DNA from: Glutamicibacter sp. PS
GTDB taxonomy: Bacteria > Actinomycetota > Actinomycetes > Actinomycetales > Micrococcaceae
DNA length: 64,000 bases
NCBI GenBank assembly: GCA_031317595.1
Contig: JANCMB010000001.1
Span: 2,669,610-2,733,609 of the forward strand
Reading direction: 5' to 3'
Part shown: piece after piece, positions 1-64,000 of the stretch
How positions within the stretch are numbered: position 1 is the stretch's first letter
Layout of the letters: the number at the start of each line of letters is the position of its first letter
Made by a program: the position numbers and the translations under genes
The notes under the pieces: model-generated
The model's input: only the letters and a program-made list of their open reading frames with translations
Told to the model about the DNA's origin: nothing
Databases searched by the model: none

Positions 1-1225
1 GGCGGTCGGCGTCGGTGCGCAACCCGCCGAGCTTGTAGCAGAACACTAGTTGAATAACAGCCAGCACCAGCACGATCACCAACCCAACCGTCCATGAGCC
101 AAGAAGGCCCTGCAACAGGCCGAGTGCGAAGGGACCCACTGCGGCGATCAAGTACCCCACCGACTGCGCCACCGTGGACAGCGCCGTGGTTTCCGCCGCC
201 GTCTCGCCGCTTCGGCTCAGCATGAGCATCACCAGTGGGAAGATACCAAAGCCCAAACCGATCAGCACCGCGGAAATCAGCGACAGACTCACCGGAAGCA
301 GTAACAGGGTAAGGAAGCCAAGTACGGAGCAGCTTGCGGTCAACACAAAGGCAGGACGCAGCAGGTGTGGCTTGGCGGCCATCCACAACAAGATCATCAC
401 TGCGGGGATGCTCACCCCTTGCACGATTCCCAACATGAGTCCGGCGGCCGCCGGATCCAGTCCGCGCGAGATCAGAATATGTGGCAACCAGCTAACGACG
501 GTGTAGACGAGTAGCGATTGAACACCGAAGACGGCGGTGAACAGCAGTCCCTTGCCAGTGGCCAGCAGGGGCCACGGTGAAACGTGTGCCCCGGTGGCGG
601 TTTTGCCGCGCCCGCCTGCGAAGGCCAGCGGGATAAAGGCCAACAATGCCAGGCTTGCGGGAATCGCCCAGAGCGCCAGGGCCGTAGTTGGCGAACCGAC
701 CTGCACCGCAAGCGGAACACTGACGGCAGAGGCGAAGGTCGCACCGATGGACATAGTGGTGGTGTAGGCGGCGGTCATCGACGCCGAGCGGTGTCCATGG
801 TGTTCGCGAATGAACGAAGGCATGGCCACGTTGCAGACCGCCAACCCACACATTCCGACCACCGTGCCACCGAGTAGTGCCCACGTAGAGTCGACGACAC
901 GCAGGGCGAGCCCGGCGGTAAGAAGCACCAGGGACAGCGCGATGCCCAGTTCGAGTCCGGTACGGCGAATCAGTACGCTCGTCGCCGCTCCGGCGACGGC
1001 AAAGCAGAGCACCGGGATGGTCGGTAACAGTGAGGCGACGAAGGTCCCATAGCCCAGTAGTTCTTGAAGCTCGTGGAAAAGCGGTGAGGCCGAAGCGATG
1101 CCCATGCGGAGGTTCAACCCCACCAAGACCACCGCTACTACGGCCAACGTTCCGGTGATCCATGGTGCCGGGCGGGTTACCGAGGTCGCGGGCGTTGGGG
1201 GCGTAGGTGCAGAGTTAGTGGTCAC
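1..1225 (-). CDS. MFS transporter, CynX/NimT-like, 3' end outside window
   Basis: The frame stays open from a GTG at 1225 to the left edge, giving 408 codons without a stop. The product is a run of hydrophobic segments with an N-terminal GLNLRMGIAS stretch and a later WLPHILISRG stretch, which resemble CynX/NimT-type major facilitator proteins (cyanate or nitroimidazole exporters and related carriers). The substrate cannot be told. The in-frame codons before 1225 run into a stop at once, so no earlier start exists. An AGGG sequence touches the GTG too closely for a normal ribosome site, so the mRNA may have a very short leader. A perfect inverted repeat lies directly upstream. A second CynX-like gene lies at 55463-56713. 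Confidence 0.82.
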   Translation of the reverse strand, partial: MTTNSAPTPPTPATSVTRPAPWITGTLAVVAVVLVGLNLRMGIASASPLFHELQELLGYGTFVASLLPTIPVLCFAVAGAATSVLIRRTGLELGIALSLVLLTAGLALRVVDSTWALLGGTVVGMCGLAVCNVAMPSFIREHHGHRSASMTAAYTTTMSIGATFASAVSVPLAVQVGSPTTALALWAIPASLALLAFIPLAFAGGRGKTATGAHVSPWPLLATGKGLLFTAVFGVQSLLVYTVVSWLPHILISRGLDPAAAGLMLGIVQGVSIPAVMILLWMAAKPHLLRPAFVLTASCSVLGFLTLLLLPVSLSLISAVLIGLGFGIFPLVMLMLSRSGETAAETTALSTVAQSVGYLIAAVGPFALGLLQGLLGSWTVGLVIVLVLAVIQLVFCYKLGGLRTDADR

Positions 1226-1229
1226 CCTT

Positions 1230-1244
1230 AAACGTTAGACGTTT
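1230..1244. promoter_or_regulatory. Inverted repeat AAACGT-TAG-ACGTTT, operator candidate
   Basis: This is a perfect 6-3-6 inverted repeat that ends five bases before the GTG start of the MFS gene. Its place at the transcription or translation start suggests repressor binding. The cognate regulator is not evident here and may lie outside the window. Confidence 0.5.
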
Positions 1245-1360
1245 GATGTTTACCCATGCGAATTATGTGGCGAAAACCATGAGGAAGACGTGGCCCGGTA
1301 ACTCATGGGGACGCTTGGTTCGTCATGCCGCAGCCGTCTGGTCAATATGCAACAACGACT

Positions 1361-1393
1361 CGGCCCGGCACCTCCGTTTGGAGATACCGGGCC
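1361..1393 (-). terminator. Hairpin downstream of the GH43-GH51 gene
   Basis: Arms GGCCCGG (1362-1368) and CCGGGCC (1387-1393) enclose a second small stem, CTCC-GTTT-GGAG. The hairpin sits about 100 bases past the stop of the glycosidase gene and before the MFS start, a good place for a terminator. There is no clear T-run. The rest of 1226-1494 shows no convincing gene. Confidence 0.45.
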
Positions 1394-1494
1394 AAGCCGC
1401 TATATGTACGCCGCTCGCTAATTCTTCTCTAGCCAGCGTCGATTGACGGTGCACCGTTTTCTACCGCGCAGTCGCCTCCAATTCCACTCTTAGG

Positions 1495-4400
1495 TCAGCG
1501 GTCGGACGATCCGGCGGTTGCCATGCGCAGGAAGGTAACGGAGTACGCCGGGACCTCGTAGTTCAGCCCGTGCTCCCCGGCCGCCACTTCGAAGTCACGC
1601 GGTATCACATTCTCCGGATCTTCCTTGGTGTTCTGCGCTTCCGGTGCCGCGACCAGTTCGGTGGCCTTCACCGGGCCCGCGAGGTTGGCGTCCGAAACCT
1701 CGATGGCCGCCTGCGTTGCCGTACCGGTCGGGTTGACCAGCTTGACGATCAGCTCATCGGTGTCGGCGTCGCGCGTCACCACCTGGTAGAGCGGCTTGGG
1801 TGCCGGCTCGGTGTATTCCAGCTGCAACTCCCCATCGAGGTACATCTTGATGGTGTTCCCCTCGACGACGATCTTGACCTGGTAGTCGCGTCCGGTTTCA
1901 ACGGAAATATCCTTCCCGGCCGCTACTTCACCCTGACGGGCGCCGTCGGCACGTTCAAGCACCGAGCGGGTGTTGCCCCAGCCACCGATATTCCACCAGT
2001 AGAAGTCATCCGGTGCCCCGGCCGCGAAACCGACCATGAACCCTTCCGAGCCGGCTTCCTTGCGAGCGGTGAGCTCCAGGGTGTAGTTGCTCCAGTCCTT
2101 GTCATAGCCATCGACGATGACGCTGCGCGCGTCCTCCGTGCTGGCGTCCTGCTGCACATAACGACCGTCGACGACCTGCCAGTCGCCACCCTGTGCCTCC
2201 CACTGCGAGGCATCGGAAAAGTCGTCGGCAAAGAGCGTTTCGCCACTGGCGTTGTCGGTGACCTTGACGTTGTCATAGGCGGCCTTGGTGAGCCAGCTGG
2301 TGAGGAAGATACCGCCACTGAGATCCGCGGCGCTGGAGGTTTCCCCGCTGAGCTGCGAGGGAACGACCTGGTCGCCGACGTTATTCATCCACAGTTTCTG
2401 GTTGTAGTAGTTCACCGAGCCCCAGGTTTGGTCGTTATCGAACCACATCATGTCCGGTGACCATTGCACATAGTCCTCGTTGGCAAACATCGGCGCGTAG
2501 GAGGCCATCTCCACCACATCGGAATTGCGTTCCAGACCGGTCATGTAGGCTGCTTCGGCCAAGGCGTTGGCGAAGCTGTTTCCCCGAGAGGCGTACTCGC
2601 CAAGGAAGACATGCGGTCCGTTGCGATCGTAGGAGTCATAGCGTTCGTCGTTGCCCAGGAACCAGGAGGGGTCGTTGTAGTAGTGTTCATCGACCATGTC
2701 CACGCCCTGTTCGCGGTTGAACTTCCAGAGCTCATCAAAACGCGTGCCGGCATCGTCGGGACCGGTGTTGGAGATGATGGTGACCTCTGGGTACTTTTCG
2801 GCGATCGCATCGCGGAACTTCGGGAAATTAGCCTCGAAGGTCTTGGTGTTCTCTTCGTTGCCTAGCCCGATGTACTTCAGGTTGAAGGGCTCCGGGTGAC
2901 CGAGTTCGGCGCGCTTGGCGCCCCAGGTGGTGTTGGTGTCCCCGTTGGCGAATTCGATCAGGTCCAGGGTGTCCTGCACCCAGACGCTGATGCGTTCGTC
3001 GTCGGTCATTTCCGGGATGTTCGAGCCACAGCCATTGGCACCGACCGAGACCACCGGTAGCGGGGTGGCGCCCAGGTCTTCGGCCCACTTCATATATTCG
3101 AGGTAGCCGATGCCGTAGGACTGGTTATACCCCCAGAAGTTCCAGTTGGTGGGCCGCTGTTCGATGGCCCCAATGGTTTCCTTCCACTGGTAGGTGCGCT
3201 GACGGTCCTGACCATCCGAGCCGAGGTAGGTGTCAAAGGTGCCCACATTGGTGACGCAGCCTCCGGGGAAGCGCAGGAAGCTCGGTTTGAGTTCCTCCAC
3301 CATCTCGGCCAGATCCTTGCGCAGCACGGACTTGCCGTTGACCGGCCCGACCCAGGTGTCCTGCGGGAAGAGCGAGACCATATCCAGACGCAGGGTGCCT
3401 GCCGCACCGGCGGCAACCTGCAGGCGCCCGGCATCGGTGGTGCGTTGCGCGGTGAGGGTTGCGGTGTATTGCTTCCACTCATCGCTGCCGTCGATGGCCA
3501 CCGTGACGCTGCCAAGGTCCTGTCCTCCGGTGGCATCGATGAGGCTCACCTGGAGGTCTTGGGCGGTCGCGGAGCGAGCCCACACACTGAAGTCGTACTT
3601 CTCGCCTTCTTTCAGCGCCACTCCCTCGTTGTACGAGGTGTTGCGCACCCCGTCGCCGGCGGCTCTGGCCTCAATCTGCAGATAGGCACGGTTGGAATCG
3701 TTCAGCCACTGCTCGCGCTCGGAGGCGACCTCGATGTCGCCGCCGCCAACGGTCTCCCAGGCGGTGAGGCCGTGGAAGCTCTTATTGTCGCTGGGCGCAA
3801 ATTCGAAGGAACGGTTCCGCACCAATTCGGCGTAGATGCCGCCGTCGGCCGCGTAGTTGATGTCTTCGTAGAAGGCACCGTACATGGTGTCGCTGATGTC
3901 GTGGGCGGTGCCGTCACCGTCGATGCTCAAGGTGTGTGCACCGACTTCCCCGGAACCCAGGCTCAGACTCACGGCCTGATCCCGGCTACCCAGACGCAAC
4001 GATCCATCCTCATGCTGCACGACCCAGGCCTTGGCCTCATGCTTGGCATCGGCCAAGCGCAGCTTTAGCTTGCCGCCGCCGGCATCCACCAGACGCCACG
4101 CGGCACCGTTCTTCCGGCTCAACTCGAGCTTCTTGCCGCGCACGGAAAGTTCGCCCTGTTCGGCCACGATACGCAGCGGGCTCGTTTCGTCATCGGTCTT
4201 CAGCGTGGAGGCGGTGAAACGCAGGGTTTCGGTCGGGCGAGTTTCGCTCAACGACAGGCGCTGGTGCTTGTCGGTGACGAGGTACCGTTGCTTGCCCGGC
4301 CCATCGAGGGTGAAGGAACCGGCAGGGACCACGTCCTTGGCTCCGGCTTCGCGCAGCCAGAAGCTATCGAAGCTGGCCTTGTGCCCGGTGCCGTCTTGGG

Positions 4401-6132
4401 CGGCCAAGGCGTACAGACCCACCTGGGTGACATCCCAGGAGACCGTGAATTTGGCGGCTTCGGTCCACTGGCCCTCGGAGTCACCATAGAACACGGTCAG
4501 TTCGTTGCCGATACGGTCCAGGCGCAACCATTCGGTTGTCGACCCGGGGCGCGGGGTGAAGGAGGAACCGAAGACACCGTCGGTTTCGGCGGCGGATTCG
4601 ATGACCACCGGTCCCCCGGCGGCGCTGTTGACATGGGCCAGTCCGGCGCGCACGTAATTATCGAAGTCCTTCCAGGCCAGCAGTCCGGCGCCCTGGAAGT
4701 CCTTGGAGACAGGGGCGGTCAGATGCGTGGCCACCGAGAAGTCCCCGGCGGGGACATCGACCATGAACAGGTTCTTCGCGTCGTTCGAGTCCTGCCAGGT
4801 GTCGCCGCGCTGCGAGGTGATCTGCAGCGCCGAGTCCTTGAGCTCCCAGCTTCCAGCCTGTTCGTTCACAATGTTGAAGCGCTCGTTCAGTTCGGCTGAA
4901 TCGAAGCCCTCGGTGAAGGTTCCCTCGGGCAATTCGGGATCCGGGCCGGGCTCGACCGGTGCCGGCGGCTGAGGCTCCTCGGTCTCTTCGGCCGGCGGGA
5001 AGGCCTCGATCAGTGCCTGCTGTTCGGCGGCGGTAATCGGCAGCACGGTGCCGTGGCGCGGGCTGGAGGGCAGGTCAATTTCCGGGGCGCTGCGCCAGTC
5101 TCCGCTGGCCAGGTCGTCGGTCTCGAACACCATGTAGCCCTGACCACCGTGGTAGGAGGGCTGGTCGATCATCAGGTACCAGCTGTCATCGCGTAGCGAG
5201 GGGAACATGGTCGGCCCTTCGCCGGAGGTAAAGGTCCCGCCCCACGGATTGGGCTGCCCGACGCCGATCTGCTCGGTAATCAGGTTCCACCCGTCGCCCT
5301 CGGTGACCCCCTGGGTGCGGAGCAGTTCCGGCGAGGACTCCATGCGCACGCTCATGTCGCCTTCGTCCTTGGTCAACCGGTAATAGGTGTCGTCGACCTC
5401 GGCCACGGTGGAGTCGATCATCCCCAAGCCGTCGCCGCGCTTCTCGTCGATCCATAGCTTGGGTTCAGAGAAGTCCACGAAGTCAGTGGTGGTGGAGTAC
5501 ATCATGCGCTGGTAGGAGTCGCGAATATTGCGGTCCTCCGGGGCCACCTCGTCCGGGTAGAGGGCCGAGGCCCAGTAGACCACGTATTGTCCGGTGGCTT
5601 CATCCCAGTGGGCCTCGGGAGCCCACAGGTTACCCGAGTTCTCCGGGGCCAGCTCGACCTCGCGCTGTTCGGACCAGTTGATCAGGTCACTGGATTCCCA
5701 GATCATCAATGAACGGCTACCCATTTCCTGGGCATCGCCGAAGCTCCCGCCACCATACATCTTCAGGTCGGTTGCCAACAGGTAGTACTTCGACCCGTCG
5801 GGCGAGCGGATCAGAAAGGGATCGCGCAGGCCCTTGGTGCCCAACTCGGATTCGAGCACGGGCTTACCGTCGTTGAGCGTGTACCAGCCATCCGGGCTAT
5901 CACCCTTGGAGACCGCAAGGTGGATCTTTTCGCCGTCATCGCTGCCTTCCCCGGTGAAGTAGGGGAAAACATAGGCTTCATGCTCCTCGGCGGGTGTGTC
6001 GTCGGCCGGTTGGGCCAGTGGCGTGGCCGGCCGCGGAAGTTGCGGCACGGCCGCCGCGGCGCTGCTGATCGGCAGCGTGAGGGAGACGAGCAGTGCCAGC
6101 GGCACCGCCCAGCGTTTTCGTTGGTGCATCAC
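1495..6132 (-). CDS. Secreted multidomain arabinosidase, GH43-like plus GH51
   Basis: This 1545-residue protein starts with a signal peptide (about residues 1-28). A GH43-type five-bladed propeller domain follows (about 50-380, with RDPFLIRS near 102). Next come a Pro/Glu-rich linker (about 383-403), a DUF1349-like lectin fold (about 405-600), a region of unclear fold (about 605-740), and a GH51 alpha-L-arabinofuranosidase (about 740-1300) that contains a CBM4-like insert. GH51 landmarks are RFPGGC near 956, the acid/base Glu in GLGNEE near 1089 and the nucleophile Glu in FLGEYAS near 1177. A DUF1080-like domain (about 1305-1445) interrupts the C-terminal part. It probably cuts arabinose side chains outside the cell. 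GGAGG lies nine bases before the GTG at 6132; an ATG follows at 6129. A terminator separates it from the transporter genes, so it has its own promoter. Confidence 0.85.
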   Translation of the reverse strand: MMHQRKRWAVPLALLVSLTLPISSAAAAVPQLPRPATPLAQPADDTPAEEHEAYVFPYFTGEGSDDGEKIHLAVSKGDSPDGWYTLNDGKPVLESELGTKGLRDPFLIRSPDGSKYYLLATDLKMYGGGSFGDAQEMGSRSLMIWESSDLINWSEQREVELAPENSGNLWAPEAHWDEATGQYVVYWASALYPDEVAPEDRNIRDSYQRMMYSTTTDFVDFSEPKLWIDEKRGDGLGMIDSTVAEVDDTYYRLTKDEGDMSVRMESSPELLRTQGVTEGDGWNLITEQIGVGQPNPWGGTFTSGEGPTMFPSLRDDSWYLMIDQPSYHGGQGYMVFETDDLASGDWRSAPEIDLPSSPRHGTVLPITAAEQQALIEAFPPAEETEEPQPPAPVEPGPDPELPEGTFTEGFDSAELNERFNIVNEQAGSWELKDSALQITSQRGDTWQDSNDAKNLFMVDVPAGDFSVATHLTAPVSKDFQGAGLLAWKDFDNYVRAGLAHVNSAAGGPVVIESAAETDGVFGSSFTPRPGSTTEWLRLDRIGNELTVFYGDSEGQWTEAAKFTVSWDVTQVGLYALAAQDGTGHKASFDSFWLREAGAKDVVPAGSFTLDGPGKQRYLVTDKHQRLSLSETRPTETLRFTASTLKTDDETSPLRIVAEQGELSVRGKKLELSRKNGAAWRLVDAGGGKLKLRLADAKHEAKAWVVQHEDGSLRLGSRDQAVSLSLGSGEVGAHTLSIDGDGTAHDISDTMYGAFYEDINYAADGGIYAELVRNRSFEFAPSDNKSFHGLTAWETVGGGDIEVASEREQWLNDSNRAYLQIEARAAGDGVRNTSYNEGVALKEGEKYDFSVWARSATAQDLQVSLIDATGGQDLGSVTVAIDGSDEWKQYTATLTAQRTTDAGRLQVAAGAAGTLRLDMVSLFPQDTWVGPVNGKSVLRKDLAEMVEELKPSFLRFPGGCVTNVGTFDTYLGSDGQDRQRTYQWKETIGAIEQRPTNWNFWGYNQSYGIGYLEYMKWAEDLGATPLPVVSVGANGCGSNIPEMTDDERISVWVQDTLDLIEFANGDTNTTWGAKRAELGHPEPFNLKYIGLGNEENTKTFEANFPKFRDAIAEKYPEVTIISNTGPDDAGTRFDELWKFNREQGVDMVDEHYYNDPSWFLGNDERYDSYDRNGPHVFLGEYASRGNSFANALAEAAYMTGLERNSDVVEMASYAPMFANEDYVQWSPDMMWFDNDQTWGSVNYYNQKLWMNNVGDQVVPSQLSGETSSAADLSGGIFLTSWLTKAAYDNVKVTDNASGETLFADDFSDASQWEAQGGDWQVVDGRYVQQDASTEDARSVIVDGYDKDWSNYTLELTARKEAGSEGFMVGFAAGAPDDFYWWNIGGWGNTRSVLERADGARQGEVAAGKDISVETGRDYQVKIVVEGNTIKMYLDGELQLEYTEPAPKPLYQVVTRDADTDELIVKLVNPTGTATQAAIEVSDANLAGPVKATELVAAPEAQNTKEDPENVIPRDFEVAAGEHGLNYEVPAYSVTFLRMATAGSSDR

Positions 6133-6240
6133 AGCTATAAACCTCCGTTATGGTAGGTCGACGTGCTAACGTCGTGATGGCGCGCGTGGGCATTTGACAG
6201 TTGAGCCACTTGCGCTGGGAAACACCGCCGGATGGCGGCG

Positions 6241-6288
6241 AAAATAATGGGTCAGAGTTCGGCGCCGGTAGCCGCCGACCTCTGACCC
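6241..6288 (-). terminator. Intrinsic terminator after the arabinose-type ABC operon
   Basis: Arms GGGTCAGAG (6249-6257) and CTCTGACCC (6280-6288) with an inner CGGCG/CGCCG stem are followed, reading on the minus strand, by ATTATTTT. It lies just past the stop of yjfF. Between it and the glycosidase (6133-6240) lies the glycosidase promoter region. That region holds one half-site, CGTTAGC, near 6164-6172, that resembles the arabinose operators. Confidence 0.75.
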
Positions 6289-6301
6289 GCACCCGGACGG
6301 A

Positions 6302-7297
6302 TCAGGTCCGCCGCAGGGTGAGTATGCGCTGGAGGATCACGAACACCAGCAGCAGCACGCCGATGACGATCTTGGTCCACCAGGAGCTCAGGGTCCCCTC
6401 GAAGGTGATGATGGTCTGGATCAGACCCAACACCATCACTCCGAGGACCGAGCCAAGCACAAATCCGGTGCCGCCGGTGAGCAGCGTTCCGCCGATCACC
6501 ACCGCGGCAATAGCATCGAGCTCCATGCCTACACCCGTGAGCGCGTAGCCCGAGCGGGAGAACATCGCGAAGAGCACTCCGGCCAGGCCGGCGCAAGTTC
6601 CGGAGATCACGTACACCATGACCTTGGTGCGTTCGACGCGTAGGCCCATGAGCGTGGCGGACTGTTCGCCGCCGCCCACCGCGTAGACGGTGCGCCCGAA
6701 CCGGCTGCGGTGCAGTACCCACCACGAGGCCAGCAGCACAAGTGCGGCGATCACCACCGCGGCGGTCAGCCGCCAGCGTCCGGAGGCCATCGTCCAGTTG
6801 GTCAGGGCGATGAAACCTTCATCGCGGATCGGCACGGATTCGGGGGCGAAAACGAAGCACAGGCCGCGGGCCAGGAACATGCCCGCCAGCGTGGCCACGA
6901 AGGGTTGGACCTCGAAGTATTGGATCATCACGCCCATACCCAGCCCGAGCAGTGACCCGGCGGCGATGGCTAGCGGTAGCACCAGCGCTACGTTCCACCC
7001 GGCGTTAAGCAGGGTTGCGGTGATGACCGAGGACAGGGCCAGCACCGAGCCCACCGACAGGTCGATACCGCCGGTGAGGATCACGAAGGTCATGCCCGCC
7101 GCCAGCACGATCAGGTGCGCGTTGTTGATGAAGAGGTTGGAGATGACCGCCGGGGATAGGAAGTTGTCGTAGCGTAGCCCACCAATGACGAGCATGAGCC
7201 CGAATACGAGCATGGTGCCCAGCACCGGAAGGTAGCGTCGGTCGAGTTTGGGCGGGCGGAATGTGCGGGTGCCGGCGAGCGCGGTTGCGGTGCTCAT
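6302..7297 (-). CDS. yjfF: ABC sugar permease, YjfF-like
   Basis: A 331-residue integral membrane protein of the BPD_transp_2 class used by ribose-type importers. The motif GGIDLSVGSV and the C-terminal stretch EGTLSSWWTKI closely resemble E. coli YjfF, the second permease of the YtfQRT-YjfF galactofuranose importer. It forms the membrane channel with the YtfT-like partner. Its ATG overlaps the stop of ytfT by four bases, so translation is probably coupled. The setting beside araA, araD and an arabinofuranosidase suggests that L-arabinofuranose is the substrate here. That is inference. Confidence 0.9.
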   Translation of the reverse strand: MSTATALAGTRTFRPPKLDRRYLPVLGTMLVFGLMLVIGGLRYDNFLSPAVISNLFINNAHLIVLAAGMTFVILTGGIDLSVGSVLALSSVITATLLNAGWNVALVLPLAIAAGSLLGLGMGVMIQYFEVQPFVATLAGMFLARGLCFVFAPESVPIRDEGFIALTNWTMASGRWRLTAAVVIAALVLLASWWVLHRSRFGRTVYAVGGGEQSATLMGLRVERTKVMVYVISGTCAGLAGVLFAMFSRSGYALTGVGMELDAIAAVVIGGTLLTGGTGFVLGSVLGVMVLGLIQTIITFEGTLSSWWTKIVIGVLLLVFVILQRILTLRRT

Positions 7298-8316
7298 GCG
7301 TTGACCTCCTGGTAACGGCGGCGCTCACGCAAGCCCGCCAGCATGCCACGCAGTCGTGGCGACATCATTAGGGTCACGGCAATCACGACGATCGCCTTGA
7401 ACATTGGGGTGACCAGCGGGGAAATGCCCAGCACGGTCACTGTGAGGTTCAGCGTGGTGATAATCAGCACGCCCACCAAGGTGCCCCCGAGGTTGAATTT
7501 GCCCCCGGCCAGCGAGGTACCACCGATCACCACCGCGAGGATGGCGTCCAGTTCGATAAACAGTCCGGCGTTATTCGCGTCGGCGGCCATGGTGTTGGAG
7601 GCGAAGATCAGCCCGGCCAGGCCGGCTAGTGCGCCGCAGAGGGTATAGACCGTAAAGACCAGCGTCTTGGATTTCACGCCGGCTAGGCGGCTGGCATCCG
7701 GGTTGATACCCACGGCCTCGAGCAGCATGCCCAAAGCGGTGCGTCGCACCAGAAGCGCAATCACGATGAAAACCCCGTAGGCGATCAGTGCGGCCACCGG
7801 AAGCCCGAGCAGGAAGCCCGAGGCCAGCGCCGCAAAAGGCGCGCTGTTCACGGTAGTGATCTGCCCGCCGGTGATCAACATGGCCACGCCACGACCGGCG
7901 GTCATCAGGATCAGCGTTGCGATAATCGGCTGAATGCCTAGTCCCGAGACGAGAAATCCGTTGAAGCCACCCAGTACGAGACACAATCCGAGGGCCACCA
8001 CAACGGCACCGAGTGCGGTGCCCAGCGATCCGGGATCGTGAGACCCGGCGATAAAGGTCAGTGCCACGGCTCCGGCGATGGCCACCGTCGCACCCACCGA
8101 CAGGTCGATGCCGCGGGTGGCGATCACCAGGGTCATGCCCAGCGACACCAGCAGCAGGGGTGCGCTATTACGCAGAATGTCGATCGGGGCCCCGAAAAGG
8201 TGTCCGTCAAGGACGCTGATGCCTAGAATGTCGGGACGTTTCAGGGTACAGGCCAGTAGTAGCGCGGCCAGCGCCACCACGGGCCAGAAGAGTCGATGTT
8301 TGTAGATGCGAGTCAT
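7294..8316 (-). CDS. ytfT: ABC sugar permease, YtfT-like
   Basis: A 340-residue membrane protein with RGIDLSVGATVAIAGA, GMLLEAVGINP and ADANNAGLFIELDAILAV, which follow E. coli YtfT almost word for word. It would pair with the YjfF-like permease and the YtfR-like ATPase at the membrane. It overlaps the ATPase stop and the next start by four bases each, as expected for a tightly coupled operon. Two different permeases in one importer is itself typical of the YtfQRT-YjfF subfamily and unlike the single RbsC of ribose systems. Confidence 0.92.
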   Translation of the reverse strand: MTRIYKHRLFWPVVALAALLLACTLKRPDILGISVLDGHLFGAPIDILRNSAPLLLVSLGMTLVIATRGIDLSVGATVAIAGAVALTFIAGSHDPGSLGTALGAVVVALGLCLVLGGFNGFLVSGLGIQPIIATLILMTAGRGVAMLITGGQITTVNSAPFAALASGFLLGLPVAALIAYGVFIVIALLVRRTALGMLLEAVGINPDASRLAGVKSKTLVFTVYTLCGALAGLAGLIFASNTMAADANNAGLFIELDAILAVVIGGTSLAGGKFNLGGTLVGVLIITTLNLTVTVLGISPLVTPMFKAIVVIAVTLMMSPRLRGMLAGLRERRRYQEVNA

Positions 8317-9893
8317 TTGCTTTCTCCCCCGTTGGCGATGACTTCGATCAGCTGCGGAACGTCGACGTCACGGGTGGTTGGGATTTCTGCGACCTTCTTG
8401 TGATCGCGCATCACGGCGATGCGGTCGGAGAGGCGCAGTACTTCTTCGAGTTCGGCGGAGATGAACACCACCGCCATGCCCTGGTCGGCCAGTTCGGAGA
8501 CCAGGTTCATGATTTCGGTTTTGGCACCGATGTCGATGCCGCGCGTGGGCTCGTCGAGCAGCAGCAGTTTCGGAGCGGTGGCCAGCCAGCGGGCGAGCAG
8601 CACCTTCTGCTGATTGCCGCCGGAGAGGTTTTTCAGTAGGGCGTCCGGGTTGGCCGGGCGCACTCCGAGGGCCTTCATATAGGCCTCGACAATTTGCTTC
8701 GCCTTGGTCTTGGGCAGTGGTCGCATCCAGCCGCGGGCCGCTTGCAGACCCAGGATGATGTTCTCGGCCACCGTCAATTCCCCGACCACACCCTCGCCCT
8801 TGCGGTCTTCGGAGGTGTAGGCGATCTTCTGGGCCAGCGCCTGACGTGGGGTGCGCAGTTTGAGGTCGCTACCGGCGGCCCGTAGCTGGCCGCTGTCGGA
8901 TTTGTCGGCCCCGTAGAGCAGTCGGGCCAATTCGGTGCGTCCCGAACCGAGCAGTCCGGCCAGGCCGATCACCTCTCCGGGGTACAGGTCCAGATCGAAG
9001 GGCTCGACCGCACCTTTGCGTCCCAGTCCCACGGCCTGCAGAAGCGGGGCGCTGTCCTCGGTACGCATCGCTTTGCCGCGGCGTTCGGTGGCCACCCCGA
9101 CCTCGGCGTCGCTGGTGCCGGCGATCATCAGCGAGACGAGTTCGCGTTGCGGCAGGTCGGCGGTCATTCGCTCCTGCACTAGTTGCCCGTTGCGCAGCAC
9201 GGTGATGCGATCGGAAATGGCGTAGATCTGGTCCAGGAAGTGCGACACGAAGAGGATCCCGACCCCTTCCTCGCGTAGTCGGCGCATCACCCGGAAGAGC
9301 TGCTCGACTTCGTCGGCGTCGAGCGACGAGGTCGGCTCATCGAGAATGAGCACCTTGGCGTCGACCACCATGGCACGGCTAATCGCCACGAGCTGCTGCA
9401 CGGCGAGCGAATGCGAGTCCAATGAGCTGGCCGGGTCGATATCTAGTCCCATGCGTTCAAGGTGCACACGCGCCTGGGCACGCATCGCCTTCCAGTCCAG
9501 CCCGCCGAAGCGCCTGGGTTCGTTGCCCAGCATGATGTTTTCGGCCACGGTCAGGTTGCCGCAGAGATTGACCTCTTGGTAGACCGTGGAGATGCCGCGT
9601 TCGCGGGCGTCGGCTGGTCCGCCGAACAGGGTTTGTTTCCCGTCGACCACGATCGTGCCGGCGGAGATTTGGTTCACCCCGGTCAAGGCCTTGATCAGGG
9701 TGGATTTACCGGCACCATTCTCACCCATCAGCGCATGCACTTCGCCGGGGAAGAGCCGGAAGTCCACCGAGTTCAGCGCCTTCACGCCGGGGAACTCGAC
9801 GCTGATGCCGGTCATTTCGACCACCGGGCGGGCGCTTGTCGCGAGCTGATCGGTGGCGGCGTTCTGCCGCTGGTGGGGAGTTGGTGCAATCAT
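8313..9893 (-). CDS. ytfR: ABC sugar importer ATPase, two nucleotide-binding domains, YtfR-like
   Basis: About 526 residues with duplicated ATPase domains. The first has Walker A GENGAGKST, a switch region and LILDEPTSSLD. The second has the degenerate GLLGSGRTE typical of the second half of ribose-type ATPases, then LSGGNQQKVLLARWL and LLLDEPTRGIDIG. It powers the YtfQRT-YjfF-like importer from the cytoplasmic side. The ATG at 9893 is chosen because AAGG lies a short distance upstream and the preceding in-frame part is Pro-rich and unlike the family. The gene follows the binding protein after a stem-loop and ends in a four-base overlap with ytfT. Confidence 0.92.
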   Translation of the reverse strand: MIAPTPHQRQNAATDQLATSARPVVEMTGISVEFPGVKALNSVDFRLFPGEVHALMGENGAGKSTLIKALTGVNQISAGTIVVDGKQTLFGGPADARERGISTVYQEVNLCGNLTVAENIMLGNEPRRFGGLDWKAMRAQARVHLERMGLDIDPASSLDSHSLAVQQLVAISRAMVVDAKVLILDEPTSSLDADEVEQLFRVMRRLREEGVGILFVSHFLDQIYAISDRITVLRNGQLVQERMTADLPQRELVSLMIAGTSDAEVGVATERRGKAMRTEDSAPLLQAVGLGRKGAVEPFDLDLYPGEVIGLAGLLGSGRTELARLLYGADKSDSGQLRAAGSDLKLRTPRQALAQKIAYTSEDRKGEGVVGELTVAENIILGLQAARGWMRPLPKTKAKQIVEAYMKALGVRPANPDALLKNLSGGNQQKVLLARWLATAPKLLLLDEPTRGIDIGAKTEIMNLVSELADQGMAVVFISAELEEVLRLSDRIAVMRDHKKVAEIPTTRDVDVPQLIEVIANGGESK

Positions 9894-9927
9894 GGCCTTG
9901 CCTTCAAGGGATTCGTCTAAGGGTGGT

Positions 9928-9951
9928 GGCGGTGGGCTCGGGCCCACCGCC
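9928..9951 (-). other. Stem-loop between binding protein and ATPase genes
   Basis: Perfect arms GGCGGTGGGC and GCCCACCGCC surround a four-base loop. There is no T-run, so it looks like an intercistronic hairpin rather than a full terminator. Hairpins here often protect the binding-protein mRNA from 3' decay and so raise its level over the membrane parts; that role is inferred. Confidence 0.55.
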
Positions 9952-9962
9952 AAACCTGCTGA

Positions 9963-10946
9963 TTAGTACTGGCGATTCGGTAGCGCCTCGGCGGCCTGTT
10001 CCTGGGTAAAGGCTGCGTCTTCAACAACGATGCGCTTCTCGACCGGCTCGCCGGCCACAACCTTCTTCGCGATCTCGGCGAGGTCTTCACCAAGCATCGG
10101 GTTGCATTCGACGATGTAGTTGATCTTGCCGTCGGCCAGGGCCTGCATGCCGTCCTTGACCGCGTCGATGGTGACGATCTTGATGTCATCGCCCGGCTTC
10201 TTACCGGCGGCCTGGATGGCTTCGATGGCGCCTAGACCCATGTCGTCGTTGTGTGCGAAGACCAGATCAATGTCGTCGTGCGAGTTCAGGAAGCCTTCCA
10301 TGACCTTCTTGCCGCCGGCGCGAGTGAAGTCACCGGTCTGCGAATCGATGATCTTGGCATCGCTTCCCTCGATGGCTTCGGCGAAGCCTTCCTGGCGATC
10401 CAGCGCCGGGGCGGAGCCGGTGGTACCCTGCAGTTCGACGATGCTCAGCTTCTCTCCGTCGAAGTTTTCTTTCACCCATGCTCCGGCGCGACGTCCCTCT
10501 TCGACGAAGTCCGAGCCGATGAAGGAGGCGTAGAGGCTGTCGTCGGTGGTGTCGACGGCACGGTCGGTGAGGATCACCGGAATTCCTGCGTTCTTGGCTT
10601 CCTGAAGCACCGCATCCCAGCCGGTTTCAACCACCGGGGAGAAAGCCAGCACGTCCACGCCCTGGGCGATGTAGGAACGCAATGCCTGGATCTGGTTCTC
10701 TTGCTTCTGCTGGGCATCCGAGAAGCTGAGCTTGAAGCCGTTTTCCGCGGTCAGTGACTCCTGGATCGACTTGGTGTTCGCAGCGCGCCACCCGGATTCG
10801 GCGCCGACCTGGGAGAAGCCGAGGCTGATGGTTACGCCGGAGCCTGCGGATCCGCCGTCGCCGCCGGATGAGCAGGCGCCGAGCGCCGCTACTGCGACCA
10901 TGGACAGTGCGGCGAGGCCGCTGCGCAAAAAGGTCTTTCGCTTCAT
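9963..10946 (-). CDS. ytfQ: Sugar-binding lipoprotein, YtfQ-like
   Basis: A 327-residue periplasmic-binding-protein-like lipoprotein with a lipobox ending ALGACSSGG. The mature part carries GFSQVGAESGWRAAN, QQKQENQIQALRSYIAQG, SPVVETGWDAVL, AHNDDM and QTGDFTRAGG, all close to E. coli YtfQ, which binds galactofuranose. In this cell it would sit anchored on the outer face of the membrane and hand the sugar to the YtfT/YjfF channel. AAGGAGG stands seven bases before the ATG. A palindromic operator at 11029-11042 lies about 80 bases upstream, identical in its core to the one before the arabinose kinase, so the importer should answer to the same LacI-type regulator. Confidence 0.93.
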   Translation of the reverse strand: MKRKTFLRSGLAALSMVAVAALGACSSGGDGGSAGSGVTISLGFSQVGAESGWRAANTKSIQESLTAENGFKLSFSDAQQKQENQIQALRSYIAQGVDVLAFSPVVETGWDAVLQEAKNAGIPVILTDRAVDTTDDSLYASFIGSDFVEEGRRAGAWVKENFDGEKLSIVELQGTTGSAPALDRQEGFAEAIEGSDAKIIDSQTGDFTRAGGKKVMEGFLNSHDDIDLVFAHNDDMGLGAIEAIQAAGKKPGDDIKIVTIDAVKDGMQALADGKINYIVECNPMLGEDLAEIAKKVVAGEPVEKRIVVEDAAFTQEQAAEALPNRQY

Positions 10947-10964
10947 TGAGATTCCTCCTTGAGA

Positions 10965-10984
10965 CCGACCCGCTAACGGGTCGG
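10965..10984 (-). other. Hairpin in the leader of the binding-protein gene
   Basis: CCGACCCG and CGGGTCGG pair with a four-base loop, about 20 bases before the start codon. The loop region spells GTTAGCG on the minus strand, a half of the arabinose operator. It may stabilise the mRNA or be a weak second regulator site. Confidence 0.4.
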
Positions 10985-11028
10985 AAATGCATCCATTTGG
11001 ACGCGAGCTAATGTGCCGATGGTCACAA

Positions 11029-11042
11029 TGTTAGCGCTAACA
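11029..11042. promoter_or_regulatory. AraR-type operator TGTTAGCGCTAACA
   Basis: A perfect 14-base palindrome with the central CG usual for LacI-family operators. It lies upstream of the importer operon. The same core recurs at 15219-15234 before the kinase gene, next to the LacI-type regulator gene. Confidence 0.82.
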
Positions 11043-11128
11043 ATTCACCCAGTAAAGAGTTCGACGCAGATATGACCGGAATTTTTTCCCGATATAACGG
11101 GACTCGATCAGGCACCACGCTGACAATG

Positions 11129-11180
11129 AAAAAGTCGGACTACTAACACGTAACTGACGTCACAAAGTTAGCAGTCCGAC
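11129..11180 (-). terminator. Intrinsic terminator of the araBDA operon
   Basis: Arms 11134-11147 and 11167-11180 pair at 13 of 14 positions (GTCGGACT and AGTCCGAC at the base). On the minus strand TTTTT follows at once (11133-11129). It lies about 50 bases past the araA stop and separates this operon from the importer operon. Confidence 0.88.
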
Positions 11181-11229
11181 CCCTTGCTCACTGAATCGCG
11201 CGCGGTCAACCGGTGTTCAACGAACCGCC

Positions 11230-12741
11230 CTAAAGCCCCTCGGCCAGACGGTAATAGGCCTGATTGAAGCGCACCGTCTCGGCAAAACCACGCCGCGTGG
11301 TGTGCTCATCGATCACCAGCAGCTCGGTGCGGGCGATCTGCGCGAACACCTCAAAGGCCTCCAGCCCCGCGGCGGTCGACATCACCGTATGGTGCGCACC
11401 ACCGGCGGTCAGCCAGGATTCGGCGGAAGTGGAAAAGTCCGGCCGCGGCTGCCACACCGCACGGGCAACCGGCAGGTGCGGCAAATCCTGCGGCGGAGTG
11501 AGGACATCGACCACATTGGCCGTGAGTCGGAACCGCTCGCGCATATCGGCCAGCGAGACCACCACGGCGGCCTCGCTCGGCGTGGCGTTGAACACCATGC
11601 GCACCGGATCCTCGCGGCCCCCGATCCCCAACGGATGAATCTCGATGCGCGGGGTATCGGTGGTCAGCGAGGGGCAGACCTCGAGCATATGAGCCCCGAG
11701 AATCAGCTCTTGCCCCGGCGTCAGATCGTAGGTGTAGTCCTCCATGAGCGAGGCGCCACCGGCAAGTCCGGCGCCCATCACCTTGGCGGCCCGCACCAAC
11801 ACCGCGGTCTTCCAGTCACCTTCGGCACCAAAACCGTAACCCTTGCTCATCAGCCGCTGCACGGCCAGGCCGGGTAGCTGACGTAGCTCGCCCAAATCCT
11901 CGAAGTTGGTGGTGAAGGCCTTGGCCCCCTCGCGCACGAGGAAGGCCTCGATGGCCAGCTCCTGGCGGGCGGCGTAACGTAGCGAGTCATGGCGCTCGCC
12001 ACCGGCACGCAGCTCGGGGACCACCTCATATTCACGCTCGTAGAGTGCCACCAGCTCATCCACCTGCGCCTCGTCCACCGCCGCGACGGCCTCGACCAGG
12101 TCGTTGACCGCCCAAGTGTTCACCGACACTCCGAAGCGCAGCTCGGCCTCAGTTTTATCGCCCTCGGTAACCGCCACATTGCGCATATTGTCCCCGAACC
12201 GCACCAGTTTCAAGCCTTGCGTGGCGGCCCAGCCGGCCGCCCCACGAATCCAGATGCCGATGCGCGCGGTCACCGCCGGATTCGACACGTGCCCCACCAC
12301 AGTCGTGCGCGCGGCACCAATCCGTGTGGCCAGATACGCGTACTCGCGATCTCCGTGAGCGGCCTGATTTAGGTTCATGAAGTCGAAGTCGATGGTGTCC
12401 CAGGGAAGTTCGATATTGGCCTGGGTGTGCAGGTGCAACAGTGGCTTGCGTAGCGCATTGAGCCCGGCGATCCACATCTTCGCGGGGCTGAAGGTATGCA
12501 TCCAGGTAATCACCCCCAACACGCGGTCATCGCTATTGGCCTCGAGCATGGCACGACGGATTGCCTCGGCGTCCTTGAGCACCGGCTTCCAGACGATACG
12601 GGCCGGAATTTCATCGCTCTCATCCAGGGCCTGCGCGACTTCGCGAGATTGTTCGGCTACCTGGGCCAGGGTTTGCTCGCCGTAGAGATCTTGACTCCCG
12701 GTAAAGAACCAGACCTCCTGCTGCACGTACGCTTTACTCAT
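11230..12741 (-). CDS. araA: L-arabinose isomerase
   Basis: A 503-residue cytoplasmic enzyme that converts L-arabinose to L-ribulose. The start [16 protein letters not shown], the [12 protein letters not shown] segment, the metal-site region with [15 protein letters not shown], and the MEDYTYDL stretch are hallmarks of AraA. The length equals the usual 500 or so residues. It is the last gene of the kinase-epimerase-isomerase operon, 35 bases after araD, and is followed by a strong terminator. Confidence 0.97.
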
Positions 12742-12776
12742 TTCCGTTAATACCTTTCAGCTTGTTCCGCGGGCCG

Positions 12777-13496
12777 TTACTTCTGGCCGTAGACGTTTTG
12801 GTAGCGGTCGTAGAGGGAGTCGATGGCCTCGGGTGCGATGGCCAAAGGGTCGCCGAGTTGCCGGGCGATATGTACCGTGCGGGCAACCTCTTCGCACATC
12901 ACGGCAGCCTTAACCGCCGCGCGGGCATCGGTTCCGATGGTGAAGGGCCCGTGGTTACGCATCAGCACCGCCGGGCTGCGCGAAGCGCCGAGGGTTTCGA
13001 CAATGCCGCGGCCGATGGAGTCATCACCGATGACGGCGAAGGGACCCACCGGGATGGATCCGCCGAATTCGTCGGCCATCATGGTCAGCACGCAGGGAAT
13101 CTCCTCGCCACGCGCGGCCCATGCGGTGGCGTAGGTGGAGTGCGTATGGACCACACCGCCAACCCGCGGCAGCTGCCGATAAACATAGGCGTGTGCCGCG
13201 GTGTCGGAGGAGGGAGCCCGGCTGCCCTCGAGCAGTTGTCCATCCAGGGTGCACACCACCATGGACTCGGCGGTCAGCTGCTCATAGGAGACCCCGGAGG
13301 GCTTGATGACAAAAAGGTCGGCGCTGCCGTCGGGCACCTCGGGGTTGGCCACACGCTGGGACACGTTCCCGGCGGTCCACACCACCAATTCGTAGCGTGG
13401 CAGTTCGGCGTGCAGCTCGGCCACGCTCTGACGCACCTGGCGAAGCTGTTGGATCATACTGGCCGGGTAGGCGGCCAAGGTATTGCTGGTGGACAT
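12777..13496 (-). CDS. araD: L-ribulose-5-phosphate 4-epimerase
   Basis: A 239-residue class II aldolase-fold enzyme that turns L-ribulose 5-phosphate into D-xylulose 5-phosphate. The phosphate/substrate region reads TAGNVSQR and IKPSGVSYEQL. Zinc ligands are visible in VVHTHSTYATAWAA and in the later RNHGPFTIG. It lies 54 bases after the kinase gene and 35 before araA, in the same direction, so the three steps from arabinose to the pentose phosphate pathway are co-transcribed. Length fits the family. Confidence 0.95.
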   Translation of the reverse strand: MSTSNTLAAYPASMIQQLRQVRQSVAELHAELPRYELVVWTAGNVSQRVANPEVPDGSADLFVIKPSGVSYEQLTAESMVVCTLDGQLLEGSRAPSSDTAAHAYVYRQLPRVGGVVHTHSTYATAWAARGEEIPCVLTMMADEFGGSIPVGPFAVIGDDSIGRGIVETLGASRSPAVLMRNHGPFTIGTDARAAVKAAVMCEEVARTVHIARQLGDPLAIAPEAIDSLYDRYQNVYGQK

Positions 13497-13550
13497 GGCG
13501 GTCCGTCTCTTTTCTAAGTTCCGATTCGATCTCTAGGGCACACCTGCCCG

Positions 13551-15152
13551 CTAGAGGGCCTCGGTGGCAGCGCGTTGCACGGCCAGGCCGGCGCTATAGC
13601 GATTCAGGTAGCTGTCATAGCCGACGACGTCCACTTCCTGAGGGGCGAGCACCGCAGGTTGGGTGGCGACGAAAATCTGGCGTTGCAGGTAGTCGGCCAA
13701 GTCCTCACGGGCCCCGCTGCCCATATAGGCGGCTAGGACGGCGATCCCCCAAGCACCGCCCTCCCCCGCCCCTTGTCCGACGGCGACCGGGGTTCCGATG
13801 GCGGCCGCCAGCATTTGCTGGGCGACACCGGGGGTGCGGAACAAGCCTCCATGAGCATGCATCGTCTCGATCTGCACCCCCTGCTCGGTCAGCACGCGCA
13901 GCCCCAATGACAGCGTGGAGAACACCGCATAGAGCTGGGAGCGCATGAGATTGGCCAGGGTCAGCTGCGAATCTGGACCGCGCACCAGAAGCGGGCGTCC
14001 CTCGCTGAGGCCGGTGATCGGTTCTCCGGAGAGATTGTTGTAGGCCAGCAGGCCTCCGGCGTCCGGGGAGCCCTGGCGGGCCGCGTCGAAGAGCGTGGCA
14101 TAGACCTGCGTGGCATCCACCTGATGCCCCAGGCCCGCGGCGAATTGGGTGAAGACCTCGGCCCATGCGCCGAGCTCACTGGCTCCGTTATTGCAGTGCA
14201 CCATGGCCACCGGGTCGCCGCTGGGCGTGGTGACCAGATCGACCTCGGCGTGCGCACCGTGCAGCGCTCGCTCGAGAACGACCATGGCGAAGATGCTCGT
14301 GCCGGCCGATATGTTGCCGGTGCGCACGGCCACCGAATTGGTGGCCACCATGCCGGTGCCGGCGTCCCCTTCCGGCGGGCAGAGCGCGATCCCCGCCTGC
14401 AGCGTGCCACTGGGATCCAAGAGCCGCGCCCCGTCGGCGCTCAGTAATCCGGCGTTCTCCCCGGCCCGTTTCACTATCGGCAACAGGGCGCGAAGCCCTC
14501 CGGAACCGAGCCGGTCCCCGGCCAACTCGTCGAAGGAGGCGATGAGCCTAGCGTCGTACTGTCCGCTTTCGCTATCGATCGGGAACATCCCCGAGGCGTC
14601 TCCGACGCCCAGCACGAATTCTCCGGTGAGCTTCCAGTGCACGTATCCGGCCAGTGTGGTCAGCCGGTCTAGCCGCGGTACATGCTCCTCGTGATCGAGC
14701 ATGGCTTGCCAGAGGTGAGCAATGGACCAGCGCAAGGGGATATTGCACGCGAACCGTGCACTGAGTTGCTCGGCCGCGACGGCGGTGTTGGTGTTCCGCC
14801 ACGTGCGGAAGGGCACCAGCAGTTGCCCCTGTGCGTCGAAGGCCAGATAACCGTGCATCATCGCGGAAATGCCGATGCCGGCCAACTGCCGAAGCGAGGT
14901 CTGATAGTCCAATTCGACCTGCTCGACCAGCGCACCATAGCAGCGTTGGATCCCTTCCCAGACAGCCTCGAGGCTGTAGGTCCAGAGCCGGTTCTCGTAG
15001 CGGTTCTCCCACTGATGCTCCCCGCCAGCGAGCACATCCCCATTGGGTGCGATCAGCACCGCCTTGATGCGGGTGGAGCCAAGTTCGATCCCCAGATAGG
15101 CACGCCCCGAGTCGATATCGCTGCGGGCGGTCTGAAACTGCTGCGTGCTCAC
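13551..15152 (-). CDS. araB: FGGY-family kinase in the ribulokinase position
   Basis: A sugar kinase of about 533 residues with the FGGY opening LGIELGSTRIKAVL and a C-terminal GGLFRTPG/GEGGAWGIA region. From its place before araD and araA it should phosphorylate L-ribulose. It is not the classical 560-residue E. coli AraB by eye; the opening with ENRLWTYSLEAVW matches a separate FGGY clade often labelled only as carbohydrate kinase. The GTG at 15152 is chosen because AAGGAG lies five bases upstream; another GTG at 15179 lacks this. A LacI-type operator stands about 70 bases upstream. The name rests on context. Confidence 0.83.
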   Translation of the reverse strand: MSTQQFQTARSDIDSGRAYLGIELGSTRIKAVLIAPNGDVLAGGEHQWENRYENRLWTYSLEAVWEGIQRCYGALVEQVELDYQTSLRQLAGIGISAMMHGYLAFDAQGQLLVPFRTWRNTNTAVAAEQLSARFACNIPLRWSIAHLWQAMLDHEEHVPRLDRLTTLAGYVHWKLTGEFVLGVGDASGMFPIDSESGQYDARLIASFDELAGDRLGSGGLRALLPIVKRAGENAGLLSADGARLLDPSGTLQAGIALCPPEGDAGTGMVATNSVAVRTGNISAGTSIFAMVVLERALHGAHAEVDLVTTPSGDPVAMVHCNNGASELGAWAEVFTQFAAGLGHQVDATQVYATLFDAARQGSPDAGGLLAYNNLSGEPITGLSEGRPLLVRGPDSQLTLANLMRSQLYAVFSTLSLGLRVLTEQGVQIETMHAHGGLFRTPGVAQQMLAAAIGTPVAVGQGAGEGGAWGIAVLAAYMGSGAREDLADYLQRQIFVATQPAVLAPQEVDVVGYDSYLNRYSAGLAVQRAATEAL

Positions 15153-15218
15153 GGGTACTCCTTGAGTAACTCCTCGCACGGTGCACGAGGAGCGCTGAAA
15201 TGTGGTCTGTCTCCAGAA

Positions 15219-15234
15219 ATGTTAGCGCTAACAT
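15219..15234. promoter_or_regulatory. AraR-type operator ATGTTAGCGCTAACAT
   Basis: A perfect 16-base palindrome in the 144-base gap between the regulator gene and the kinase gene. It shares 14 central bases with the site at 11029-11042. Repression of araBDA, released by arabinose or a derivative, is the expected role. Confidence 0.85.
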
Positions 15235-15296
15235 CTTTGGCTCACAAGCCCCATGGCAATTTCAGTTTCTAGCTCCGGGCCTCTGCGCCCGGCAAG

Positions 15297-16373
15297 TTAG
15301 TCCCTCGCGGCGCGTGGCGGCGCGGTGGACGCGCGCACGATCAGCTCCGGCTCCAAGGTGGCAGCAAAACGCCCTTCACCACCCGGTTCCCCGGCGGACA
15401 GGGCCGAGAGCGCACTCATGGCGGATTTGCCCAAGGCCCCAAAGGGTTGCCGGACGGTGGTCAATGCCGGGATGTAAAAAGCCGAACTCTCCACATCATC
15501 GAAACCCACCACCGACACATCCTCCGGCACCTGCAAGCCACGCTCCCAAAGTGCCCGCAGGAGACCCAGAGCGATGTAGTCGTTGGCCGCGAATACCGCG
15601 GTAGGACCCTGACCGGCGGCAATATCGTCGGCGACTTGCCGCCCCACCGCATAGCCATCGGCAGCACTCCAGCCCTCGGCGCGGTACTCTCGACCCTGCA
15701 CCGCATGCTCCTCGAGCACCCTTCGCCACTCCGTGCGGCGCTCGGCGGCATCGATCCAGTTCTCCTGGCCCACCACGTGGGCGATCCGCCGGTGCCCCAG
15801 TTCGATGAGATACTCGGTCACCGCCCGCGCGCCGAAACGCTGGTCGGCGCAGACGTATCGCAAGGCATCCGTGGGCTCTGCCAGCGGGTTAGCGGCCACC
15901 ACGACCACCGGCACATTCAACGAGGCACGCTCCACCACCTGGGCCACTTCCGCAAGCGGTGCCACCACGATGATCCCGTCCACCCCCTGATCGACCAGGT
16001 GGCCCAACGCCAGTTGCGCACCGGCCGCATCGGAGGCCTCTAGTGAACTCACCGAGACGAAGTACCCCTCGGCTCGCGCGGCCGATTCAATGCCCAGCAC
16101 GGTATTGGCTGGTCCGAAGTTCGAATTTCCCACGGTGAGAATGCCAATGGTGCTGGTTCGCGCGGTAGCCAGCGCCCGCGCCGCCCGATTCCGCCGGTAG
16201 CCCAGCTGCTCAATGGCCTGAAGAACCCGCTGCCGGGTGTCTTCGCGGACATTGGGGTGGTCATTGAGGACTCGGGACACCGTTTGATGCGACACCCCTG
16301 CCACCGAGGCCACGTCGGCCATCGATGGAGGTCGCGAGTTTGTCGATTCCGCATCCCTGCGCTCAGTAGTCAT
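15297..16373 (-). CDS. araR: LacI-family regulator, probable AraR
   Basis: About 358 residues with an N-terminal LacI helix-turn-helix (MADVASVAGVSHQTVSRVLN, hinge RNRAARALA) and a periplasmic-binding-protein-like sensor domain. It probably represses araBDA and the importer operon through the shared palindromes. The gene lies in the same direction just upstream of the kinase, with the operator between them. The start is uncertain: ATG at 16373 is chosen, but an in-frame TTG at 16403 would add ten residues. LacI-type AraR proteins are known from Corynebacterium; the Bacillus AraR is a GntR-type hybrid. Confidence 0.88.
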   Translation of the reverse strand: MTTERRDAESTNSRPPSMADVASVAGVSHQTVSRVLNDHPNVREDTRQRVLQAIEQLGYRRNRAARALATARTSTIGILTVGNSNFGPANTVLGIESAARAEGYFVSVSSLEASDAAGAQLALGHLVDQGVDGIIVVAPLAEVAQVVERASLNVPVVVVAANPLAEPTDALRYVCADQRFGARAVTEYLIELGHRRIAHVVGQENWIDAAERRTEWRRVLEEHAVQGREYRAEGWSAADGYAVGRQVADDIAAGQGPTAVFAANDYIALGLLRALWERGLQVPEDVSVVGFDDVESSAFYIPALTTVRQPFGALGKSAMSALSALSAGEPGGEGRFAATLEPELIVRASTAPPRAARD

Positions 16374-16501
16374 TGTCTTATTATTACGGATGATTCTCGC
16401 CAACGGCAGGACTTACCGACGCGCACGTGCCACACGGGAGCCAATATGGGCCAACTATGCCAAGATGGTGGAACGCAAGCGTCCACAAGGCAGGGATGAT
16501 G

Positions 16502-17299
16502 ATGAAAATTGCACTCGCACAAATTTTGAGTACGACCAGCCCAGCCGAGAACCTCGAGCTGCTGCGCACCCATATCGCCGACGCCGCGCGGCAGGGCGCG
16601 GATCTCATCGTCTTTCCCGAAGCCTCCATGTGCGCCTTTGGCACCACACTAACCCCCATCGCCGAACCCCTTGATGGCCCGTGGGCCAGCGCCGTGCGCG
16701 CCGCCGCCGAACACCATGGAATCACCGTTGTCGCCGGCATGTTCACCCCGGGCGCCGACGAGCGCACGGTGCGTAACACTCTGCTTGTCACCGGCCCGAC
16801 GGTGGATACCAGCTACGACAAGATCCACCTCTACGATGCTTTTGGCTTTCACGAATCGAAAACCGTCACCCCGGGCGAGCACCCGGTAACCTTCGAGCTC
16901 AACGGCATTACCATGGGCTTGGCCACCTGCTATGACGTGCGCTTCCCCGACCTCTTCCTGCAAATGGCCGAAACCGGTGCGGTGGTCAATATCGTGTGCG
17001 CATCTTGGGCCTCGGGCCCCGGCAAGGCGCGGCAGTGGAAGCTGGCCACGCGGGCCCGCGCCATGGACAGTACCACCTTTGTCATCGCGGTCGATCAGGC
17101 CGATCCGGCTACGGTTCGCGACGACGTACCAGCCGGCACGCCACTGGGTGTGGGGCATAGCGCGGTCATTTCCCCGACAGGAGAAGTCATCAAGGATCTC
17201 GGCACGGCCCCGACTATGCAACTAGTGGGCATCGATCCAAGCATTATCGATCAAGTTCGTCAGGCCCTGCCCGTGCTGAATAACGCCCGACTGCGCTAA
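16502..17299 (+). CDS. Carbon-nitrogen hydrolase, nitrilase/omega-amidase type
   Basis: A 265-residue cytoplasmic hydrolase with the full nitrilase triad: Glu40 in VFPEAS, Lys107 in YDKIHLYD and Cys143 in ATCYDVRFPDL. The KIHLYDAFG motif is typical of the Nit1/Nit2 branch, which includes omega-amidases and deaminated-glutathione amidases. The exact amide is not known. Three ATGs follow each other at 16496, 16499 and 16502; AGGG six bases before the last fits best. It diverges from araR across about 120 bases in which I see no clear operator, and lies 100 bases before an acyl-CoA synthetase gene. Confidence 0.87.
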   Translation: MKIALAQILSTTSPAENLELLRTHIADAARQGADLIVFPEASMCAFGTTLTPIAEPLDGPWASAVRAAAEHHGITVVAGMFTPGADERTVRNTLLVTGPTVDTSYDKIHLYDAFGFHESKTVTPGEHPVTFELNGITMGLATCYDVRFPDLFLQMAETGAVVNIVCASWASGPGKARQWKLATRARAMDSTTFVIAVDQADPATVRDDVPAGTPLGVGHSAVISPTGEVIKDLGTAPTMQLVGIDPSIIDQVRQALPVLNNARLR

Positions 17300-17327
17300 G
17301 TCCCCGCGCAAAGTGAGACTGAATGTC

Positions 17328-17380
17328 TTGATTTGAGACGCCGTTCCATTAGGATGATATGTACTGTGATACACGTCACC
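17328..17380 (+). promoter_or_regulatory. Promoter with CRP/GlxR-like site before the acyl-CoA synthetase
   Basis: A -35-like TTGATT (17328-17333) and a -10-like TAGGAT (17350-17355) are 16 bases apart. TGTGATACACGTCACC (17365-17380) follows and matches the CRP-family consensus TGTGA-N6-TCACA in nine of ten defined bases. Its place downstream of the -10 box would suit repression. Binding of a GlxR/CRP-type factor is inferred. Confidence 0.5.
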
Positions 17381-17401
17381 TAATGCCAAGGAGATCCTTC
17401 C

Positions 17402-18955
17402 ATGCAGCGCCCCGCCTCGAATCTCACCATGTCCGTCGCCGCCCTGCTGGCAGAATCTGCCAAGCGTCATGCGGATCGCCCCGCGATCACCATGAACGGG
17501 ATTACCACCAGCTACCGTGAACTCTGGGATGAAACGCGTGCCTATGCCGGGGCACTACGCGACGCCGGTGTGGGCCCCGGCGATCGCGTCGCACTACTGA
17601 TTCCGAACGTGACAGATTTCGCCCGCGTTTACTATGCGGTGCTGAGCCTCGGGGCCATTGCGGTCCCCATCCATGCACTGCTCAAACGCCAAGAAATCTC
17701 CTACGTATTGGAGGACGCCGAGGCCAAGGTGCTTATTTGCGCGGCCCCGCTGCTCGCCGAAGGAGCCGCCGGGGCACAAGCCAGCGGTGTGCCGGTCTTC
17801 AGCGTGCTGGCGCCAACCGAATTGGGCACCGACCGGCTCGAAGAGCGTGCCGCCGCCAGCACCGCCATCGACACCTACCTACCCCGACACCCCGAAGATA
17901 TCGCTACGATCCTCTACACCTCGGGAACCACCGGCAAACCCAAAGGGGCCATGGGCACCCACCTGGCTCTTGTGGAACAAACCGGGGCGCTGATCGGAGG
18001 AACACTTGAAGTCCGGGCCGGTGACCGACTCTTTGGCGGGCTACCGCTCTTTCACACATTCGGGCAAACCGCGGTGCTCAATGTGGGAATCCGCGCGGGT
18101 GCCGAAATCATCCTGCTGCCAAAATTCACCGGATCCGATGCATTGGATATTGTGCTTGACCAACACGTGGACGTGTTCTTTGGGGTGCCGACCATGTATA
18201 TCGCCCTGCTCGAAGCCGGCAAGGCTCGCACCGAGCGGCCCACGTCGCTGCGCTATGGAGTATCGGGCGGTGCGGCGCTCCCGCTAAGCGTCTTGCAGGG
18301 CTTTGAACAGCGCTTCGGCGCGAAAATTCACGAAGGCTACGGCCTCACCGAAACCTCCCCGGTAGCCTGTCTCAACCACGTCAACCGCGAACCCCGGGCA
18401 GGAACGGTCGGCACCCCCATCTGGGGTGTGGACGTCGAGATCGCCGACCCCACCGAACCCGGACGCATCGTGTTGCTCGAACGCGGCGAACTCGGCGAAG
18501 TGGTCGTGCGCGGACATAACCTTTTCTCCGGTTACCTCAATCGTCCCGAAGCCACCGCCGAAGCCATGGTCGATGGCTGGTTCCGCACCGGTGACCTGGG
18601 CACCAAGGACGATGATGATTATGTGCGCATCGTTGACCGAACCAAGGATATGATCCTGCGCAATGGGTACAACGTCTACCCGCGCGAAGTCGAGGAAGTC
18701 CTCATGGAGCATCCGGGGATCACCAACGCCGCGGTTTACGGGGTCAGTCACGAAACGCACGGCCAAGAGATCGCCGCCTCTGTCACCGTGGCCGAATCCT
18801 CCGGGCTCGACGCCGATACGGTACGGCAATGGGCTGCCGAGCGCATGGCCGCATACAAGTACCCGCGACTCGTCGAGATCGTCACCGAGTTTCCGCTGGG
18901 CCCAAGCGGCAAAATCCTCAAACGAGAGCTGGTGGCGCGGCACGCTCGAGCCTAA
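17402..18955 (+). CDS. Acyl-CoA synthetase (AMP-forming), fatty-acid type
   Basis: A 517-residue ANL-superfamily enzyme that activates a carboxylic acid through an acyl-adenylate and loads it onto CoA. Motifs in order are the P-loop YTSGTTGKPKGAMG, GYGLTETSP, GWFRTGDLG, the hinge region with RTKDMILRNGYNVYPREVE, and the C-terminal Lys in GPSGKILKREL. These point to medium- or long-chain fatty acids, but the chain length cannot be read. AAGGAG lies eight bases before the ATG. A CRP-like site upstream hints at carbon catabolite control. It faces an enoyl-CoA hydratase gene, another fatty-acid enzyme, across a shared terminator. Confidence 0.92.
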   Translation: MQRPASNLTMSVAALLAESAKRHADRPAITMNGITTSYRELWDETRAYAGALRDAGVGPGDRVALLIPNVTDFARVYYAVLSLGAIAVPIHALLKRQEISYVLEDAEAKVLICAAPLLAEGAAGAQASGVPVFSVLAPTELGTDRLEERAAASTAIDTYLPRHPEDIATILYTSGTTGKPKGAMGTHLALVEQTGALIGGTLEVRAGDRLFGGLPLFHTFGQTAVLNVGIRAGAEIILLPKFTGSDALDIVLDQHVDVFFGVPTMYIALLEAGKARTERPTSLRYGVSGGAALPLSVLQGFEQRFGAKIHEGYGLTETSPVACLNHVNREPRAGTVGTPIWGVDVEIADPTEPGRIVLLERGELGEVVVRGHNLFSGYLNRPEATAEAMVDGWFRTGDLGTKDDDDYVRIVDRTKDMILRNGYNVYPREVEEVLMEHPGITNAAVYGVSHETHGQEIAASVTVAESSGLDADTVRQWAAERMAAYKYPRLVEIVTEFPLGPSGKILKRELVARHARA

Positions 18956-18970
18956 GAACCGCAGTCCATA

Positions 18971-19008
18971 CGTCGGTTCGGTACCATTCTTTTGCTACTG
19001 AACCGACG
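18971..19008. terminator. Shared hairpin between convergent genes
   Basis: CGTCGGTTC (18971-18979) pairs with GAACCGACG (19000-19008). The loop carries a T-rich stretch. The right arm overlaps the last codons of the enoyl-CoA hydratase gene. It probably ends transcription from both sides. Confidence 0.6.
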
Positions 19009-19795
19009 CGGACCACGGGCGAAAATCAGGGCGGCGTTTCTGCTCGAAGGCTGCCCGCCCCTCGGCCAAATCGGGATTGGTCCCATTCTCAGCCCAGACA
19101 CGTTGCCAAAACTCTGGCGAGTCACTGTCTTCGGCGCACTCAAGCAGGTTCATCGCCTGCTTGCTCCGGCGCAGCGCGTAGGGGGAATTCGCCGCCAACT
19201 GCTGCACTAGCTTGGCCACGCGCTCGTCGAGGTCCCGTGCCGGAAGCACCTCGGTAAACAGCCCCCAGGCGGCTATCTGCTCGACCTCGAGCCGGAGTCC
19301 AGAAAAGAGCAAAAAGCGGGCACGGCTCTGCCCCACGGTATTCACCAGCCGTTCCAGTCCCCGCCGCGGGAAGAGCAAACCGATTTTAGCCGGGGTAATG
19401 GCTAAACGCACGTCCTCGCAGGCCAGTTGGATGTCGCAAGCAGAAGCCAACTGCCAGGCGCCGCCGTAGCAGGTGCCGCGCACGAGCGCGATCACCGGTT
19501 TCGGGCAGTCGCGCAGGGCCCGATCGACCGCGTCAAAATGATTCACGACTCCGTCCGGGCCGTCGAAGAGCACTTCGTCCATGCGGTCAATGGCGATGCC
19601 GGCACAGAAATGTTCGCCGGCGCCGGTGAGCACCAGTACGGCCACGTCGGCGTCCTCGCTGCAGCGTGCAATGTGCTCGATCAGTTGCTGACACATCTGG
19701 CGCGTCAGGGCGTTGTACTGTCTCGGATTATGCAAGCGCAGGGTGGCCACGGAGTGTTCGATACTCAGTTCAATGCCAGCTGTCGGAAGACTCAT
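18995..19795 (-). CDS. Enoyl-CoA hydratase/isomerase family protein
   Basis: A 266-residue crotonase-fold protein. The oxyanion-hole region reads AGEHFCAGIAID and the second GTCYGGAWQLASACD, both typical. The stretch where crotonase keeps its second catalytic Glu reads ITPAKIGLLFPRRGLERL, which lacks the usual Gly-Gly-Thr pattern, so this may be an isomerase, hydrolase or decarboxylase-type member rather than a classical hydratase. It converges on an acyl-CoA synthetase gene and diverges from a small membrane protein gene 26 bases away. Confidence 0.86.
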   Translation of the reverse strand: MSLPTAGIELSIEHSVATLRLHNPRQYNALTRQMCQQLIEHIARCSEDADVAVLVLTGAGEHFCAGIAIDRMDEVLFDGPDGVVNHFDAVDRALRDCPKPVIALVRGTCYGGAWQLASACDIQLACEDVRLAITPAKIGLLFPRRGLERLVNTVGQSRARFLLFSGLRLEVEQIAAWGLFTEVLPARDLDERVAKLVQQLAANSPYALRRSKQAMNLLECAEDSDSPEFWQRVWAENGTNPDLAEGRAAFEQKRRPDFRPWSASVQ

Positions 19796-19821
19796 GACCT
19801 TAGCGTGTCACACTGGAGATC

Positions 19822-20322
19822 GTGGATACACAGATTTTGTTCTCGTTGCTCGCCGCCGCCTTGCTGATCATTTCGGCGCTCGGCACGATTTTCCCGGTAT
19901 TGCCCGGGTCGCTGTTGACGATCGGCACCCTGATTGGCTGGGCCGCACTGATAGGCACGACCCCGGCGTGGTGGGCCGCGGGGATCGGTGGAGTGCTGGC
20001 CTTGCTGGGTTTTAGCGCCTCGGCGGTGCTAACCGGCAAGAAGCTCAAGGAACACAATATCCCGCGTGGTTCGATCTTGATCGCGCTATTAGCCGCCATT
20101 ATCGGTGCCTTCGTGATCCCCGTGGTGGGCCTGTTTATCGGTTTCGCGATCGGGTTGTTCGCCGGCGAAAGCGTGCGGCGTCGAGACGCCCACGGTGCGC
20201 TTGGATCGTCGTGGGCTGCGTTGAAGGCGATGGGCGTGGGTATCCTGGTCGAATTCGGTTGCGTCGCATTAGCCTCATCGGTCTGGGTCATCGGCATGAT
20301 CACCCACTTTGCAACCCGCTAG
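19822..20322 (+). CDS. DUF456 membrane protein
   Basis: A 166-residue protein with about four or five membrane spans and the glycine-rich repeats GTIFPVLPG and VVGLFIGFAIGLFAGE that mark DUF456. No function is established for the family. It starts at a GTG and runs convergent into the response-regulator gene, whose last codon overlaps its end by four bases. Confidence 0.82.
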   Translation: MDTQILFSLLAAALLIISALGTIFPVLPGSLLTIGTLIGWAALIGTTPAWWAAGIGGVLALLGFSASAVLTGKKLKEHNIPRGSILIALLAAIIGAFVIPVVGLFIGFAIGLFAGESVRRRDAHGALGSSWAALKAMGVGILVEFGCVALASSVWVIGMITHFATR

Positions 20323-20924
20323 ATCCAGCCGCGTTCTTTTGCTGCATGGGCCGCTTCGATGCGGTTGGCGGCACCGAGTTTGCCGATCGCATTCGATAAA
20401 TGGTTGCGGACCGTTCCGGCGGATAGGTGCAATTGCCCGGCAATCCGCGCCACCGGACCTCCTGCTGCGGCCAGCGAAAGCACTTCGCGTTCGCGCTCGG
20501 TCAGGGGATTTTGCGCGGTTTGTACGCTGAGCATCGCCAGTTGCGGGTCAATCACCTTGCCTCCCCGATGCACCCTGCGAATGGCTTCGACCAGCTCGGC
20601 CGGTGGTGCATCCTTCACCAAGAATCCTTGGGCCCCCAGATCGAAGGCCTGCCGGAAGTAGCCCGGACGGTCAAAGGTGGTGACGATGATGATCTTCACC
20701 TCCGGGTGTGCCGCACGTAGCTGGGCTGCGGTCTGCAAGCCGTCCTGCCGAGGCATTTGCACATCGAGCAGTGCCACATCGGCCGGGTGCTCGGCGAGCG
20801 CCGCGAGCACTTCGTCACCGTCGGAACATTCGGCGACCACCTGAAGGTCGGCCTCCAGATTCAATAGAGCGACCAGCGCCCCGCGCACCAGATGCTGGTC
20901 ATCGGCAATGATGATCCGGATCAT
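20319..20924 (-). CDS. Response regulator, NarL/FixJ (LuxR-HTH) family
   Basis: A 201-residue two-domain regulator. The receiver has Asp8/Asp9, phospho-acceptor Asp54 (ALLDVQMP), Thr82 and Lys104. The C-terminal LuxR-type helix-turn-helix reads LTEREREVLSLAA and LSAGTVRNHLSNAIGKLGA. It overlaps the sensor-kinase gene by four bases and closes an ABC transporter operon, the layout of DesKR-like and antibiotic or envelope-stress sensing systems. It probably binds the GTCATG-containing palindrome at the head of the operon. Confidence 0.93.
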   Translation of the reverse strand: MIRIIIADDQHLVRGALVALLNLEADLQVVAECSDGDEVLAALAEHPADVALLDVQMPRQDGLQTAAQLRAAHPEVKIIIVTTFDRPGYFRQAFDLGAQGFLVKDAPPAELVEAIRRVHRGGKVIDPQLAMLSVQTAQNPLTEREREVLSLAAAGGPVARIAGQLHLSAGTVRNHLSNAIGKLGAANRIEAAHAAKERGWI

Positions 20925-22048
20925 CGGTGGTCCCCTTCGGTTACGGGAAAGGTCAGGCGTACGCTGACGCCACCTAGATTCGAGGTGCCGAGCTCAAATT
21001 CGGCCCCGAGCAGGCGGGCACGTTCATACATTCCACGAATGCCATGTCCCGGTTCGCTACCCTGCAACCCATCACCGTCATCATCCACGCTCAGCGAAGC
21101 CGGTCCGATCACCACGCGGACCCGGCTGGCATGCGCATGCCGCCACACGTTAGTGAGCGCTTCCCGAAGAATCCATGAGGCGTGTGAACGCCACCGTGTC
21201 GGGATCATATCGGGTTGTCCGATGACGGTGAAGGAAATGCCGTTGGCCTCGCAAGCCTCGCGCACCGCGGCTAACTGTTCGGCCAGGTCGTGGTGGCTCA
21301 GCCCATGCACGGTGGTGCGCACCGAATCTAGCGCGGCTACGGCCAGTTCGGAGAGCTGTTCGACCTCGCTACGTGCTTGTTGTACCTTGCCGCTATCGAT
21401 CAGCCGCAGGGCCAGCTGGGCCTTGAGGTTGAGTGCTGTGAGTGAATGGCCGATGCCGTCGTGCACGTCTCGCGCCATCCGTTCCTGCTCGCTGAGGACG
21501 AGGAAGTCGGCGCGCACCGCTTCGGCGGCAACGGAACGCTCGATGGCCATCACGGTGATCAGGTACACCACCATGAGCACCATATTCAGCCCGATGAGGA
21601 ACAGTGCTCCGAGCAGTACGTCGTAGATGAGCGGTAGCGCGAAGCAAAGCACCAGCACCACGGCGTACGTTGCGTAGGCGGCCGGACGCCGAAGCAGGAA
21701 CGCAGCGTAGGAGGAGATGAAGGGCAGCATGCTCAACACGCCCGCATCGAGTAGCGGTATAGAGCCCAAAACGAGCACACAGAGCACCGCGAAGTAGCCA
21801 TACGCTTCGAGGCTTCGCGTTCCGCCGTGACCCACCGTGTGGCTGAAGCGAGCATAACCGCGCACATAAACCACGGCGAAGAGCACGATGAGCCCTATCC
21901 CCAGTACCTTCAGTGGTAGCGGATAGGGCTCCTCGAACAGCGCCATCAGCGGGAAGGTCAGAAAGATCAGCCACACCCCCGAAATAAGCCATCCATGCTT
22001 ATTCCAGAACTGTTCCGCTTCATCCGGCGGTAGCGACCGTTCGCTCAC
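20921..22048 (-). CDS. Sensor histidine kinase, HisKA_3/DesK-like
   Basis: About 375 residues with an N-terminal block of roughly five membrane spans, a dimerisation/phosphoacceptor helix with MARDVHDGIGHSLTALN (His near residue 194), and a HATPase_c domain with SVDDDGDGL and GHGIRGMYERA. The short loops between membrane spans suggest it senses something within the membrane. The GTG at 22048 overlaps the stop of the permease gene (GTGA); an earlier in-frame start would intrude far into that gene. It forms a pair with the downstream response regulator. Confidence 0.9.
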   Translation of the reverse strand: MSERSLPPDEAEQFWNKHGWLISGVWLIFLTFPLMALFEEPYPLPLKVLGIGLIVLFAVVYVRGYARFSHTVGHGGTRSLEAYGYFAVLCVLVLGSIPLLDAGVLSMLPFISSYAAFLLRRPAAYATYAVVLVLCFALPLIYDVLLGALFLIGLNMVLMVVYLITVMAIERSVAAEAVRADFLVLSEQERMARDVHDGIGHSLTALNLKAQLALRLIDSGKVQQARSEVEQLSELAVAALDSVRTTVHGLSHHDLAEQLAAVREACEANGISFTVIGQPDMIPTRWRSHASWILREALTNVWRHAHASRVRVVIGPASLSVDDDGDGLQGSEPGHGIRGMYERARLLGAEFELGTSNLGGVSVRLTFPVTEGDHR

Positions 22049-22800
22049 TGCCGGGCCTTGGCCTTCCGGGTGGCCGCGACGGCGAAGATCGCGAAGATGA
22101 CGGTCCATGCCACCAGATTAGTCACCGGAATCCACAATGCGTCCGGTGCCATGCCGGTGAATTCGGGAACATCGCGCATCAGCGGGTAGCGGGCCAGTGC
22201 CACGAACCCGTACATCGGGGTGAACCGTGCTATGTCCAGCATGAGGCCGCTGAGCGGCATAAACACGTTGCCGAAGAAAGCGAAGAAGACCAAAAGTCCC
22301 GATGCCAACCCTAGGGCCGATTCCGACTTAAACAGCATGCCTACGCCAATGCCGTAGCAGGCAAAGATCAGCGATCCGCAGAGCGTAATCAGATAGCTCA
22401 CCGGCCAAATCCAGCCATCGGCCACGGTGGCCCCGGTGCTGGCTCCCAAGACGAAAACCAGCGCGGAACTCAGCCCTGCAACGGTAGTCGCCACAAACAT
22501 CTTGCACGCTACAAAAGAAGCGGCAGGCATACGTGTCATCGCTATCTGGCGCCCCCAGCCCTGCATGGTTTCGGTGGCTACCGTTCCGGCAATGGCCACG
22601 GTACTCACCGCCGCGCCGTAGGCAGCCATGGAAACCATGATGTAGAACTTCACATTGCCGGCCCCGGCTTCCTCCGCGGAGTACCCCGGCAGGGTGCCAA
22701 AAAGCAGATACATGGCGGCGGGCAGCAATAGGGCGAAGAGCAAGTTAGACCCGTCGCGCAGGTGTCGGGTGAACTCAATGCGGATGTAGGTGGCGTTCAT
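22045..22800 (-). CDS. ABC-2 type exporter permease
   Basis: A 251-residue protein with six predicted membrane spans and the N-terminal EFTRHLRDGSNLLFALLLPA typical of ABC-2 permeases. With the adjacent ATPase it would export a lipid, peptide or drug. The four-base overlaps on both sides couple it to the ATPase and to the sensor kinase, which suggests the kinase controls or monitors this exporter. Confidence 0.88.
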   Translation of the reverse strand: MNATYIRIEFTRHLRDGSNLLFALLLPAAMYLLFGTLPGYSAEEAGAGNVKFYIMVSMAAYGAAVSTVAIAGTVATETMQGWGRQIAMTRMPAASFVACKMFVATTVAGLSSALVFVLGASTGATVADGWIWPVSYLITLCGSLIFACYGIGVGMLFKSESALGLASGLLVFFAFFGNVFMPLSGLMLDIARFTPMYGFVALARYPLMRDVPEFTGMAPDALWIPVTNLVAWTVIFAIFAVAATRKAKARQ

Positions 22801-23714
22801 GAGGGGTCCTTGGTTAGCTGGATGAAAGCATCTTCGAGACTAGGGGCGGAGATCTCGAGGTCGAAGGCGCCGAGTTCGCCCAATAGCCTCGCGGCTAAGC
22901 GGTCGGAGTCTTGGCAGCTGAACTGCACGCGCAACCCGTTGCGTTCGACAATGCTTACGTTCGAGTCACTGGCTTCGGCGGCAGCCACTGCCTGGGCGTC
23001 GGGTAGGGTGGCGGTGACATGCCGGCCTGAGATCAGGGTGCGAAGTTCGCTGGTCGCCCCGTCGGCGATGATCTGGCCTTGCCGCATGAGCACGGTGCGT
23101 TCGGCGAAGCTCTGTGCTTCCTCCAGATAGTGGGTGGCGAAGATAATGGTGCGCCCGGTTCCGGCGTCTTCGCGCATCGAGGCCCAGAAATCACGTCGTG
23201 CCATGACGTCCATGCCGGCCGTAGGTTCATCAAGGATCAGCACATCCGGGTTTGGTAGCAGGGCCAGAGCGAACTTGACGCGCTGCTGCTCACCGCCGGA
23301 GCACTTGGCGATCTTCCGCTTAGCGATCCCGGTCAGTCGTGCCCGCTCCATCACGTCGTTCACCCGTTCGGGGACTTCGTGCATGGCGGCGATCACGGTG
23401 ACCGTTTCGCGCACCGTGAGATCGCGTAGCAAACCTCCGGTCTGCAAGACGGCCGATAGCCGTCCGCCGAGGACTGCCTGCCTAGGCTTCAGCCCCAGCA
23501 CTTCGACCTCCCCCGCGGTTGGAGTGCTCAAGCCCAGGATCATATCCACCGTGGTGGTCTTCCCGGCGCCGTTAGGCCCTAGCAGGGCCATGATTTGGCC
23601 CGAGGGAATCGAAAGGTCGATCCCGCGGACCGCATGGACGGTGTCACCAAGACCGGTAAAGGTTTTAGTCAACCCCGACAATGTCAGGGCCTGGGCGGCT
23701 GTCTGTGTTTCCAT
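22797..23714 (-). CDS. ABC exporter ATP-binding protein
   Basis: A 305-residue ATPase with Walker A GPNGAGKTT, a Q-loop followed by GGLLRDLTV, signature CSGGEQQR in place of the usual LSGGQ, Walker B LILDEPTAGMD and switch His in IIFATHYLEEAQ. The C-terminal 90 residues form the extra domain common in drug- and antibiotic-exporting ATPases. The ATG at 23714 is preferred because the reading frame before it lacks family similarity. First gene of the four-gene exporter/two-component operon. Confidence 0.91.
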   Translation of the reverse strand: METQTAAQALTLSGLTKTFTGLGDTVHAVRGIDLSIPSGQIMALLGPNGAGKTTTVDMILGLSTPTAGEVEVLGLKPRQAVLGGRLSAVLQTGGLLRDLTVRETVTVIAAMHEVPERVNDVMERARLTGIAKRKIAKCSGGEQQRVKFALALLPNPDVLILDEPTAGMDVMARRDFWASMREDAGTGRTIIFATHYLEEAQSFAERTVLMRQGQIIADGATSELRTLISGRHVTATLPDAQAVAAAEASDSNVSIVERNGLRVQFSCQDSDRLAARLLGELGAFDLEISAPSLEDAFIQLTKDPS

Positions 23715-23759
23715 GCCTCTAGTCTTCGCCACGGCACCTAACCGGCAGAAGATCAAAAA

Positions 23760-23832
23760 GTCATGTTCTACCCATGACAGCTGTCATGCCAGAGCCCGAC
23801 AAAGCATAACGTGAGACTGCCTACTTGTCATG
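23760..23832. promoter_or_regulatory. GTCATG repeat cluster with a 16-base palindrome
   Basis: The palindrome CATGACAGCTGTCATG (23773-23788) is perfect. Further copies of GTCATG stand at 23760-23765 and TGTCATG at 23826-23832. The cluster lies between the exporter operon and the divergent dedA gene, so a NarL-family regulator such as the one encoded in this operon may bind here. Confidence 0.6.
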
Positions 23833-23867
23833 GGAAAAGCCCAGCAAGTTCCCGTACTGTAAGAAGC

Positions 23868-24563
23868 GTGCTTGATCTTTCCTCCTTGCTTTCGACATTC
23901 AGCAATCCCGGAGTGATGCCCCTTGGCGCGGCGTTCCTCCCCGATTGGCTGAACCCTGCCGTATTCCTCAACAACCCGGCCCTCGGCCCTTGGGTTTTGC
24001 TCTTGGTGTGCGGCATCGTCTTCGCCGAAACTGGTCTATTGGTCGGGTTCTTCCTGCCTGGCGATTCGATGCTTTTCACCGTGGGCATGCTCATCGCCAC
24101 CGGAACCATTCATATTCCGCTATGGGTCTTCTGCCTCGCGATTTTCGTTTGTGCCTTTATCGGTGATCAAACCGGATACATTATTGGGCGAAAGACCGGA
24201 CCAGCGCTGTTCAAGCGCGAGGACTCCCGGTTCTTCTCCCAGTCCAATGTGCAAAAAGCCCACGAATTCTTCGAACGCTTTGGTGGTCGTGCGGTGATTT
24301 TGGCTCGCTTCGTACCGGTCGTGCGTACGTTCGTGCCGGTGATCGCTGGCGTGGCCGAAATGAAGCGTTCGACCTTCGTGGCCTTCAACCTGATCGGCGC
24401 GGCGCTGTGGGGTATTGGCGTCACGCTACTGGGTTACTGGCTGGGTCAGATCGACTGGATCGAGCACAATATCGACCTGATCTTTATCCTGATCGTGCTG
24501 ATCTCGGTGATCCCGATCGGAGTTGAGTTGTTGCGTGCCCGCAAGGGTGTCGTCAAGAAGTAG
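23868..24563 (+). CDS. DedA family membrane protein
   Basis: About 231 residues with the DedA signatures ETGLLVGFFLPGDSML, FIGDQTGYIIGRKTGP and the basic motif FGGRAVILARFVPVVRTFVPVIAG. DedA proteins help in envelope homeostasis and, in some cases, flip undecaprenyl phosphate. The GTG at 23868 is a choice among several starts; 23811 would add 19 residues without a hydrophobic gain. It ends one base before the end of the convergent DUF2695 gene. Confidence 0.88.
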   Translation: MLDLSSLLSTFSNPGVMPLGAAFLPDWLNPAVFLNNPALGPWVLLLVCGIVFAETGLLVGFFLPGDSMLFTVGMLIATGTIHIPLWVFCLAIFVCAFIGDQTGYIIGRKTGPALFKREDSRFFSQSNVQKAHEFFERFGGRAVILARFVPVVRTFVPVIAGVAEMKRSTFVAFNLIGAALWGIGVTLLGYWLGQIDWIEHNIDLIFILIVLISVIPIGVELLRARKGVVKK

Positions 24564-24564
24564 G

Positions 24565-24954
24565 TCAGCGATACTGACCGCCGCCCCACTGGATACCGCG
24601 GCGGATGAGCCAGTTTTCGCAGGGTCTGGTGCTGCCCCGGCGCACGCCGGTGCACACCAACTCTTTCTGCCCGTCGTCGGTTTCCCAGCTTTCCAATTTA
24701 TAGGCCCCGTCTTCGTCCTCGTCGTCTTCGCCGAGTTCGTCGGCGGGGCTGACTACGTTCATGAGCACCTCACAGTCACAGAACCCGCCCAGCTCGGCCA
24801 GTTTGCGTTCCAGCGCGATGGCGCGCGGTGCCATCGTGTCGCGGTAATAGGCGCTCAGCCGCAAAGTTCGATCGCAGCCCATGGCGCCGAACATGCGGTA
24901 GAGGTAGCAGTACAGGCATTCGTGTTCCGCAACGGGAAGTGGCTCGTTCATCAC
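24565..24954 (-). CDS. DUF2695 protein
   Basis: A 129-residue soluble protein with CLYCYLYRMFGAMGC near the start and ERKLAELGGFCDCEVLMNV in the middle, the pattern of DUF2695. The paired cysteines suggest metal binding, but no function is established. An acidic run, DELGEDDEDED, follows. It is convergent with dedA and separated from the aminotransferase gene by about 95 bases in which I see nothing clear. Confidence 0.78.
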   Translation of the reverse strand: MMNEPLPVAEHECLYCYLYRMFGAMGCDRTLRLSAYYRDTMAPRAIALERKLAELGGFCDCEVLMNVVSPADELGEDDEDEDGAYKLESWETDDGQKELVCTGVRRGSTRPCENWLIRRGIQWGGGQYR

Positions 24955-25049
24955 GGTTCCTCACATCGATTCAGGGTCAGTTGACCCAGATTCGCTGCGA
25001 CGCCCTCGCCATCGACAAGCCGCGGAACGGACTGTGGATACCGCCGCCG

Positions 25050-26288
25050 CTAGCCGGCGAGCCCGTGGCGGGTAAGGAATCCGTCGATCCGTTCGATGGC
25101 TTGCGCGATGGCCGTTGGCCCGGCGGCGAAGGACAGCCGCACATAACGATCTCCGGTAGCGGGGTCGAAGTCGTTGCCGGGGGTGAGCGCCACCCGTGCC
25201 TCATCCAGCACCGCCCGACAGTACGCCGACGCACTAGCGAAGCGTTCGAGTACCCGCGGAGCCAATCGGCCATAGAGGTAGAACGCTCCATCCGCCGGAG
25301 CGGCCGAGTCGAAACCAAGCCGCGCAAGATTCTGCATCACCAGCTCCCGGGATGCCGCGAACTCGGTCACTCGTTCACGAGCCTCGGCCATCGAGGCGGG
25401 GCTAAAGGCGTGAAGCACCGCCCGCTGCGCCGGGGCCGGTGCGCACAGGGCCAAGTTCGAGGCCAAGGCATCCACGGCACAGATCAGGTCATCTGGCACC
25501 AGCATCCAGCCCAACCGCCAACCGGTCATTCCCCAGAACTTGGAGAAGGACGAAACCACGAGGCTCTCACGCGAGTATTCCCAGGCGGTGTGGGCCGGAC
25601 GCTGTGGATCGAACTCGATCCCATGATAGATCTCGTCGCTGATCAAGCGCACCCCATGGCGTTGGCACCAGTGCGCCAGCTCGGCCAGCTCGGCACCGGA
25701 GAGCATCGTGCCGGTAGGGTTCGCCGGCGAGGCAATTACCAAACCGTCGAGCCTACTGTGTTCGGCGAGCGCCGCTTCGAGTGAAGCGACGGTGGGTTGG
25801 AAGCGCTGCTCCTCCCCGGTGGCGAGGTCCACTACCTGCAACCCGAGCGCGCTAAGAATGTTAGCGTAGGCGGGGTAGCCCGGACGTGCCAACGCGACTA
25901 CATCGCCCGGATCAAAGGCGGCAAGAAAGGCCAACTGGAAGGCTCCGGAGGAGCCGGTGGTCATCACGATATTCTCCGCAGGCAGTTGCACCGAATACTG
26001 CCGTGCGTAGTGTTCGGCCAGAGCTGCCCGGGTCTCGGGTAGCCCGCGAGTGGGCGTATACCCAAAGTCGGCGCCCTCGGCGTGGAGCTTGGCCGCGGCC
26101 GCGTTCACGGCTGCGGGTGCTCCCCCGCCGGGTTCCCCCACGCACAGCGAAATAACATCAATACCCTGAGCCCGTAGTGTGGAGACTCGATCGACTATGT
26201 CCATAACCTCGAAGGGTGCCACCGCGCCGCGGGCGGAGACCTTAAGGCGACTGACGGTGTGCTGCGCTTGTTTCCCACTCTCTGGCAT
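25050..26288 (-). CDS. PLP-dependent aminotransferase, class I/II
   Basis: A 412-residue fold-type I enzyme with GYTPTRGLPETR, SPANPTGTML, the PLP-binding Lys in SSFSKFWGMTGWRLGW and the carboxylate-binding Arg in RYVRLSFA. It resembles aspartate-type aminotransferases; the amino donor and acceptor are not clear. Its ATG lies only nine bases after the stop of the flavin monooxygenase gene and has no good ribosome site of its own, so it is probably translated from the same TPP-riboswitch transcript. That makes a link to thiamine or pyrimidine metabolism possible but unproven. Confidence 0.88.
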   Translation of the reverse strand: MPESGKQAQHTVSRLKVSARGAVAPFEVMDIVDRVSTLRAQGIDVISLCVGEPGGGAPAAVNAAAAKLHAEGADFGYTPTRGLPETRAALAEHYARQYSVQLPAENIVMTTGSSGAFQLAFLAAFDPGDVVALARPGYPAYANILSALGLQVVDLATGEEQRFQPTVASLEAALAEHSRLDGLVIASPANPTGTMLSGAELAELAHWCQRHGVRLISDEIYHGIEFDPQRPAHTAWEYSRESLVVSSFSKFWGMTGWRLGWMLVPDDLICAVDALASNLALCAPAPAQRAVLHAFSPASMAEARERVTEFAASRELVMQNLARLGFDSAAPADGAFYLYGRLAPRVLERFASASAYCRAVLDEARVALTPGNDFDPATGDRYVRLSFAAGPTAIAQAIERIDGFLTRHGLAG

Positions 26289-26297
26289 ATGCCGAGC

Positions 26298-27605
26298 TTA
26301 CCGCCCATACCCCTGTGCAAGATGCGAACGAAGTGTACTGCCCTGGTACCCCGTACGAAATCTGCCACGACGCTGCAATTCTGGGACGACGAGATCGACG
26401 AAGTCGCGAAGTCCCTCAGGCAAACTCGGTGGCATCAGGTTAAAACCGTCGGCCGCGCCAGTATCCAGCCATAGTTCAATCTCATCGGCGATGCTCTGTG
26501 GTGTGCCGATCATGGTGCAGTGACCGCCACCGGCGGCTAGGAATCCCAACAGTTCTCGCACCGTGGGTCGATGCATCTCGATGAGTCGCAAAATGGTCGC
26601 ATAGCGTCCTTTGGGCCCGGTGAAATCAGCCAGCGGCGGTAGTGGCGGCACCGGCTCATCCAGATCCCAGTCACTCACGTCCTGCTGTGTGAACAGTGCC
26701 AGCTGGCGCAGTCCCTGCTCTACAGGTAGCAACTGATCCAAGGCGCGCTTCTTGGTGTGTGCTTCGCCCATGCTGCGCCCCACGTAACAGACCAAGCCCG
26801 GCATGATCAATGGGCCTTGTGGGTCTCGGTCGTACCGGCTCGAGCGCCGCCGCAAATCACTGGCGTACTCAACGCCCATCTGGTGGTCCGCGGCCACCGC
26901 ATAGATACCTTCGGCGTACCGTGCTGCCATTTCACGCCCGGGCTCCGAAGCTCCGGCCTGAAAGATAACCGGCGGGCCGTACTCATGAGACACCGGAACG
27001 TTGAGTGGGCCGTTGACTGCAAAGTGTTCGCCTCGGTGTGCGATGGCGCGCGCACCGCTGGGATCCATGAAATGCCCCTCTCGGTCCACCTGTAGGGATT
27101 CCATGGGCCACGAGGCCCAGAGCTCGGAGAGCACCCGAATAAATTCATCGGCCCGTGCGTAGCGTTGGGCATGCTCGGGAAGCGCCGACATCGAGTGGTT
27201 CTGAGCTTCACTATCAAACATGCTCGTCACCACGTTTACACCCACTCGGCCACCACTGAGTTGCTGCAGGCTGGCCAGCAGTCGCGCCGCATGGAACGGC
27301 GAGTAGAAACTCGAGGAGACGGTGCTGATCAGCCCAATACGCCGGGTATGCTGACTCAGCGCGGTGAGCAGGGTCAACGGTTCGAAGAACCAGCTCGGCG
27401 ATTCGGCAGCCCTGCGTGGATCTAGGCTCTGCCCATCGGCAAAGAAGACCGCATCGAATAGTCCGCGTTCGGCCAGTTGGGCCAATTCGATGTGATAGTC
27501 CAGCGTGCCTAGGCGCTCAGCGGCCGAGGACCGGTGCCGCCAAGCGGCCTGATGGTGCCCGACCCCGTAACTGAAAAGATTCAGATGTAACTGTTTCAGG
27601 CTCAT
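26298..27605 (-). CDS. LLM-class flavin-dependent monooxygenase, NtaA/SnaA/DszA type
   Basis: A 435-residue luciferase-like TIM-barrel enzyme with the N-terminal FDAVFFADG, NVVTS and the FQAGASEPGREMAARYAEGIY stretch of the NtaA/SnaA/DszA branch. These use reduced FMN and oxygen to cleave C-S or C-N bonds or oxidise aromatic and sulfonated molecules. It overlaps the SDR gene by four bases and sits under the TPP riboswitch, so the substrate may be a thiamine precursor, analogue or breakdown product. Substrate is inference only. Confidence 0.88.
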   Translation of the reverse strand: MSLKQLHLNLFSYGVGHHQAAWRHRSSAAERLGTLDYHIELAQLAERGLFDAVFFADGQSLDPRRAAESPSWFFEPLTLLTALSQHTRRIGLISTVSSSFYSPFHAARLLASLQQLSGGRVGVNVVTSMFDSEAQNHSMSALPEHAQRYARADEFIRVLSELWASWPMESLQVDREGHFMDPSGARAIAHRGEHFAVNGPLNVPVSHEYGPPVIFQAGASEPGREMAARYAEGIYAVAADHQMGVEYASDLRRRSSRYDRDPQGPLIMPGLVCYVGRSMGEAHTKKRALDQLLPVEQGLRQLALFTQQDVSDWDLDEPVPPLPPLADFTGPKGRYATILRLIEMHRPTVRELLGFLAAGGGHCTMIGTPQSIADEIELWLDTGAADGFNLMPPSLPEGLRDFVDLVVPELQRRGRFRTGYQGSTLRSHLAQGYGR

Positions 27606-28396
27606 CCCTTAACCAGTCCACCATCGACGATGAGATTCTGTCCCGTCACTCCACGCGCCCACTCGCTGGCAAAGAAGAGCACCGCGTCGGCCAATTCCTC
27701 AGGTGTTGTAACCCGACGGGTCGGAGTACCTGCAGCAATGTAATCAAATACGTCGGCAGGGGTCGCAGCGGACGCGTCCGTGGTGCGTAGCAGACCCCCA
27801 GAAACCATATTCACGTTGATGCCCTCAGGCCCGAGATCTTCGGCAAAGGTGCGAGTCAACGAGAGCAGTGCCGCCTTGCCCGCGGTGTAGTCGTGGTAGG
27901 GAACCACCGGGTGCTGGAACAAGTTTGTGCCAATGTTGATAACCCGCCCGCCTCCGGCCGCGCGCATCGACGGAAGCACGGCCTGAATCGCTGCGACAGG
28001 TGCTAGCACCGACCCGGAGAATTGCCTCTGCAGGTCCGAAGGACTCAGATCGGCCGCCTTCGCGCGCGCATCGCCGTTGAAGGAGAAATCAAAAAGGGCA
28101 TTGTTGACCAGCGTGGTGATCGGCATGCCGAAATGTTGCTCACCTGCGGTCACGGCTTCCTTCAGTGTTTCGGGCTGGTTGAGATCGGCGTGCAGCGCCA
28201 GAGCCTGCTGCGGAAACTGCTCAGCGAGTTGCTCCGCCGCCCCTTGTGAGCGGTGGTAATTAATCAGCACACGTGCCCCGGCGCTCAAAAAGGCATGGCT
28301 GATAGCACGGCCTAGGCCGCGGCCAGCGCCGGTGACGAGGACGAGTTGTTCACCAATGAGTGGGGTACGTGCCACGGTGGCAGGTTGGGTGCTCAT
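27602..28396 (-). CDS. Short-chain dehydrogenase/reductase under a TPP riboswitch
   Basis: A 264-residue SDR with the cofactor motif VTGAGRGLGRAI, the NNAL segment, Ser and the YHDYTAGKAAL catalytic Tyr-x3-Lys, and a C-terminal IVDGG. The family look is that of 3-oxoacyl-ACP reductases, but many SDRs share it. AAGGAG stands five bases before the ATG and is part of a hairpin that would hide it. An SDR gene under thiamine control (oarX) has been reported in comparative genomics as I recall; I cannot tell if this is the same group. Confidence 0.9.
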   Translation of the reverse strand: MSTQPATVARTPLIGEQLVLVTGAGRGLGRAISHAFLSAGARVLINYHRSQGAAEQLAEQFPQQALALHADLNQPETLKEAVTAGEQHFGMPITTLVNNALFDFSFNGDARAKAADLSPSDLQRQFSGSVLAPVAAIQAVLPSMRAAGGGRVINIGTNLFQHPVVPYHDYTAGKAALLSLTRTFAEDLGPEGINVNMVSGGLLRTTDASAATPADVFDYIAAGTPTRRVTTPEELADAVLFFASEWARGVTGQNLIVDGGLVKG

Positions 28397-28401
28397 TCAG
28401 G

Positions 28402-28418
28402 CTCCTTGCGTTAAGGAG
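28402..28418 (-). promoter_or_regulatory. Shine-Dalgarno-masking hairpin of the TPP riboswitch
   Basis: On the minus strand CTCCTT (28418-28413) can pair with AAGGAG (28407-28402) across a five-base loop. The second arm is the ribosome site of the SDR gene. This would be an expression platform acting on translation start, the usual mode in actinobacteria. Confidence 0.72.
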
Positions 28419-28460
28419 GCGAACGGGAAGAGCGCAGCGGGCGACACCCACCAGGACAAT

Positions 28461-28528
28461 CCCTTCGCCAGTACTAACTGGATCAGGTTCAACGGGTGTA
28501 CTCTCAGCCGATATCCCGGCACCCCGTG
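28461..28528 (-). ncRNA. TPP riboswitch aptamer (THI element)
   Basis: Read on the minus strand the region holds GGGGTGCCGGG, then GGCTGAGAGTACACCC, then GAACCTGATCCAG and finally CTGGCGAAGGGA. These are the conserved blocks of the THI box in the right order and spacing. Visible helices are GGGTG/CACCC, GCCG/CGGC and CCAGT/ACTGG. It binds thiamine pyrophosphate and should shut down the SDR-monooxygenase-aminotransferase genes when TPP is high. Confidence 0.95.
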
Positions 28529-28629
28529 TCACTATCTCTACTCCTACCAGCAGGGCACGGCGAAGGACGAATGTTTCAACATGCCGTACACAGCTTCCGG
28601 AGGGCTATCAACAAATACTCCACATCATC

Positions 28630-28784
28630 TGTGGATAAGCGACAACTCGTGGATAACCGGCAAAATCCCCGAATTTGCGTGGCTGATTCGAGCTAAGGCA
28701 TACCGCTCGTATGTGATCAATGTAAAGTAATTAACAAGTTATCCACATCCCTGCGTCCTCGAGCTAGATGACATGGGTGGATAA
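28630..28784. other. Cluster of four DnaA boxes
   Basis: Two perfect boxes, TGTGGATAA (28630-28638) and TTATCCACA (28739-28747), and two with one mismatch, CGTGGATAA (28648-28656) and GGTGGATAA (28776-28784), lie within 155 bases. AT-rich sequence separates them (GTAAAGTAATTAACAAG near 28722-28738). No dnaA or dnaN gene is near, so this is more likely a DnaA-binding or titration locus, or DnaA control of the flanking genes, than the main origin. The rest of 28529-28784 must hold the promoter of the riboswitch operon. Confidence 0.65.
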
Positions 28785-28828
28785 ACTTCAGGCGGCCACC
28801 TCCCTTACGGGAAGTGGCCGCCTGAAGT
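28785..28828 (-). terminator. Long terminator hairpin after rlmN
   Basis: Arms 28785-28804 and 28809-28828 pair along 20 bases with one mismatch; the loop is TTAC. On the minus strand TTTAT follows. It lies 15 bases past the rlmN stop. Confidence 0.85.
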
Positions 28829-28843
28829 ATGAACTGCTGTGGG

Positions 28844-30142
28844 TTACGAATCGCCGTCTGCGGCCAGCTGGCCGCAGGCTCCGTCGATTTCCTTGCCGCG
28901 GGTGTCGCGCAGGGTCGTCGGAACCCCCAGTTCGTCGAGCCGACGCACGAAGTCCCGGGTGATCTCTTCCTCGGAGCGGGTCCACACGGAGCCGGGCACC
29001 GGGTTCAACGGAATCGGGTTCACGTGCACCCAACCGCGGCCGCGAGCGTTGAGTTTCTTGGCCAACAGTTCGGCGCGCCAGGCGTGGTCGTTCATGTCCT
29101 TGATCAGCGCGTACTCGATGGAGACGCGGCGCCCGGTCTTCACGTAGTAGTCATAGGCGGCATCCAGTGCCTCGTCGACCTTCCAGCGCGAGTTCACCGG
29201 GATCAGCTCGTCACGTAGCTCATCGTCCGGGGCATGCAGCGACAGCGCGAAGGTCACCGGAACGTTTTCCTCGGCCAGCTTGCGGATGGCCGGAACCAGC
29301 CCCACGGTGGAGACCGTGATGCCGCGCGCGCTCATGCCCAGGCCTTCCGGGGCCTCGGCAACCATGCGGTGCACGGCGTTCATCACGCGCTTGTAGTTGG
29401 CTAGCGGCTCACCCATGCCCATGAACACGATATTGCCTACGCGCTCCTCGGGGTGCTTCTGTCCTCCCAGTCCGCCTTCGGCGATCACCCGGTTGGCCTG
29501 CACGATCTGGTCCAGGATTTCCGCGGTGGACATGTTGCGGGTCAGCCCGGCCTGGCCGGTGGCGCAGAACGGGCAGTTCATGCCACAACCACACTGCGAA
29601 GAGATGCACAGAGTGATGCGGTTCGGGTAACGCATGAGCACCGATTCGACGAGCGACCCGTCGAAGAGGCGCCAGAGGAACTTGATGGTTTTACCGTCGT
29701 CGGTGGTCAGCCGCTTCACCTCGGTGAGCAGCTTCGGAAACATCGCCGAGACCAGGTCCTCGCGACCGGCCTTGGGCAGATCGCTCATGGCCTCGGAATC
29801 GGTCGTGTAGTGCTGGAAGTAGTGCACGGAGAGCTGCTTGGCACGGAACCCCGGAAGCCCGAGCTCCTTGAGCTTCTCCTGGCGCTCGGACAGGGTCAGG
29901 TCAGCTAGGTGCACCGGTGGCTGCGAGACCCGACGCTTGGTGGAGAACTGCAGTTCGGGGCGGCCGTCGGCACCCATCTGCTGCTTCCACCCCTCGGCCG
30001 TGGGGATCACCTGGGCGCGCCCTTCGGCCTTGGCCCGCGATTGAGAAATACGCAGTTGCTGGGCGCGCTGGGCGGCGGCCTGCTCCTGGCGCAGGGCCTT
30101 GCGTTCGGCCGCGGACAGTGTGGTGGAGTTGCTCGAAGTCAT
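28844..30142 (-). CDS. rlmN: 23S rRNA (adenine-2503) methyltransferase RlmN
   Basis: A radical-SAM dual-specificity RNA methyltransferase of about 432 residues that methylates C2 of A2503 in 23S rRNA and often A37 of tRNA. The iron-sulfur motif CGMNCPFC (C-x3-C-x2-C) is in [15 protein letters not shown], and the C-terminal catalytic Cys is in [20 protein letters not shown] and ISTVG-like repeats fit. The N-terminal 80 residues, rich in Ala, Gln and Arg, exceed the E. coli length and are common in actinobacteria. Starts at 30151 and 30193 are also possible; none has a clear ribosome site. Confidence 0.93.
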
Positions 30143-30208
30143 CTCTTCCATTGTTTCATGTCTGCGTCTAAGAGCAACGGTGAAGTTGGGCACCTTCGCG
30201 CCGGTGGG

Positions 30209-30907
30209 CTATTGCTGGGGCGTGAGGCAACCAAGCAACTCCGCAAGCTGATCCATATGACTGAAGGTGTGCTGGGCTCCGGCGGCACGCAGGGTTTCGG
30301 GCGAGGTATGGGCTGGACCGCCAGGGCAGAATCCGAGCACCGTGGCCCCGGCCGCCACTCCGGCCCGCACCCCCGAGACGGTGTCCTCGATAACCAGCGC
30401 CGTGGCCGGATCGATACCGATCCCGGCGGCAGCTGCCAGGTAGACGTCCGGGGCGGGTTTACTACGTGGTTGATCCATGCCGCTGTAGAGTTGCCCGGCG
30501 AAGAGCGGCAGCAGCCCGGTCATCTCCAATTGCATGGTGGCCTTGCCTAGGTCCGCCCCGGTGGCGCAGGCGATCCGCGAATCGAATCGGTCCGCCGCTG
30601 CGCGCACGGCTGCCGCGGCCCCTTCGATGGCTTGCAGTTGAGCGCGAAGTTGGGCATCGCGGCGGGTGCGGAACTCGGCCAACCAATCCTCGGTGATCCA
30701 CACGGAACTGTGCTCAAAGATCAGCTCACGCTGATCCCGTAACGCCCGGCCGATAAATAGCTCGATGCATTCCTGTGCGGAGATCGCCCACCCCAGTTCG
30801 TGCAGCATCGTACGCAGCACCGCATTGGTGATCGGTTCGGAGTCCACGAGTACCCCATCGCAGTCAAAAAGTACCCCGCAGACCCCGTTGCTTATTACTT
30901 GACTCAT
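30209..30907 (-). CDS. HAD-superfamily phosphatase, beta-phosphoglucomutase-like
   Basis: A 232-residue HAD subfamily IA enzyme with motif I FDCDGVLVDSEP, Thr in ACATG (motif II), Lys in SKPAPDVYL (motif III) and the acidic pair in VIEDTVSGVRAG (motif IV). It probably removes phosphate from a sugar phosphate or similar small molecule. The substrate is not clear. It lies upstream of rlmN in the same direction with a 66-base gap. The 200 bases between it and the IclR fragment contain a GC-rich inverted repeat before a T-run at about 30975, of unclear use. Confidence 0.88.
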   Translation of the reverse strand: MSQVISNGVCGVLFDCDGVLVDSEPITNAVLRTMLHELGWAISAQECIELFIGRALRDQRELIFEHSSVWITEDWLAEFRTRRDAQLRAQLQAIEGAAAAVRAAADRFDSRIACATGADLGKATMQLEMTGLLPLFAGQLYSGMDQPRSKPAPDVYLAAAAGIGIDPATALVIEDTVSGVRAGVAAGATVLGFCPGGPAHTSPETLRAAGAQHTFSHMDQLAELLGCLTPQQ

Positions 30908-31109
30908 CTTCGCCTTTCCGTGCAGTTACCCGCCGCCCAAAACCTTCCGAAGCGCCGATGTGGCGGGCGGCACATTTTTATTGATGAAATTCCCAGCTTT
31001 GGATCCTACTACTGGTCAGCTTCGCCTATTAGACTGGCGGGCGGGGAAATTGGGGACCGTCATCATCGCCCGTTCGCGCTTCGGCGCGCTTCACTGACCG
31101 GAGTTATAC

Positions 31110-31391
31110 ATGTCAGGTGGAACCTCTCAGCCCGGCCGCTCGGTTACCAACCGAGTTCTCGAAATCCTTGCGGCGTTTGAACAGTCGCCCGCCCCCATCA
31201 AGGTGGCGGACATTGCGGCACATGCCGATTTACCCATTAGTTCCGCGCATCGGCTCGTCGCCGAGCTTGTCGAGTGGGGTGCGCTAGAACGCCATCCACA
31301 GGGCGGCTTGCGCTTAGGTCAGCGCATTTTCCGAATGGTGTCTAACCAGTATCCGGAAACAAAGCAGCTGGCCGGATCGGGCGTTCGCTAG
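31110..31391 (+). CDS. Short IclR-type DNA-binding protein, sensor domain missing
   Basis: 93 residues that match only the winged helix-turn-helix of IclR regulators: SVTNRVLEILAAFEQ, IKVADIAAHADLPISSAHRLVAELVEWGALER, GGLRLGQRIFRM. Full-length members have about 250 residues with an effector domain, absent here. The frame ends in an unrelated tail, NQYPETKQLAGSGVR, and its TAG stop overlaps the stop of the convergent membrane-protein gene within CTAG. It is either a truncated remnant after a rearrangement or a stand-alone DNA-binding protein that could compete with a full regulator. Confidence 0.65.
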   Translation: MSGGTSQPGRSVTNRVLEILAAFEQSPAPIKVADIAAHADLPISSAHRLVAELVEWGALERHPQGGLRLGQRIFRMVSNQYPETKQLAGSGVR

Positions 31392-32470
31392 CTTTCAATT
31401 CCCTCGACCATCGCGGCGGTGGTGCGGATAAAGACGCTTAACCATCCGAAACATATGGCCACCGCGACCAGTTCAAAGGCGGTCAGGTTGTAATAGTGCC
31501 AGCGGGTCCACAGCAGATTTGCCAGCACCACCGCGATGAGCGAGGCCACCGAAAACAGATGGAAGGCGGCCGGGAAACCGGGAAACAGCAGGAGGCTGCC
31601 GGCGAAGAGCACCATCATGCCCGCCGCCGCAATGCGCACGAAGGCCGAATGCAGTGATTCGGCCGGAGCCACCGGGACCAAACCAATGAACACGACGGCG
31701 GCCGCGACCAGCAGCAGGCACCAGCGGACGAACCAGGGGCGTGGTCGGAAGACTTTCCCCCAGCGCCGGGGCCGGGCCTGCACCCGCTCCCGGTAGATCG
31801 CGCCCAGCCTGGCCAAGTCGCGGGTGAGGAATTCGGTGAGCGAGGCCAGCACCAGCCCGGACACCACCAGCGTAGTGTTGAACGTCCAGAAGGAACCGGC
31901 CCCGGCACGCCAGGTGCCCAGCGAGGAGAACATCACCCGCCACCAGCCCAGTTCCTCGGCAAGCAGCATGCTGATGCTCACCCCGGCGACCATAAAGACC
32001 CCGAGCACCCCGGCGAGGCTCGCCGCATCGGTGCGCGCGGTGGAACCCAGCGCGATATAGCAGCCGATGCCGGTGGCGGCGGCCACGAAAAGCGAACCCG
32101 CCAGGGTATCGACATCCAGCCCAAAAAAGGCTTGTTGCGCCAGATAGAACAGGGTGGTCAACGCCATCACGATGCCACCGCTGTGCACGAGCACCAGCCC
32201 GGTCATGGTCAGCGCCTTGCGCCAGGCGGGAATATCGGCCAACCAGGGTTCGCGGACCACGAGCAACTGTCGAAAACCCCAGATGCTGGCCGCGACCACG
32301 GCGGCGCCCGCGGTCAGCGCCGAGACCGAACCGACCGATAGCCCGCCGGCCAGCGGTGGGCGTCGTCCCGCGAAGACGATCAGGGCCACAATCAGCCCAA
32401 GCACACTCCCGGAGGCACCGGCCCACAATGCGTGCCGCTCGATATCGAGTTTGCTGACCTGACTGCGCAC
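31388..32470 (-). CDS. Integral membrane protein of unknown function, about ten spans
   Basis: 360 residues with about ten hydrophobic segments separated by short loops, and one longer basic loop (RERVQARPRRWGKVFRPRP). I do not recognise a catalytic motif; the layout is broadly like DUF998-type proteins but this is weak. It lies 37 bases after a TSUP-type permease gene in the same direction, so the two may be co-transcribed. Confidence 0.75.
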   Translation of the reverse strand: MRSQVSKLDIERHALWAGASGSVLGLIVALIVFAGRRPPLAGGLSVGSVSALTAGAAVVAASIWGFRQLLVVREPWLADIPAWRKALTMTGLVLVHSGGIVMALTTLFYLAQQAFFGLDVDTLAGSLFVAAATGIGCYIALGSTARTDAASLAGVLGVFMVAGVSISMLLAEELGWWRVMFSSLGTWRAGAGSFWTFNTTLVVSGLVLASLTEFLTRDLARLGAIYRERVQARPRRWGKVFRPRPWFVRWCLLLVAAAVVFIGLVPVAPAESLHSAFVRIAAAGMMVLFAGSLLLFPGFPAAFHLFSVASLIAVVLANLLWTRWHYYNLTAFELVAVAICFGWLSVFIRTTAAMVEGIES

Positions 32471-32507
32471 TACCCCGCCCTTTTCGCCTGATGACCTGTC
32501 AGCACCA

Positions 32508-33242
32508 TTATGCGGCGAGGTGCGTGATACCCGAGAATAGGAGGCTCAGCGCGCCAGCCAGGGCGATGACGATGACCACCGTGCGACTGTAAGCGGGGTT
32601 GATTTTTGCCGCCAGCAGGTTCCCAGCGGTGATGCCCAGCACCATGGCGATGAGACACGCGATCCAGGCCGGTCCGCTGAGCTGCGGCATCCCACCCTTG
32701 GCCACTAGCGAGGCGGTCGCCAACACCAAAAAGTAGAGCTGCACGGAGATCGCGAATTTTGCCTGTGGCCAGCGGGTGGCTACCGCGTATCCGGCGATGG
32801 CCGGGCCGGAGACCCCGGCGGTCACCGACATGAACCCGGACAGCGCCCCAGCACTCACCGCCAGTGCCCGGCTCTGCGCCACGGGCAAATTGCGGATCGC
32901 AAAGCTGAGCGAGAGGGCCAGCAGCACCAGCGCCGCGATCATTACGTTCAGCCACCCCGAGCCCAGATGGCCGGCCACCCATGCGCCGGGAACGGTCATG
33001 ACTATCGCCGGCAGGAGCAGTAACCCGATCTTGCGGTACTCCACCTGCCGAAACACCTGCAGGAAGATCAACGCCGCCGAACAGGCCCCGAGAAAATTCA
33101 CCAGCATGATGCCCTCGTAGGGCCCGAGCACCAGAACGAGAAAGGGCGAGGCCACCAGGGCGAAGCCCATGCCGGAGATGCGTTGGAGAGAACTGCCAAG
33201 GAAGGCCGACCCGGCCAGCGCCAAGAGTGCACCGATTCCCAC
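32508..33242 (-). CDS. TSUP (TauE/SafE) family permease
   Basis: 244 residues with about eight membrane spans. The N-terminal GSSLQRISGMGFALVASPFL and the internal SGFMSVTAGVSGPAIAGYAVATRW are the two halves of the TauE/SafE duplication. These move sulfite, sulfonates or small organic acids. The substrate is not evident. The start is a GTG with GGAGG ten bases upstream. Confidence 0.87.
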   Translation of the reverse strand: MGIGALLALAGSAFLGSSLQRISGMGFALVASPFLVLVLGPYEGIMLVNFLGACSAALIFLQVFRQVEYRKIGLLLLPAIVMTVPGAWVAGHLGSGWLNVMIAALVLLALSLSFAIRNLPVAQSRALAVSAGALSGFMSVTAGVSGPAIAGYAVATRWPQAKFAISVQLYFLVLATASLVAKGGMPQLSGPAWIACLIAMVLGITAGNLLAAKINPAYSRTVVIVIALAGALSLLFSGITHLAA

Positions 33243-33290
33243 TCGTAGCTCACCTCCTGTACCGCATGCCTGTCTCTAACCTAGCGCAAC

Positions 33291-33327
33291 GCCCCGCCCG
33301 TCCCGGCGTCGCAAAGACGGGCGGGGC
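33291..33327 (-). terminator. GC-rich hairpin after the agmatine operon
   Basis: GCCCCGCCCGTC (33291-33302) pairs perfectly with GACGGGCGGGGC (33316-33327). It follows the stop of the permease gene by about 30 bases. A T-run is lacking, so its strength is uncertain. Confidence 0.65.
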
Positions 33328-33357
33328 GGACGGGGCGTGCAGACTGGCTGGTGGCGA

Positions 33358-34884
33358 CTAACCTTGGTCGAGGTCCTGTCGCACGTAGCGGGTTTCCGGA
33401 CGGGTGTCGTAGAAACGCGGACGGCGCTTGCGGGCACCAATGAGGAACACCGCGCCGAGGATCAGGATGCCTACTCCGACCACGAACACCAAGCCCATAC
33501 CGGCAACGTGTGTGCCCGAGCCATAGTCCGGGTTCAGCGAGTCGATCACGGTCTGCACAAACACGGCCAGCAGGGCGATGCCGCCGAGCAGCGGGGCGAT
33601 GCCACGGGTGATCAGGTTGCGCACCGAGGCGGTGAGCGTACGACGGAAATACCAGACGCAGGCGAAGGCGGTGACCCCGTAGTAGAAGCAGATCATCATA
33701 CCCAAGGCCAAGATCGTGTCGTTGAGCACGTTCAGCGAGACGAAGCGCATCAGCGCGTAGAACATCGTGGAGATCACCGCGGCGACGATGGTCGAGAACG
33801 CCGGGGTACCGAACTTTGGGTGGATCCGGGTGAAGGCCTGCGGCAGGGCCCCGTGGTGTCCCATCGAGAGCATCGAGCGTGCCGGGGAAATCATGGTGGA
33901 CTGTAGCGAGGCTGCGCAGGAAGCCAGGGTGGCCAGCGAGAGCAGGATCGCTGCCGGGCCCATCACCGGGCCGGCCAGGGAGGCGAAGACGTTGCCGATG
34001 GTCTCTGGGTTGGCCAACCCCAGCCCCTCGGTGCCCACACCGGCGAAGACGGTGGCGGCCACGGAGGTCAGCAGGTAGATGGCCAGCACGGCTACCGCGG
34101 TGAAGCCCGCGGCCACACCGGCGGTACGCTCGCCATTCTTGGTTTCCTCGTTCATGGTCAGGCAGACGTCCCAACCCCAGAAGGCGAAGATCGACAGGCT
34201 CAGGCCCACGGCCATCGCGGAGAAGGAGTCGATGCCCATCGGATTGAACCATTCCATGGAGAACTCCACGGCCGGTCCGGCCTTGGCGAAGGCGGCGAAG
34301 GTGAACCAGAGCAGCACCAGCACCTGCAGCCCCACGAGCAGGTACTGCACGATCGAGGCCGCGTGTAGCCCGCGCACCGAAATCCAGGTGGCGCCGAGCA
34401 TGAAGACCAGACAGGTGGCGACATTGATCCACGGGTTCGTGGCCAGGTCGGCCAGCTCGGGGCGCCCAAAGGCCTGCCCGAGGAACAGGTAGAAGAAGTC
34501 CACGGCCACACCGGCCAGGTTGGACAGCACAATGATATTGGCGGCGAGCATGCCCCAGCCGCCCATCCAGCCGGCGCGCGGACCAAAGGCCCGCCACACC
34601 CAGGTGAAGGTTGTACCGTTATCGGGCATCGCCCGGTTTAGCTCGCGGTAGCCCAGGGCCACCAGGAACATGGGGATGAAGCCGACGATGAAGATCGCCG
34701 GCAGGTGGGTGCCCACGGCTTCGGCGGTGGGACCTAGGGTGCTGGCCACCACGTAGCTCGGGGCGATGGTCGAGACACCGATGACGATGGCGGTGAACAG
34801 GCCGATCTGCCCGGCGGTCAGCCCCTTGCCGGTCTTGGTGATCGGCTCGGTGCTCAGCTTGCTGGTGTTGGTGGTTGAATTCAT
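33358..34884 (-). CDS. APC-family amino acid/polyamine permease
   Basis: A 508-residue transporter with twelve or so membrane spans and the APC features APSYVVASTLGPTAE, MPDNGTTFTWVWRAFGP and FWGWDVCLTMNEETKNGERT. Its ATG overlaps the stop of the agmatine deiminase gene by four bases, which suggests that it carries agmatine, putrescine or a related amine. Uptake or exchange of agmatine for putrescine is the expected role, as in agmatine catabolic systems. Confidence 0.88.
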   Translation of the reverse strand: MNSTTNTSKLSTEPITKTGKGLTAGQIGLFTAIVIGVSTIAPSYVVASTLGPTAEAVGTHLPAIFIVGFIPMFLVALGYRELNRAMPDNGTTFTWVWRAFGPRAGWMGGWGMLAANIIVLSNLAGVAVDFFYLFLGQAFGRPELADLATNPWINVATCLVFMLGATWISVRGLHAASIVQYLLVGLQVLVLLWFTFAAFAKAGPAVEFSMEWFNPMGIDSFSAMAVGLSLSIFAFWGWDVCLTMNEETKNGERTAGVAAGFTAVAVLAIYLLTSVAATVFAGVGTEGLGLANPETIGNVFASLAGPVMGPAAILLSLATLASCAASLQSTMISPARSMLSMGHHGALPQAFTRIHPKFGTPAFSTIVAAVISTMFYALMRFVSLNVLNDTILALGMMICFYYGVTAFACVWYFRRTLTASVRNLITRGIAPLLGGIALLAVFVQTVIDSLNPDYGSGTHVAGMGLVFVVGVGILILGAVFLIGARKRRPRFYDTRPETRYVRQDLDQG

Positions 34885-35903
34885 CGGGTTGGTACCTGTT
34901 GGGTGATGCAGTGGATTCCGCCACCGCGGGCGTACAGTTCGGTTGCGTCCACCGAAACGACGTCGCGTCCCGGGTACACCTCGGCGAGGATGCCGGCGGC
35001 GACCTCGTCGTTCGGATCGTTGAAGGCGCAGGCGATCACGCCGTCGTTCGTGACCAGGTGGTTGATGTAGGAGTAGTCCACCCAGCCCTCCTCGTCCTTG
35101 AGCACCGTGGGCGCCGGGACCGGCACGAGCTTGAGCGCGCGCCCGCGGGCGTCGGTGGCGCTCTCGAGGATCGAGCGCACCTCTGCGGAGATCGCGAAGT
35201 CTGGATGGGTGTCATCCTGCTGGTCGTGATAAAGCACGACGCCGGGGGCCGGGAAGCAGGCGACGATATCCACGTGCCCACGGGTGCCGAACTCCTCGTT
35301 ATCGCGCGTAAGTCCACGGTTGAGCCAGATGACCTTCTCGGTGCCCAGCAGCCGGGCGAACTCGGCCTCGATGTGTTCCTCGGTGGCCTGCGGGTTGCGT
35401 CCCGGATCCAGCTGTACGCTGCGCGTGGCCAGAATGGTACCCTCGCCGTCGACGTGGATGCCACCGCCTTCGTTGGTGATGGCTGAGGTCAGTAGCGGCA
35501 CGTCGGCGTGCCGTGCGATCTCGGCGGCGATCTTGCTGTCTTTGTCCCAGCTGGCCCACTCCTGAGCGCCCCAACCGTTGAAGTTCCAGTTCACCGCGGC
35601 CAGCTCCCCGGAGGCGTCGCGCACGAAGGTCGGCCCAATGTCGCGCATCCAGGCGTCGTTGAGCTCGCGGAATTCGTAGTCCACCGCGTCGCCCAGGTGG
35701 CGCCGGGCGTCGGCCTCGGCGGCCGGGTCGACGACCATGGTGACCGGGGTAAAGCGGGCCACGGCACGGGCGACATTAGCCCATGTGGTGCGGGCGGCTT
35801 CGGCCTGTTCCTCGGTATCTCCCAGCGTGTAACCGCTCGAAGGGAAGGCCATGTAGATCCGCTCGTGGGCAGCGGTTTCTGCAGGCATGAAGTAGGTGCT
35901 CAT
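34881..35903 (-). CDS. aguA: Agmatine deiminase
   Basis: A 340-residue member of the peptidyl-arginine deiminase fold that turns agmatine into N-carbamoylputrescine and ammonia. NDAWMRDIGPTFV, the NEGGGIHVDGEGT segment and the catalytic Cys in ARGGGIHCITQQ are the family hallmarks. A nitrilase-type N-carbamoylputrescine amidase would complete the path; none is adjacent, but a nitrilase-family gene lies at 16502-17299. A perfect inverted repeat about 100 bases upstream looks like a repressor site. Confidence 0.93.
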   Translation of the reverse strand: MSTYFMPAETAAHERIYMAFPSSGYTLGDTEEQAEAARTTWANVARAVARFTPVTMVVDPAAEADARRHLGDAVDYEFRELNDAWMRDIGPTFVRDASGELAAVNWNFNGWGAQEWASWDKDSKIAAEIARHADVPLLTSAITNEGGGIHVDGEGTILATRSVQLDPGRNPQATEEHIEAEFARLLGTEKVIWLNRGLTRDNEEFGTRGHVDIVACFPAPGVVLYHDQQDDTHPDFAISAEVRSILESATDARGRALKLVPVPAPTVLKDEEGWVDYSYINHLVTNDGVIACAFNDPNDEVAAGILAEVYPGRDVVSVDATELYARGGGIHCITQQVPTR

Positions 35904-36002
35904 GGATGCTGTTCCTCATCGGTTGCGGCCTAGCGCCGTACCGGGGCCAGTAGGTCGCCACACTGCACGGTGATCGCCGGCACGGGTGGTCATGACCTAA
36001 AT

Positions 36003-36019
36003 AACGAATATGATTCGTT
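36003..36019. promoter_or_regulatory. Inverted repeat AACGAAT-ATG-ATTCGTT, operator candidate
   Basis: A perfect 7-3-7 inverted repeat about 100 bases before the agmatine deiminase start, in an AT-rich promoter region. The shape suits a TetR-type repressor. Nothing coding is visible in the rest of 35904-36136. Confidence 0.58.
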
Positions 36020-36136
36020 TTCTACGATACGGCCCATGGAACGTGAGCACAAGCACTTAAAAGAATTAAGTTCATTATTAGTTCACCCTGGAACTTCCAC
36101 CTTCACTTCGAGGCCCTCAAAGCACCAACAGCCGCA

Positions 36137-36997
36137 TCAATTACTCCCTAGGTGACCGCTCAGCTCTCCCAAAACCTGCTCGATCGCCCGCGCGGACCGC
36201 CGGTGCGCGGCACCAGGATCCGCGTGATATTTTCCCTCGCCGAAAAGCTCCACGGTCAGCAGCCCGGCGTATCCACCGGCCACCACGTCGCGCAGGATCC
36301 CGCGAAGATCGAGCCACCCATCGCCCCAGGCCAAATGCCCGGCCGGCCTACCATCGATGAGGTGCACATGCCACAATCGATCCCCGACGCTTCGCCAATA
36401 GTCCTCCACGCTTTCGCCGGCCACCGCCATGGCCACGGTATCCAGCGTGACCCCCAAATTCGGCGCGCGCACCGCCTCGAGCATCGCGGCGGCCTGCCCG
36501 GCGGTGGTCACGAGGTTCGATTCGCTAGGTTGCAAGGGTTCGAGCACGCAGCGCAACCCCAACTCCTGGGCGTAGCCGCAGATCTCGGCGAGCCCCTCGG
36601 CACTGCGCGCAAAGCCCCGCTCGGGCTCCTCGAGGGCTCCGCCGCAGCCGGCGGTCAGAAACAACAACTCGGCACCAAGCTCGGCCGCAAGCTGCGCGGC
36701 CCGCCGAAATCCGCGCAGGCTGTACCGCCGAAGTTCGGGGTCCGGGGAGGCGATATTGACCGGATAGCTGACCTGCTCCGGGGTCAGGCATCGAATGCGC
36801 AACCCGTAGTCGGCGGCTTGGGCGCGTAACGCCCGAGCCTGTGCATCGCTCAGCCAGGGTAGATGCGCATGTGGCGCGATCCCCCACAGCTCAAAGTCGG
36901 TTCGCCCCGCGGCGGCCATCTGCGCAAAGCAGTGCCGCAACGGGTAACGCTGATAGCCGAAGTTGCTTCCGGCGATCACCGGCAGCGCACCGGTCAT
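36137..36997 (-). CDS. frlC: TIM-barrel sugar epimerase/isomerase, FrlC-like
   Basis: About 286 residues of the AP endonuclease 2/xylose isomerase-like fold. Metal and substrate residues are suggested by ELLFLTAGCGG, CVLEPLQPSESNLV, GVTLDTVAMAV and LWHVHLIDGRPAGHLAWGDG. E. coli FrlC interconverts fructoselysine and psicoselysine, and this gene lies in an operon with importer genes and opposite FrlB/FrlD-like genes. The ATG at 36997 overlaps the permease stop by four bases. The exact Amadori compound is not known. Confidence 0.8.
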   Translation of the reverse strand: MTGALPVIAGSNFGYQRYPLRHCFAQMAAAGRTDFELWGIAPHAHLPWLSDAQARALRAQAADYGLRIRCLTPEQVSYPVNIASPDPELRRYSLRGFRRAAQLAAELGAELLFLTAGCGGALEEPERGFARSAEGLAEICGYAQELGLRCVLEPLQPSESNLVTTAGQAAAMLEAVRAPNLGVTLDTVAMAVAGESVEDYWRSVGDRLWHVHLIDGRPAGHLAWGDGWLDLRGILRDVVAGGYAGLLTVELFGEGKYHADPGAAHRRSARAIEQVLGELSGHLGSN

Positions 36998-37830
36998 TTG
37001 CCGACTCCCTCGCTCAGGCCCTTGACGAAGTAGCGCTGGCTGGCGAAGAACAGCACGAGTACCGGGATCGCCGCGATCGCCATACCGGCAAAGACCACCG
37101 GATAGTCGGTGCCATGCTTGCTCATGAGGCTGGTCAGCCCCACCGGCAGCGGTTCGACGCCGGTGCCGTTGGTGAAGACCATCGCGAAGATGTATTCGTT
37201 CCACGCGAACAGCACATGTAGCAGCACCGTGGAGACCAGGATCGGGGTGCACATCGGCAGGATGATATGCCAGAAGGTCTTCCAGCGGCTGGCCCCGTCC
37301 ATTTCCGCCGCCTCGTCGATCTCGAAGGGCAGATCGATCATGTAGGCGCGAATCAAGAAGGTGGTGAACGGGATGCGGAAGGCCGTGTAGAGAATCAGCA
37401 ACGCCCAGAAGGTGTTGTACAGCCCCAGCGCCTGCATCAGCTTCACCAACGGCACCAGTGCCACGGTCGGGGCGAGCATGAGCCCACCGAGAATGAATCC
37501 GGTCCAGAACTTCGAAAACGGGATTTTCACCCGGCTCAGCCCATAGGCGGCCCAGGCGGAGATGAACACCGTGGCGATCGTCGAGGTAACGGTCACCAGC
37601 ACGCTGGTGGTCACGTAGTTGCTGACCCCGCGGTTCCAGGCGTTGACGTAGTTCTGCCAGCTGAACTGCTGTGGCAGGGCGAAGGGATTGGCGAACAGCT
37701 CGCTATTGGTTTTGAAACCGTTGAGCAGCATCCAGAGCAGCGGGTAGATCACGATCACTGCCAGACCCAGCAGGAAGGTCCAGGCGAAGACCCGACCGAT
37801 CACCGCGAAGAAATAGCCCTTGCTTACCAT
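36994..37830 (-). CDS. Sugar ABC permease, MalG-like
   Basis: About 278 residues with six membrane spans and the permease loop EAAEMDGASRWKTFWHIILPM that contacts the ATPase. The ATG at 37830 overlaps the stop of the upstream permease gene by seven bases. No ATPase gene lies in this operon, so it probably shares a MsiK-type ATPase encoded elsewhere, as is common in actinobacteria. It would import the Amadori compound used by the neighbouring enzymes. Confidence 0.9.
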   Translation of the reverse strand: MVSKGYFFAVIGRVFAWTFLLGLAVIVIYPLLWMLLNGFKTNSELFANPFALPQQFSWQNYVNAWNRGVSNYVTTSVLVTVTSTIATVFISAWAAYGLSRVKIPFSKFWTGFILGGLMLAPTVALVPLVKLMQALGLYNTFWALLILYTAFRIPFTTFLIRAYMIDLPFEIDEAAEMDGASRWKTFWHIILPMCTPILVSTVLLHVLFAWNEYIFAMVFTNGTGVEPLPVGLTSLMSKHGTDYPVVFAGMAIAAIPVLVLFFASQRYFVKGLSEGVGK

Positions 37831-38795
37831 TGCACTCTCCTGCGCTTGGTGTACCACATCTGAACCAGGCCGATCGAAATCGTCACCACGAAGATCACCG
37901 TCGCAATGGCCGCGGCATAGCCGAAGTCATTGCGCGAGAAACCGTTGTGATAGAGCCACGTGCCCAGAACCTGGGTGGAGTTATTCGGCCCACCGCTGGT
38001 CATCACCATCACCTCGTTGAAGACCTGAAAGGCCCCGGAGATCGTCACGATCACCATGAGTCCGGACATCTCGCGCACCAGCGGCACGGTGATGGTGAAG
38101 AACTGACGCACCGGACCGATCCCGTCAATTTCGGCGGCCTCGTAGAGCTCGCGCGGAATACGCTGGATGGCTACCGCGAAGAGCAGCGTGCTGTAGCCAA
38201 AACCCTGCCACTGACTCATCATGATGATCCCGAGCATCGCGGTCGATTCCTGGCCTAGCCACGGCTGGGCCAAGGCACCGAGGTTGACCGCCTCGAGCAA
38301 GTGGTTGAGCATGCCGAGCTTCGGCTCATAGATAAAGTAGAACAGCAGGCCCGCGACGGTCAGCGAGATGGCCGAGGGAACGAAGTAGATCGCCCGTAAC
38401 GCCCGGCGCAGACGTTCGCTACGTCGAGACTCGATGACCACCGCCAACAGTAGCGCCCCGGCCACTTGGAAGATCAGTGAAAGTCCGGCGTAGAGCAGGT
38501 TGTTCAGCAGCGAGCGCTGGAATACCGGATCGGTGGCCAGCCGACTGAAGTTCTCCAGCCCCACGAATTCCTGCGTGCCGGTATACACATCCCACTCGGT
38601 CATCGAGAAGGCGAAGTTCTGCACCAGCGGCCAATAGACGAAGGAGAGCAGAATCAGCACCGCCGGGGCCAACCAGAGCAGACCGCGTGGGCTCAGCCGG
38701 CGACTGAACAGGGCCGGGCTGGGCCGCCCGCTCCGCCGCGCCGGCGCACCGCTGGGGTGGCGCCGCGGCGGAGCGCTATGCGTCAGGGTCATCAC
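37824..38795 (-). CDS. Sugar ABC permease, MalF/UgpA-like
   Basis: 323 residues with a basic, Pro-rich cytoplasmic N-terminus and six membrane spans. The ATPase-contact loop reads ELYEAAEIDGIGPVRQFFTI. It pairs with the MalG-like permease and the lipoprotein encoded just before it, five bases away. The substrate is probably a fructosamine, by context. Confidence 0.9.
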   Translation of the reverse strand: MMTLTHSAPPRRHPSGAPARRSGRPSPALFSRRLSPRGLLWLAPAVLILLSFVYWPLVQNFAFSMTEWDVYTGTQEFVGLENFSRLATDPVFQRSLLNNLLYAGLSLIFQVAGALLLAVVIESRRSERLRRALRAIYFVPSAISLTVAGLLFYFIYEPKLGMLNHLLEAVNLGALAQPWLGQESTAMLGIIMMSQWQGFGYSTLLFAVAIQRIPRELYEAAEIDGIGPVRQFFTITVPLVREMSGLMVIVTISGAFQVFNEVMVMTSGGPNNSTQVLGTWLYHNGFSRNDFGYAAAIATVIFVVTISIGLVQMWYTKRRRVQW

Positions 38796-38800
38796 GGCAC

Positions 38801-40120
38801 CTACTTAGCCGATTCGCTGGCCGTGCGGACCGAATCGATAACCTCGGCCGGGGTGCTACTGCCGCTGGTCAGCGCCTCTCCACCGGCCAACCACGCGTCG
38901 GCCACCTCCGGCACGGTGACGGTATCCAGCCAAATCACCAGTTGTGAGGCCTCGTTGACCTTCTCGATTCCCTCAAAGACGGCCTTCGAGGAGGTCTCTT
39001 CGGTCACCGCGCCCTTCACGGCACTCGGCTGACCATATGGCGTGGCGGAGAGGGTCTGCGCGTTCTGCGTATTCGTCGCGAACTTCATGAAGTCCGCCGC
39101 CAGGGCGGCCTGCGGCGAGCGGGCGTTGATCATATAGCCCTCGGGGGAACCTTCAATGGCCGCGGGGTCTCCGGCGGCATCGGCCGGAGCGGGTAGCGCG
39201 AAGATGCCGAACTTCTCCGGGTCGAGCTTCTTCTCTCCGGCCACGGAGTCGAATTCGAGCACCTCTTGGTAGTACATCGCGGCACGTTCGCCGGAGAAGG
39301 CTTCCTGTGCGGTGGTGTACAGCACGCCGTTGGACCCGGCACCGGTGTCGGTGCAGGAATCGACCAACCGCTTGTACTGTTCGAGCGCGGTGACATAGCC
39401 GGGGTCCTGCCAGGAGGCGGTCTGTGGGTCAAAGTCGGCCTCCAGCACCTCGGCGGGGACGTTGTAGGCGAAGAGCTGGCCTAGGTAGTGCAGCCCGGGC
39501 CAGCCGTCCTTGTTGCCGAAGGCGATCGGCTCGTACCCGGCCTTGCGCAGCGGCTCGCAGCTGGAGATGAGTTCGTCGAAGTTCGTGGGGACGTCGACGG
39601 CGGCCTTTTCGAAGGCGGCCTTGTTGTAGCCCATGAACTTGCCGTTGCTGTACAGCGGGATTCCGTAGTATTTCCCATCCACGGCGAAGGCATCCAGCGA
39701 GGCCTCACCGAAGCTACTACCCCATTCGGTCTCCGGGGCGATGAGTTCGCTTAGGTCGGCGGCCAGCCCACCGTTGACGTAGTTCTCCTGCCAGTTTCCG
39801 GCCCAGGTGAAGTACACATCGGGCAGCGCCTGTGAGGCGGTGAGCGTGCGAATCTTGTCTTTGATGGACTGGTCGGTTTCCTGAATCAGCTCGATGCTGA
39901 CACCGGGGTGCTTCTTCTGGTAGGCGGCGGCCACATCTTCGAAGTAGGCCTCGAGCGGCTCACCGGCGAATTTGGTCAAGACGCTAATGCTTCCGTTGTA
40001 GTCCGGCTCTGCGGTGAGGTCCGCCGCGGGTGCCGCCGCGGGGCTACCGCCCGAACATGCGCTCAAGGCTAGGGCCGATGCCGCGACCAGCGCGGCCATC
40101 TGTGTGCGGGGAAACTTCAT
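38801..40120 (-). CDS. Substrate-binding lipoprotein of carbohydrate ABC importer
   Basis: About 439 residues with a lipobox (ASALALSACSGG) and the extracellular-binding-protein family 1 pattern, including DVYFTWAGNWQENYVNGGLAADL and an EGSPEGYMIN segment. The ATG at 40120 has AGGAG upstream and directly yields the signal peptide; an earlier in-frame start lacks both. It heads the importer-frlC operon. A TATATT-type -10 box lies at 40193-40188 and an operator copy (40202-40217) covers the place of the -35 box. Confidence 0.92.
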   Translation of the reverse strand: MKFPRTQMAALVAASALALSACSGGSPAAAPAADLTAEPDYNGSISVLTKFAGEPLEAYFEDVAAAYQKKHPGVSIELIQETDQSIKDKIRTLTASQALPDVYFTWAGNWQENYVNGGLAADLSELIAPETEWGSSFGEASLDAFAVDGKYYGIPLYSNGKFMGYNKAAFEKAAVDVPTNFDELISSCEPLRKAGYEPIAFGNKDGWPGLHYLGQLFAYNVPAEVLEADFDPQTASWQDPGYVTALEQYKRLVDSCTDTGAGSNGVLYTTAQEAFSGERAAMYYQEVLEFDSVAGEKKLDPEKFGIFALPAPADAAGDPAAIEGSPEGYMINARSPQAALAADFMKFATNTQNAQTLSATPYGQPSAVKGAVTEETSSKAVFEGIEKVNEASQLVIWLDTVTVPEVADAWLAGGEALTSGSSTPAEVIDSVRTASESAK

Positions 40121-40201
40121 GAAAATGCTCCTCTTCTCGCCCGAGTGCCGGCGCCTGCCGCTCGGAGCAATGAATAACTTGGATGCGAATATACACACTT
40201 T

Positions 40202-40217
40202 CTGATACCGGTACCAG
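40202..40217. promoter_or_regulatory. FrlR-type operator, copy 1 (CTGATACCGGTACCAG)
   Basis: A near-perfect 16-base palindrome with a central CG, as in LacI-family sites. It overlaps the likely -35 region of the importer operon. An identical copy stands at 40373-40388. Confidence 0.83.
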
Positions 40218-40372
40218 AGTTTTGGAGAATTTTTCCTCGCCCCAACCCCGACGCCACCACCCCCTCGGAAATTTCCCCTATAAACACAATGAATAACGGG
40301 TGGTTAAGCGGGATAATCTGCGGCACCTCACCCTTGACGCGACCACTTTGGGCATGCAAGCATTATTCGCAC

Positions 40373-40388
40373 CTGATACCGGTACCAG
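40373..40388. promoter_or_regulatory. FrlR-type operator, copy 2 (CTGATACCGGTACCAG)
   Basis: The same 16 bases as copy 1, 171 bases away and 44 bases before the FrlB-like start. The two sites flank a divergent promoter region (40121-40431, otherwise without a gene), so a LacI-type protein could bind both, perhaps with looping. The LacI gene two genes downstream is the obvious partner. Confidence 0.83.
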
Positions 40389-40431
40389 ATAGGTCACCAT
40401 CTCACGAGGATCTGTGAAAGGATCACCGCAT

Positions 40432-41433
40432 ATGCTCGGCTTCAACGAATCCGAATTCCGCACCCAAATTGCCAGTGCCGTTGCCCTCCGCCCGGAGGTC
40501 GAAGCACATCTCGATACGCTCCTGAGCACCGGCATCGACAACGTATTGCTCATCGGCTCGGGCGGCACCTATGCCCAAATGTGGCCCTATGAGTTCTTGG
40601 CCCGCCGCACCTCCACGCTGCCGGTGCAGGCCCTAATCGCCGCCGAGCTGGTGGAAACCGGCAACGCACTAATCAGCGAGCGCACCCTAGCAGTGTTCAC
40701 CTCGGTCTCCGGCACCACCGACGACGTGGTGCGCGCCATCGACTATGTCGCAGCACGCGGCGCACAGACCGTCTCCTTCACCGGTCACGCCGACAGCCCC
40801 ATCGCCGAAAAGGTCGACAAGGCCTTCATCTCCGAACCGAAAACCTGGCCCTTCGACATGCAGATGTTGTTACTGGTGGGCAATATCCTGCATCGCCGCG
40901 GCGAATTCGCTCACTACCCGGTACTGGCCGATGAGCTCCGCCAGTTGCCGGACGCGCTGGTTGCTGCCGCGCAACAGGCCGAAGCACAGGCCATCGACTT
41001 TGCCGAGAAGCACAAGGACACCGACTATCACTTCCTGATCGGCGGTGGGCCGCTCTGGGGCTTCACCTACCTGTACTCGATGTGCATCCTCGAAGAAATG
41101 CAGTGGCTGAAGACCACCCGCGTGCACAGCGCCGAGTTCTTCCACGGCTCACTCGAGCTGCTCGAGGAAGACACCTCGGTCATCGTCTTCCAGGGTGAAG
41201 ACGACACCCGGCCGCTGACCGACCGCGCAGAGGACTTCGCCAAGCGCATCACCTCGAACGTCAGCGTCTTCGATACCCGCAACTACGAGCTCGCCGGGTT
41301 CTGCGCCGAGAGCCGGGCGTTAATCGCCCCCATCGTGCTCGACACCGTGATGGGCCGAGTCAGCAAGCACCTCGAGCGCGTGCGCGAACACTCGCTGGAC
41401 CTGCGCCGCTACTACCGGGTAATGGAGTACTAA
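40432..41433 (+). CDS. frlB: SIS-domain deglycase, FrlB-like (fructosamine-6-phosphate)
   Basis: 333 residues with two SIS domains, as in sugar isomerases. The first has LLIGSGGTYAQMWPYEF and TSVSGTTDDVVRAID. The second has HSAEFFHGSLELLEED, the place of the substrate-binding and catalytic Glu in FrlB/GlmS-type proteins. The C-terminal RRYYRVMEY mirrors the end of E. coli FrlB (RRYYGGLVEY). It should split a phosphorylated Amadori compound into glucose 6-phosphate and a free amine or amino acid. The ATG at 40432 has AAAGGA nine bases upstream. Confidence 0.84.
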   Translation: MLGFNESEFRTQIASAVALRPEVEAHLDTLLSTGIDNVLLIGSGGTYAQMWPYEFLARRTSTLPVQALIAAELVETGNALISERTLAVFTSVSGTTDDVVRAIDYVAARGAQTVSFTGHADSPIAEKVDKAFISEPKTWPFDMQMLLLVGNILHRRGEFAHYPVLADELRQLPDALVAAAQQAEAQAIDFAEKHKDTDYHFLIGGGPLWGFTYLYSMCILEEMQWLKTTRVHSAEFFHGSLELLEEDTSVIVFQGEDDTRPLTDRAEDFAKRITSNVSVFDTRNYELAGFCAESRALIAPIVLDTVMGRVSKHLERVREHSLDLRRYYRVMEY

Positions 41434-41441
41434 ACACACCC

Positions 41442-41471
41442 GCGCGGCCCCGCTCCCCGGCGGGGCCGCGC
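41442..41471 (+). other. Stem-loop between frlB-like and frlD-like genes
   Basis: GCGCGGCCCCGC and GCGGGGCCGCGC pair over 12 bases with a six-base loop. There is no T-run, and the next gene continues in the same direction, so it more likely tunes the mRNA ratio than ends transcription. Confidence 0.5.
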
Positions 41472-41503
41472 GCACACACCACATACTGCGAAGGAGACCC
41501 CCG

Positions 41504-42391
41504 ATGCGCGTGCTCGGCCTGGGCGATAACATTATCGACCGCTTCATCGACCGTCAGGTCGACTACCCCGGCGGCAACGCCGTTAATGTGGCGGTGTTCG
41601 CCCGGCGTCACGGCGCCGAATCGGCCTACCTCGGAGTCTTCGGAGACGACGAGTTAGCCGGCTTTCTGCGCGGTTGCCTCGAGGCCGAAGGGGTGGACAC
41701 CTCGCGCAGCCAGGTCAAGCACGGGGCCACCGGGATCTCTCGGCTCCACGTGGTCGATTCCGAACGCGTCTTCCTAGGCTGGAACGGCGGCGGGGTCACG
41801 GTCTCCGATCCACTGGAACTCGACGCGGAGCTCCTGGCCTATGTCTCCGGCTTCGATCTGGCGCATTCCAGCGTCTATTCCGGGATCGAGTCTCAGCTCG
41901 CGGCGCTGCGCAAGACCGACACCCTAGTCAGCTTCGACTTCTCCAGCGAATCCGAATATCGCAGCGCCGACTATCTGGCCCGAGTGGCCCCGGCAGTGGA
42001 CCTCGCCCTGGTCTCCTGCGGCGAGCTGCCGCCCGAGCAAGCCGATGAACTGTTGCGCAGCATCCACGCGGCCGGTGCACCGCTGGTTCTGGGCACCTGC
42101 GGGACCGCCGGCTCCCGGCTTTTCGACGGCACCCAGATCCTCACGCACCCGGCACACCTGCACCAAGACCTCACACAGCTGCGCGACACCATGGGGTGCG
42201 GGGATGCCGCACTGGCCGGCTTCGCCACCTCGCTGTTGGCCGATGGCTGGTCGCGGCGGCAGCGTCCGACCCTCGAGGCGCTGCGGCGTGGCCTTGAGCG
42301 GGCGGCCGAGGCGGCGAAGGTGCAGTGCACCGTCGAAGCGGCCTTCGCCCATCCGCGCAGCTGGCGCGATGAAACGCTGCCAGTAAGATGA
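41504..42391 (+). CDS. frlD: PfkB-family kinase, FrlD-like (fructosamine 6-kinase)
   Basis: 295 residues of the ribokinase fold. GDNIIDRF, GGNAVNVAVFARR and the HGATG segment follow E. coli FrlD closely. The catalytic GxGD motif reads DTMGCGDA (Asp234), with Cys in place of the usual Ala. It should phosphorylate the sugar carbon 6 of an imported fructosamine before FrlB splits it. GAAGGAG lies eight bases before the ATG. It is between the deglycase and the LacI regulator in one operon. Confidence 0.86.
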   Translation: MRVLGLGDNIIDRFIDRQVDYPGGNAVNVAVFARRHGAESAYLGVFGDDELAGFLRGCLEAEGVDTSRSQVKHGATGISRLHVVDSERVFLGWNGGGVTVSDPLELDAELLAYVSGFDLAHSSVYSGIESQLAALRKTDTLVSFDFSSESEYRSADYLARVAPAVDLALVSCGELPPEQADELLRSIHAAGAPLVLGTCGTAGSRLFDGTQILTHPAHLHQDLTQLRDTMGCGDAALAGFATSLLADGWSRRQRPTLEALRRGLERAAEAAKVQCTVEAAFAHPRSWRDETLPVR

Positions 42392-42425
42392 GGGTGAGAC
42401 CCACGAACACGGGAGTAGCCCCATA

Positions 42426-43520
42426 ATGCCGCAACCGCGAACCGGTGCCCCAACGATTTCCGATGTGGCCCGCGAGGCCGGAGTTGGCCGTGCCACGGCC
42501 GCGCGCACCCTCGGCGGCTACGGGTACGTCAGCCCGGCCATGCAGGATAAGGTGCTGGCCGCCGCCGAGCGCCTCGGCTACCGGGCCAACGCCCTGGCCC
42601 GCAGCATGTCTACCGGCGTCACCCACACCATCGGAGTGATCATCGCCGATATCGGCAACCCCTTCTTCGCCGGGGTGATGCGCGGGATCTCCGATACCGC
42701 ACGGGCTCGCGGCGTCGACACACTGGTCATCAGTTCTCACGAGCACCTCGAAGAGGAGGTCTCGGCGATGAATACGCTGATCAACAAGCGGGTGGACGGG
42801 ATCATCCTCTCCACATCGGCGCGTACCGCCGCCGGGGCCGGGCATATCAGCGCCGCCGCCGCGCAGGGCATCCCGGTGGTCCTGGTGGACCGCGCGATTC
42901 CCGAGTTGGGACTAGATGAAGTGGTCATCGACAACCGCGCCGCGGCACGCCTGGCGGTCAGCGAACTGATCTCCGCCGGCCACCAACGCATCGGCTTCGT
43001 TTGGGGTCCGCCGAGCGCCCACCGCCCGGCGGTGCGCCGCGAGCTCGTCGACGCCTCGGCCAATAACCTCTTCACCGAAGGGGAGCGTCTCGAAGGATAT
43101 CTGGACGCCTTGGACGACGCGGGCCTACCCTGCGACCTCGACCTGGTGATGGTCGGCGAAAAGACCGCCGAGCATGCCAAGGCCGAGGTCACCCGGATGC
43201 TCGAACTCGAGCAGCCACCCACCGCCCTATTCTGCACCGAATCCGATGCCATCGTCGGCGCCCTGCGCGCCATCCGGCAGGCTCGTCTGCGTATGCCGGA
43301 AGATATTTCACTTATCGGCTTCGACGACAACCCGTGGGCCGAGGTGATGGACCCTCCGCTAAGCATGATCGCCCAACCCATGCATGAGCTCGGCGCCCGG
43401 GCGGCCGATAAGCTCTTCGAACGTATCGACAGCCCCGCCCACGCGGCCGAGCGCATCACCCTGGACACCGGGCTGATTCGCCGCGATTCGGTACGCGCAC
43501 TCGGCCATCAGACACGCTAG
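42426..43520 (+). CDS. LacI-family regulator of the Amadori module
   Basis: 364 residues with the LacI helix-turn-helix ISDVAREAGVGRATAARTLG, a hinge region RANALARSMS, and a sensor domain with GVIIADIGNPFFAGVMRGI and LIGFDDNPWAEVM. It follows the frlD-like gene by 34 bases and probably represses both arms of the divergent system through the two CTGATACCGGTACCAG sites. The inducer is presumably the fructosamine or its phosphate. E. coli FrlR is a GntR protein, so the control differs from the enteric system. Confidence 0.9.
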   Translation: MPQPRTGAPTISDVAREAGVGRATAARTLGGYGYVSPAMQDKVLAAAERLGYRANALARSMSTGVTHTIGVIIADIGNPFFAGVMRGISDTARARGVDTLVISSHEHLEEEVSAMNTLINKRVDGIILSTSARTAAGAGHISAAAAQGIPVVLVDRAIPELGLDEVVIDNRAAARLAVSELISAGHQRIGFVWGPPSAHRPAVRRELVDASANNLFTEGERLEGYLDALDDAGLPCDLDLVMVGEKTAEHAKAEVTRMLELEQPPTALFCTESDAIVGALRAIRQARLRMPEDISLIGFDDNPWAEVMDPPLSMIAQPMHELGARAADKLFERIDSPAHAAERITLDTGLIRRDSVRALGHQTR

Positions 43521-44035
43521 CCGGAGCGGGTTCCCTCAACCTCACAGGTCACCGAGGCGGCAATGCCCAACAAGCCACCGTTACGTAGCAATACGCGTCG
43601 TGCCGAGGTCACCGACACCCATTCGCTCGACGGGTACTGATACAACGTCTCTACGGTGACGTTCAGCCGGTCGATGCGCCCAATGGAGAGGCCCAATAGG
43701 CCCTCGAGCAGGCTCGTTGTGAAGGTCATCTGCGTAGTGGTGGTGAAATCCTGACGCACCGCGCTGTACCCCTCAAATTGCGAGGTCACTCGGTACCGGA
43801 TGGAGCTGACTCCCGGCGGCACCGTGGCCGCCGGCCAGCTCAGTTGTGCTCGTGCGCCCAATATATTCGGGATGTTCGTGCAGGTCGTACTCGCCGGTCC
43901 GGGCAATTGCACCGCACCCACGGTGCCGGCATCGGCCATCTGGCTGCGTTGCCACGTGGCCTGCGTCGGACCGACCACGCCAAGCGCCGCCAAGGCCAGG
44001 CAGGCGACCGCGGCCAGCGCGGCTCGGTACCTCAT
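43517..44035 (-). CDS. Small exported protein with SipW-type leader (C)
   Basis: About 172 residues. The N-terminal hydrophobic segment ends in VGPTQATWQRSQMADAGTVG, much like the Ala-Trp-x-Ser-x leader of the two other proteins in this cluster and of TasA-type proteins. The mature part is Ser/Thr-rich and probably a beta sandwich; two cysteines could form a disulfide. The ATG at 44035 overlaps the SipW stop by four bases. Function unknown; a surface or fibre component is possible. It is convergent with the LacI gene and overlaps its end by four bases. Confidence 0.75.
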   Translation of the reverse strand: MRYRAALAAVACLALAALGVVGPTQATWQRSQMADAGTVGAVQLPGPASTTCTNIPNILGARAQLSWPAATVPPGVSSIRYRVTSQFEGYSAVRQDFTTTTQMTFTTSLLEGLLGLSIGRIDRLNVTVETLYQYPSSEWVSVTSARRVLLRNGGLLGIAASVTCEVEGTRSG

Positions 44036-44568
44036 CGTCGTGCCCTTCGCCCCTGCGGGCGCGGCCAAAAAGCCCAAGTCACCAACCCCGCTGCCAGCAC
44101 ACTGAGCACTCCGAGCACCGCCGGGCGCTGGAAGAACACCACCACGTGAGCCAGCTCCGGCACGCTCCCGTGCACGATCCGCACCTCACTCACCCGATAG
44201 GGTTCGGGGTCATTTTGCTCGTTGGCATCCCCGCGCAAGGTTAGCTCAACCGTGGCCCCCGTGCCCGACTCAATATCGACGATTCGGTGGGTGATCGGCA
44301 GCTTTCCGGGACGTTCCACGGTCACCACATCGCCCACCGACACCTGTCCGGCGGGTACCTGTTGGACCAAGGCCACCGAGCCGGCCGGAATCGTCGGAGA
44401 CATCGAACCGGTGGAAAACATGATCAGCGAAAGTGACTGGGTTTTGGCGATAATCACCAGCACGATGCAGATAAGTCCGAGCCCCGCGAGCAACCACAGC
44501 AAGATGTCCCCGAGCGCCCCGGGGACCCTAGCCCAACTCCACCGCCTGCCGGAGGAAGCTGAACTCAT
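44032..44568 (-). CDS. sipW: Signal peptidase I, SipW (archaeal/ER) type
   Basis: A 178-residue membrane protease with an N-terminal and a C-terminal membrane segment. The catalytic Ser55 lies in STGSMSPTIP and His94 in LPITHRIVDIE, where the usual bacterial enzyme has Lys. This Ser-His form is the SipW/ER type, which in Bacillus matures TasA and TapA of the biofilm matrix. Gene order with three leader-bearing proteins says it processes them. It overlaps the genes on both sides by four bases. Confidence 0.9.
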   Translation of the reverse strand: MSSASSGRRWSWARVPGALGDILLWLLAGLGLICIVLVIIAKTQSLSLIMFSTGSMSPTIPAGSVALVQQVPAGQVSVGDVVTVERPGKLPITHRIVDIESGTGATVELTLRGDANEQNDPEPYRVSEVRIVHGSVPELAHVVVFFQRPAVLGVLSVLAAGLVTWAFWPRPQGRRARR

Positions 44569-45206
44569 TCGCTGCTCCCGGTCACCGTGAGGGTGAGCCC
44601 CACCGTGGCCCCCTGCACGCTCGAGGGGACGTTATCGGCCACCATGCGCAGATCGAGGCAGTACTTCACGAGATTGCCGCGCGCCGCCTGCACCTGCTGG
44701 TTGCCGGTGATCACCGGGTCGGTGTCCATGGCCCGCCAGGCACCGGAGGCAATGGTGCGCGAGGCGCAGGAGGTGCCGGTACTCACCGACTCCAGGGAGT
44801 ACTGCAGATAACTGGGCAGCGAACCGGTTTTCGAGGTAGGCACCAGTGCCAGCTTCGGTACCAACGTGCCCCCGACGGTACTGGCCGAGGTGGTGCGCAC
44901 CAGAAAGCTGGCAGTTTTCCGCACGCCGGGGCTCAACGCCGCGGCGTCGAGATTCAGCTGCGCGGCCGCACCCTGCGGATAATCGGCCCAGCCGGTAGAA
45001 CCGGTGGCATCCACCGTGCTTTCCAGCGCAAAAATACTGGTGCCCACCGAGCTCTGGGCATACTGCGAGGAGGTCCACGCGGCCAAGGTCGTTGCCGCCC
45101 CGACCCCGAGCACGAGTCCTCCGGCTAGTACGGCGGCCACGCGCCGGCCCGTCAGACGGGCCCGGCGCGTGGCCTTCGTGCTAGTTGTCAGCCTGTGTTG
45201 CGGCAA
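44565..45206 (-). CDS. Small exported protein with SipW-type leader (B)
   Basis: About 213 residues: a basic N-terminus, a hydrophobic segment AAVLAGGLVLGVGAATTLAAW, then TSSQYAQSSVGTSIF, a leader form typical of SipW-dependent proteins. The rest is a Ser/Thr/Val-rich probable beta sandwich with two Cys (about positions 145-190). The start is doubtful: a TTG at 45206 overlaps the upstream gene by 26 bases and has only a weak ribosome site. The next gene is sipW. Confidence 0.75.
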   Translation of the reverse strand: MPQHRLTTSTKATRRARLTGRRVAAVLAGGLVLGVGAATTLAAWTSSQYAQSSVGTSIFALESTVDATGSTGWADYPQGAAAQLNLDAAALSPGVRKTASFLVRTTSASTVGGTLVPKLALVPTSKTGSLPSYLQYSLESVSTGTSCASRTIASGAWRAMDTDPVITGNQQVQAARGNLVKYCLDLRMVADNVPSSVQGATVGLTLTVTGSSE

Positions 45207-45783
45207 ATTCCCACACCACGCTCGTGGTCTGACCCGGCGTCAGGTCCGCCTGCGCGCCGGCGCTGACGGTGAAGCACAGGTTGACCGGGGCGCCGGCGGC
45301 GGTATCGGCGCCCTGGCTCAGCGACAGTGGGCTGGTTTGCACCCCATCGGCGGTGGCCAGCGCACGGGTGCCGACCCAGCCGGTCTGCGTACCGCTGGTG
45401 CAGTCGGGGGTGCTGGACTGAGTGATGGTGTAGCTCAAACCGGCGTTCGGGGAGCTCACCTCGGTGTTCAGCACCACGGTTGCATCCACCGTGGTATCGC
45501 TCGAGAGCCGCACCGCGTAGGGAGCGGTCACCGATTCACCGGGCGCCAGGTTCAGCGACTCGATGCCGAAGCTCAGCGTGGCCGGGGAGGATTCGGGGTG
45601 GTTGGCGAAGTCGGTGGCATTGGTGCTGCCCTCGAGCACCATATTGCCGGTGCCGAAGGTGCCAGCGGCGAAGTCCGAGCTGTTCCATGCGGCCAGAGTG
45701 GCGGCAACGCCGAGACCCAGCACCACACCGCCTGCCATAATCGCGCGGACCTTCTTGCTTCGCTGTGAACGAGTGCTACCCAT
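45181..45783 (-). CDS. Small exported protein with SipW-type leader (A), TasA-like layout
   Basis: 200 residues, with a hydrophobic leader IMAGGVVLGLGVAATLAAWN followed by SSDFAAGTFGTGN. This is very close to the leader of protein B, so the two are probably a duplicated pair. The mature part is a Thr/Ser-rich beta-type domain with two Cys (PDCTSG, VNLCFTV). It is first in the cluster, with AAAGG before the ATG at 45783. The 346-base gap to the divergent permease gene holds the promoters and no other gene. Confidence 0.8.
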   Translation of the reverse strand: MGSTRSQRSKKVRAIMAGGVVLGLGVAATLAAWNSSDFAAGTFGTGNMVLEGSTNATDFANHPESSPATLSFGIESLNLAPGESVTAPYAVRLSSDTTVDATVVLNTEVSSPNAGLSYTITQSSTPDCTSGTQTGWVGTRALATADGVQTSPLSLSQGADTAAGAPVNLCFTVSAGAQADLTPGQTTSVVWEFAATQADN

Positions 45784-46016
45784 TGATGTCTTGCCTTTCG
45801 CGGACAATGAGAAATGTACGGGCAGAAATCAACGCGCCGTCATTTGATGATACGCACAGCGTAACCAGCGCCCGCGCGATACACCATACTCCTTGAGGAT
45901 GACAAAGTCAGTGGTAGTGACCGACGGCCGCATATGCCGCTTTACGACTATTTCGCAACGTGACGACGCACCACGCAGTAGCGGTCACAAACCATCCTCA
46001 AACCAGTCCAGAAAGT

Positions 46017-46030
46017 TGAACAGCTGTTCA
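46017..46030. promoter_or_regulatory. Palindrome TGAACAGCTGTTCA, operator candidate
   Basis: A perfect 14-base palindrome about 100 bases before the permease gene. A second imperfect one, GTGATCTAGAGCAC (46060-46073), and a TTGACT -35-like hexamer (46049-46054) follow. The TetR-type regulator in the same operon could bind here. Confidence 0.5.
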
Positions 46031-46129
46031 GAAATTTTCGAGAAACCGTTGACTTTAAGGTGATCTAGAGCACAAAGTATTCGTACGGCCGATCAATTTC
46101 TCGCCAACCCGCCTCAGGGAGGCTCCACC

Positions 46130-47623
46130 ATGCAACTCACTTCTCAGCAAGCTCCGCCACGTGCCGCCCTGGCCCAAGGAAGACTCGGAACCTTGGACAT
46201 CGTGTTCTTCGTTGTCTCCGCAGCGGCCCCGCTGACCGTCGCGGTCAGTTCGGCGCCGCTAGCCTTCCTCGTCGGCGGCATCGGTGCCCCCGGCGCCATG
46301 CTCGCCAGCGGCGTCGCCTTGCTTTTCTTCGCCGTCGGCTTCACCGCCATGTCCCGCTATGTACGCAATACCGGTGCCTTCTACGCCTATGCGGCCGCGG
46401 GCCTCGGCAAGCCGGTAGGCATCGGCGTCGCCTTCCTCACCGTCGTCGCCTATGCCTTTCTGTGCATCTGCTTCTACGCCCTGCTTGGCTTCTACGCGCA
46501 ACTAACCTTCTCGCAACTACTCGGCATCGACTTGCACTGGGGCGTGTGGGCGGTGCTGTCCATCGTGCTGGTCGGCGTGCTGGGCTACCGGCGCATTGAC
46601 GTCGGCGCCAAGGTGCTCGCCGTGCTCCTTACGGCCGAAATCGTGATCCTGTTAGTAATCTGCATTGCGATCATCATCCAAAACGGTTCCGCCATTCCCG
46701 AGGCCACGCAAGCGACCTTCGACCCGCAGAACGTGCTCTTCGCCTCGGGAGCGAGCGCTCTGTTCGTCTTCGGTTTCGGCGCGTTCCTCGGCTTTGAGGG
46801 CACTGTGATCTACGCCGAAGAGGCCCAACGCCCGCAACGCACCGTACCTAGGGCCACCTATATCGCCATCGTCTTCCTCGCGGTGTTCTACGCCTTCACC
46901 TTCTGGGCGCTGGCCGTGGCTTTCGGTCCCGCCGGAATCATCGAGCTGGCGAACTCCGCCGACTTCGAACAAATGATGTTCATCGCCGGCAGCAACGCAT
47001 TGGGCGCCTGGGCCGGGGTGGTGCTGGAAATCCTGATCATAACCAGTTTCTTCGCCGCGGTACTGGCCTTCCACAATGCCTGCTCGCGTTACCTGTTCTC
47101 GCTGGGCCGCGAACGCCTGCTACCGCAGATCTTCGCGCGCACCCACCGCACGATGTCCTCCCCGCACATCGCCTCGCTGTCCTTCACCGCGCTCTCGGCC
47201 GTTGCGCTGGTTATCGCCGCCGCCTGCGACGCCGACCCCTTCGTCGGCCTGGCGCTGTGGACTTACGCGGTGGGCGTGGCCGGGCTGGTCTTCTCCCAGG
47301 GCATCGCCGCGCTGGCGGTCATCGGCTTCTTCCGCAGCAACCGGCGCGGCTACGGTATGTGGAGAGTAGTTATTGCGCCGGTCCTCGGTGCCGTCGGACT
47401 CTTATCGGCCTTCACCGTGATCGTGCTGAACTTCGACCTGGTCTCCGGGTTCGAAGGCCCGATCAACTGGCTTCTGATCGGTGTGGTGCCGGTGATTTTC
47501 CTGACCGGCGTCATCGTCGGACTGGTGATGAAACGCCGCACACCGCAACGCTACGCGGCGCTGACCCAACGCATGAAAGTTGTCCCGGCCCCCGAGCGGC
47601 AACTAGAGGAAGAGGAAGTTTGA
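46130..47623 (+). CDS. APC-family amino acid permease
   Basis: 497 residues with about twelve membrane spans and the APC features VSAAAPLTVAVS, GAFYAYAAAGLGKPVG and GFEGTVIYAEEAQRPQRTVPRATY. It probably takes up an amino acid or a product of the aminopeptidase encoded in the same operon. Its TGA stop shares one base with the ATG of the TetR gene. Confidence 0.89.
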   Translation: MQLTSQQAPPRAALAQGRLGTLDIVFFVVSAAAPLTVAVSSAPLAFLVGGIGAPGAMLASGVALLFFAVGFTAMSRYVRNTGAFYAYAAAGLGKPVGIGVAFLTVVAYAFLCICFYALLGFYAQLTFSQLLGIDLHWGVWAVLSIVLVGVLGYRRIDVGAKVLAVLLTAEIVILLVICIAIIIQNGSAIPEATQATFDPQNVLFASGASALFVFGFGAFLGFEGTVIYAEEAQRPQRTVPRATYIAIVFLAVFYAFTFWALAVAFGPAGIIELANSADFEQMMFIAGSNALGAWAGVVLEILIITSFFAAVLAFHNACSRYLFSLGRERLLPQIFARTHRTMSSPHIASLSFTALSAVALVIAAACDADPFVGLALWTYAVGVAGLVFSQGIAALAVIGFFRSNRRGYGMWRVVIAPVLGAVGLLSAFTVIVLNFDLVSGFEGPINWLLIGVVPVIFLTGVIVGLVMKRRTPQRYAALTQRMKVVPAPERQLEEEEV

Positions 47624-48252
47624 TGTCCAAAAGTCAGCAGCGCAAACGCGATTTGCTCTCCGCCGCCACCCATGTGATCGGCGCCCACGGGATTTCCGGG
47701 GCGAATATTCGGGCGGTGGCCGAGCAGGCCGGAATCAGTACCGGCAGCGTGCTCTACCACTTCGAATCCTTCGACAAGCTAGTCATTGAGGCGGTGAAGA
47801 ACGTGCTCGACGAATTCAGCACACGTCGCCGCCAACTCATCGACGGGATTGCCGATCCGCGCGAGCGGTTGCGGCGCATGATCACCTCCGGCATTCCGGA
47901 ATTGATCAGCGATGACCTGCGCGTGATCTACGAGGTGGCTGCCGTGCTGCGCGATAAACCCGAATACCGGGCCAGCATGACCCTGCTGGCCGAACGGCAG
48001 GTCGGTCTCTACCAAGTGGTCATCGAGGTCGGCGTGGCCCTTGGCGCCTTCCGTCCGCGCGGCGACGTCGAGGGGATCGCGACAAATCTTGTGGCCCTGG
48101 AAGACGGCTACGGGCTCTACCTGCTCGACCCGGATAACTGGCAACGTGAGCGTTATCTGGCCAACCTCATACAGTACGCGCAGATCGCCCTCGACTGCGA
48201 TCTAAGCACCAACGACGAAACCCCCAGCGACACCGACGAGGAACCCCAATGA
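47623..48252 (+). CDS. TetR-family regulator
   Basis: 209 residues with the N-terminal helix-turn-helix KRDLLSAATHVIGAHGISGANIRAVAEQ continuing AGISTGSVLYHF, and an all-helical effector domain (TetR_C, BetI-like). The start overlaps the permease stop (TGATG) and its end overlaps the peptidase start by four bases. By position it controls this permease-peptidase operon. Confidence 0.9.
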   Translation: MSKSQQRKRDLLSAATHVIGAHGISGANIRAVAEQAGISTGSVLYHFESFDKLVIEAVKNVLDEFSTRRRQLIDGIADPRERLRRMITSGIPELISDDLRVIYEVAAVLRDKPEYRASMTLLAERQVGLYQVVIEVGVALGAFRPRGDVEGIATNLVALEDGYGLYLLDPDNWQRERYLANLIQYAQIALDCDLSTNDETPSDTDEEPQ

Positions 48253-49388
48253 TCGCGAGCCACTCCCCCACCACCCCTCGCCCTCGCGCCCGCGACCTGG
48301 GCATCCCCTTCGACGGCGAACCCGGAACGTGGAACGCCATCACCGACGTGCCGGGCCTCGAGGTCGGCTACACCACCCTGATCGAGGACGGCGAGGAGGT
48401 GATCCGCACAGGGGTCACCGCCATCCTGCCGCGCGGCAAGTCCGACCCCGGCTCCGCCTGTGCCGCCGGGGTCGCGATACTCAACGGCAACGGTGAACTC
48501 ACCGGGCGCTCCTGGATCGACGAGGCCGGCCAATTCCAGATGCCGGTGGCGATCACCAATTCGCATGCCGTCGGTCCCGTCCATCAGGGCATCGATCGCT
48601 GGATGGCCCGCAACCACCCGTCCACCGCGGCCCAATGGATGCTGCCGGTGGTCGGCGAAACCTGGGACGGCTACCTGAACTCCATTAATGCCGACGCACT
48701 GACCCCGCAACATGCCATGGATGCCTTCGACGCCGCCGTGAACGGACCGTTGCAAGAAGGCAATGTCGGCGGCGGCACCGGGATGAACTGCTACGGCTTT
48801 AAGGGCGGCACCGGCACCGCCTCCCGTGTGGTCCGTGCCGCGGATGCGCAGTGGACCGTCGGGGTGTTACTGCAGGCAAACTTCGGGCAGCGCGCCGAAC
48901 TGCGCGTGGCCGGGCATAACCTCGGCAAGGACTCGCAGGCGCCAAACCCCCTGGAAACCACCGGCTGGCTTTCCGAAGACGTCAACGGCCCGGCCCATGC
49001 AGTCCCCGGCGGCGGCAGCGTGATCGTCGTGGTCGCCACGAACGCACCGATGCTACCGGATCAGTGCCGGGCGCTGGCCCGCCGCGTGCCGCTGGGGCTC
49101 GCACGCACCGGCACCACCGGCAGCCATTTCTCCGGCGACATCTTCCTCGCTTTCTCCACGGCCAACCAGGGCCGGCTGAACTCGCGAATGGCGCAGGGCA
49201 TTGTGCGCGAGCAACTTGAGCATCTGACCTGGTCCAGCATGGATGACTTCTACACGGCGGTCGTCGAGGCCACCGAAGAAGCCGTGCTCAACGCGCTGGT
49301 GGCGGCCGAAGATATGGTCGGACGCAAACAGCACACCAGCTATGCACTACCCCATGCGGAAATTCGGGCGGCCTTCGCCACGTCCTAA
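48249..49388 (+). CDS. P1 family (DmpA/BapA-like) aminopeptidase
   Basis: 379 residues of the Ntn-like DmpA fold. GNVGGGTGMNCYGFKGGTGTASR and the autocleavage site VPGGGSVIVVV are present; self-cleavage before Ser257 would free the nucleophile. Family members are L-aminopeptidase/D-Ala-esterases or beta-aminopeptidases, able to cut peptides with D- or beta-amino acids. The substrate is not known. Translation is coupled to the TetR gene. A glutaminase gene converges on it 22 bases away. Confidence 0.9.
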   Translation: MIASHSPTTPRPRARDLGIPFDGEPGTWNAITDVPGLEVGYTTLIEDGEEVIRTGVTAILPRGKSDPGSACAAGVAILNGNGELTGRSWIDEAGQFQMPVAITNSHAVGPVHQGIDRWMARNHPSTAAQWMLPVVGETWDGYLNSINADALTPQHAMDAFDAAVNGPLQEGNVGGGTGMNCYGFKGGTGTASRVVRAADAQWTVGVLLQANFGQRAELRVAGHNLGKDSQAPNPLETTGWLSEDVNGPAHAVPGGGSVIVVVATNAPMLPDQCRALARRVPLGLARTGTTGSHFSGDIFLAFSTANQGRLNSRMAQGIVREQLEHLTWSSMDDFYTAVVEATEEAVLNALVAAEDMVGRKQHTSYALPHAEIRAAFATS

Positions 49389-49410
49389 GCGGTAGCGGTG
49401 CCGTGCGGGC

Positions 49411-50427
49411 CTAGTCCCGCGCGGCCGGCACCGACCAGCGTTCGGGGGCCGAGGCGAAGAGATTCAGCCCCAACGTGCGCGAAAGATGACCGACGGCCAG
49501 CTGTCCGCGCACCGAGTTTCCGGCCGAGTCCAAGCGCGGGGAGAAGGCCCCCAACGCGCCCTTGCCCGGGGCGACGGCCACGATGCCGCCGGAAACTCCG
49601 GACTTGGCCGGAATCCCGATCTCAAACATCCAATCCCCGGAGCGCTCATACAGTCCACTGGCGGCCACCGCGGCCAGCGTGTCACGGCAGGTATCGGCAT
49701 CCAGGACCCGCACCCCGGTGACAGGGTTGACCCCACCGTCGGCCAGCGTCGCCCCCATCACCGCTAGGTCGCGGGTGGTGATCCGCAGCGAGCATTGGCG
49801 GGTGTAGACGTCGACGGCGGCCTCCGGGTCTCCGAGGATACGTCCGTAGCTTTTGAGCAGTCGCCCCAACGCCTTATTGCGTTCATTGGCCGCAGATTCC
49901 GAGGCGTACACCTCGGCGTCGAGTTGCAGCTCGCGGCCGGCGAAGTCGGAAAGCCCGCGGTGGATGGCCACCCACTTATCCTCCGGACCCTCCCCCGGCA
50001 CCAGCTCGGTGGTGGCAATCGCCCCGGCGTTGACCATGGCGTTCATCGGCCGCCCCTCGTTCAGCTCAATGGCCATCACCGAGTTAAAGGGCAACCCGGT
50101 GTTATTCACACCGATGCGTTCGCGCACCTCATCGCGGCCCAGGTGCTGTACGGCCAAAGCAAAGACGAACATTTTAGAGATGGACTGGAGCGAAAACTCA
50201 TGACCGCAGTCCCCTACCTCGAAGACCGAACCACCCACGTGCGCCATGGAGAGCGCAAAGTGTTCCGGATCGGCGTGACCTAGGGCCGGAATGTAGTGCG
50301 CCTGAAGTCCCTCGCGGTTCTCCCGATACCTGTCGTGGGCTTCCTGGAGCAGGCCTTGAATACTTTGCCGAGCCAACCGCCCGGTGGCGACCTGCTGGGC
50401 AACATCCTCAAAGTCTGTAGGAATCAT
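49411..50427 (-). CDS. glsA: Glutaminase
   Basis: 338 residues of the serine-dependent glutaminase fold, which hydrolyses glutamine to glutamate and ammonia. The Ser-x-x-Lys pair is Ser82/Lys85 in FSLQSISKMFVF, and NAMVNAGAIAT, SAANERNKAL and KSGVSGGIVAV mark the family. The ATG at 50427 matches the family start; longer frames upstream lack similarity. It is divergent from the thioesterase gene across 140 bases. Confidence 0.95.
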   Translation of the reverse strand: MIPTDFEDVAQQVATGRLARQSIQGLLQEAHDRYRENREGLQAHYIPALGHADPEHFALSMAHVGGSVFEVGDCGHEFSLQSISKMFVFALAVQHLGRDEVRERIGVNNTGLPFNSVMAIELNEGRPMNAMVNAGAIATTELVPGEGPEDKWVAIHRGLSDFAGRELQLDAEVYASESAANERNKALGRLLKSYGRILGDPEAAVDVYTRQCSLRITTRDLAVMGATLADGGVNPVTGVRVLDADTCRDTLAAVAASGLYERSGDWMFEIGIPAKSGVSGGIVAVAPGKGALGAFSPRLDSAGNSVRGQLAVGHLSRTLGLNLFASAPERWSVPAARD

Positions 50428-50567
50428 CGGCCACCTGCTTTCCCTTACTGCGCTGATCCTGCGTCCGACACTAGCAAAACTGTACTCTGGCCGGGACGCA
50501 TGTGTTTCCGACGACAGTGTCATCGAGCTAACAGCGCCCCGCCGCGTGCTCAATCTACGATGAGAGC

Positions 50568-50990
50568 ATGGCTAAGGGAATCACTTTTCACACACGTAAA
50601 TGGGTCCGCCCGGAAGATCTCAACGCGAACGGCTCGCTCTTCGGCGGTAGCCTGCTGCGCTGGATCGATGAAGAAGCGGCTATCTACTCGATCATTCAGC
50701 TGGGCAATAAGCACGTGGTCACCAAGTACATGTCGGAGATCAACTTCGTCGCTTCCGCGAAGGAAGGCGACCTGATCGAGATGGGGTTGACCGCAACCGA
50801 CTTCGGACGCACGTCCATCACGCTCCGCGCCGAGGTGCGCAATATCTTCACCCAGCAGTCGATCCTGACCATCGACAAGATCGTGTTCGTCAATATCGGT
50901 GGCGACGGCAAACCCGAGCCTCACGGCTACGACCACATCACCTACACCCGCGATCGTATTCCGCTGGAAATCACCAAGGCTCTGGTCTAA
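50568..50990 (+). CDS. Acyl-CoA thioesterase, hotdog fold, YciA-like
   Basis: 140 residues. The stretch LNANGSLFGGSLLRWIDEEAA is the YciA/BACH pattern with Asn, the GG turn and catalytic Asp. ASAKEGDLIEM fits the second conserved region. It hydrolyses acyl-CoAs in the cytoplasm; the chain length is not evident. A strong hairpin follows. Confidence 0.9.
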   Translation: MAKGITFHTRKWVRPEDLNANGSLFGGSLLRWIDEEAAIYSIIQLGNKHVVTKYMSEINFVASAKEGDLIEMGLTATDFGRTSITLRAEVRNIFTQQSILTIDKIVFVNIGGDGKPEPHGYDHITYTRDRIPLEITKALV

Positions 50991-51014
50991 TTCCACCGCA
51001 TTTTCCCTAGTCGG

Positions 51015-51058
51015 CAATGGCCCGCCGACGATCTTGACTGATCGTCGGCGGGCCATTG
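51015..51058 (+). terminator. Long hairpin terminator after the thioesterase gene
   Basis: A perfect 19-base stem (51015-51033 with 51040-51058) and a six-base loop. It starts 25 bases past the stop. The T-run is weak. Confidence 0.8.
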
Positions 51059-51133
51059 TCATCGTGGGGATGCACACGCGTCCGGAGATCCGTGGCGAGC
51101 CAAACTGTCGGACCTCGACCATAATCTAGATAT

Positions 51134-52693
51134 ATGTTCGAGGACGAAGGAACGAATCCTCAAGGGTTCGAAGTTACTTCCGGGGTGCTGCGCGATGCGG
51201 AGCAGGCCCTGCAGTCGCTAAGTAGCGCCGTGTTTTTGAGCGTTTACGCCGGGAACGACCGCGAACTGATCACCACCGTCGAGGAACTAGAAAACCTCAA
51301 GGCCTCCGTCTGCGCCTTACAGGCCGAGTTGGCCTGCGCCTACGAGGATCGAAATCTCAAGCAGCAAGACACTGTGGGGGACACCTCGAATTCGGGCTCC
51401 AAGTCCACGGCCTCACGCCGCGGTGCCGCCGCCAGCATCGCATTGGCCCGCCGCGCCCCGCAACGCGGAGCCCAGCACTATCTGCGATGTGTGCGACTCT
51501 TGCGCACCGAGGCACCCTCCGTTTTCGCGCATTTCCTCAATGGCGAACTAAGCGAAGACCAGGCACTGGCCGCCGCCTCCGCACTGCATCGAGCTTCACA
51601 GGCGCGTCGCCGTGACTTCAATACGGTCTATCAGGAGAACCCACGGCTCTTTTTTGGGCGCAGCCCGCGCGAAATCACCGATATCGTACGTAGCTATACC
51701 CAACGGCATGACACCGCCGAATCCACCGATCGGCTAGCGGCCGCCGCCAAGGAACGATTCCTCCGGTTACGCCCGGATGCCGACTGTGTACGGGTCAGCG
51801 GCAAACTTCCCGTCGAGAGCGGCATGGCGCTCCTCAATAGCTTTACCGGCCGGATCAAAGCGGCCCGGCAATGCGGCGATCCTCGCAGCGAAGCACAGCT
51901 CGCAGCCGATCTGTTCATCACCCACACGCTGGCCACCGATGACGCTGCAGACGAGCCACAGCCGGTGGGTCGTGCCCCGATTAATTTGGAATTGAAACTG
52001 GTCATGACCGACCGTTCGCTGCTTCAAGGAGATCGCGAACCGGCCTACCTACCCGGATACGGTTATCTTCCGGCGGCCCGGGTACGAGAGCTAATCTCGG
52101 CAGCGAGCGACGAGACAAACCCCACGGATCAGGCACGTCGAATGGAACTGTTCACTGCCTTGCAGCGAATCTACACGGCCCCTGGAGATCAACAGCTCAT
52201 TGCCATGGATCGTCGAAGCCGGCTGTTCCCCAAGGCACTAAAAGAGATTCTCTGGCTCCGGGACCGGCGCTGCCGCACGCCTTTCTGCGGAGGTAACGCC
52301 GAACAAGCCGACCACGTGGTTCCATGGCGGCACGGTGGACGGACCGCCATAGAGAACGGCGTGGCCCGCTGCGGTTGTTGTAATCGCGCTAAAGACGCAC
52401 CCGGCTGGATCGAAATCGTCACCGACGCCCAGGCGGGAGATATACAGATTACGACTCCCTCGGGTCGAAGCTATCCGGCACCAGCGCCGCCGTTGACTGG
52501 CGTGGCACGAACCGAAAACTGTGTGCCGCCCACGCATGCATGGCCCACATGGTCAACGCGGCGCAATCAAGTCGCGCCGCGTGCTGCGGTGGCCGCACGC
52601 GCCCGGATCGCCGCGCGATACGCCCAAGAAGATCTCGACCAACCAGTCAAGATGGTTATAGGCCCTCGTCTCGATCCGCCCGATGACAGCTGA
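51134..52693 (+). CDS. DUF222/HNH endonuclease-like protein (13E12 type)
   Basis: 519 residues with an N-terminal DUF222 region and a C-terminal HNH nuclease motif: LRDRRCRTPFCGG, QADHVVPWRHGGRTA, NGVARCGCCNRAKD. The Cys pairs would bind zinc and the His residues would form the active site. Such proteins are common and multicopy in actinobacteria; their role is unsettled and may relate to mobile DNA or DNA metabolism. No ribosome site is seen, and CATAAT at 51120-51125 is close to the ATG, so a leaderless mRNA is possible. Confidence 0.88.
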   Translation: MFEDEGTNPQGFEVTSGVLRDAEQALQSLSSAVFLSVYAGNDRELITTVEELENLKASVCALQAELACAYEDRNLKQQDTVGDTSNSGSKSTASRRGAAASIALARRAPQRGAQHYLRCVRLLRTEAPSVFAHFLNGELSEDQALAAASALHRASQARRRDFNTVYQENPRLFFGRSPREITDIVRSYTQRHDTAESTDRLAAAAKERFLRLRPDADCVRVSGKLPVESGMALLNSFTGRIKAARQCGDPRSEAQLAADLFITHTLATDDAADEPQPVGRAPINLELKLVMTDRSLLQGDREPAYLPGYGYLPAARVRELISAASDETNPTDQARRMELFTALQRIYTAPGDQQLIAMDRRSRLFPKALKEILWLRDRRCRTPFCGGNAEQADHVVPWRHGGRTAIENGVARCGCCNRAKDAPGWIEIVTDAQAGDIQITTPSGRSYPAPAPPLTGVARTENCVPPTHAWPTWSTRRNQVAPRAAVAARARIAARYAQEDLDQPVKMVIGPRLDPPDDS

Positions 52694-52805
52694 TCGTCCA
52701 CTCCACACTAAAGATTTAAAGTCCATTGACCACGTCGGTGGTTCCGGGCAGACTAGTGCCTGCGCAACCAGCGCATCCTTCTTCATCGCATTATGAGGTC
52801 TCAAC

Positions 52806-53228
52806 ATGAGTCGAATGATCTTTGTTAACCTGCCCACCAACGATCTATCCGCGGCCGACCGATTCTACGCTGCCCTAGGGTTCACCAAGAATGATGTTTT
52901 CTCAGACGAAAACGCTTCGTCCTGGGTCATCAGCGATGCCATTACCGTCATGGTGTTGCGTAGCGAGTTCTTTTCCACCTTCCTCGTCGACGGCGACGAG
53001 CCGGTGGTCGGCGGCACCTCGCGCGAGGCGCTGAATGCGCTGTCCTCTGACACTCGCGAGGGCGTTGACGAGTTCCTCGCCAACGCCGAAAAGGGCGGCG
53101 GAACCATCTACCGCGCCGCCGCAGAGCCGTTCCCGGGCATGTACCAGGGCGCCGTAAAAGATCCAGACGGTCACGTTTGGGAGATTGCCTGGATGAGCCC
53201 CGAGGCCATCGAGGCCGGCGGACAGTAA
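52806..53228 (+). CDS. VOC (glyoxalase-like) family protein
   Basis: 140 residues with two beta-alpha-beta units of the vicinal oxygen chelate fold: NLPTNDLSAADRFYAALGF at the start and VKDPDGHVWEIAWM at the end. This subgroup often lacks a known substrate. GAGG lies a short distance before the ATG. Confidence 0.85.
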   Translation: MSRMIFVNLPTNDLSAADRFYAALGFTKNDVFSDENASSWVISDAITVMVLRSEFFSTFLVDGDEPVVGGTSREALNALSSDTREGVDEFLANAEKGGGTIYRAAAEPFPGMYQGAVKDPDGHVWEIAWMSPEAIEAGGQ

Positions 53229-53249
53229 CGCACGGATGATCTAGTAGCA

Positions 53250-53283
53250 CAATGAGAGGGATCCGCTTGGGTCCCTCCCATTG
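53250..53283. terminator. Bidirectional hairpin between convergent genes
   Basis: GAGGGATCC (53256-53264) pairs with GGGTCCCTC (53269-53277) with a GCTT loop, and CAATG/CATTG extend the stem after one mismatch. It lies between the VOC gene and the small convergent gene. Confidence 0.7.
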
Positions 53284-53298
53284 TGGTGACATCCTGAT

Positions 53299-53466
53299 TC
53301 AGGCGGTGCAGGCCTCGTTCGAACATCCGGCGTCGCGCGGCAACCATTTGTCTTCGCCGGACGCAACTCGCTCCCAGACCACATGCCGGTGCTGGCCGCA
53401 ACGTTCGCAAGCCGGTGCCAAGTACGTAGCCCGCTCCTCCATGGTGTAAGCGTGAAAATCACCCAT
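53299..53466 (-). CDS. Small zinc-ribbon-like protein, 55 residues
   Basis: A 55-codon frame from an ATG at 53466 with GGAGG a few bases upstream. The product has CERCGQH in the middle and CSNEAC at the end, two Cys pairs that could bind one zinc ion. It is hydrophilic and without a signal peptide. I know no function; its good ribosome site and terminator-flanked position support it as a real gene. Confidence 0.6.
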   Translation of the reverse strand: MGDFHAYTMEERATYLAPACERCGQHRHVVWERVASGEDKWLPRDAGCSNEACTA

Positions 53467-53558
53467 GGAAACCTCCCAGATTATTGGCGTTATCCGTTCC
53501 GTACCGGGTCGTGGCCCGTCCCGGTGCAAGTCACTCTACGCCGCGCCGGTCCCCCGGG

Positions 53559-54461
53559 CTAGAACTCGTCGATGACCAGTTTCTTCATTCCCATCAAATT
53601 CTGGAAACCGTTAGGACGTGCCAGCAGCTCGTCCATATTGTCGGGAACGATTTGCCAGCTCAATCCCGCCTTGTCGGTGAGCCAGCCGCAGACCTCGTTA
53701 TCCGGATTAGCGGAGAAGGCCTCCCAGATGCGGTCGATCTCTTCCTGGCCGTGGCAGCTAAGCTGCAGCGAAACTCCCGGGGTAAAGCTCCAAGGCTGTT
53801 CAACTCCCGAATCCATGGCGGCGAACCACTGTCCGCAGAGTTTCACTTCGCTATACATCAAAGCGTCTGCGCTCGCTGGACCGGTTGGGGTACCGTAGCG
53901 GAATTTGCTGCCCTCAGCCGAATCTGGCAGAACGCTCCGATAGAAGTCGGTCATCTCCTCGGCCTTATTCTGCGCGGAACCAGCGAACATCAGGGCCGGA
54001 ATCACGAAGGGGCGTGGTTCGCCTTCGACATCGGATAGGGTCAGCTGCCAGCTCACGCCGTATCGATCCTGCACCCAGCCATATCTGCGGCTGAAGGGAT
54101 ATTCATCAAGGGGCATGAGCACCGAGCCGCCTTCGGCCAGCCCGGCCCAGGTTGCGTCTAGTGCTTCGCGGGCCTCCTCCGGATTCGCCTCGAAGTACAG
54201 CGGGTCAAAGTTCAAAAAGATCGACAGTGAAGGGTTCGGCGTGAACTCCCCACCAGCGTTGAGTAGCCGGACGATAAACCCGTCGATCGTCACATCGACG
54301 GTCACCGGCTCGCCCGCAAAGTCACGTTGGAAATCTTGTAGCCCCTCAGTAGGGTATCGGCCGGTGACTTCGGCAGTTGTCTTTGGAAGAACGGAGGCGT
54401 AAAAATCGCCGGCCTCCTCGGCATTCTTATGGAACCAAAAGTTGGGGACGATCTGTTGCAT
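53559..54461 (-). CDS. Tandem PhnB-like VOC protein
   Basis: 300 residues with two copies of the PhnB-like (3-demethylubiquinone methyltransferase-type) domain. Copy one opens IVPNFWFHKNAEEAGDFYASVLP; copy two opens VIPALMFAGSAQNKAEEMTDFYRSVLP. Each ends in a WQ motif (GVSWQLTL, GLSWQIVP). The catalytic chemistry of the family is not settled. AAGGAG lies 11 bases before the ATG. Confidence 0.87.
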   Translation of the reverse strand: MQQIVPNFWFHKNAEEAGDFYASVLPKTTAEVTGRYPTEGLQDFQRDFAGEPVTVDVTIDGFIVRLLNAGGEFTPNPSLSIFLNFDPLYFEANPEEAREALDATWAGLAEGGSVLMPLDEYPFSRRYGWVQDRYGVSWQLTLSDVEGEPRPFVIPALMFAGSAQNKAEEMTDFYRSVLPDSAEGSKFRYGTPTGPASADALMYSEVKLCGQWFAAMDSGVEQPWSFTPGVSLQLSCHGQEEIDRIWEAFSANPDNEVCGWLTDKAGLSWQIVPDNMDELLARPNGFQNLMGMKKLVIDEF

Positions 54462-54480
54462 GAGGAAATCCGCTCCTTGA

Positions 54481-54512
54481 TCGAAAGTGGCTTATTGGTT
54501 AGCCACTTTCGA
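54481..54512 (-). terminator. Perfect 12-base hairpin after pspA
   Basis: TCGAAAGTGGCT and AGCCACTTTCGA pair with an eight-base loop. It follows the pspA stop by about 50 bases and stands 20 bases before the VOC start. There is no T-run, so it may also regulate the downstream gene. Confidence 0.6.
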
Positions 54513-54563
54513 GCATAAACCGGGATCCCGAGCGCGTCACCAGCCCGTGAGGAAATAACTAAG

Positions 54564-55379
54564 TTATCTCTGATTCTTCTTCAGCGCCGCAAGACGTGCT
54601 TCGATCTCCGACATTTCAGGTGCCGAGGCTTCAAGCTGTCCGGGCGCATCGGCTTCCTCCAGAACGTTACTCTCGCTCTTCATGGCCGCCAACCGTGCTT
54701 CAATTTCAGAGTCCTGCCCCAGGTTGTCCAATTCAGCGAACTGCGAGTCCAGTGAAGAGGCCGCCAGTTCGGCAGCACCACGCGCCTTCGCTTCATCTGC
54801 ACGTACCGCAGCCTCGAATCGCCCCATTTCGGAGGTCGGGTCGGAAACATCCATGGCCTTGAGCGCGTCGAGCATTTGCCCCTGTGTTTTGGCGTTGCGC
54901 GCACGAGCCACCAACTCATCGCGCTTCGAAACCAATTGGCGGTGCTTTTCCTTCATACCGTTCAGCCCGCTCTTGAGCTGTTCTACGGCCTGCCGAGCAG
55001 TTGCAATAGGCGCCTCAAGGTTGGATGCCGTTTTCTCGCTGGACATCTGCTTCTTAATCGCTACGGTAGCCAACTGGTTGAACTTATCGGCGTTCAGGCT
55101 ATCCCCCGCGGCCGCATACTCTTCGGCTTTGTTCGAGGCGGCCAGCGCCTTTACACCCCACTGTTCAGCTTCGCGCCGCGCCTTGCTCTGATCCTCTTCC
55201 TGCATGCGCAGGTTACCAATGCTCGTAGCAATGGCGGCTTCGGCCTCGGAGATGTTCTTGGTGTAGTCGCGGATGGTCTGGTCCATCATTTTCTGTGGAT
55301 CTTCAACCGCGTCGAGGGCAGCATTCGCGTTCGCCTCCCCGATCTTGAAGATACGTTTGAAAATAGAGGTGAACCCCAT
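54564..55379 (-). CDS. pspA: PspA/IM30 family membrane-protecting protein
   Basis: 271 residues, mostly helical coiled coil. The N-terminal FTSIFKRIFKIGEANANAALD helix would bind membranes, and DPQKMMDQTIRDYTKNISEAEAAIA is the PspA family signature. It forms large ring or rod assemblies that guard the inner membrane under stress. The C-terminus has two similar motifs ending in EIEARLAAMK and EIEARLAALK. No PspB or PspC gene is adjacent. Confidence 0.92.
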   Translation of the reverse strand: MGFTSIFKRIFKIGEANANAALDAVEDPQKMMDQTIRDYTKNISEAEAAIATSIGNLRMQEEDQSKARREAEQWGVKALAASNKAEEYAAAGDSLNADKFNQLATVAIKKQMSSEKTASNLEAPIATARQAVEQLKSGLNGMKEKHRQLVSKRDELVARARNAKTQGQMLDALKAMDVSDPTSEMGRFEAAVRADEAKARGAAELAASSLDSQFAELDNLGQDSEIEARLAAMKSESNVLEEADAPGQLEASAPEMSEIEARLAALKKNQR

Positions 55380-55462
55380 GGTGCTTTCCCTTCGTCTACC
55401 GGCTTTAACTGTATGCCACGAACTGCTGCCGGTTCATCTTTTCCATGCGGAGCAAAGGCTGC

Positions 55463-56713
55463 TTAACGCGCGGTGACCTCTTCAAGCTCGCCGTGGAGAT
55501 CACCCTCGACATAGCGTGGTCGTCCAGCCATATAACCGGCGACGCACAGCAAGAGCAGAATGCCTCCCATGAACATGATGGGTCCGTTCCACGATCCAGT
55601 TGTCTCATGGAGAGCTCCCACCACCAGCGGTCCCGGGATTGAAATGAGATAACCGACGGACTGAGTGAAGGCCGACAATTTCACCACACCGGCGGTGGTG
55701 CGTGCCTTGAGCCCGATCATGGTTAGGGTCAACGAGAACGTACAGCCCGAGAACCCCAGAAGCAACGCCCAGAGCAATGCGCCTGAAACCGGCGCAAGCA
55801 GGAGACCGGCGATGCCCACCAGGCCGCTAATGCCCAGCAGGAGTACGATCGGCCCTTGGTGCGCAAAACGGGCCGCGGTAGTGGGGATGAAGAAGGACAG
55901 CGGGACCGAGACACCCATAATGATGGCCAGTAGCCAACCGGCCCGATCGGCGCCCAATCCAAAGTCGGTGAAGATCTTCGCCATCCACCCCATATTGATA
56001 TAGGCCATCGAGGCCTGTAGACCGAAGAAGATCGCCAACCACCAGGCCGTGGGGCTGCGCCAGATGACGATTTCGCCCTGTATATCCGCCGCCGTGACCA
56101 GCTCGGCATCCCGCTGAGCTTGAATATGCGGACGCAGGCCTAGGTTCAGCACCACCCAAACGACGACGGCCACCGCTGCGGGTACCGCCCAGGCGCCAAG
56201 GCCCAGACGCCAGTGCCCACCCAGGGCGTTATTTAGTGGTACCGCCACTCCAGCGATCAACGAGGATCCGATGGCCAGAGCCACCGAATAGGCTCCGGTC
56301 ACCAACCCGATACGGTGCGGAAACCACCGTTTCACGAGAACCGGCATGAGCACATTGGCTACCGCGATACCGCTTAGCGCTAAGGCACTGAGCAGGAGGA
56401 AAAGGGCGGTCGTCGGGGCCAGCGAACGCAGCAGAACACCGAGGGTGATAGCCAGCATCGCGGCAAGAACCACCAGTTCGGGTCCACGCCGCTTCGCTAG
56501 GCGCGGCGCCAAGGCACCAAACAAGGCAAAACATACGGCCGGCGCACTGGTGAGCAGTCCAGCCACGAAGCCACTCATCTGCAGGTCGTCGATGACCAGG
56601 TTAAGCAGCGGACCGAGGGAGACAACAGCGGGGCGAAGATTCAGTGCGGCTAAAACAATGCCAATGAAAAGCACCACGCCCAGCCATTTCGGCAGCGAAG
56701 GTTTCGAACTCAT
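55463..56713 (-). CDS. MFS transporter, CynX/NimT-like
   Basis: About 416 residues with twelve membrane spans and the LNLRPAVVSLGPLLNLV opening typical of CynX/NimT proteins. The second half includes SAFTQSVGYLISIPGPLVVGALHE. It is divergent from a GntR regulator gene with 23 bases between the starts, so the regulator almost surely controls it. Another ATG at 56725 is possible. No ribosome site is clear; a leaderless transcript is likely. Confidence 0.88.
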   Translation of the reverse strand: MSSKPSLPKWLGVVLFIGIVLAALNLRPAVVSLGPLLNLVIDDLQMSGFVAGLLTSAPAVCFALFGALAPRLAKRRGPELVVLAAMLAITLGVLLRSLAPTTALFLLLSALALSGIAVANVLMPVLVKRWFPHRIGLVTGAYSVALAIGSSLIAGVAVPLNNALGGHWRLGLGAWAVPAAVAVVVWVVLNLGLRPHIQAQRDAELVTAADIQGEIVIWRSPTAWWLAIFFGLQASMAYINMGWMAKIFTDFGLGADRAGWLLAIIMGVSVPLSFFIPTTAARFAHQGPIVLLLGISGLVGIAGLLLAPVSGALLWALLLGFSGCTFSLTLTMIGLKARTTAGVVKLSAFTQSVGYLISIPGPLVVGALHETTGSWNGPIMFMGGILLLLCVAGYMAGRPRYVEGDLHGELEEVTAR

Positions 56714-56727
56714 GCAAGCAATCATAT

Positions 56728-56742
56728 AATCATAGGATGATT
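56728..56742. promoter_or_regulatory. Inverted repeat AATCAT-AGG-ATGATT over the GntR start codon
   Basis: A perfect 6-3-6 repeat that includes the ATG at 56737 and lies in the 23-base divergent gap. It may serve as a shared operator for the regulator and the transporter. It has the same geometry as the repeat at 1230-1244. Confidence 0.52.
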
Positions 56743-57426
56743 CAGCGTAAAGGATCCTCGGAGACCTTGCCCACCCTGTCGCGGCAAAACCTCGTGGAGC
56801 AAGTGCTCCACGAGCTTCGCCAACGGATTATCGGCGGTGACTGGAAGGTGGGCGAGAAGATTCCCACGGAACCGCAACTGGTTGAACAACTCGGAGTTGC
56901 CCGCAATACCGTGCGGGAAGCGGTGCGCTCCTTGGCCACCAACGGCCTGCTCGATATCCGCCAGGGCTCGGGAACCTACGTGGTGGCCACCAGTGAATTA
57001 GCCGGAGTGTTTACTCGCCGCATGGCCGAAACACCCAGCGAGCAGGTCACCGAGCTACTCACCGAATTGGCCGCCAGCGGCGCGCGTCTTGCGGCGCAAC
57101 GCCGCGATGAGACGGACCTGACGCGCATGCGCCAGCTACTCGCCGAGCGCGAGCTAGCCTGGGACCGCGGAGATATTGAGGATTACCTCGAAGTCGACGC
57201 GCAATTCCATCGTGCCGTACTGGCGGCCAGCAAGAATCAGGCCCTACTGAACCTCTACGCGGATCTCTCTGAGGTGTGGGGTTCGATGCTACGCTCGCGG
57301 CTCGCACGCGATTCCGTGGAGGAACGCGTCGAACACGGCACACTGCTCGAAGCCATCGAAGCGCAGAACGCGGTGCGCGCCGAAGAGATCACCCGTGAGG
57401 ACCTGCGTCCGCGCGAACGTTCCTAG
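56737..57426 (+). CDS. GntR-family (FadR subfamily) regulator
   Basis: 229 residues with the winged helix VLHELRQRIIGGDWKVGEKIPTE, LGVARNTVREAVRSL and GSGTYVV, then an all-helical FCD domain with metal or ligand residues in DYLEVDAQFHRAVLAAS. It probably regulates the divergent MFS gene. Its TAG stop overlaps the stop of the convergent ATP-grasp gene within a CTAG. Confidence 0.9.
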   Translation: MIQRKGSSETLPTLSRQNLVEQVLHELRQRIIGGDWKVGEKIPTEPQLVEQLGVARNTVREAVRSLATNGLLDIRQGSGTYVVATSELAGVFTRRMAETPSEQVTELLTELAASGARLAAQRRDETDLTRMRQLLAERELAWDRGDIEDYLEVDAQFHRAVLAASKNQALLNLYADLSEVWGSMLRSRLARDSVEERVEHGTLLEAIEAQNAVRAEEITREDLRPRERS

Positions 57427-58697
57427 AGTTCGCGCGGCGGGAACTTCTTGTATTTGCGGTAGTGATTGATCGCGTTAATCTTCAGGTACAGCCGTCGCCG
57501 CCAGTGAGTTTCCGGGTCATACTTCAGCGGGTTCGAGACGCGTTTGGCGGCTAGCAGCGCCTTGGCTTTGCGCCCGGTGGCGGTGCCGAGGAATCGGCGG
57601 AGCAGGTGCTTGGGGAGCACCGTAAAGAGCCGCTCCTCGCGAAGCTGCAGCAACCCGTTGGCGTCACGCACGGTCGCCGCGGTATCCAGTGCGGTCTCTT
57701 CGAATTCGGGGCCGAGGTACTGAGCCACGTAAAAACGTGCCGGGTTGACCCCGGCGGCGGTGAGGTAGAAGTGGTTGCGCCCCAGCCGCGGGTTAATCTC
57801 GAAGAACTTCACCTGCCCGTCGCGGGCATCGTACTTAGCGTCGATCATGGCAATGCCGCTATACCCCAGCTCGTTGAGCATGCGCGCCCCGTCCGCGGCG
57901 ACCTGTTCATGCTGTCCGGTCACGATGGCTGCCGAGTTGCCCAGCACCAGCGGCGCATGTTCCTCGATGACTACCTCGCCATAGCCAGCGAAGACAACCT
58001 TCTGCTCGGTGGTGGAGAAGAAGGTGCACAGCCGCATGGCGTCGTCGCCGCCGGGAATGTACTCCTGCAGGATGTAACCGGCGCTGTAGCCGCTGCCATC
58101 GATCAAGGCCAGCAACTCACGCAATTGTTGCTCGTTCTCGATGGTGTGGATCTTTTGCTTACCGGCAAATTTGGCGGCGATCCATTCGGCCGAGCTCGAT
58201 GGCTTGCCGATCAGCGGGAAACTCAGTTCACGGGTCAGCTCGCCGAGATCGTCACCCGGGCGGTGTACGACGGTGCGTGGGTGGGCCACACCCATCGCCT
58301 GGGCCAAGCGATAGAAGTTTTCCTTCACCGCGGCCCGTTCAATCACCTCGAGCGTTGGGTAGGGAATCACAAAGCGCGCGGCCAGCTCGCTGCGGTGCCG
58401 GGCGATGAGCATGACGTGATAGTCCAGCGAGCCGAAAAGCATCAGCGGGCGCGGACCGTCGGCCACCAGGTCGCTGGCCAAGTCGAGCAACCGGGCCACC
58501 ACACGGGTTTCGTCGGCCATGGAGCCAATGGGGTGTAGCTCCACGGCCACCGAATGCTCGATCACACCGTTTCCGGCCGCGGGCACCACCACGGACTTCA
58601 CGCCGTAGGCCTCGTGAAATTCACGGGCCAGCGTGTAGGTGCCGATGTCGCCGCCGAGGATGACCGGCACGAAAGGCTGGGCTGCGTCAATGCTCAT
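57423..58697 (-). CDS. ATP-grasp carboxylate-amine ligase, probable cross-bridge ligase
   Basis: 424 residues of the ATP-grasp superfamily. PVILGGDIGTYTLAREFHEAYG, FPLIGKPSSSAEW, YILQEYIPGGDDAMR and FFEINPRLGRNHFY are the nucleotide and Mg sites. It resembles ligases such as the Enterococcus D-aspartate ligase that add an amino acid to the peptidoglycan stem lysine. A FemAB-type gene lies nine bases upstream in the same operon. In Glutamicibacter-type walls (A4alpha) the bridge contains glutamate, so this enzyme may add Glu or Asp. Inference from family and context. Confidence 0.75.
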   Translation of the reverse strand: MSIDAAQPFVPVILGGDIGTYTLAREFHEAYGVKSVVVPAAGNGVIEHSVAVELHPIGSMADETRVVARLLDLASDLVADGPRPLMLFGSLDYHVMLIARHRSELAARFVIPYPTLEVIERAAVKENFYRLAQAMGVAHPRTVVHRPGDDLGELTRELSFPLIGKPSSSAEWIAAKFAGKQKIHTIENEQQLRELLALIDGSGYSAGYILQEYIPGGDDAMRLCTFFSTTEQKVVFAGYGEVVIEEHAPLVLGNSAAIVTGQHEQVAADGARMLNELGYSGIAMIDAKYDARDGQVKFFEINPRLGRNHFYLTAAGVNPARFYVAQYLGPEFEETALDTAATVRDANGLLQLREERLFTVLPKHLLRRFLGTATGRKAKALLAAKRVSNPLKYDPETHWRRRLYLKINAINHYRKYKKFPPREL

Positions 58698-58706
58698 GGT
58701 TTGGTC

Positions 58707-59849
58707 CTACTTCTTCCGCCAGGCCATGTACTTGTCGAAGGCCCAGGCGATGGGCTTGTTCAGCGCCAGGTCCCATTCGCCGGTGGTCTGCACAATGTCG
58801 CAACCGGTATTGGTCTTGAACTTGGTCAACCCGGCTAGGTGGTGCTGCGCGTCCAGGGTAGGACTCACCCCGCCCTGATCCAGATGCTGGCATCCGGCGG
58901 CGGAGGCGTCGGCGATCATGCGCTGCATCAAGGCCTTCGGGGCGAAGAGTTTGCGCTGCGCCGAGGAGGAGGCGCCGTAGAGGTACCAGGCACGGTCCGA
59001 GGAACGCACCATGATGGCGGCGGCGAGGTCTTCTCCCTCGTGGCTGGCCAGATACAGGGTGCAGGAACCGGGCACGGAACCGTTGAGTACGCGGTGCATA
59101 TTCTCGAAGTAGCTCAGCGGCCGGCCGGTGAATTCGTTGCGGTCCGCGGTGTGATCGTAGAGCGCATGGAAACGGGCCATATCCACTACCTCGCCGACCT
59201 CGACCTGTAGCGGGCCATTCAGGGCCTTGCGGGTTTCATTGCGGGTCGTCGACGAGTAGCTGGCCATCACCGCATCGGCCTCCAACTGTTCCCCGGCGGC
59301 ATCGCGCAGCGACACCCGGGCGACGTATTCGGGCTGGCCGACGGCAAAGTCCATGCCGGTCTCCTGCTTGGCATAGCCTAGGTCGCGTAGCGCCTGCACC
59401 AGCTGTTCGCCCTGTTCGCTACGCTGCACGGGTTCCAGATCCTCGAGGCTACGCATGCCTTCCTTGCCCAGTGATTTGCGCACGACCCCGGCGGCCCACG
59501 TTCTGCGCATAAGTCCCGGGCCTACGCGCAGCTGGAAGGCTCCGCGGTTGCGCAGGTAGCTCGCCAGCGGGTTGAGCACCTCGGCCGGCGTGTGGGCGGC
59601 AAAGTCGATCACCGGTCCGTCGGGCACATAGGCCAGGGTTTTGCGAATCACCGGAGCGGCTCGGTGTAGCACCAGCGCGGTACCGACGAGCGTATCGGCC
59701 TCGAACCAGCCCAGCGACTCCGGCTTCCAGCCGCCCTTGACCTGAGCCCATTCGGGCCGCTGCAGGAAGCTGACGTTGGATTGGTCGGCAAGAAAGGCGG
59801 TGTGCTCGGCGCCGGATATTGGGCGCACGCGTAGTTCATTGCGGATCAC
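58707..59849 (-). CDS. FemAB-like aminoacyltransferase for peptidoglycan bridge
   Basis: 380 residues with two GNAT-like halves. FLQRPEWAQVKGGWKPE opens it, ASYSSTTRNETRKA is the first-half motif, and LYLASHEGEDLAAAIMV and YLYGASSSAQRK are conserved in the second. FemX-type enzymes transfer an amino acid from its tRNA to the lipid II side chain. It lacks the long coiled coil of staphylococcal FemA. Nine bases separate it from the ATP-grasp gene, so a two-step bridge is likely. Confidence 0.86.
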   Translation of the reverse strand: MIRNELRVRPISGAEHTAFLADQSNVSFLQRPEWAQVKGGWKPESLGWFEADTLVGTALVLHRAAPVIRKTLAYVPDGPVIDFAAHTPAEVLNPLASYLRNRGAFQLRVGPGLMRRTWAAGVVRKSLGKEGMRSLEDLEPVQRSEQGEQLVQALRDLGYAKQETGMDFAVGQPEYVARVSLRDAAGEQLEADAVMASYSSTTRNETRKALNGPLQVEVGEVVDMARFHALYDHTADRNEFTGRPLSYFENMHRVLNGSVPGSCTLYLASHEGEDLAAAIMVRSSDRAWYLYGASSSAQRKLFAPKALMQRMIADASAAGCQHLDQGGVSPTLDAQHHLAGLTKFKTNTGCDIVQTTGEWDLALNKPIAWAFDKYMAWRKK

Positions 59850-59894
59850 AGCACTACCCTACCGTGCATCGGCTATGAACGACGTGAAGCTAGA

Positions 59895-59939
59895 TACCCC
59901 TAGGGGGTACTTGACAACATACCCCCTAGGGGTATTATT
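59895..59939 (+). promoter_or_regulatory. Copper-responsive promoter with two CsoR boxes
   Basis: Two near-palindromes, TACCCCTAGGGGGTA (59895-59909) and ATACCCCCTAGGGGTAT (59919-59935), flank a consensus -35 TTGACA (59911-59916). TATTAT (59933-59938) is the -10 box at 16-base spacing. The second box covers the spacer and part of the -10. Start of transcription would fall at or next to the csoR ATG, so the mRNA is probably leaderless. Confidence 0.85.
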
Positions 59940-59945
59940 GAGCCC

Positions 59946-60275
59946 ATGGATACTCACCAGGATCCCGGAGATCACGGCCCAGAACACGGGTACACCAAGG
60001 ACAAGGCAGCCCTCGAGCGTCGTATGCGGCGCATCGAGGGTCAGGTCCGCGGTGTGGCGAAGATGATCGACGAGGACAAATACTGCATCGACATTCTCAC
60101 CCAGATCTCCGCCATTAACGCGGCCCTGCACAAGGTCAGCGTGCAACTGGTTGAGGAACATATCGGACATTGTGTCGTGGGGGCCGCCGAAGAGTCCCTG
60201 CGCACCGGCGATAACAGCATCGTGGCGGACAAGGTCAGCGAGGCCAGCGCGGCCATCGCCCGGCTTGTGCGCTAG
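59946..60275 (+). CDS. csoR: Copper-sensing repressor CsoR
   Basis: 109 residues of the all-helical CsoR/RcnR family. Copper ligands Cys47, His72 and Cys76 show the C-H-C pattern with the exact spacing of CsoR (25 and 4). RRIEGQVRGVAKMIDEDKYC is the family signature. Without copper it should block the promoter at 59895-59939; Cu(I) releases it. First gene of the copper operon. Confidence 0.95.
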   Translation: MDTHQDPGDHGPEHGYTKDKAALERRMRRIEGQVRGVAKMIDEDKYCIDILTQISAINAALHKVSVQLVEEHIGHCVVGAAEESLRTGDNSIVADKVSEASAAIARLVR

Positions 60276-60302
60276 AACCCAACAAGCAAAGGATCGAGAA
60301 TC

Positions 60303-60617
60303 ATGACCTCCTCCAGCGGATGCGGCTGCGGCTGCGGCACCGACGAGAACAAGAACAACGCGCAGGGTCTGCAGATCGGCTCCGCGCCGACCAGCACCAC
60401 CACCGAAGTAGGCGTCAGCGGCATGACCTGTGGCCACTGCGTCTCCTCGGTCAGCGAAGAACTCTCAGAACTCGAAGGTGTTAACGACGTGCAGGTGACG
60501 CTGAATACCGGCGGCACCTCCGTGGTGACCATCTCCTCCACCTCGGCATTGGATCCGACGGCCATTCGCGCGGCCATCGACGAAGCCGGCTACAGCGTGG
60601 AGCACATCAACGCCTAA
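60303..60617 (+). CDS. copZ: Copper chaperone CopZ with Cys-rich head
   Basis: 104 residues. An HMA domain with the metal site GMTCGHC occupies about residues 35-104. The N-terminus reads SSSGCGCGCGTDEN, an added Cys-Gly run that could hold further copper. It should carry Cu(I) to CsoR and the CopA pump. AAAGGA precedes the ATG, and the gene is 27 bases after csoR. Confidence 0.9.
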   Translation: MTSSSGCGCGCGTDENKNNAQGLQIGSAPTSTTTEVGVSGMTCGHCVSSVSEELSELEGVNDVQVTLNTGGTSVVTISSTSALDPTAIRAAIDEAGYSVEHINA

Positions 60618-60650
60618 TCCATCCTTGCGCGAAACCGACAAGGAATCGAC

Positions 60651-62912
60651 ATGTCCACACACTCCAATCACAGCGACCACGGCGGGACGAACGACCACGG
60701 CGGCTCGACCCGCACCGTCAACCTCGATATTCAAGGCATGACCTGCGCCTCCTGTGTGAACCGCGTGGAACGAAAACTCGGCAAACTTCCCGGTGTCAGT
60801 GCCGCGGTCAACCTACCGCTGAACTCGGCGGCCGTCGAGGCCCCCGCGGACATCAGCGATGAGAAACTGATCGACGCCGTGCAGGCGGCCGGCTACTCGG
60901 CCAATGTGAAGCAACCCTCGCGACACGATGAGCACGGCCACCATGGTGACCACGAGCATCTGGTGCCCGACCACCTGCTGCGTCGGCTGATCGTCTCGGC
61001 CATCTTCACCGTTCCGCTGTTCATCATCTCGATGGTGCCCGCGGCGCAATTCGCCAACTGGGGCTGGGTGGCACTGGCACTGGCGACCCCGGTGGTCTTC
61101 TACGGGGCTTGGCCCTTCCACAAGGCCGCCGCCGTCAACGCCCGCCACCTGGCCTCGACCATGGACACGCTGGTGTCCATCGGTGTACTGGCCGCCTACC
61201 TGTTCTCGCTCTTCGAATTGCTGCGGAACCCGCAAATGACGGCCCTGACCGGCATGTCGATGAGCGAGCACGCACTCTACTTTGAGACCGCCGCGGTGGT
61301 GGCCACCTTCCTGCTCCTCGGCCGCTACCTCGAATCACGGGCTAAGGACCGCGCCTCGGACGCCCTGAAGTCGCTGCTGAGTCTGGGTGCCAAGGAAGCG
61401 GTGGTGCTGCGCGAGGGACGCGAGGAACGCATCCCCGCCGACCAGCTGGTGCCGGATGACATCTTCGTCGTGCGGCCCGGCGAAAAGATTGCCACCGACG
61501 GCGTCGTCACCGAGGGCACCAGCGCCGTGGACAGCTCGCTGATCACCGGCGAATCGGTGCCGCAGAGCGTCGGTCCGGACGACGAGGTGATCGGTGCGAC
61601 GATCAACACCAGCGGACGCTTGCTCGTGCGTGCCACACGGGTGGGGTCGGACACCACGCTGGCCCAAATGGGTCGTCTGGTGTCCGAGGCGCAGTCCGGC
61701 AAGGCCCCGATTGCCCGGCTGGCCGACCGCATCTCCGCGGTCTTCGTGCCGATCGTCCTGGCGGTCGCGGTACTGACCTTCGCCGCCTGGCTGATCTTCG
61801 GCGGTGAACTGCTGCGGGCCTTCGCCGCGGCGGTGGCCGTCCTCGTCATCGCCTGCCCCTGCGCGCTGGGTTTGGCCACGCCCATCGGCCTGTTGGTCGG
61901 TACCGGACGCGGCGCCCAACTGGGCATTTTGATCCGCGGCCCGCAGGTGTTGGAGGATACCCGCCGACTGGATACCGTCGTGGTGGATAAGACCGGCACC
62001 GTAACCACCGGCGATATGGGCTTTAGCGGACTGACCACGGTCAACAGCTTCAGCGAGGACACCGTGCTCGCGCTCGCCGCCGCCGTCGAACACCATTCCG
62101 AACACCCCATTGCCCGGGCGATCGCCAGCGCCGGCGCCGCGGCCGGGCAACTGCCCGAGGCCAGCGATTTTCATTCCGACGCCGGTGGCGGCGTGCGTGC
62201 CACCGTGAAGGGGCAGCGCGTGGTGGTTGGCCGGCGTAGTTGGCTGGCCGAGAACGGCACCGAGCTCGATCAGGCGGGCACGGAACTGCTCGAATCGGCC
62301 GAAGCGGCTGGGGCCACCGCCATTCTGGTGGCCGTCGACGGTGAATTTGCCGGGGTCATCTCGGTGGCCGATACCATCAAGGACAGCTCGGCACCGGCCA
62401 TCGCGGCCCTGCGTGAGCGCGGCCTGCGGGTGGTGTTGCTGACCGGTGATAACCAGCAGGTGGCTACGCAGGTAGCCTCCAAGGTCGGCATCGATGCGGC
62501 CGACGTGCGCGCCGGGGTACTGCCCGCGCAGAAGGTCGATGCCATCCGCGAACTGCAGCAGTCCGGCGGCGTGGTGGCCATGGTGGGTGATGGCGTAAAC
62601 GACGCCCCCGCCCTGGCCCAGGCTGACCTGGGTATCGCCATGGGGTCGGGCACGGACGTGGCCATCGAGGCCGCGGATATCACCCTGATGGGTAACTCGC
62701 TCGAGCAGGTGGTGCAGGGAATCGACCTGTCCGCCGCCACCTTGCGCACCATCAAGATGAACCTGTTCTGGGCCTTCGCCTACAACACCGCCGGCATTCC
62801 GATCGCAGCGCTGGGCTTGCTCAACCCGATGATCGCCGGTGCGGCCATGGCGGCCAGCTCGGTGCTCGTGGTGCTGAACTCGCTGCGCTTGCGCTCCTTC
62901 GGCAAGAAATAA
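60651..62912 (+). CDS. copA: Copper-exporting P1B-type ATPase CopA
   Basis: 753 residues. A single HMA domain with GMTCASC (Cys32, Cys35) is followed by a His-rich link (DEHGHHGDHEH). Then come eight membrane spans with the CPC copper site (Cys402-Pro-Cys404), the actuator loop with ITGESVP, the phosphorylated Asp446 in DKTGT, SEHPIA and GDGVNDAPAL. It pumps Cu(I) out of the cytoplasm. AAGGA lies seven bases before the ATG. The gene ends before a strong bidirectional hairpin. Confidence 0.96.
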   Translation: MSTHSNHSDHGGTNDHGGSTRTVNLDIQGMTCASCVNRVERKLGKLPGVSAAVNLPLNSAAVEAPADISDEKLIDAVQAAGYSANVKQPSRHDEHGHHGDHEHLVPDHLLRRLIVSAIFTVPLFIISMVPAAQFANWGWVALALATPVVFYGAWPFHKAAAVNARHLASTMDTLVSIGVLAAYLFSLFELLRNPQMTALTGMSMSEHALYFETAAVVATFLLLGRYLESRAKDRASDALKSLLSLGAKEAVVLREGREERIPADQLVPDDIFVVRPGEKIATDGVVTEGTSAVDSSLITGESVPQSVGPDDEVIGATINTSGRLLVRATRVGSDTTLAQMGRLVSEAQSGKAPIARLADRISAVFVPIVLAVAVLTFAAWLIFGGELLRAFAAAVAVLVIACPCALGLATPIGLLVGTGRGAQLGILIRGPQVLEDTRRLDTVVVDKTGTVTTGDMGFSGLTTVNSFSEDTVLALAAAVEHHSEHPIARAIASAGAAAGQLPEASDFHSDAGGGVRATVKGQRVVVGRRSWLAENGTELDQAGTELLESAEAAGATAILVAVDGEFAGVISVADTIKDSSAPAIAALRERGLRVVLLTGDNQQVATQVASKVGIDAADVRAGVLPAQKVDAIRELQQSGGVVAMVGDGVNDAPALAQADLGIAMGSGTDVAIEAADITLMGNSLEQVVQGIDLSAATLRTIKMNLFWAFAYNTAGIPIAALGLLNPMIAGAAMAASSVLVVLNSLRLRSFGKK

Positions 62913-62927
62913 CCGGACGACGAATCC

Positions 62928-62967
62928 CGCCCCCGGACCGACCCGCAACACTCGGTCCGGGGGCGGC
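62928..62967. terminator. Bidirectional terminator between copA and the amidohydrolase gene
   Basis: CCGCCCCCGGACCGA (62928-62942) pairs perfectly with TCGGTCCGGGGGCGG (62953-62967), with a ten-base loop. It stands between two convergent genes. Confidence 0.8.
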
Positions 62968-62972
62968 CCCCG

Positions 62973-64000
62973 TTAAGCCTCCCAGCGGCTAAAGCTGGGG
63001 TGACCGGCCAGGTAGGTGGCCACCACCTTCACATCGGCCAGCTCGCTCACCAGCACCTTGCGCGGGTCACGCTCAAGCACCACCAGATCCGCGCTCGCCC
63101 CGGGTTCCAGCACACCCCAGGGCGCCGCCAGCCGGTCGGCGAAGGCTTGGTGGGCGACGCCGGCGGTGTAGGCGGCGAGCGCGGTTTCGGCATCCAGCCG
63201 TTGCTCCGGCACCCAACCGCCCTCCGGGTAACCCTGCGCGGTCATGCGACCCACGGCCACCGCGATCCCCGCCAGCGGGTTCGCCTCGGAGCAGGGCCAG
63301 TCCGACCCAAAGGCCAACGGCGCACCGCTGCTCTGTAGCGTGTGCAGCTGATACTGCCGAGCGGCACGTTCGGCGCCCAACCGGGGCACCGTCAGCACGG
63401 TCATCAAATCGTCGAGTTGTGCCCACAGCGGTTGCATCACCGGAATCACCCCGAGCTTGACGAAGCGTTGCAGGTCTGCCCCGTCGGCCAACTGCACATG
63501 GGCGATCACCGGCCGGTGCGTGCTGGGTCCGTTGGCGCGCGCCGCCGCTTCGATGGCATCCAGCGCCCGCCGCACCGCTCCATCGCCAATGGCATGCAGG
63601 TGGGCCTGAAACCCGGCGGCATCCACCGCGCCGACCGCCCGCGCCAACGGCTCGGCCTGCCAGATGTAGAGGCCGTGATCGTGCAAGGTGGAGCAGTAGG
63701 GCTCGAGCAGCGCCCCGGTCTGGTTCTCCACCACCCCGTCGACAAAGAACTTCACGCTCTGCGCGGTCAGTAGCTCATGCCCGGCCTGTTCCACGCGGTG
63801 CCGCGAGTCCAACAGCCGCGGCAGGGAGCCCGGAAATTCACGCGGGTCGGCCAGGAGCGCGAGGTTAAAGCGGTTCTTCAAGAGCCCGCGCTCGGCCGCG
63901 GCCAGATACACCTCGACGTCCTCGGGCTGCACCCAGGCATCCTGCACCCAACCGATCCCCAACGAAGCCAAATGGGCGCTCGCGGCGGCGAGCGCGGCAA
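62973..64000 (-). CDS. Amidohydrolase, YtcJ-like, 5' end outside window
   Basis: The frame runs past the right edge, so about 343 C-terminal codons are visible. HLHAIGDGAVRRALDAIE, VIAHVQLADGADLQRF, FGSDWPCSEANPLAG and SADLVVLERDP match the YtcJ branch of metal-dependent amidohydrolases (exoenzymes regulatory-type). The first visible part, SAHLASLGIGWVQDAWVQP, is internal to the family, which shows that the true start lies outside. Substrate unknown. Confidence 0.86.
   Translation of the reverse strand, partial: AALAAASAHLASLGIGWVQDAWVQPEDVEVYLAAAERGLLKNRFNLALLADPREFPGSLPRLLDSRHRVEQAGHELLTAQSVKFFVDGVVENQTGALLEPYCSTLHDHGLYIWQAEPLARAVGAVDAAGFQAHLHAIGDGAVRRALDAIEAAARANGPSTHRPVIAHVQLADGADLQRFVKLGVIPVMQPLWAQLDDLMTVLTVPRLGAERAARQYQLHTLQSSGAPLAFGSDWPCSEANPLAGIAVAVGRMTAQGYPEGGWVPEQRLDAETALAAYTAGVAHQAFADRLAAPWGVLEPGASADLVVLERDPRKVLVSELADVKVVATYLAGHPSFSRWEA

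Follow-up and report, generated by a model that had tools for sequence, protein, structure and literature searches.

A TPP riboswitch with an SDR oxidoreductase and an LLM monooxygenase forms a conserved, putative thiamine-linked cassette in three phyla

The locus of Glutamicibacter sp. PS lies in a 64-kb stretch of DNA that was analysed as a whole (the window) and comprises the following features:

25050..26288, minus strand: class I/II aminotransferase (PF00155), a neighbour outside the conserved cassette
26298..27605, minus strand: LLM-class FMN-dependent monooxygenase, 435 aa, NtaA/DmoA family (TIGR03860, 467.6 bits, cut-off 279.7; PF00296)
27602..28396, minus strand: SDR oxidoreductase, 264 aa, NCBIfam PRK08642 "3-oxoacyl-ACP reductase" family (389 bits, cut-off 292; PF13561)
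28402..28418, minus strand: hairpin of an anti-SD CUCCUU and the SD AAGGAG of the SDR gene, a possible translational expression platform (from sequence and fold)
28442..28536, minus strand: TPP riboswitch aptamer (RF00059; cmscan, full model 1-105)
28844..30193, minus strand: rlmN-like gene (from its translation), upstream flank of the inserted cassette and not a member

The aptamer is the sole Rfam match at the gathering threshold within the window and was recovered in full length (71.0 bits, gathering score 54.3). Its alignment follows the consensus core and includes the segments CUGAGA and ACCUGAUC...GAAGGGA, which we take to be the ligand-contacting core of the TPP aptamer. According to the covariance model the leader is a TPP aptamer, and the THI box that the original prediction had placed at 28461-28528 proved to be the core of the match. 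Full model length and consensus core are shared with known TPP riboswitch (THI element) regulons, whereas the SDR and LLM genes fall outside their synthesis and transport families. TPP riboswitches mostly mark genes of thiamine synthesis or uptake, and in this genome the four others precede thiM-thiE-thiD/tenA plus a permease, a ykoE-ykoD-like gene pair, thiC, and a region that contains thiG and a thiF-like gene (thiM, thiC, thiG, TenA and YkoE were called by model, the other genes read from translations). Pfam assigns the three genes behind the window riboswitch to SDR, LLM and aminotransferase families only, without a match to thiamine enzyme families (ThiC/G/D/E/M, TenA and others), and no thiamine-family model occurs among the NCBIfam matches listed (the top 25 for SDR and aminotransferase, the full set of 10 for the LLM), in agreement with the earlier view that they stand outside known thiamine synthesis and uptake.

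Downstream of the aptamer, CUCCUU (28418-28413) pairs with AAGGAG (28407-28402), immediately ahead of the SDR start codon (ATG at 28396). The pairing proposed as an SD-masking hairpin is thus present, but the masking itself is statistically weak: the SD is 4% unpaired, shuffled sequences average 29%, and 7 in 100 of these are equally closed. Folding of the whole window leader was no better than that of shuffles (z 0.45). Among 36 leaders examined with a crude SD finder (37 entered, one without a start codon), the SD was less open than the shuffled mean in 20; the mean of 40% unpaired versus 43% in shuffles, with seven leaders in the lowest 5%, leaves a general masking of the SD unsupported. 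The cassette copy of Bacillota has a terminator after the aptamer, and riboswitch control would be translational in the window copy and transcriptional in the Bacillota copy.

The SDR and LLM genes share a strand and overlap by 4 nt. The AlphaFold2 model of the LLM protein (pLDDT 90.5) retrieved CmoJ (E 2e-40), BdsA (TM 0.86), RcaE (TM 0.86) and NTA monooxygenase with Foldseek. Curated model and predicted fold together identify it as a member of the NtaA/DmoA family of FMN monooxygenases (NTA monooxygenase, EmoA, CmoJ/YtnJ, BdsA/DszA, RcaE), from whose solved members (CmoJ, BdsA, NTA monooxygenase, RcaE) it differs by an identity of only 29-36% and by a clade of its own, in which the riboswitch-linked copies fall (the label "no" for L095, L099 and L100 in the LLM tree predates the finding of their upstream TPP matches). 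This NtaA/CmoJ/BdsA-like family background makes it plausible that the enzyme cleaves a C-N or C-S bond. The SDR gene product is, by model score and by the presence of TGxxxGxG and YxxxK, which we take to be the classical motifs, a classical SDR of the PRK08642 family. Residues T22, G23, G27, G29, Y170 and K174 are identical in at least 39 of 40 loci. Classical SDRs carry a catalytic Ser 13 residues before the Tyr; it is absent here, and Thr157 takes its place in at least 39 of the 40 loci.

The aminotransferase gene starts 9 nt behind the LLM stop codon, so that three tightly packed genes follow the riboswitch on one strand, as originally described, and the aminotransferase is possibly co-transcribed with the cassette. 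Its proposed membership in the riboswitch unit did not hold up, since gene order in same-genus relatives speaks against it as a third component. The gene is present in all seven same-genus relatives searched, cassette carriers or not, and in the four carriers (G023, G051, G127, G142) it lies a long way from the cassette or sits on a different contig. The order aminotransferase-DUF2695-DedA is kept in five of the seven, and in one relative without the cassette (G095, locus L078) a gene equivalent to the upstream flank, which from its translated sequence we take to be rlmN-like, lies just upstream of the aminotransferase. Judged from this arrangement, the aminotransferase looks like a chance neighbour that came to adjoin the cassette through an insertion.

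The association of riboswitch, SDR and LLM is conserved over large distances. Our sample of 149 genomes of the family contains 37 strict carriers of a close LLM orthologue and 108 non-carriers, with four partial-orthologue genomes (G034, G035, G098, G119) left out of these counts. A TPP riboswitch is located close ahead of the LLM orthologue in all 37 carriers, and the SDR gene lies directly upstream of the LLM gene in 30 of 30 fetched family loci, that of the window included; on the basis of gene order, the conserved unit is riboswitch plus SDR plus LLM. Across 40 loci, the SDR distances track the LLM distances (Mantel r 0.81; 0 of 2000 permutations). The cassette is also found in Alphaproteobacteria, in Rhodococcus and on a Bacillota plasmid, hence in three phyla in all, which bears out the expectation that this gene order recurs with THI boxes in relatives. 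In the order sample, 14 of 347 genomes match the LLM at E <= 1e-130, nine of them outside the family, and riboswitch and SDR stand directly ahead in six of these nine. The phylum sample yielded three of 396 genomes at E <= 1e-110, namely, the window genome and two further ones with 45-48% identity. More remote LLM homologues (37-48% identity; L056, L057, L068-L070, L072, L074) were rejected as cassette members: they show neither a TPP riboswitch in the stretch searched nor an SDR adjoining the LLM (1.5 kb per side for L056 and L057). An SDR match of 29% identity lies about 3 kb from the distant homologue in L069.

Variant layouts connect the pair with thi genes. One example is L053, whose operon reads TPP-thiM-thiE-thiD-SDR-LLM; the pair also occurs in or beside thiM operons in L103, L043 and L044/L064, and L062 has ykoEDC-like genes behind the LLM. 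In L045 the SDR and LLM genes are split, and each has its own TPP riboswitch. The three order-sample matches without riboswitch and SDR directly ahead (G696, G658, G590) at first appeared to be exceptions and were re-examined. G696 (L095/L103) has a riboswitch of 66.7 bits about 1.6 kb upstream, followed by thiM-thiE-SDR-LLM, and G658 (L099) a match of 53.3 bits, just below the cut-off, behind which stand genes for a DAO-family protein, ThiG, ThiF, a zinc alcohol dehydrogenase and finally the LLM. A zinc alcohol dehydrogenase also precedes the LLM in G590 (L100), whose TPP match is only weak (33.5 bits), so that this enzyme replaces the SDR in two relatives. That the same LLM is combined with dehydrogenases of two unrelated families argues for a partner that converts between an alcohol and an aldehyde or ketone. 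The thiamine-linked salvage, repair or precursor pathway of the original prediction is hence supported in its link, through the thi-gene neighbourhoods (thiM, thiE, thiD, thiG, thiF, ykoEDC) and the separate riboswitches of the split genes, but not in its inclusion of the aminotransferase.

The thiamine gene content of the carriers was compared by genome or by genus, with kinship otherwise ignored and with genome lists and genus labels compiled manually (ThiG at E below 1e-80, ThiM over 170 bits; the broken or partial thiC of G048, G083, G096 and G144 scored as lacking an intact gene). All 37 carriers possess thiG or thiM, versus 90 of 108 non-carriers (p 0.007, unstratified, family genomes). 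thiG itself is present in 32/37 versus 61/108 (p 0.0013 unstratified), an enrichment that loses significance by genus (p 0.20). Among the thiG-containing genomes, thiC is missing in 22 of 32 carriers versus 22 of 61 non-carriers, both unstratified (p 0.004) and by genus (p 0.007) a significant association. An intact thiC is absent from 27/37 carriers versus 64/108 non-carriers, a difference that falls short of significance when unstratified (p 0.17) and lies at its margin by genus (p 0.05). The combination of a thiazole source in every carrier with the lack of intact thiC in 27 points to the pyrimidine side, more weakly so by genus. Ten carriers, the window genome among them, keep thiC, indicating that the cassette is more than a thiC replacement, and replacement as the full explanation was dropped. 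Two of the same-genus carriers, G023 and G051 (probably Glutamicibacter protophormiae and G. soli), gave no thiC match. The TenA model was unmatched in five of the 37 carriers, and five carriers match neither the ThiC nor the TenA model; uptake of HMP could be an alternative pyrimidine source.

We favour, at a probability of about 45%, a TPP-repressed two-enzyme oxidative salvage cassette that most likely serves the pyrimidine side of thiamine metabolism. A role in thiamine-linked supply or salvage as such is very probable, the choice of the pyrimidine over the thiazole side has about even odds, and the order of LLM and reductase chemistry outlined here is tentative. Scarce TPP would permit synthesis of SDR and LLM through the riboswitch, whose TPP binding and switching are predicted. 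With reduced FMN and O2 the LLM would hydroxylate a carbon beside a heteroatom of a compound bearing the thiamine pyrimidine, candidates being an N- or S-substituted aminomethylpyrimidine and thiamine in a damaged or modified form. The hydroxylated product would break up to a pyrimidine aldehyde, in analogy to the formation of glyoxylate by nitrilotriacetate monooxygenase, and the SDR (the zinc alcohol dehydrogenase in two relatives) would use NADPH to convert the aldehyde into HMP, a direction that is assumed. ThiD and ThiE could then use HMP together with thiazole from ThiG or ThiM.

The operon partners of the thiazole branch (thiM, thiG, thiF) would equally fit a pair that supplies hydroxyethylthiazole, or its phosphate, by synthesis or by recovery from a thiazole in oxidised or substituted form. 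The position of the pair in or near thiM operons (L053, L103, L043, L044/L064) or with thiG-thiF (L099), the presence of ThiM in 20 of 37 carriers and the structural proximity to CmoJ and BdsA, which act on C-S compounds, all favour such a thiazole-side function, and L099 and L103 led us to raise its weight slightly. We nevertheless regard it as rather unlikely: ThiM is absent from 17 of 37 carriers, and the enrichment of ThiG suggests that most carriers are able to make their own thiazole. Still less probable is a function in the removal of an antimetabolite or a damaged cofactor, e.g., a bacimethrin-like pyrimidine or oxidised thiamine. Its indication is an island of Brevibacterium sp. CS2 and G120, where the pair adjoins two NUDIX genes, a methyltransferase gene and a homologue of CMP 5-hydroxymethylase, a combination reminiscent of bacimethrin-type chemistry and of the clearance of damaged TPP by NUDIX enzymes. 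Among 43 long loci compared, however, this set is confined to the one island common to two genomes, the 149 family genomes contain one full hydroxymethylase match (G120) and one distant one, and repression by TPP suits a response to shortage better than detoxification.

That the pair acquires sulfur or carbon, with a riboswitch captured by chance or TPP as a general signal, appears very unlikely, despite the desulfurisation and xenobiotic enzymes of the LLM family. In Enteractinococcus coprophilus (L044/L064), a divergent methionine-transporter-like set (MetQ, MetN, MetI-like; named from translations) and an LLM paralogue adjoin the cassette, and a SAM riboswitch lies near the TPP riboswitch; yet this type of neighbour was noted, by reading translations, in E. 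coprophilus only, whereas the riboswitch is kept with the pair in three phyla, is present on both genes where they are split, and the pair resides inside thi operons. A three-gene thiamine operon with the aminotransferase as a pathway enzyme would suit the 9-nt gap and the possible co-transcription, but is most improbable given the occurrence of this gene in all seven same-genus relatives and its separation from the cassette in four carriers.

The favoured pyrimidine salvage would resemble the TenA and ThiY-YlmB routes, which yield HMP from degraded thiamine, in its proposed product; its enzymes belong to different families, and carriers without a TenA match exist. TPP-regulated genes have been classed as 20 biosynthesis and 19 transporter orthologues in a study whose main text contains neither the word monooxygenase nor the word oxidoreductase (Sun and others 2013, PMC3766115). 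Our literature search, whose scope ended short of the RegPrecise tables and most subscription papers, so that an earlier mention is possible, found no description of the SDR-LLM pair. The name oarX stands for a THI-regulated oxidoreductase and was not traced in the literature searched. A bolder and doubtful extension is an O2-dependent route to HMP in place of the radical-SAM enzyme ThiC in aerobic bacteria, in which a dehydrogenase (an SDR, or a zinc alcohol dehydrogenase in a sister branch) and a flavin monooxygenase would together free HMP from an unrecognised thiamine precursor and which would have spread across phyla as a riboswitch-controlled unit. An oxidoreductase pair that carries a TPP riboswitch in three phyla, one for each gene when split, and that resides inside thi operons provides strong genomic evidence of an undescribed step. 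Since most carriers in our sample lack intact thiC but have a thiazole route, this step could explain the vitamin supply of some apparent pyrimidine auxotrophs. The generic annotations "3-oxoacyl-ACP reductase" and "LLM class flavin-dependent oxidoreductase" are thereby turned into a testable thiamine hypothesis.

Within the window, the TPP riboswitch is the only Rfam family to pass the cmscan threshold, and its full-length covariance-model match (71.0 bits; gathering score, 54.3) bears out the aptamer of the original prediction, which had seen it as the switch of a thiamine-linked three-gene unit. The locus has the following elements:

28442-28536, minus strand: full-length TPP riboswitch
27602-28396, minus strand, downstream of the riboswitch: SDR gene, PRK08642 family (389 bits; cut-off, 292)
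26298-27605, minus strand: LLM monooxygenase gene, NtaA/DmoA (467.6 bits; cut-off, 279.7), overlapping the SDR gene by 4 nt
25050-26288, minus strand: class I/II aminotransferase gene, following the LLM gene after a 9-nt gap

Thiamine enzyme families are absent among the family matches of the three products. Of the four other TPP riboswitches of the genome, one accompanies thiM-thiE-thiD/tenA and a permease gene, one a ykoE-ykoD-like pair, one thiC, and one a stretch containing thiG and a thiF-like gene (thiC, thiG, thiM and TenA identified by model, YkoE by similarity, the rest from translations). De novo thiamine synthesis thus appears to be within the organism's reach, which makes the cassette an extra.

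An LLM match at E <= 1e-60 is present in 76 of 149 family genomes, and a clear orthologue set comprises 37 of them, the window's genome included (E <= 1.1e-150, 56-100% identity; the strict carriers). All 30 loci fetched from this set have the SDR gene directly upstream of the LLM gene and, ahead of the SDR gene, a TPP riboswitch that exceeds the gathering score, so that the predicted recurrence of the order riboswitch-SDR-LLM in relatives holds. The other seven orthologue loci all have a same-strand TPP riboswitch close upstream of the LLM gene; the SDR gene was checked in two of them, L048 and L045, where it stands apart. Among 17 further genome loci the riboswitch exceeds the cut-off in ten, lies just under it in Nesterenkonia haasae and N. 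salmonea (52.8 and 52.4 bits) and was not found at five distant LLM homologues. The locus L041 (3392-5573, G034) has an LLM gene with its own TPP riboswitch, no SDR among the matched ORFs, and transposase-like ORFs nearby. The complete order recurs in all four plasmid records examined out of six (Rhodococcus sp. DMU1, Pseudochrobactrum sp. XF203, P. algeriensis and Mesobacillus foraminis), and the cassette is also present in Rhizobium sp. CFBP 8762; it spans Actinomycetota, Alphaproteobacteria and Bacillota. In a FastTree phylogeny of 56 LLM sequences, the riboswitch-linked copies group in a single clade (local support 0.76); L099 and L100 are sister to it, and the distant homologues fall outside. 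A Mantel test on 40 loci, which include two near-identical copies, shows SDR and LLM divergence to be correlated (r 0.81; 0 of 2000 permutations), a pattern that host relatedness by itself could also produce.

The aminotransferase, proposed as the third member of the unit, does not belong to the cassette. All seven same-genus relatives have it, whether they carry the cassette or not (14 genomes searched), and in four carriers it is unlinked, lying on another contig in G023 and G051 and far from the cassette in G127 and G142. The order aminotransferase-DUF2695-DedA is kept in five of the seven relatives. In the non-carrier G095, an rlmN-like gene whose end matches the window region (86.8% DNA identity) lies just upstream of the aminotransferase gene; the simplest account is an insertion of the cassette between these two genes, and the aminotransferase may now share a message with it.

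Several arrangements tie the pair to thiamine genes. A single TPP riboswitch precedes thiM-thiE-thiD-SDR-LLM in L053 (5382-9859, G035), where the LLM gene is split over two ORFs, and a 66.7-bit riboswitch precedes thiM-thiE-SDR-LLM in one run in L103 (1440-5245, G696; thiM and thiE named from translations). In addition to the L053 copy there is a second, incomplete one in L054. In L043 and in Enteractinococcus coprophilus (L044/L064), TPP-SDR-LLM is followed by TPP-thiD-MFS-thiM-thiE, the thiM of L044 being missing among the called ORFs and placed by a ThiM search. The cassette of E. coprophilus (L044 1-4430/L064) also adjoins divergent methionine-transporter-like genes and an LLM paralogue, with a SAM riboswitch close to its TPP riboswitch. 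In L045 (6354-11165, G001), SDR and LLM lie about 2.5 kb apart with one TPP riboswitch each (7236-7344 and 11058-11165); the spacer holds another ORF and a gene that reads as formate-tetrahydrofolate ligase-like. Arthrobacter rhombi (L065) and L073 each have a ykoE-like gene behind a divergent riboswitch, and YkoE-, YkoD- and YkoC-like genes lie 3' of the LLM gene in Brevibacterium sp. CS2 (L062). An opposite-strand second TPP riboswitch near the cassette's own was seen in L092, L094, L065 and L073.

The two sister copies lack the SDR and have a zinc alcohol dehydrogenase (ADH_N + ADH_zinc_N) directly before the LLM gene. L099 (5723-11603, G658) has the order TPP match (53.3 bits, just under the cut-off of 54.3), DAO-family gene (ThiO-like by position), ThiG, ThiF, zinc alcohol dehydrogenase, LLM; L100 (5495-7842, G590) has no TPP match ahead beyond a weak one of 33.5 bits. 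Because this oxygenase has one or the other of two unrelated dehydrogenase families in the same position next to it, the partner enzyme would seem to perform an alcohol-aldehyde (or ketone) step, which would argue against the name "3-oxoacyl-ACP reductase" for the SDR.

The leading reading is a TPP-repressed salvage on the pyrimidine (HMP) side of thiamine, and its chief rival, a role on the thiazole side, draws on the operons that join the pair to thiM and to thiG-thiF. ThiG or ThiM is present in all 37 strict carriers versus 90 of 108 non-carriers (Fisher p 0.007), and ThiG in 32 versus 61 (p 0.0013). Intact thiC occurs in 10/37 versus 44/108 (p 0.17), and among ThiG-bearing genomes it is missing in 22 of 32 carriers versus 22 of 61 non-carriers (p 0.004). 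With stratification by genus, the p value is 0.05 for thiC loss, 0.20 for ThiG presence and 0.007 for the thiG+ thiC- state. This pattern favours pyrimidine over thiazole supply; it is a lead and not proof, because HMP auxotrophy is described as common in nature (PMC12637900; PMC11452348), and thiG is given as more prevalent than thiC among the reference genomes of PMC12637900. Model searches gave a TenA-family match in 32 of the 37 carriers and neither TenA nor thiC in the other five (G001, G021, G025, G053, G110). Partial thiC matches in two carriers (G083:C2:967689-968441 and the short, weak G048:C10:163857-163994) are possibly thiC genes in decay.

The predicted LLM structure (pLDDT 90.5, pTM 0.91) has CmoJ/YtnJ, BdsA, NTA monooxygenase, EmoA and riboflavin lyase as its nearest structures. 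The reaction of NtaA and EmoA is amine dealkylation, which frees an aldehyde (glyoxylate); the substrates of CmoJ and BdsA are C-S compounds. The SDR is FabG-like, with no close solved relative (best score, 104 bits); N98, Y170 and K174 are near-invariant, and Thr157 replaces the usual Ser. The simplest joint action would be an oxygenase-then-reductase route, in which the LLM enzyme would release a pyrimidine aldehyde and the SDR would convert it to HMP; alternatively, the dehydrogenase could act first, in the reverse direction.

The proposed masking of the SDR gene's Shine-Dalgarno (SD) sequence stands in part: the hairpin at 28402-28418 can mask it by sequence and fold, and the comparison with shuffled sequences, 7 of 100 being as closed, is suggestive only. 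The mean unpaired share of the SD across 36 leaders is 40%, versus 43% in shuffles, and seven leaders are in the lowest 5%. On the Mesobacillus foraminis plasmid (L089 4903-5082), the 82-bit aptamer is instead followed by a terminator-like hairpin of 13 bp and a run of T (one found, 0.2 expected). Judged from sequence, hairpin and terminator would both fit an OFF switch.

We found no description of the SDR-LLM pair in the literature searched. The riboswitch-regulon survey of Sun and others assigns TPP-regulated genes to biosynthesis and transport, and the words monooxygenase and oxidoreductase are absent from its main text (PMC3766115). The pair may be listed as a TPP-regulated operon of unassigned function in the supplement of that survey, in the RegPrecise tables or in subscription papers.

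L062 (2695-12659, Brevibacterium sp. CS2) and L050 (G120), from genomes of two families, share an 11,128-bp stretch with 99.92% identity, likely moved by recent transfer. This island carries, in order, TPP, NUDIX, ThiD, a CMP 5-hydroxymethylase homologue (272 bits), methyltransferase, NUDIX, TPP, SDR, LLM, YkoE, YkoD-like and YkoC-like genes, and its hydroxymethylase and methyltransferase are reminiscent of bacimethrin-type chemistry.
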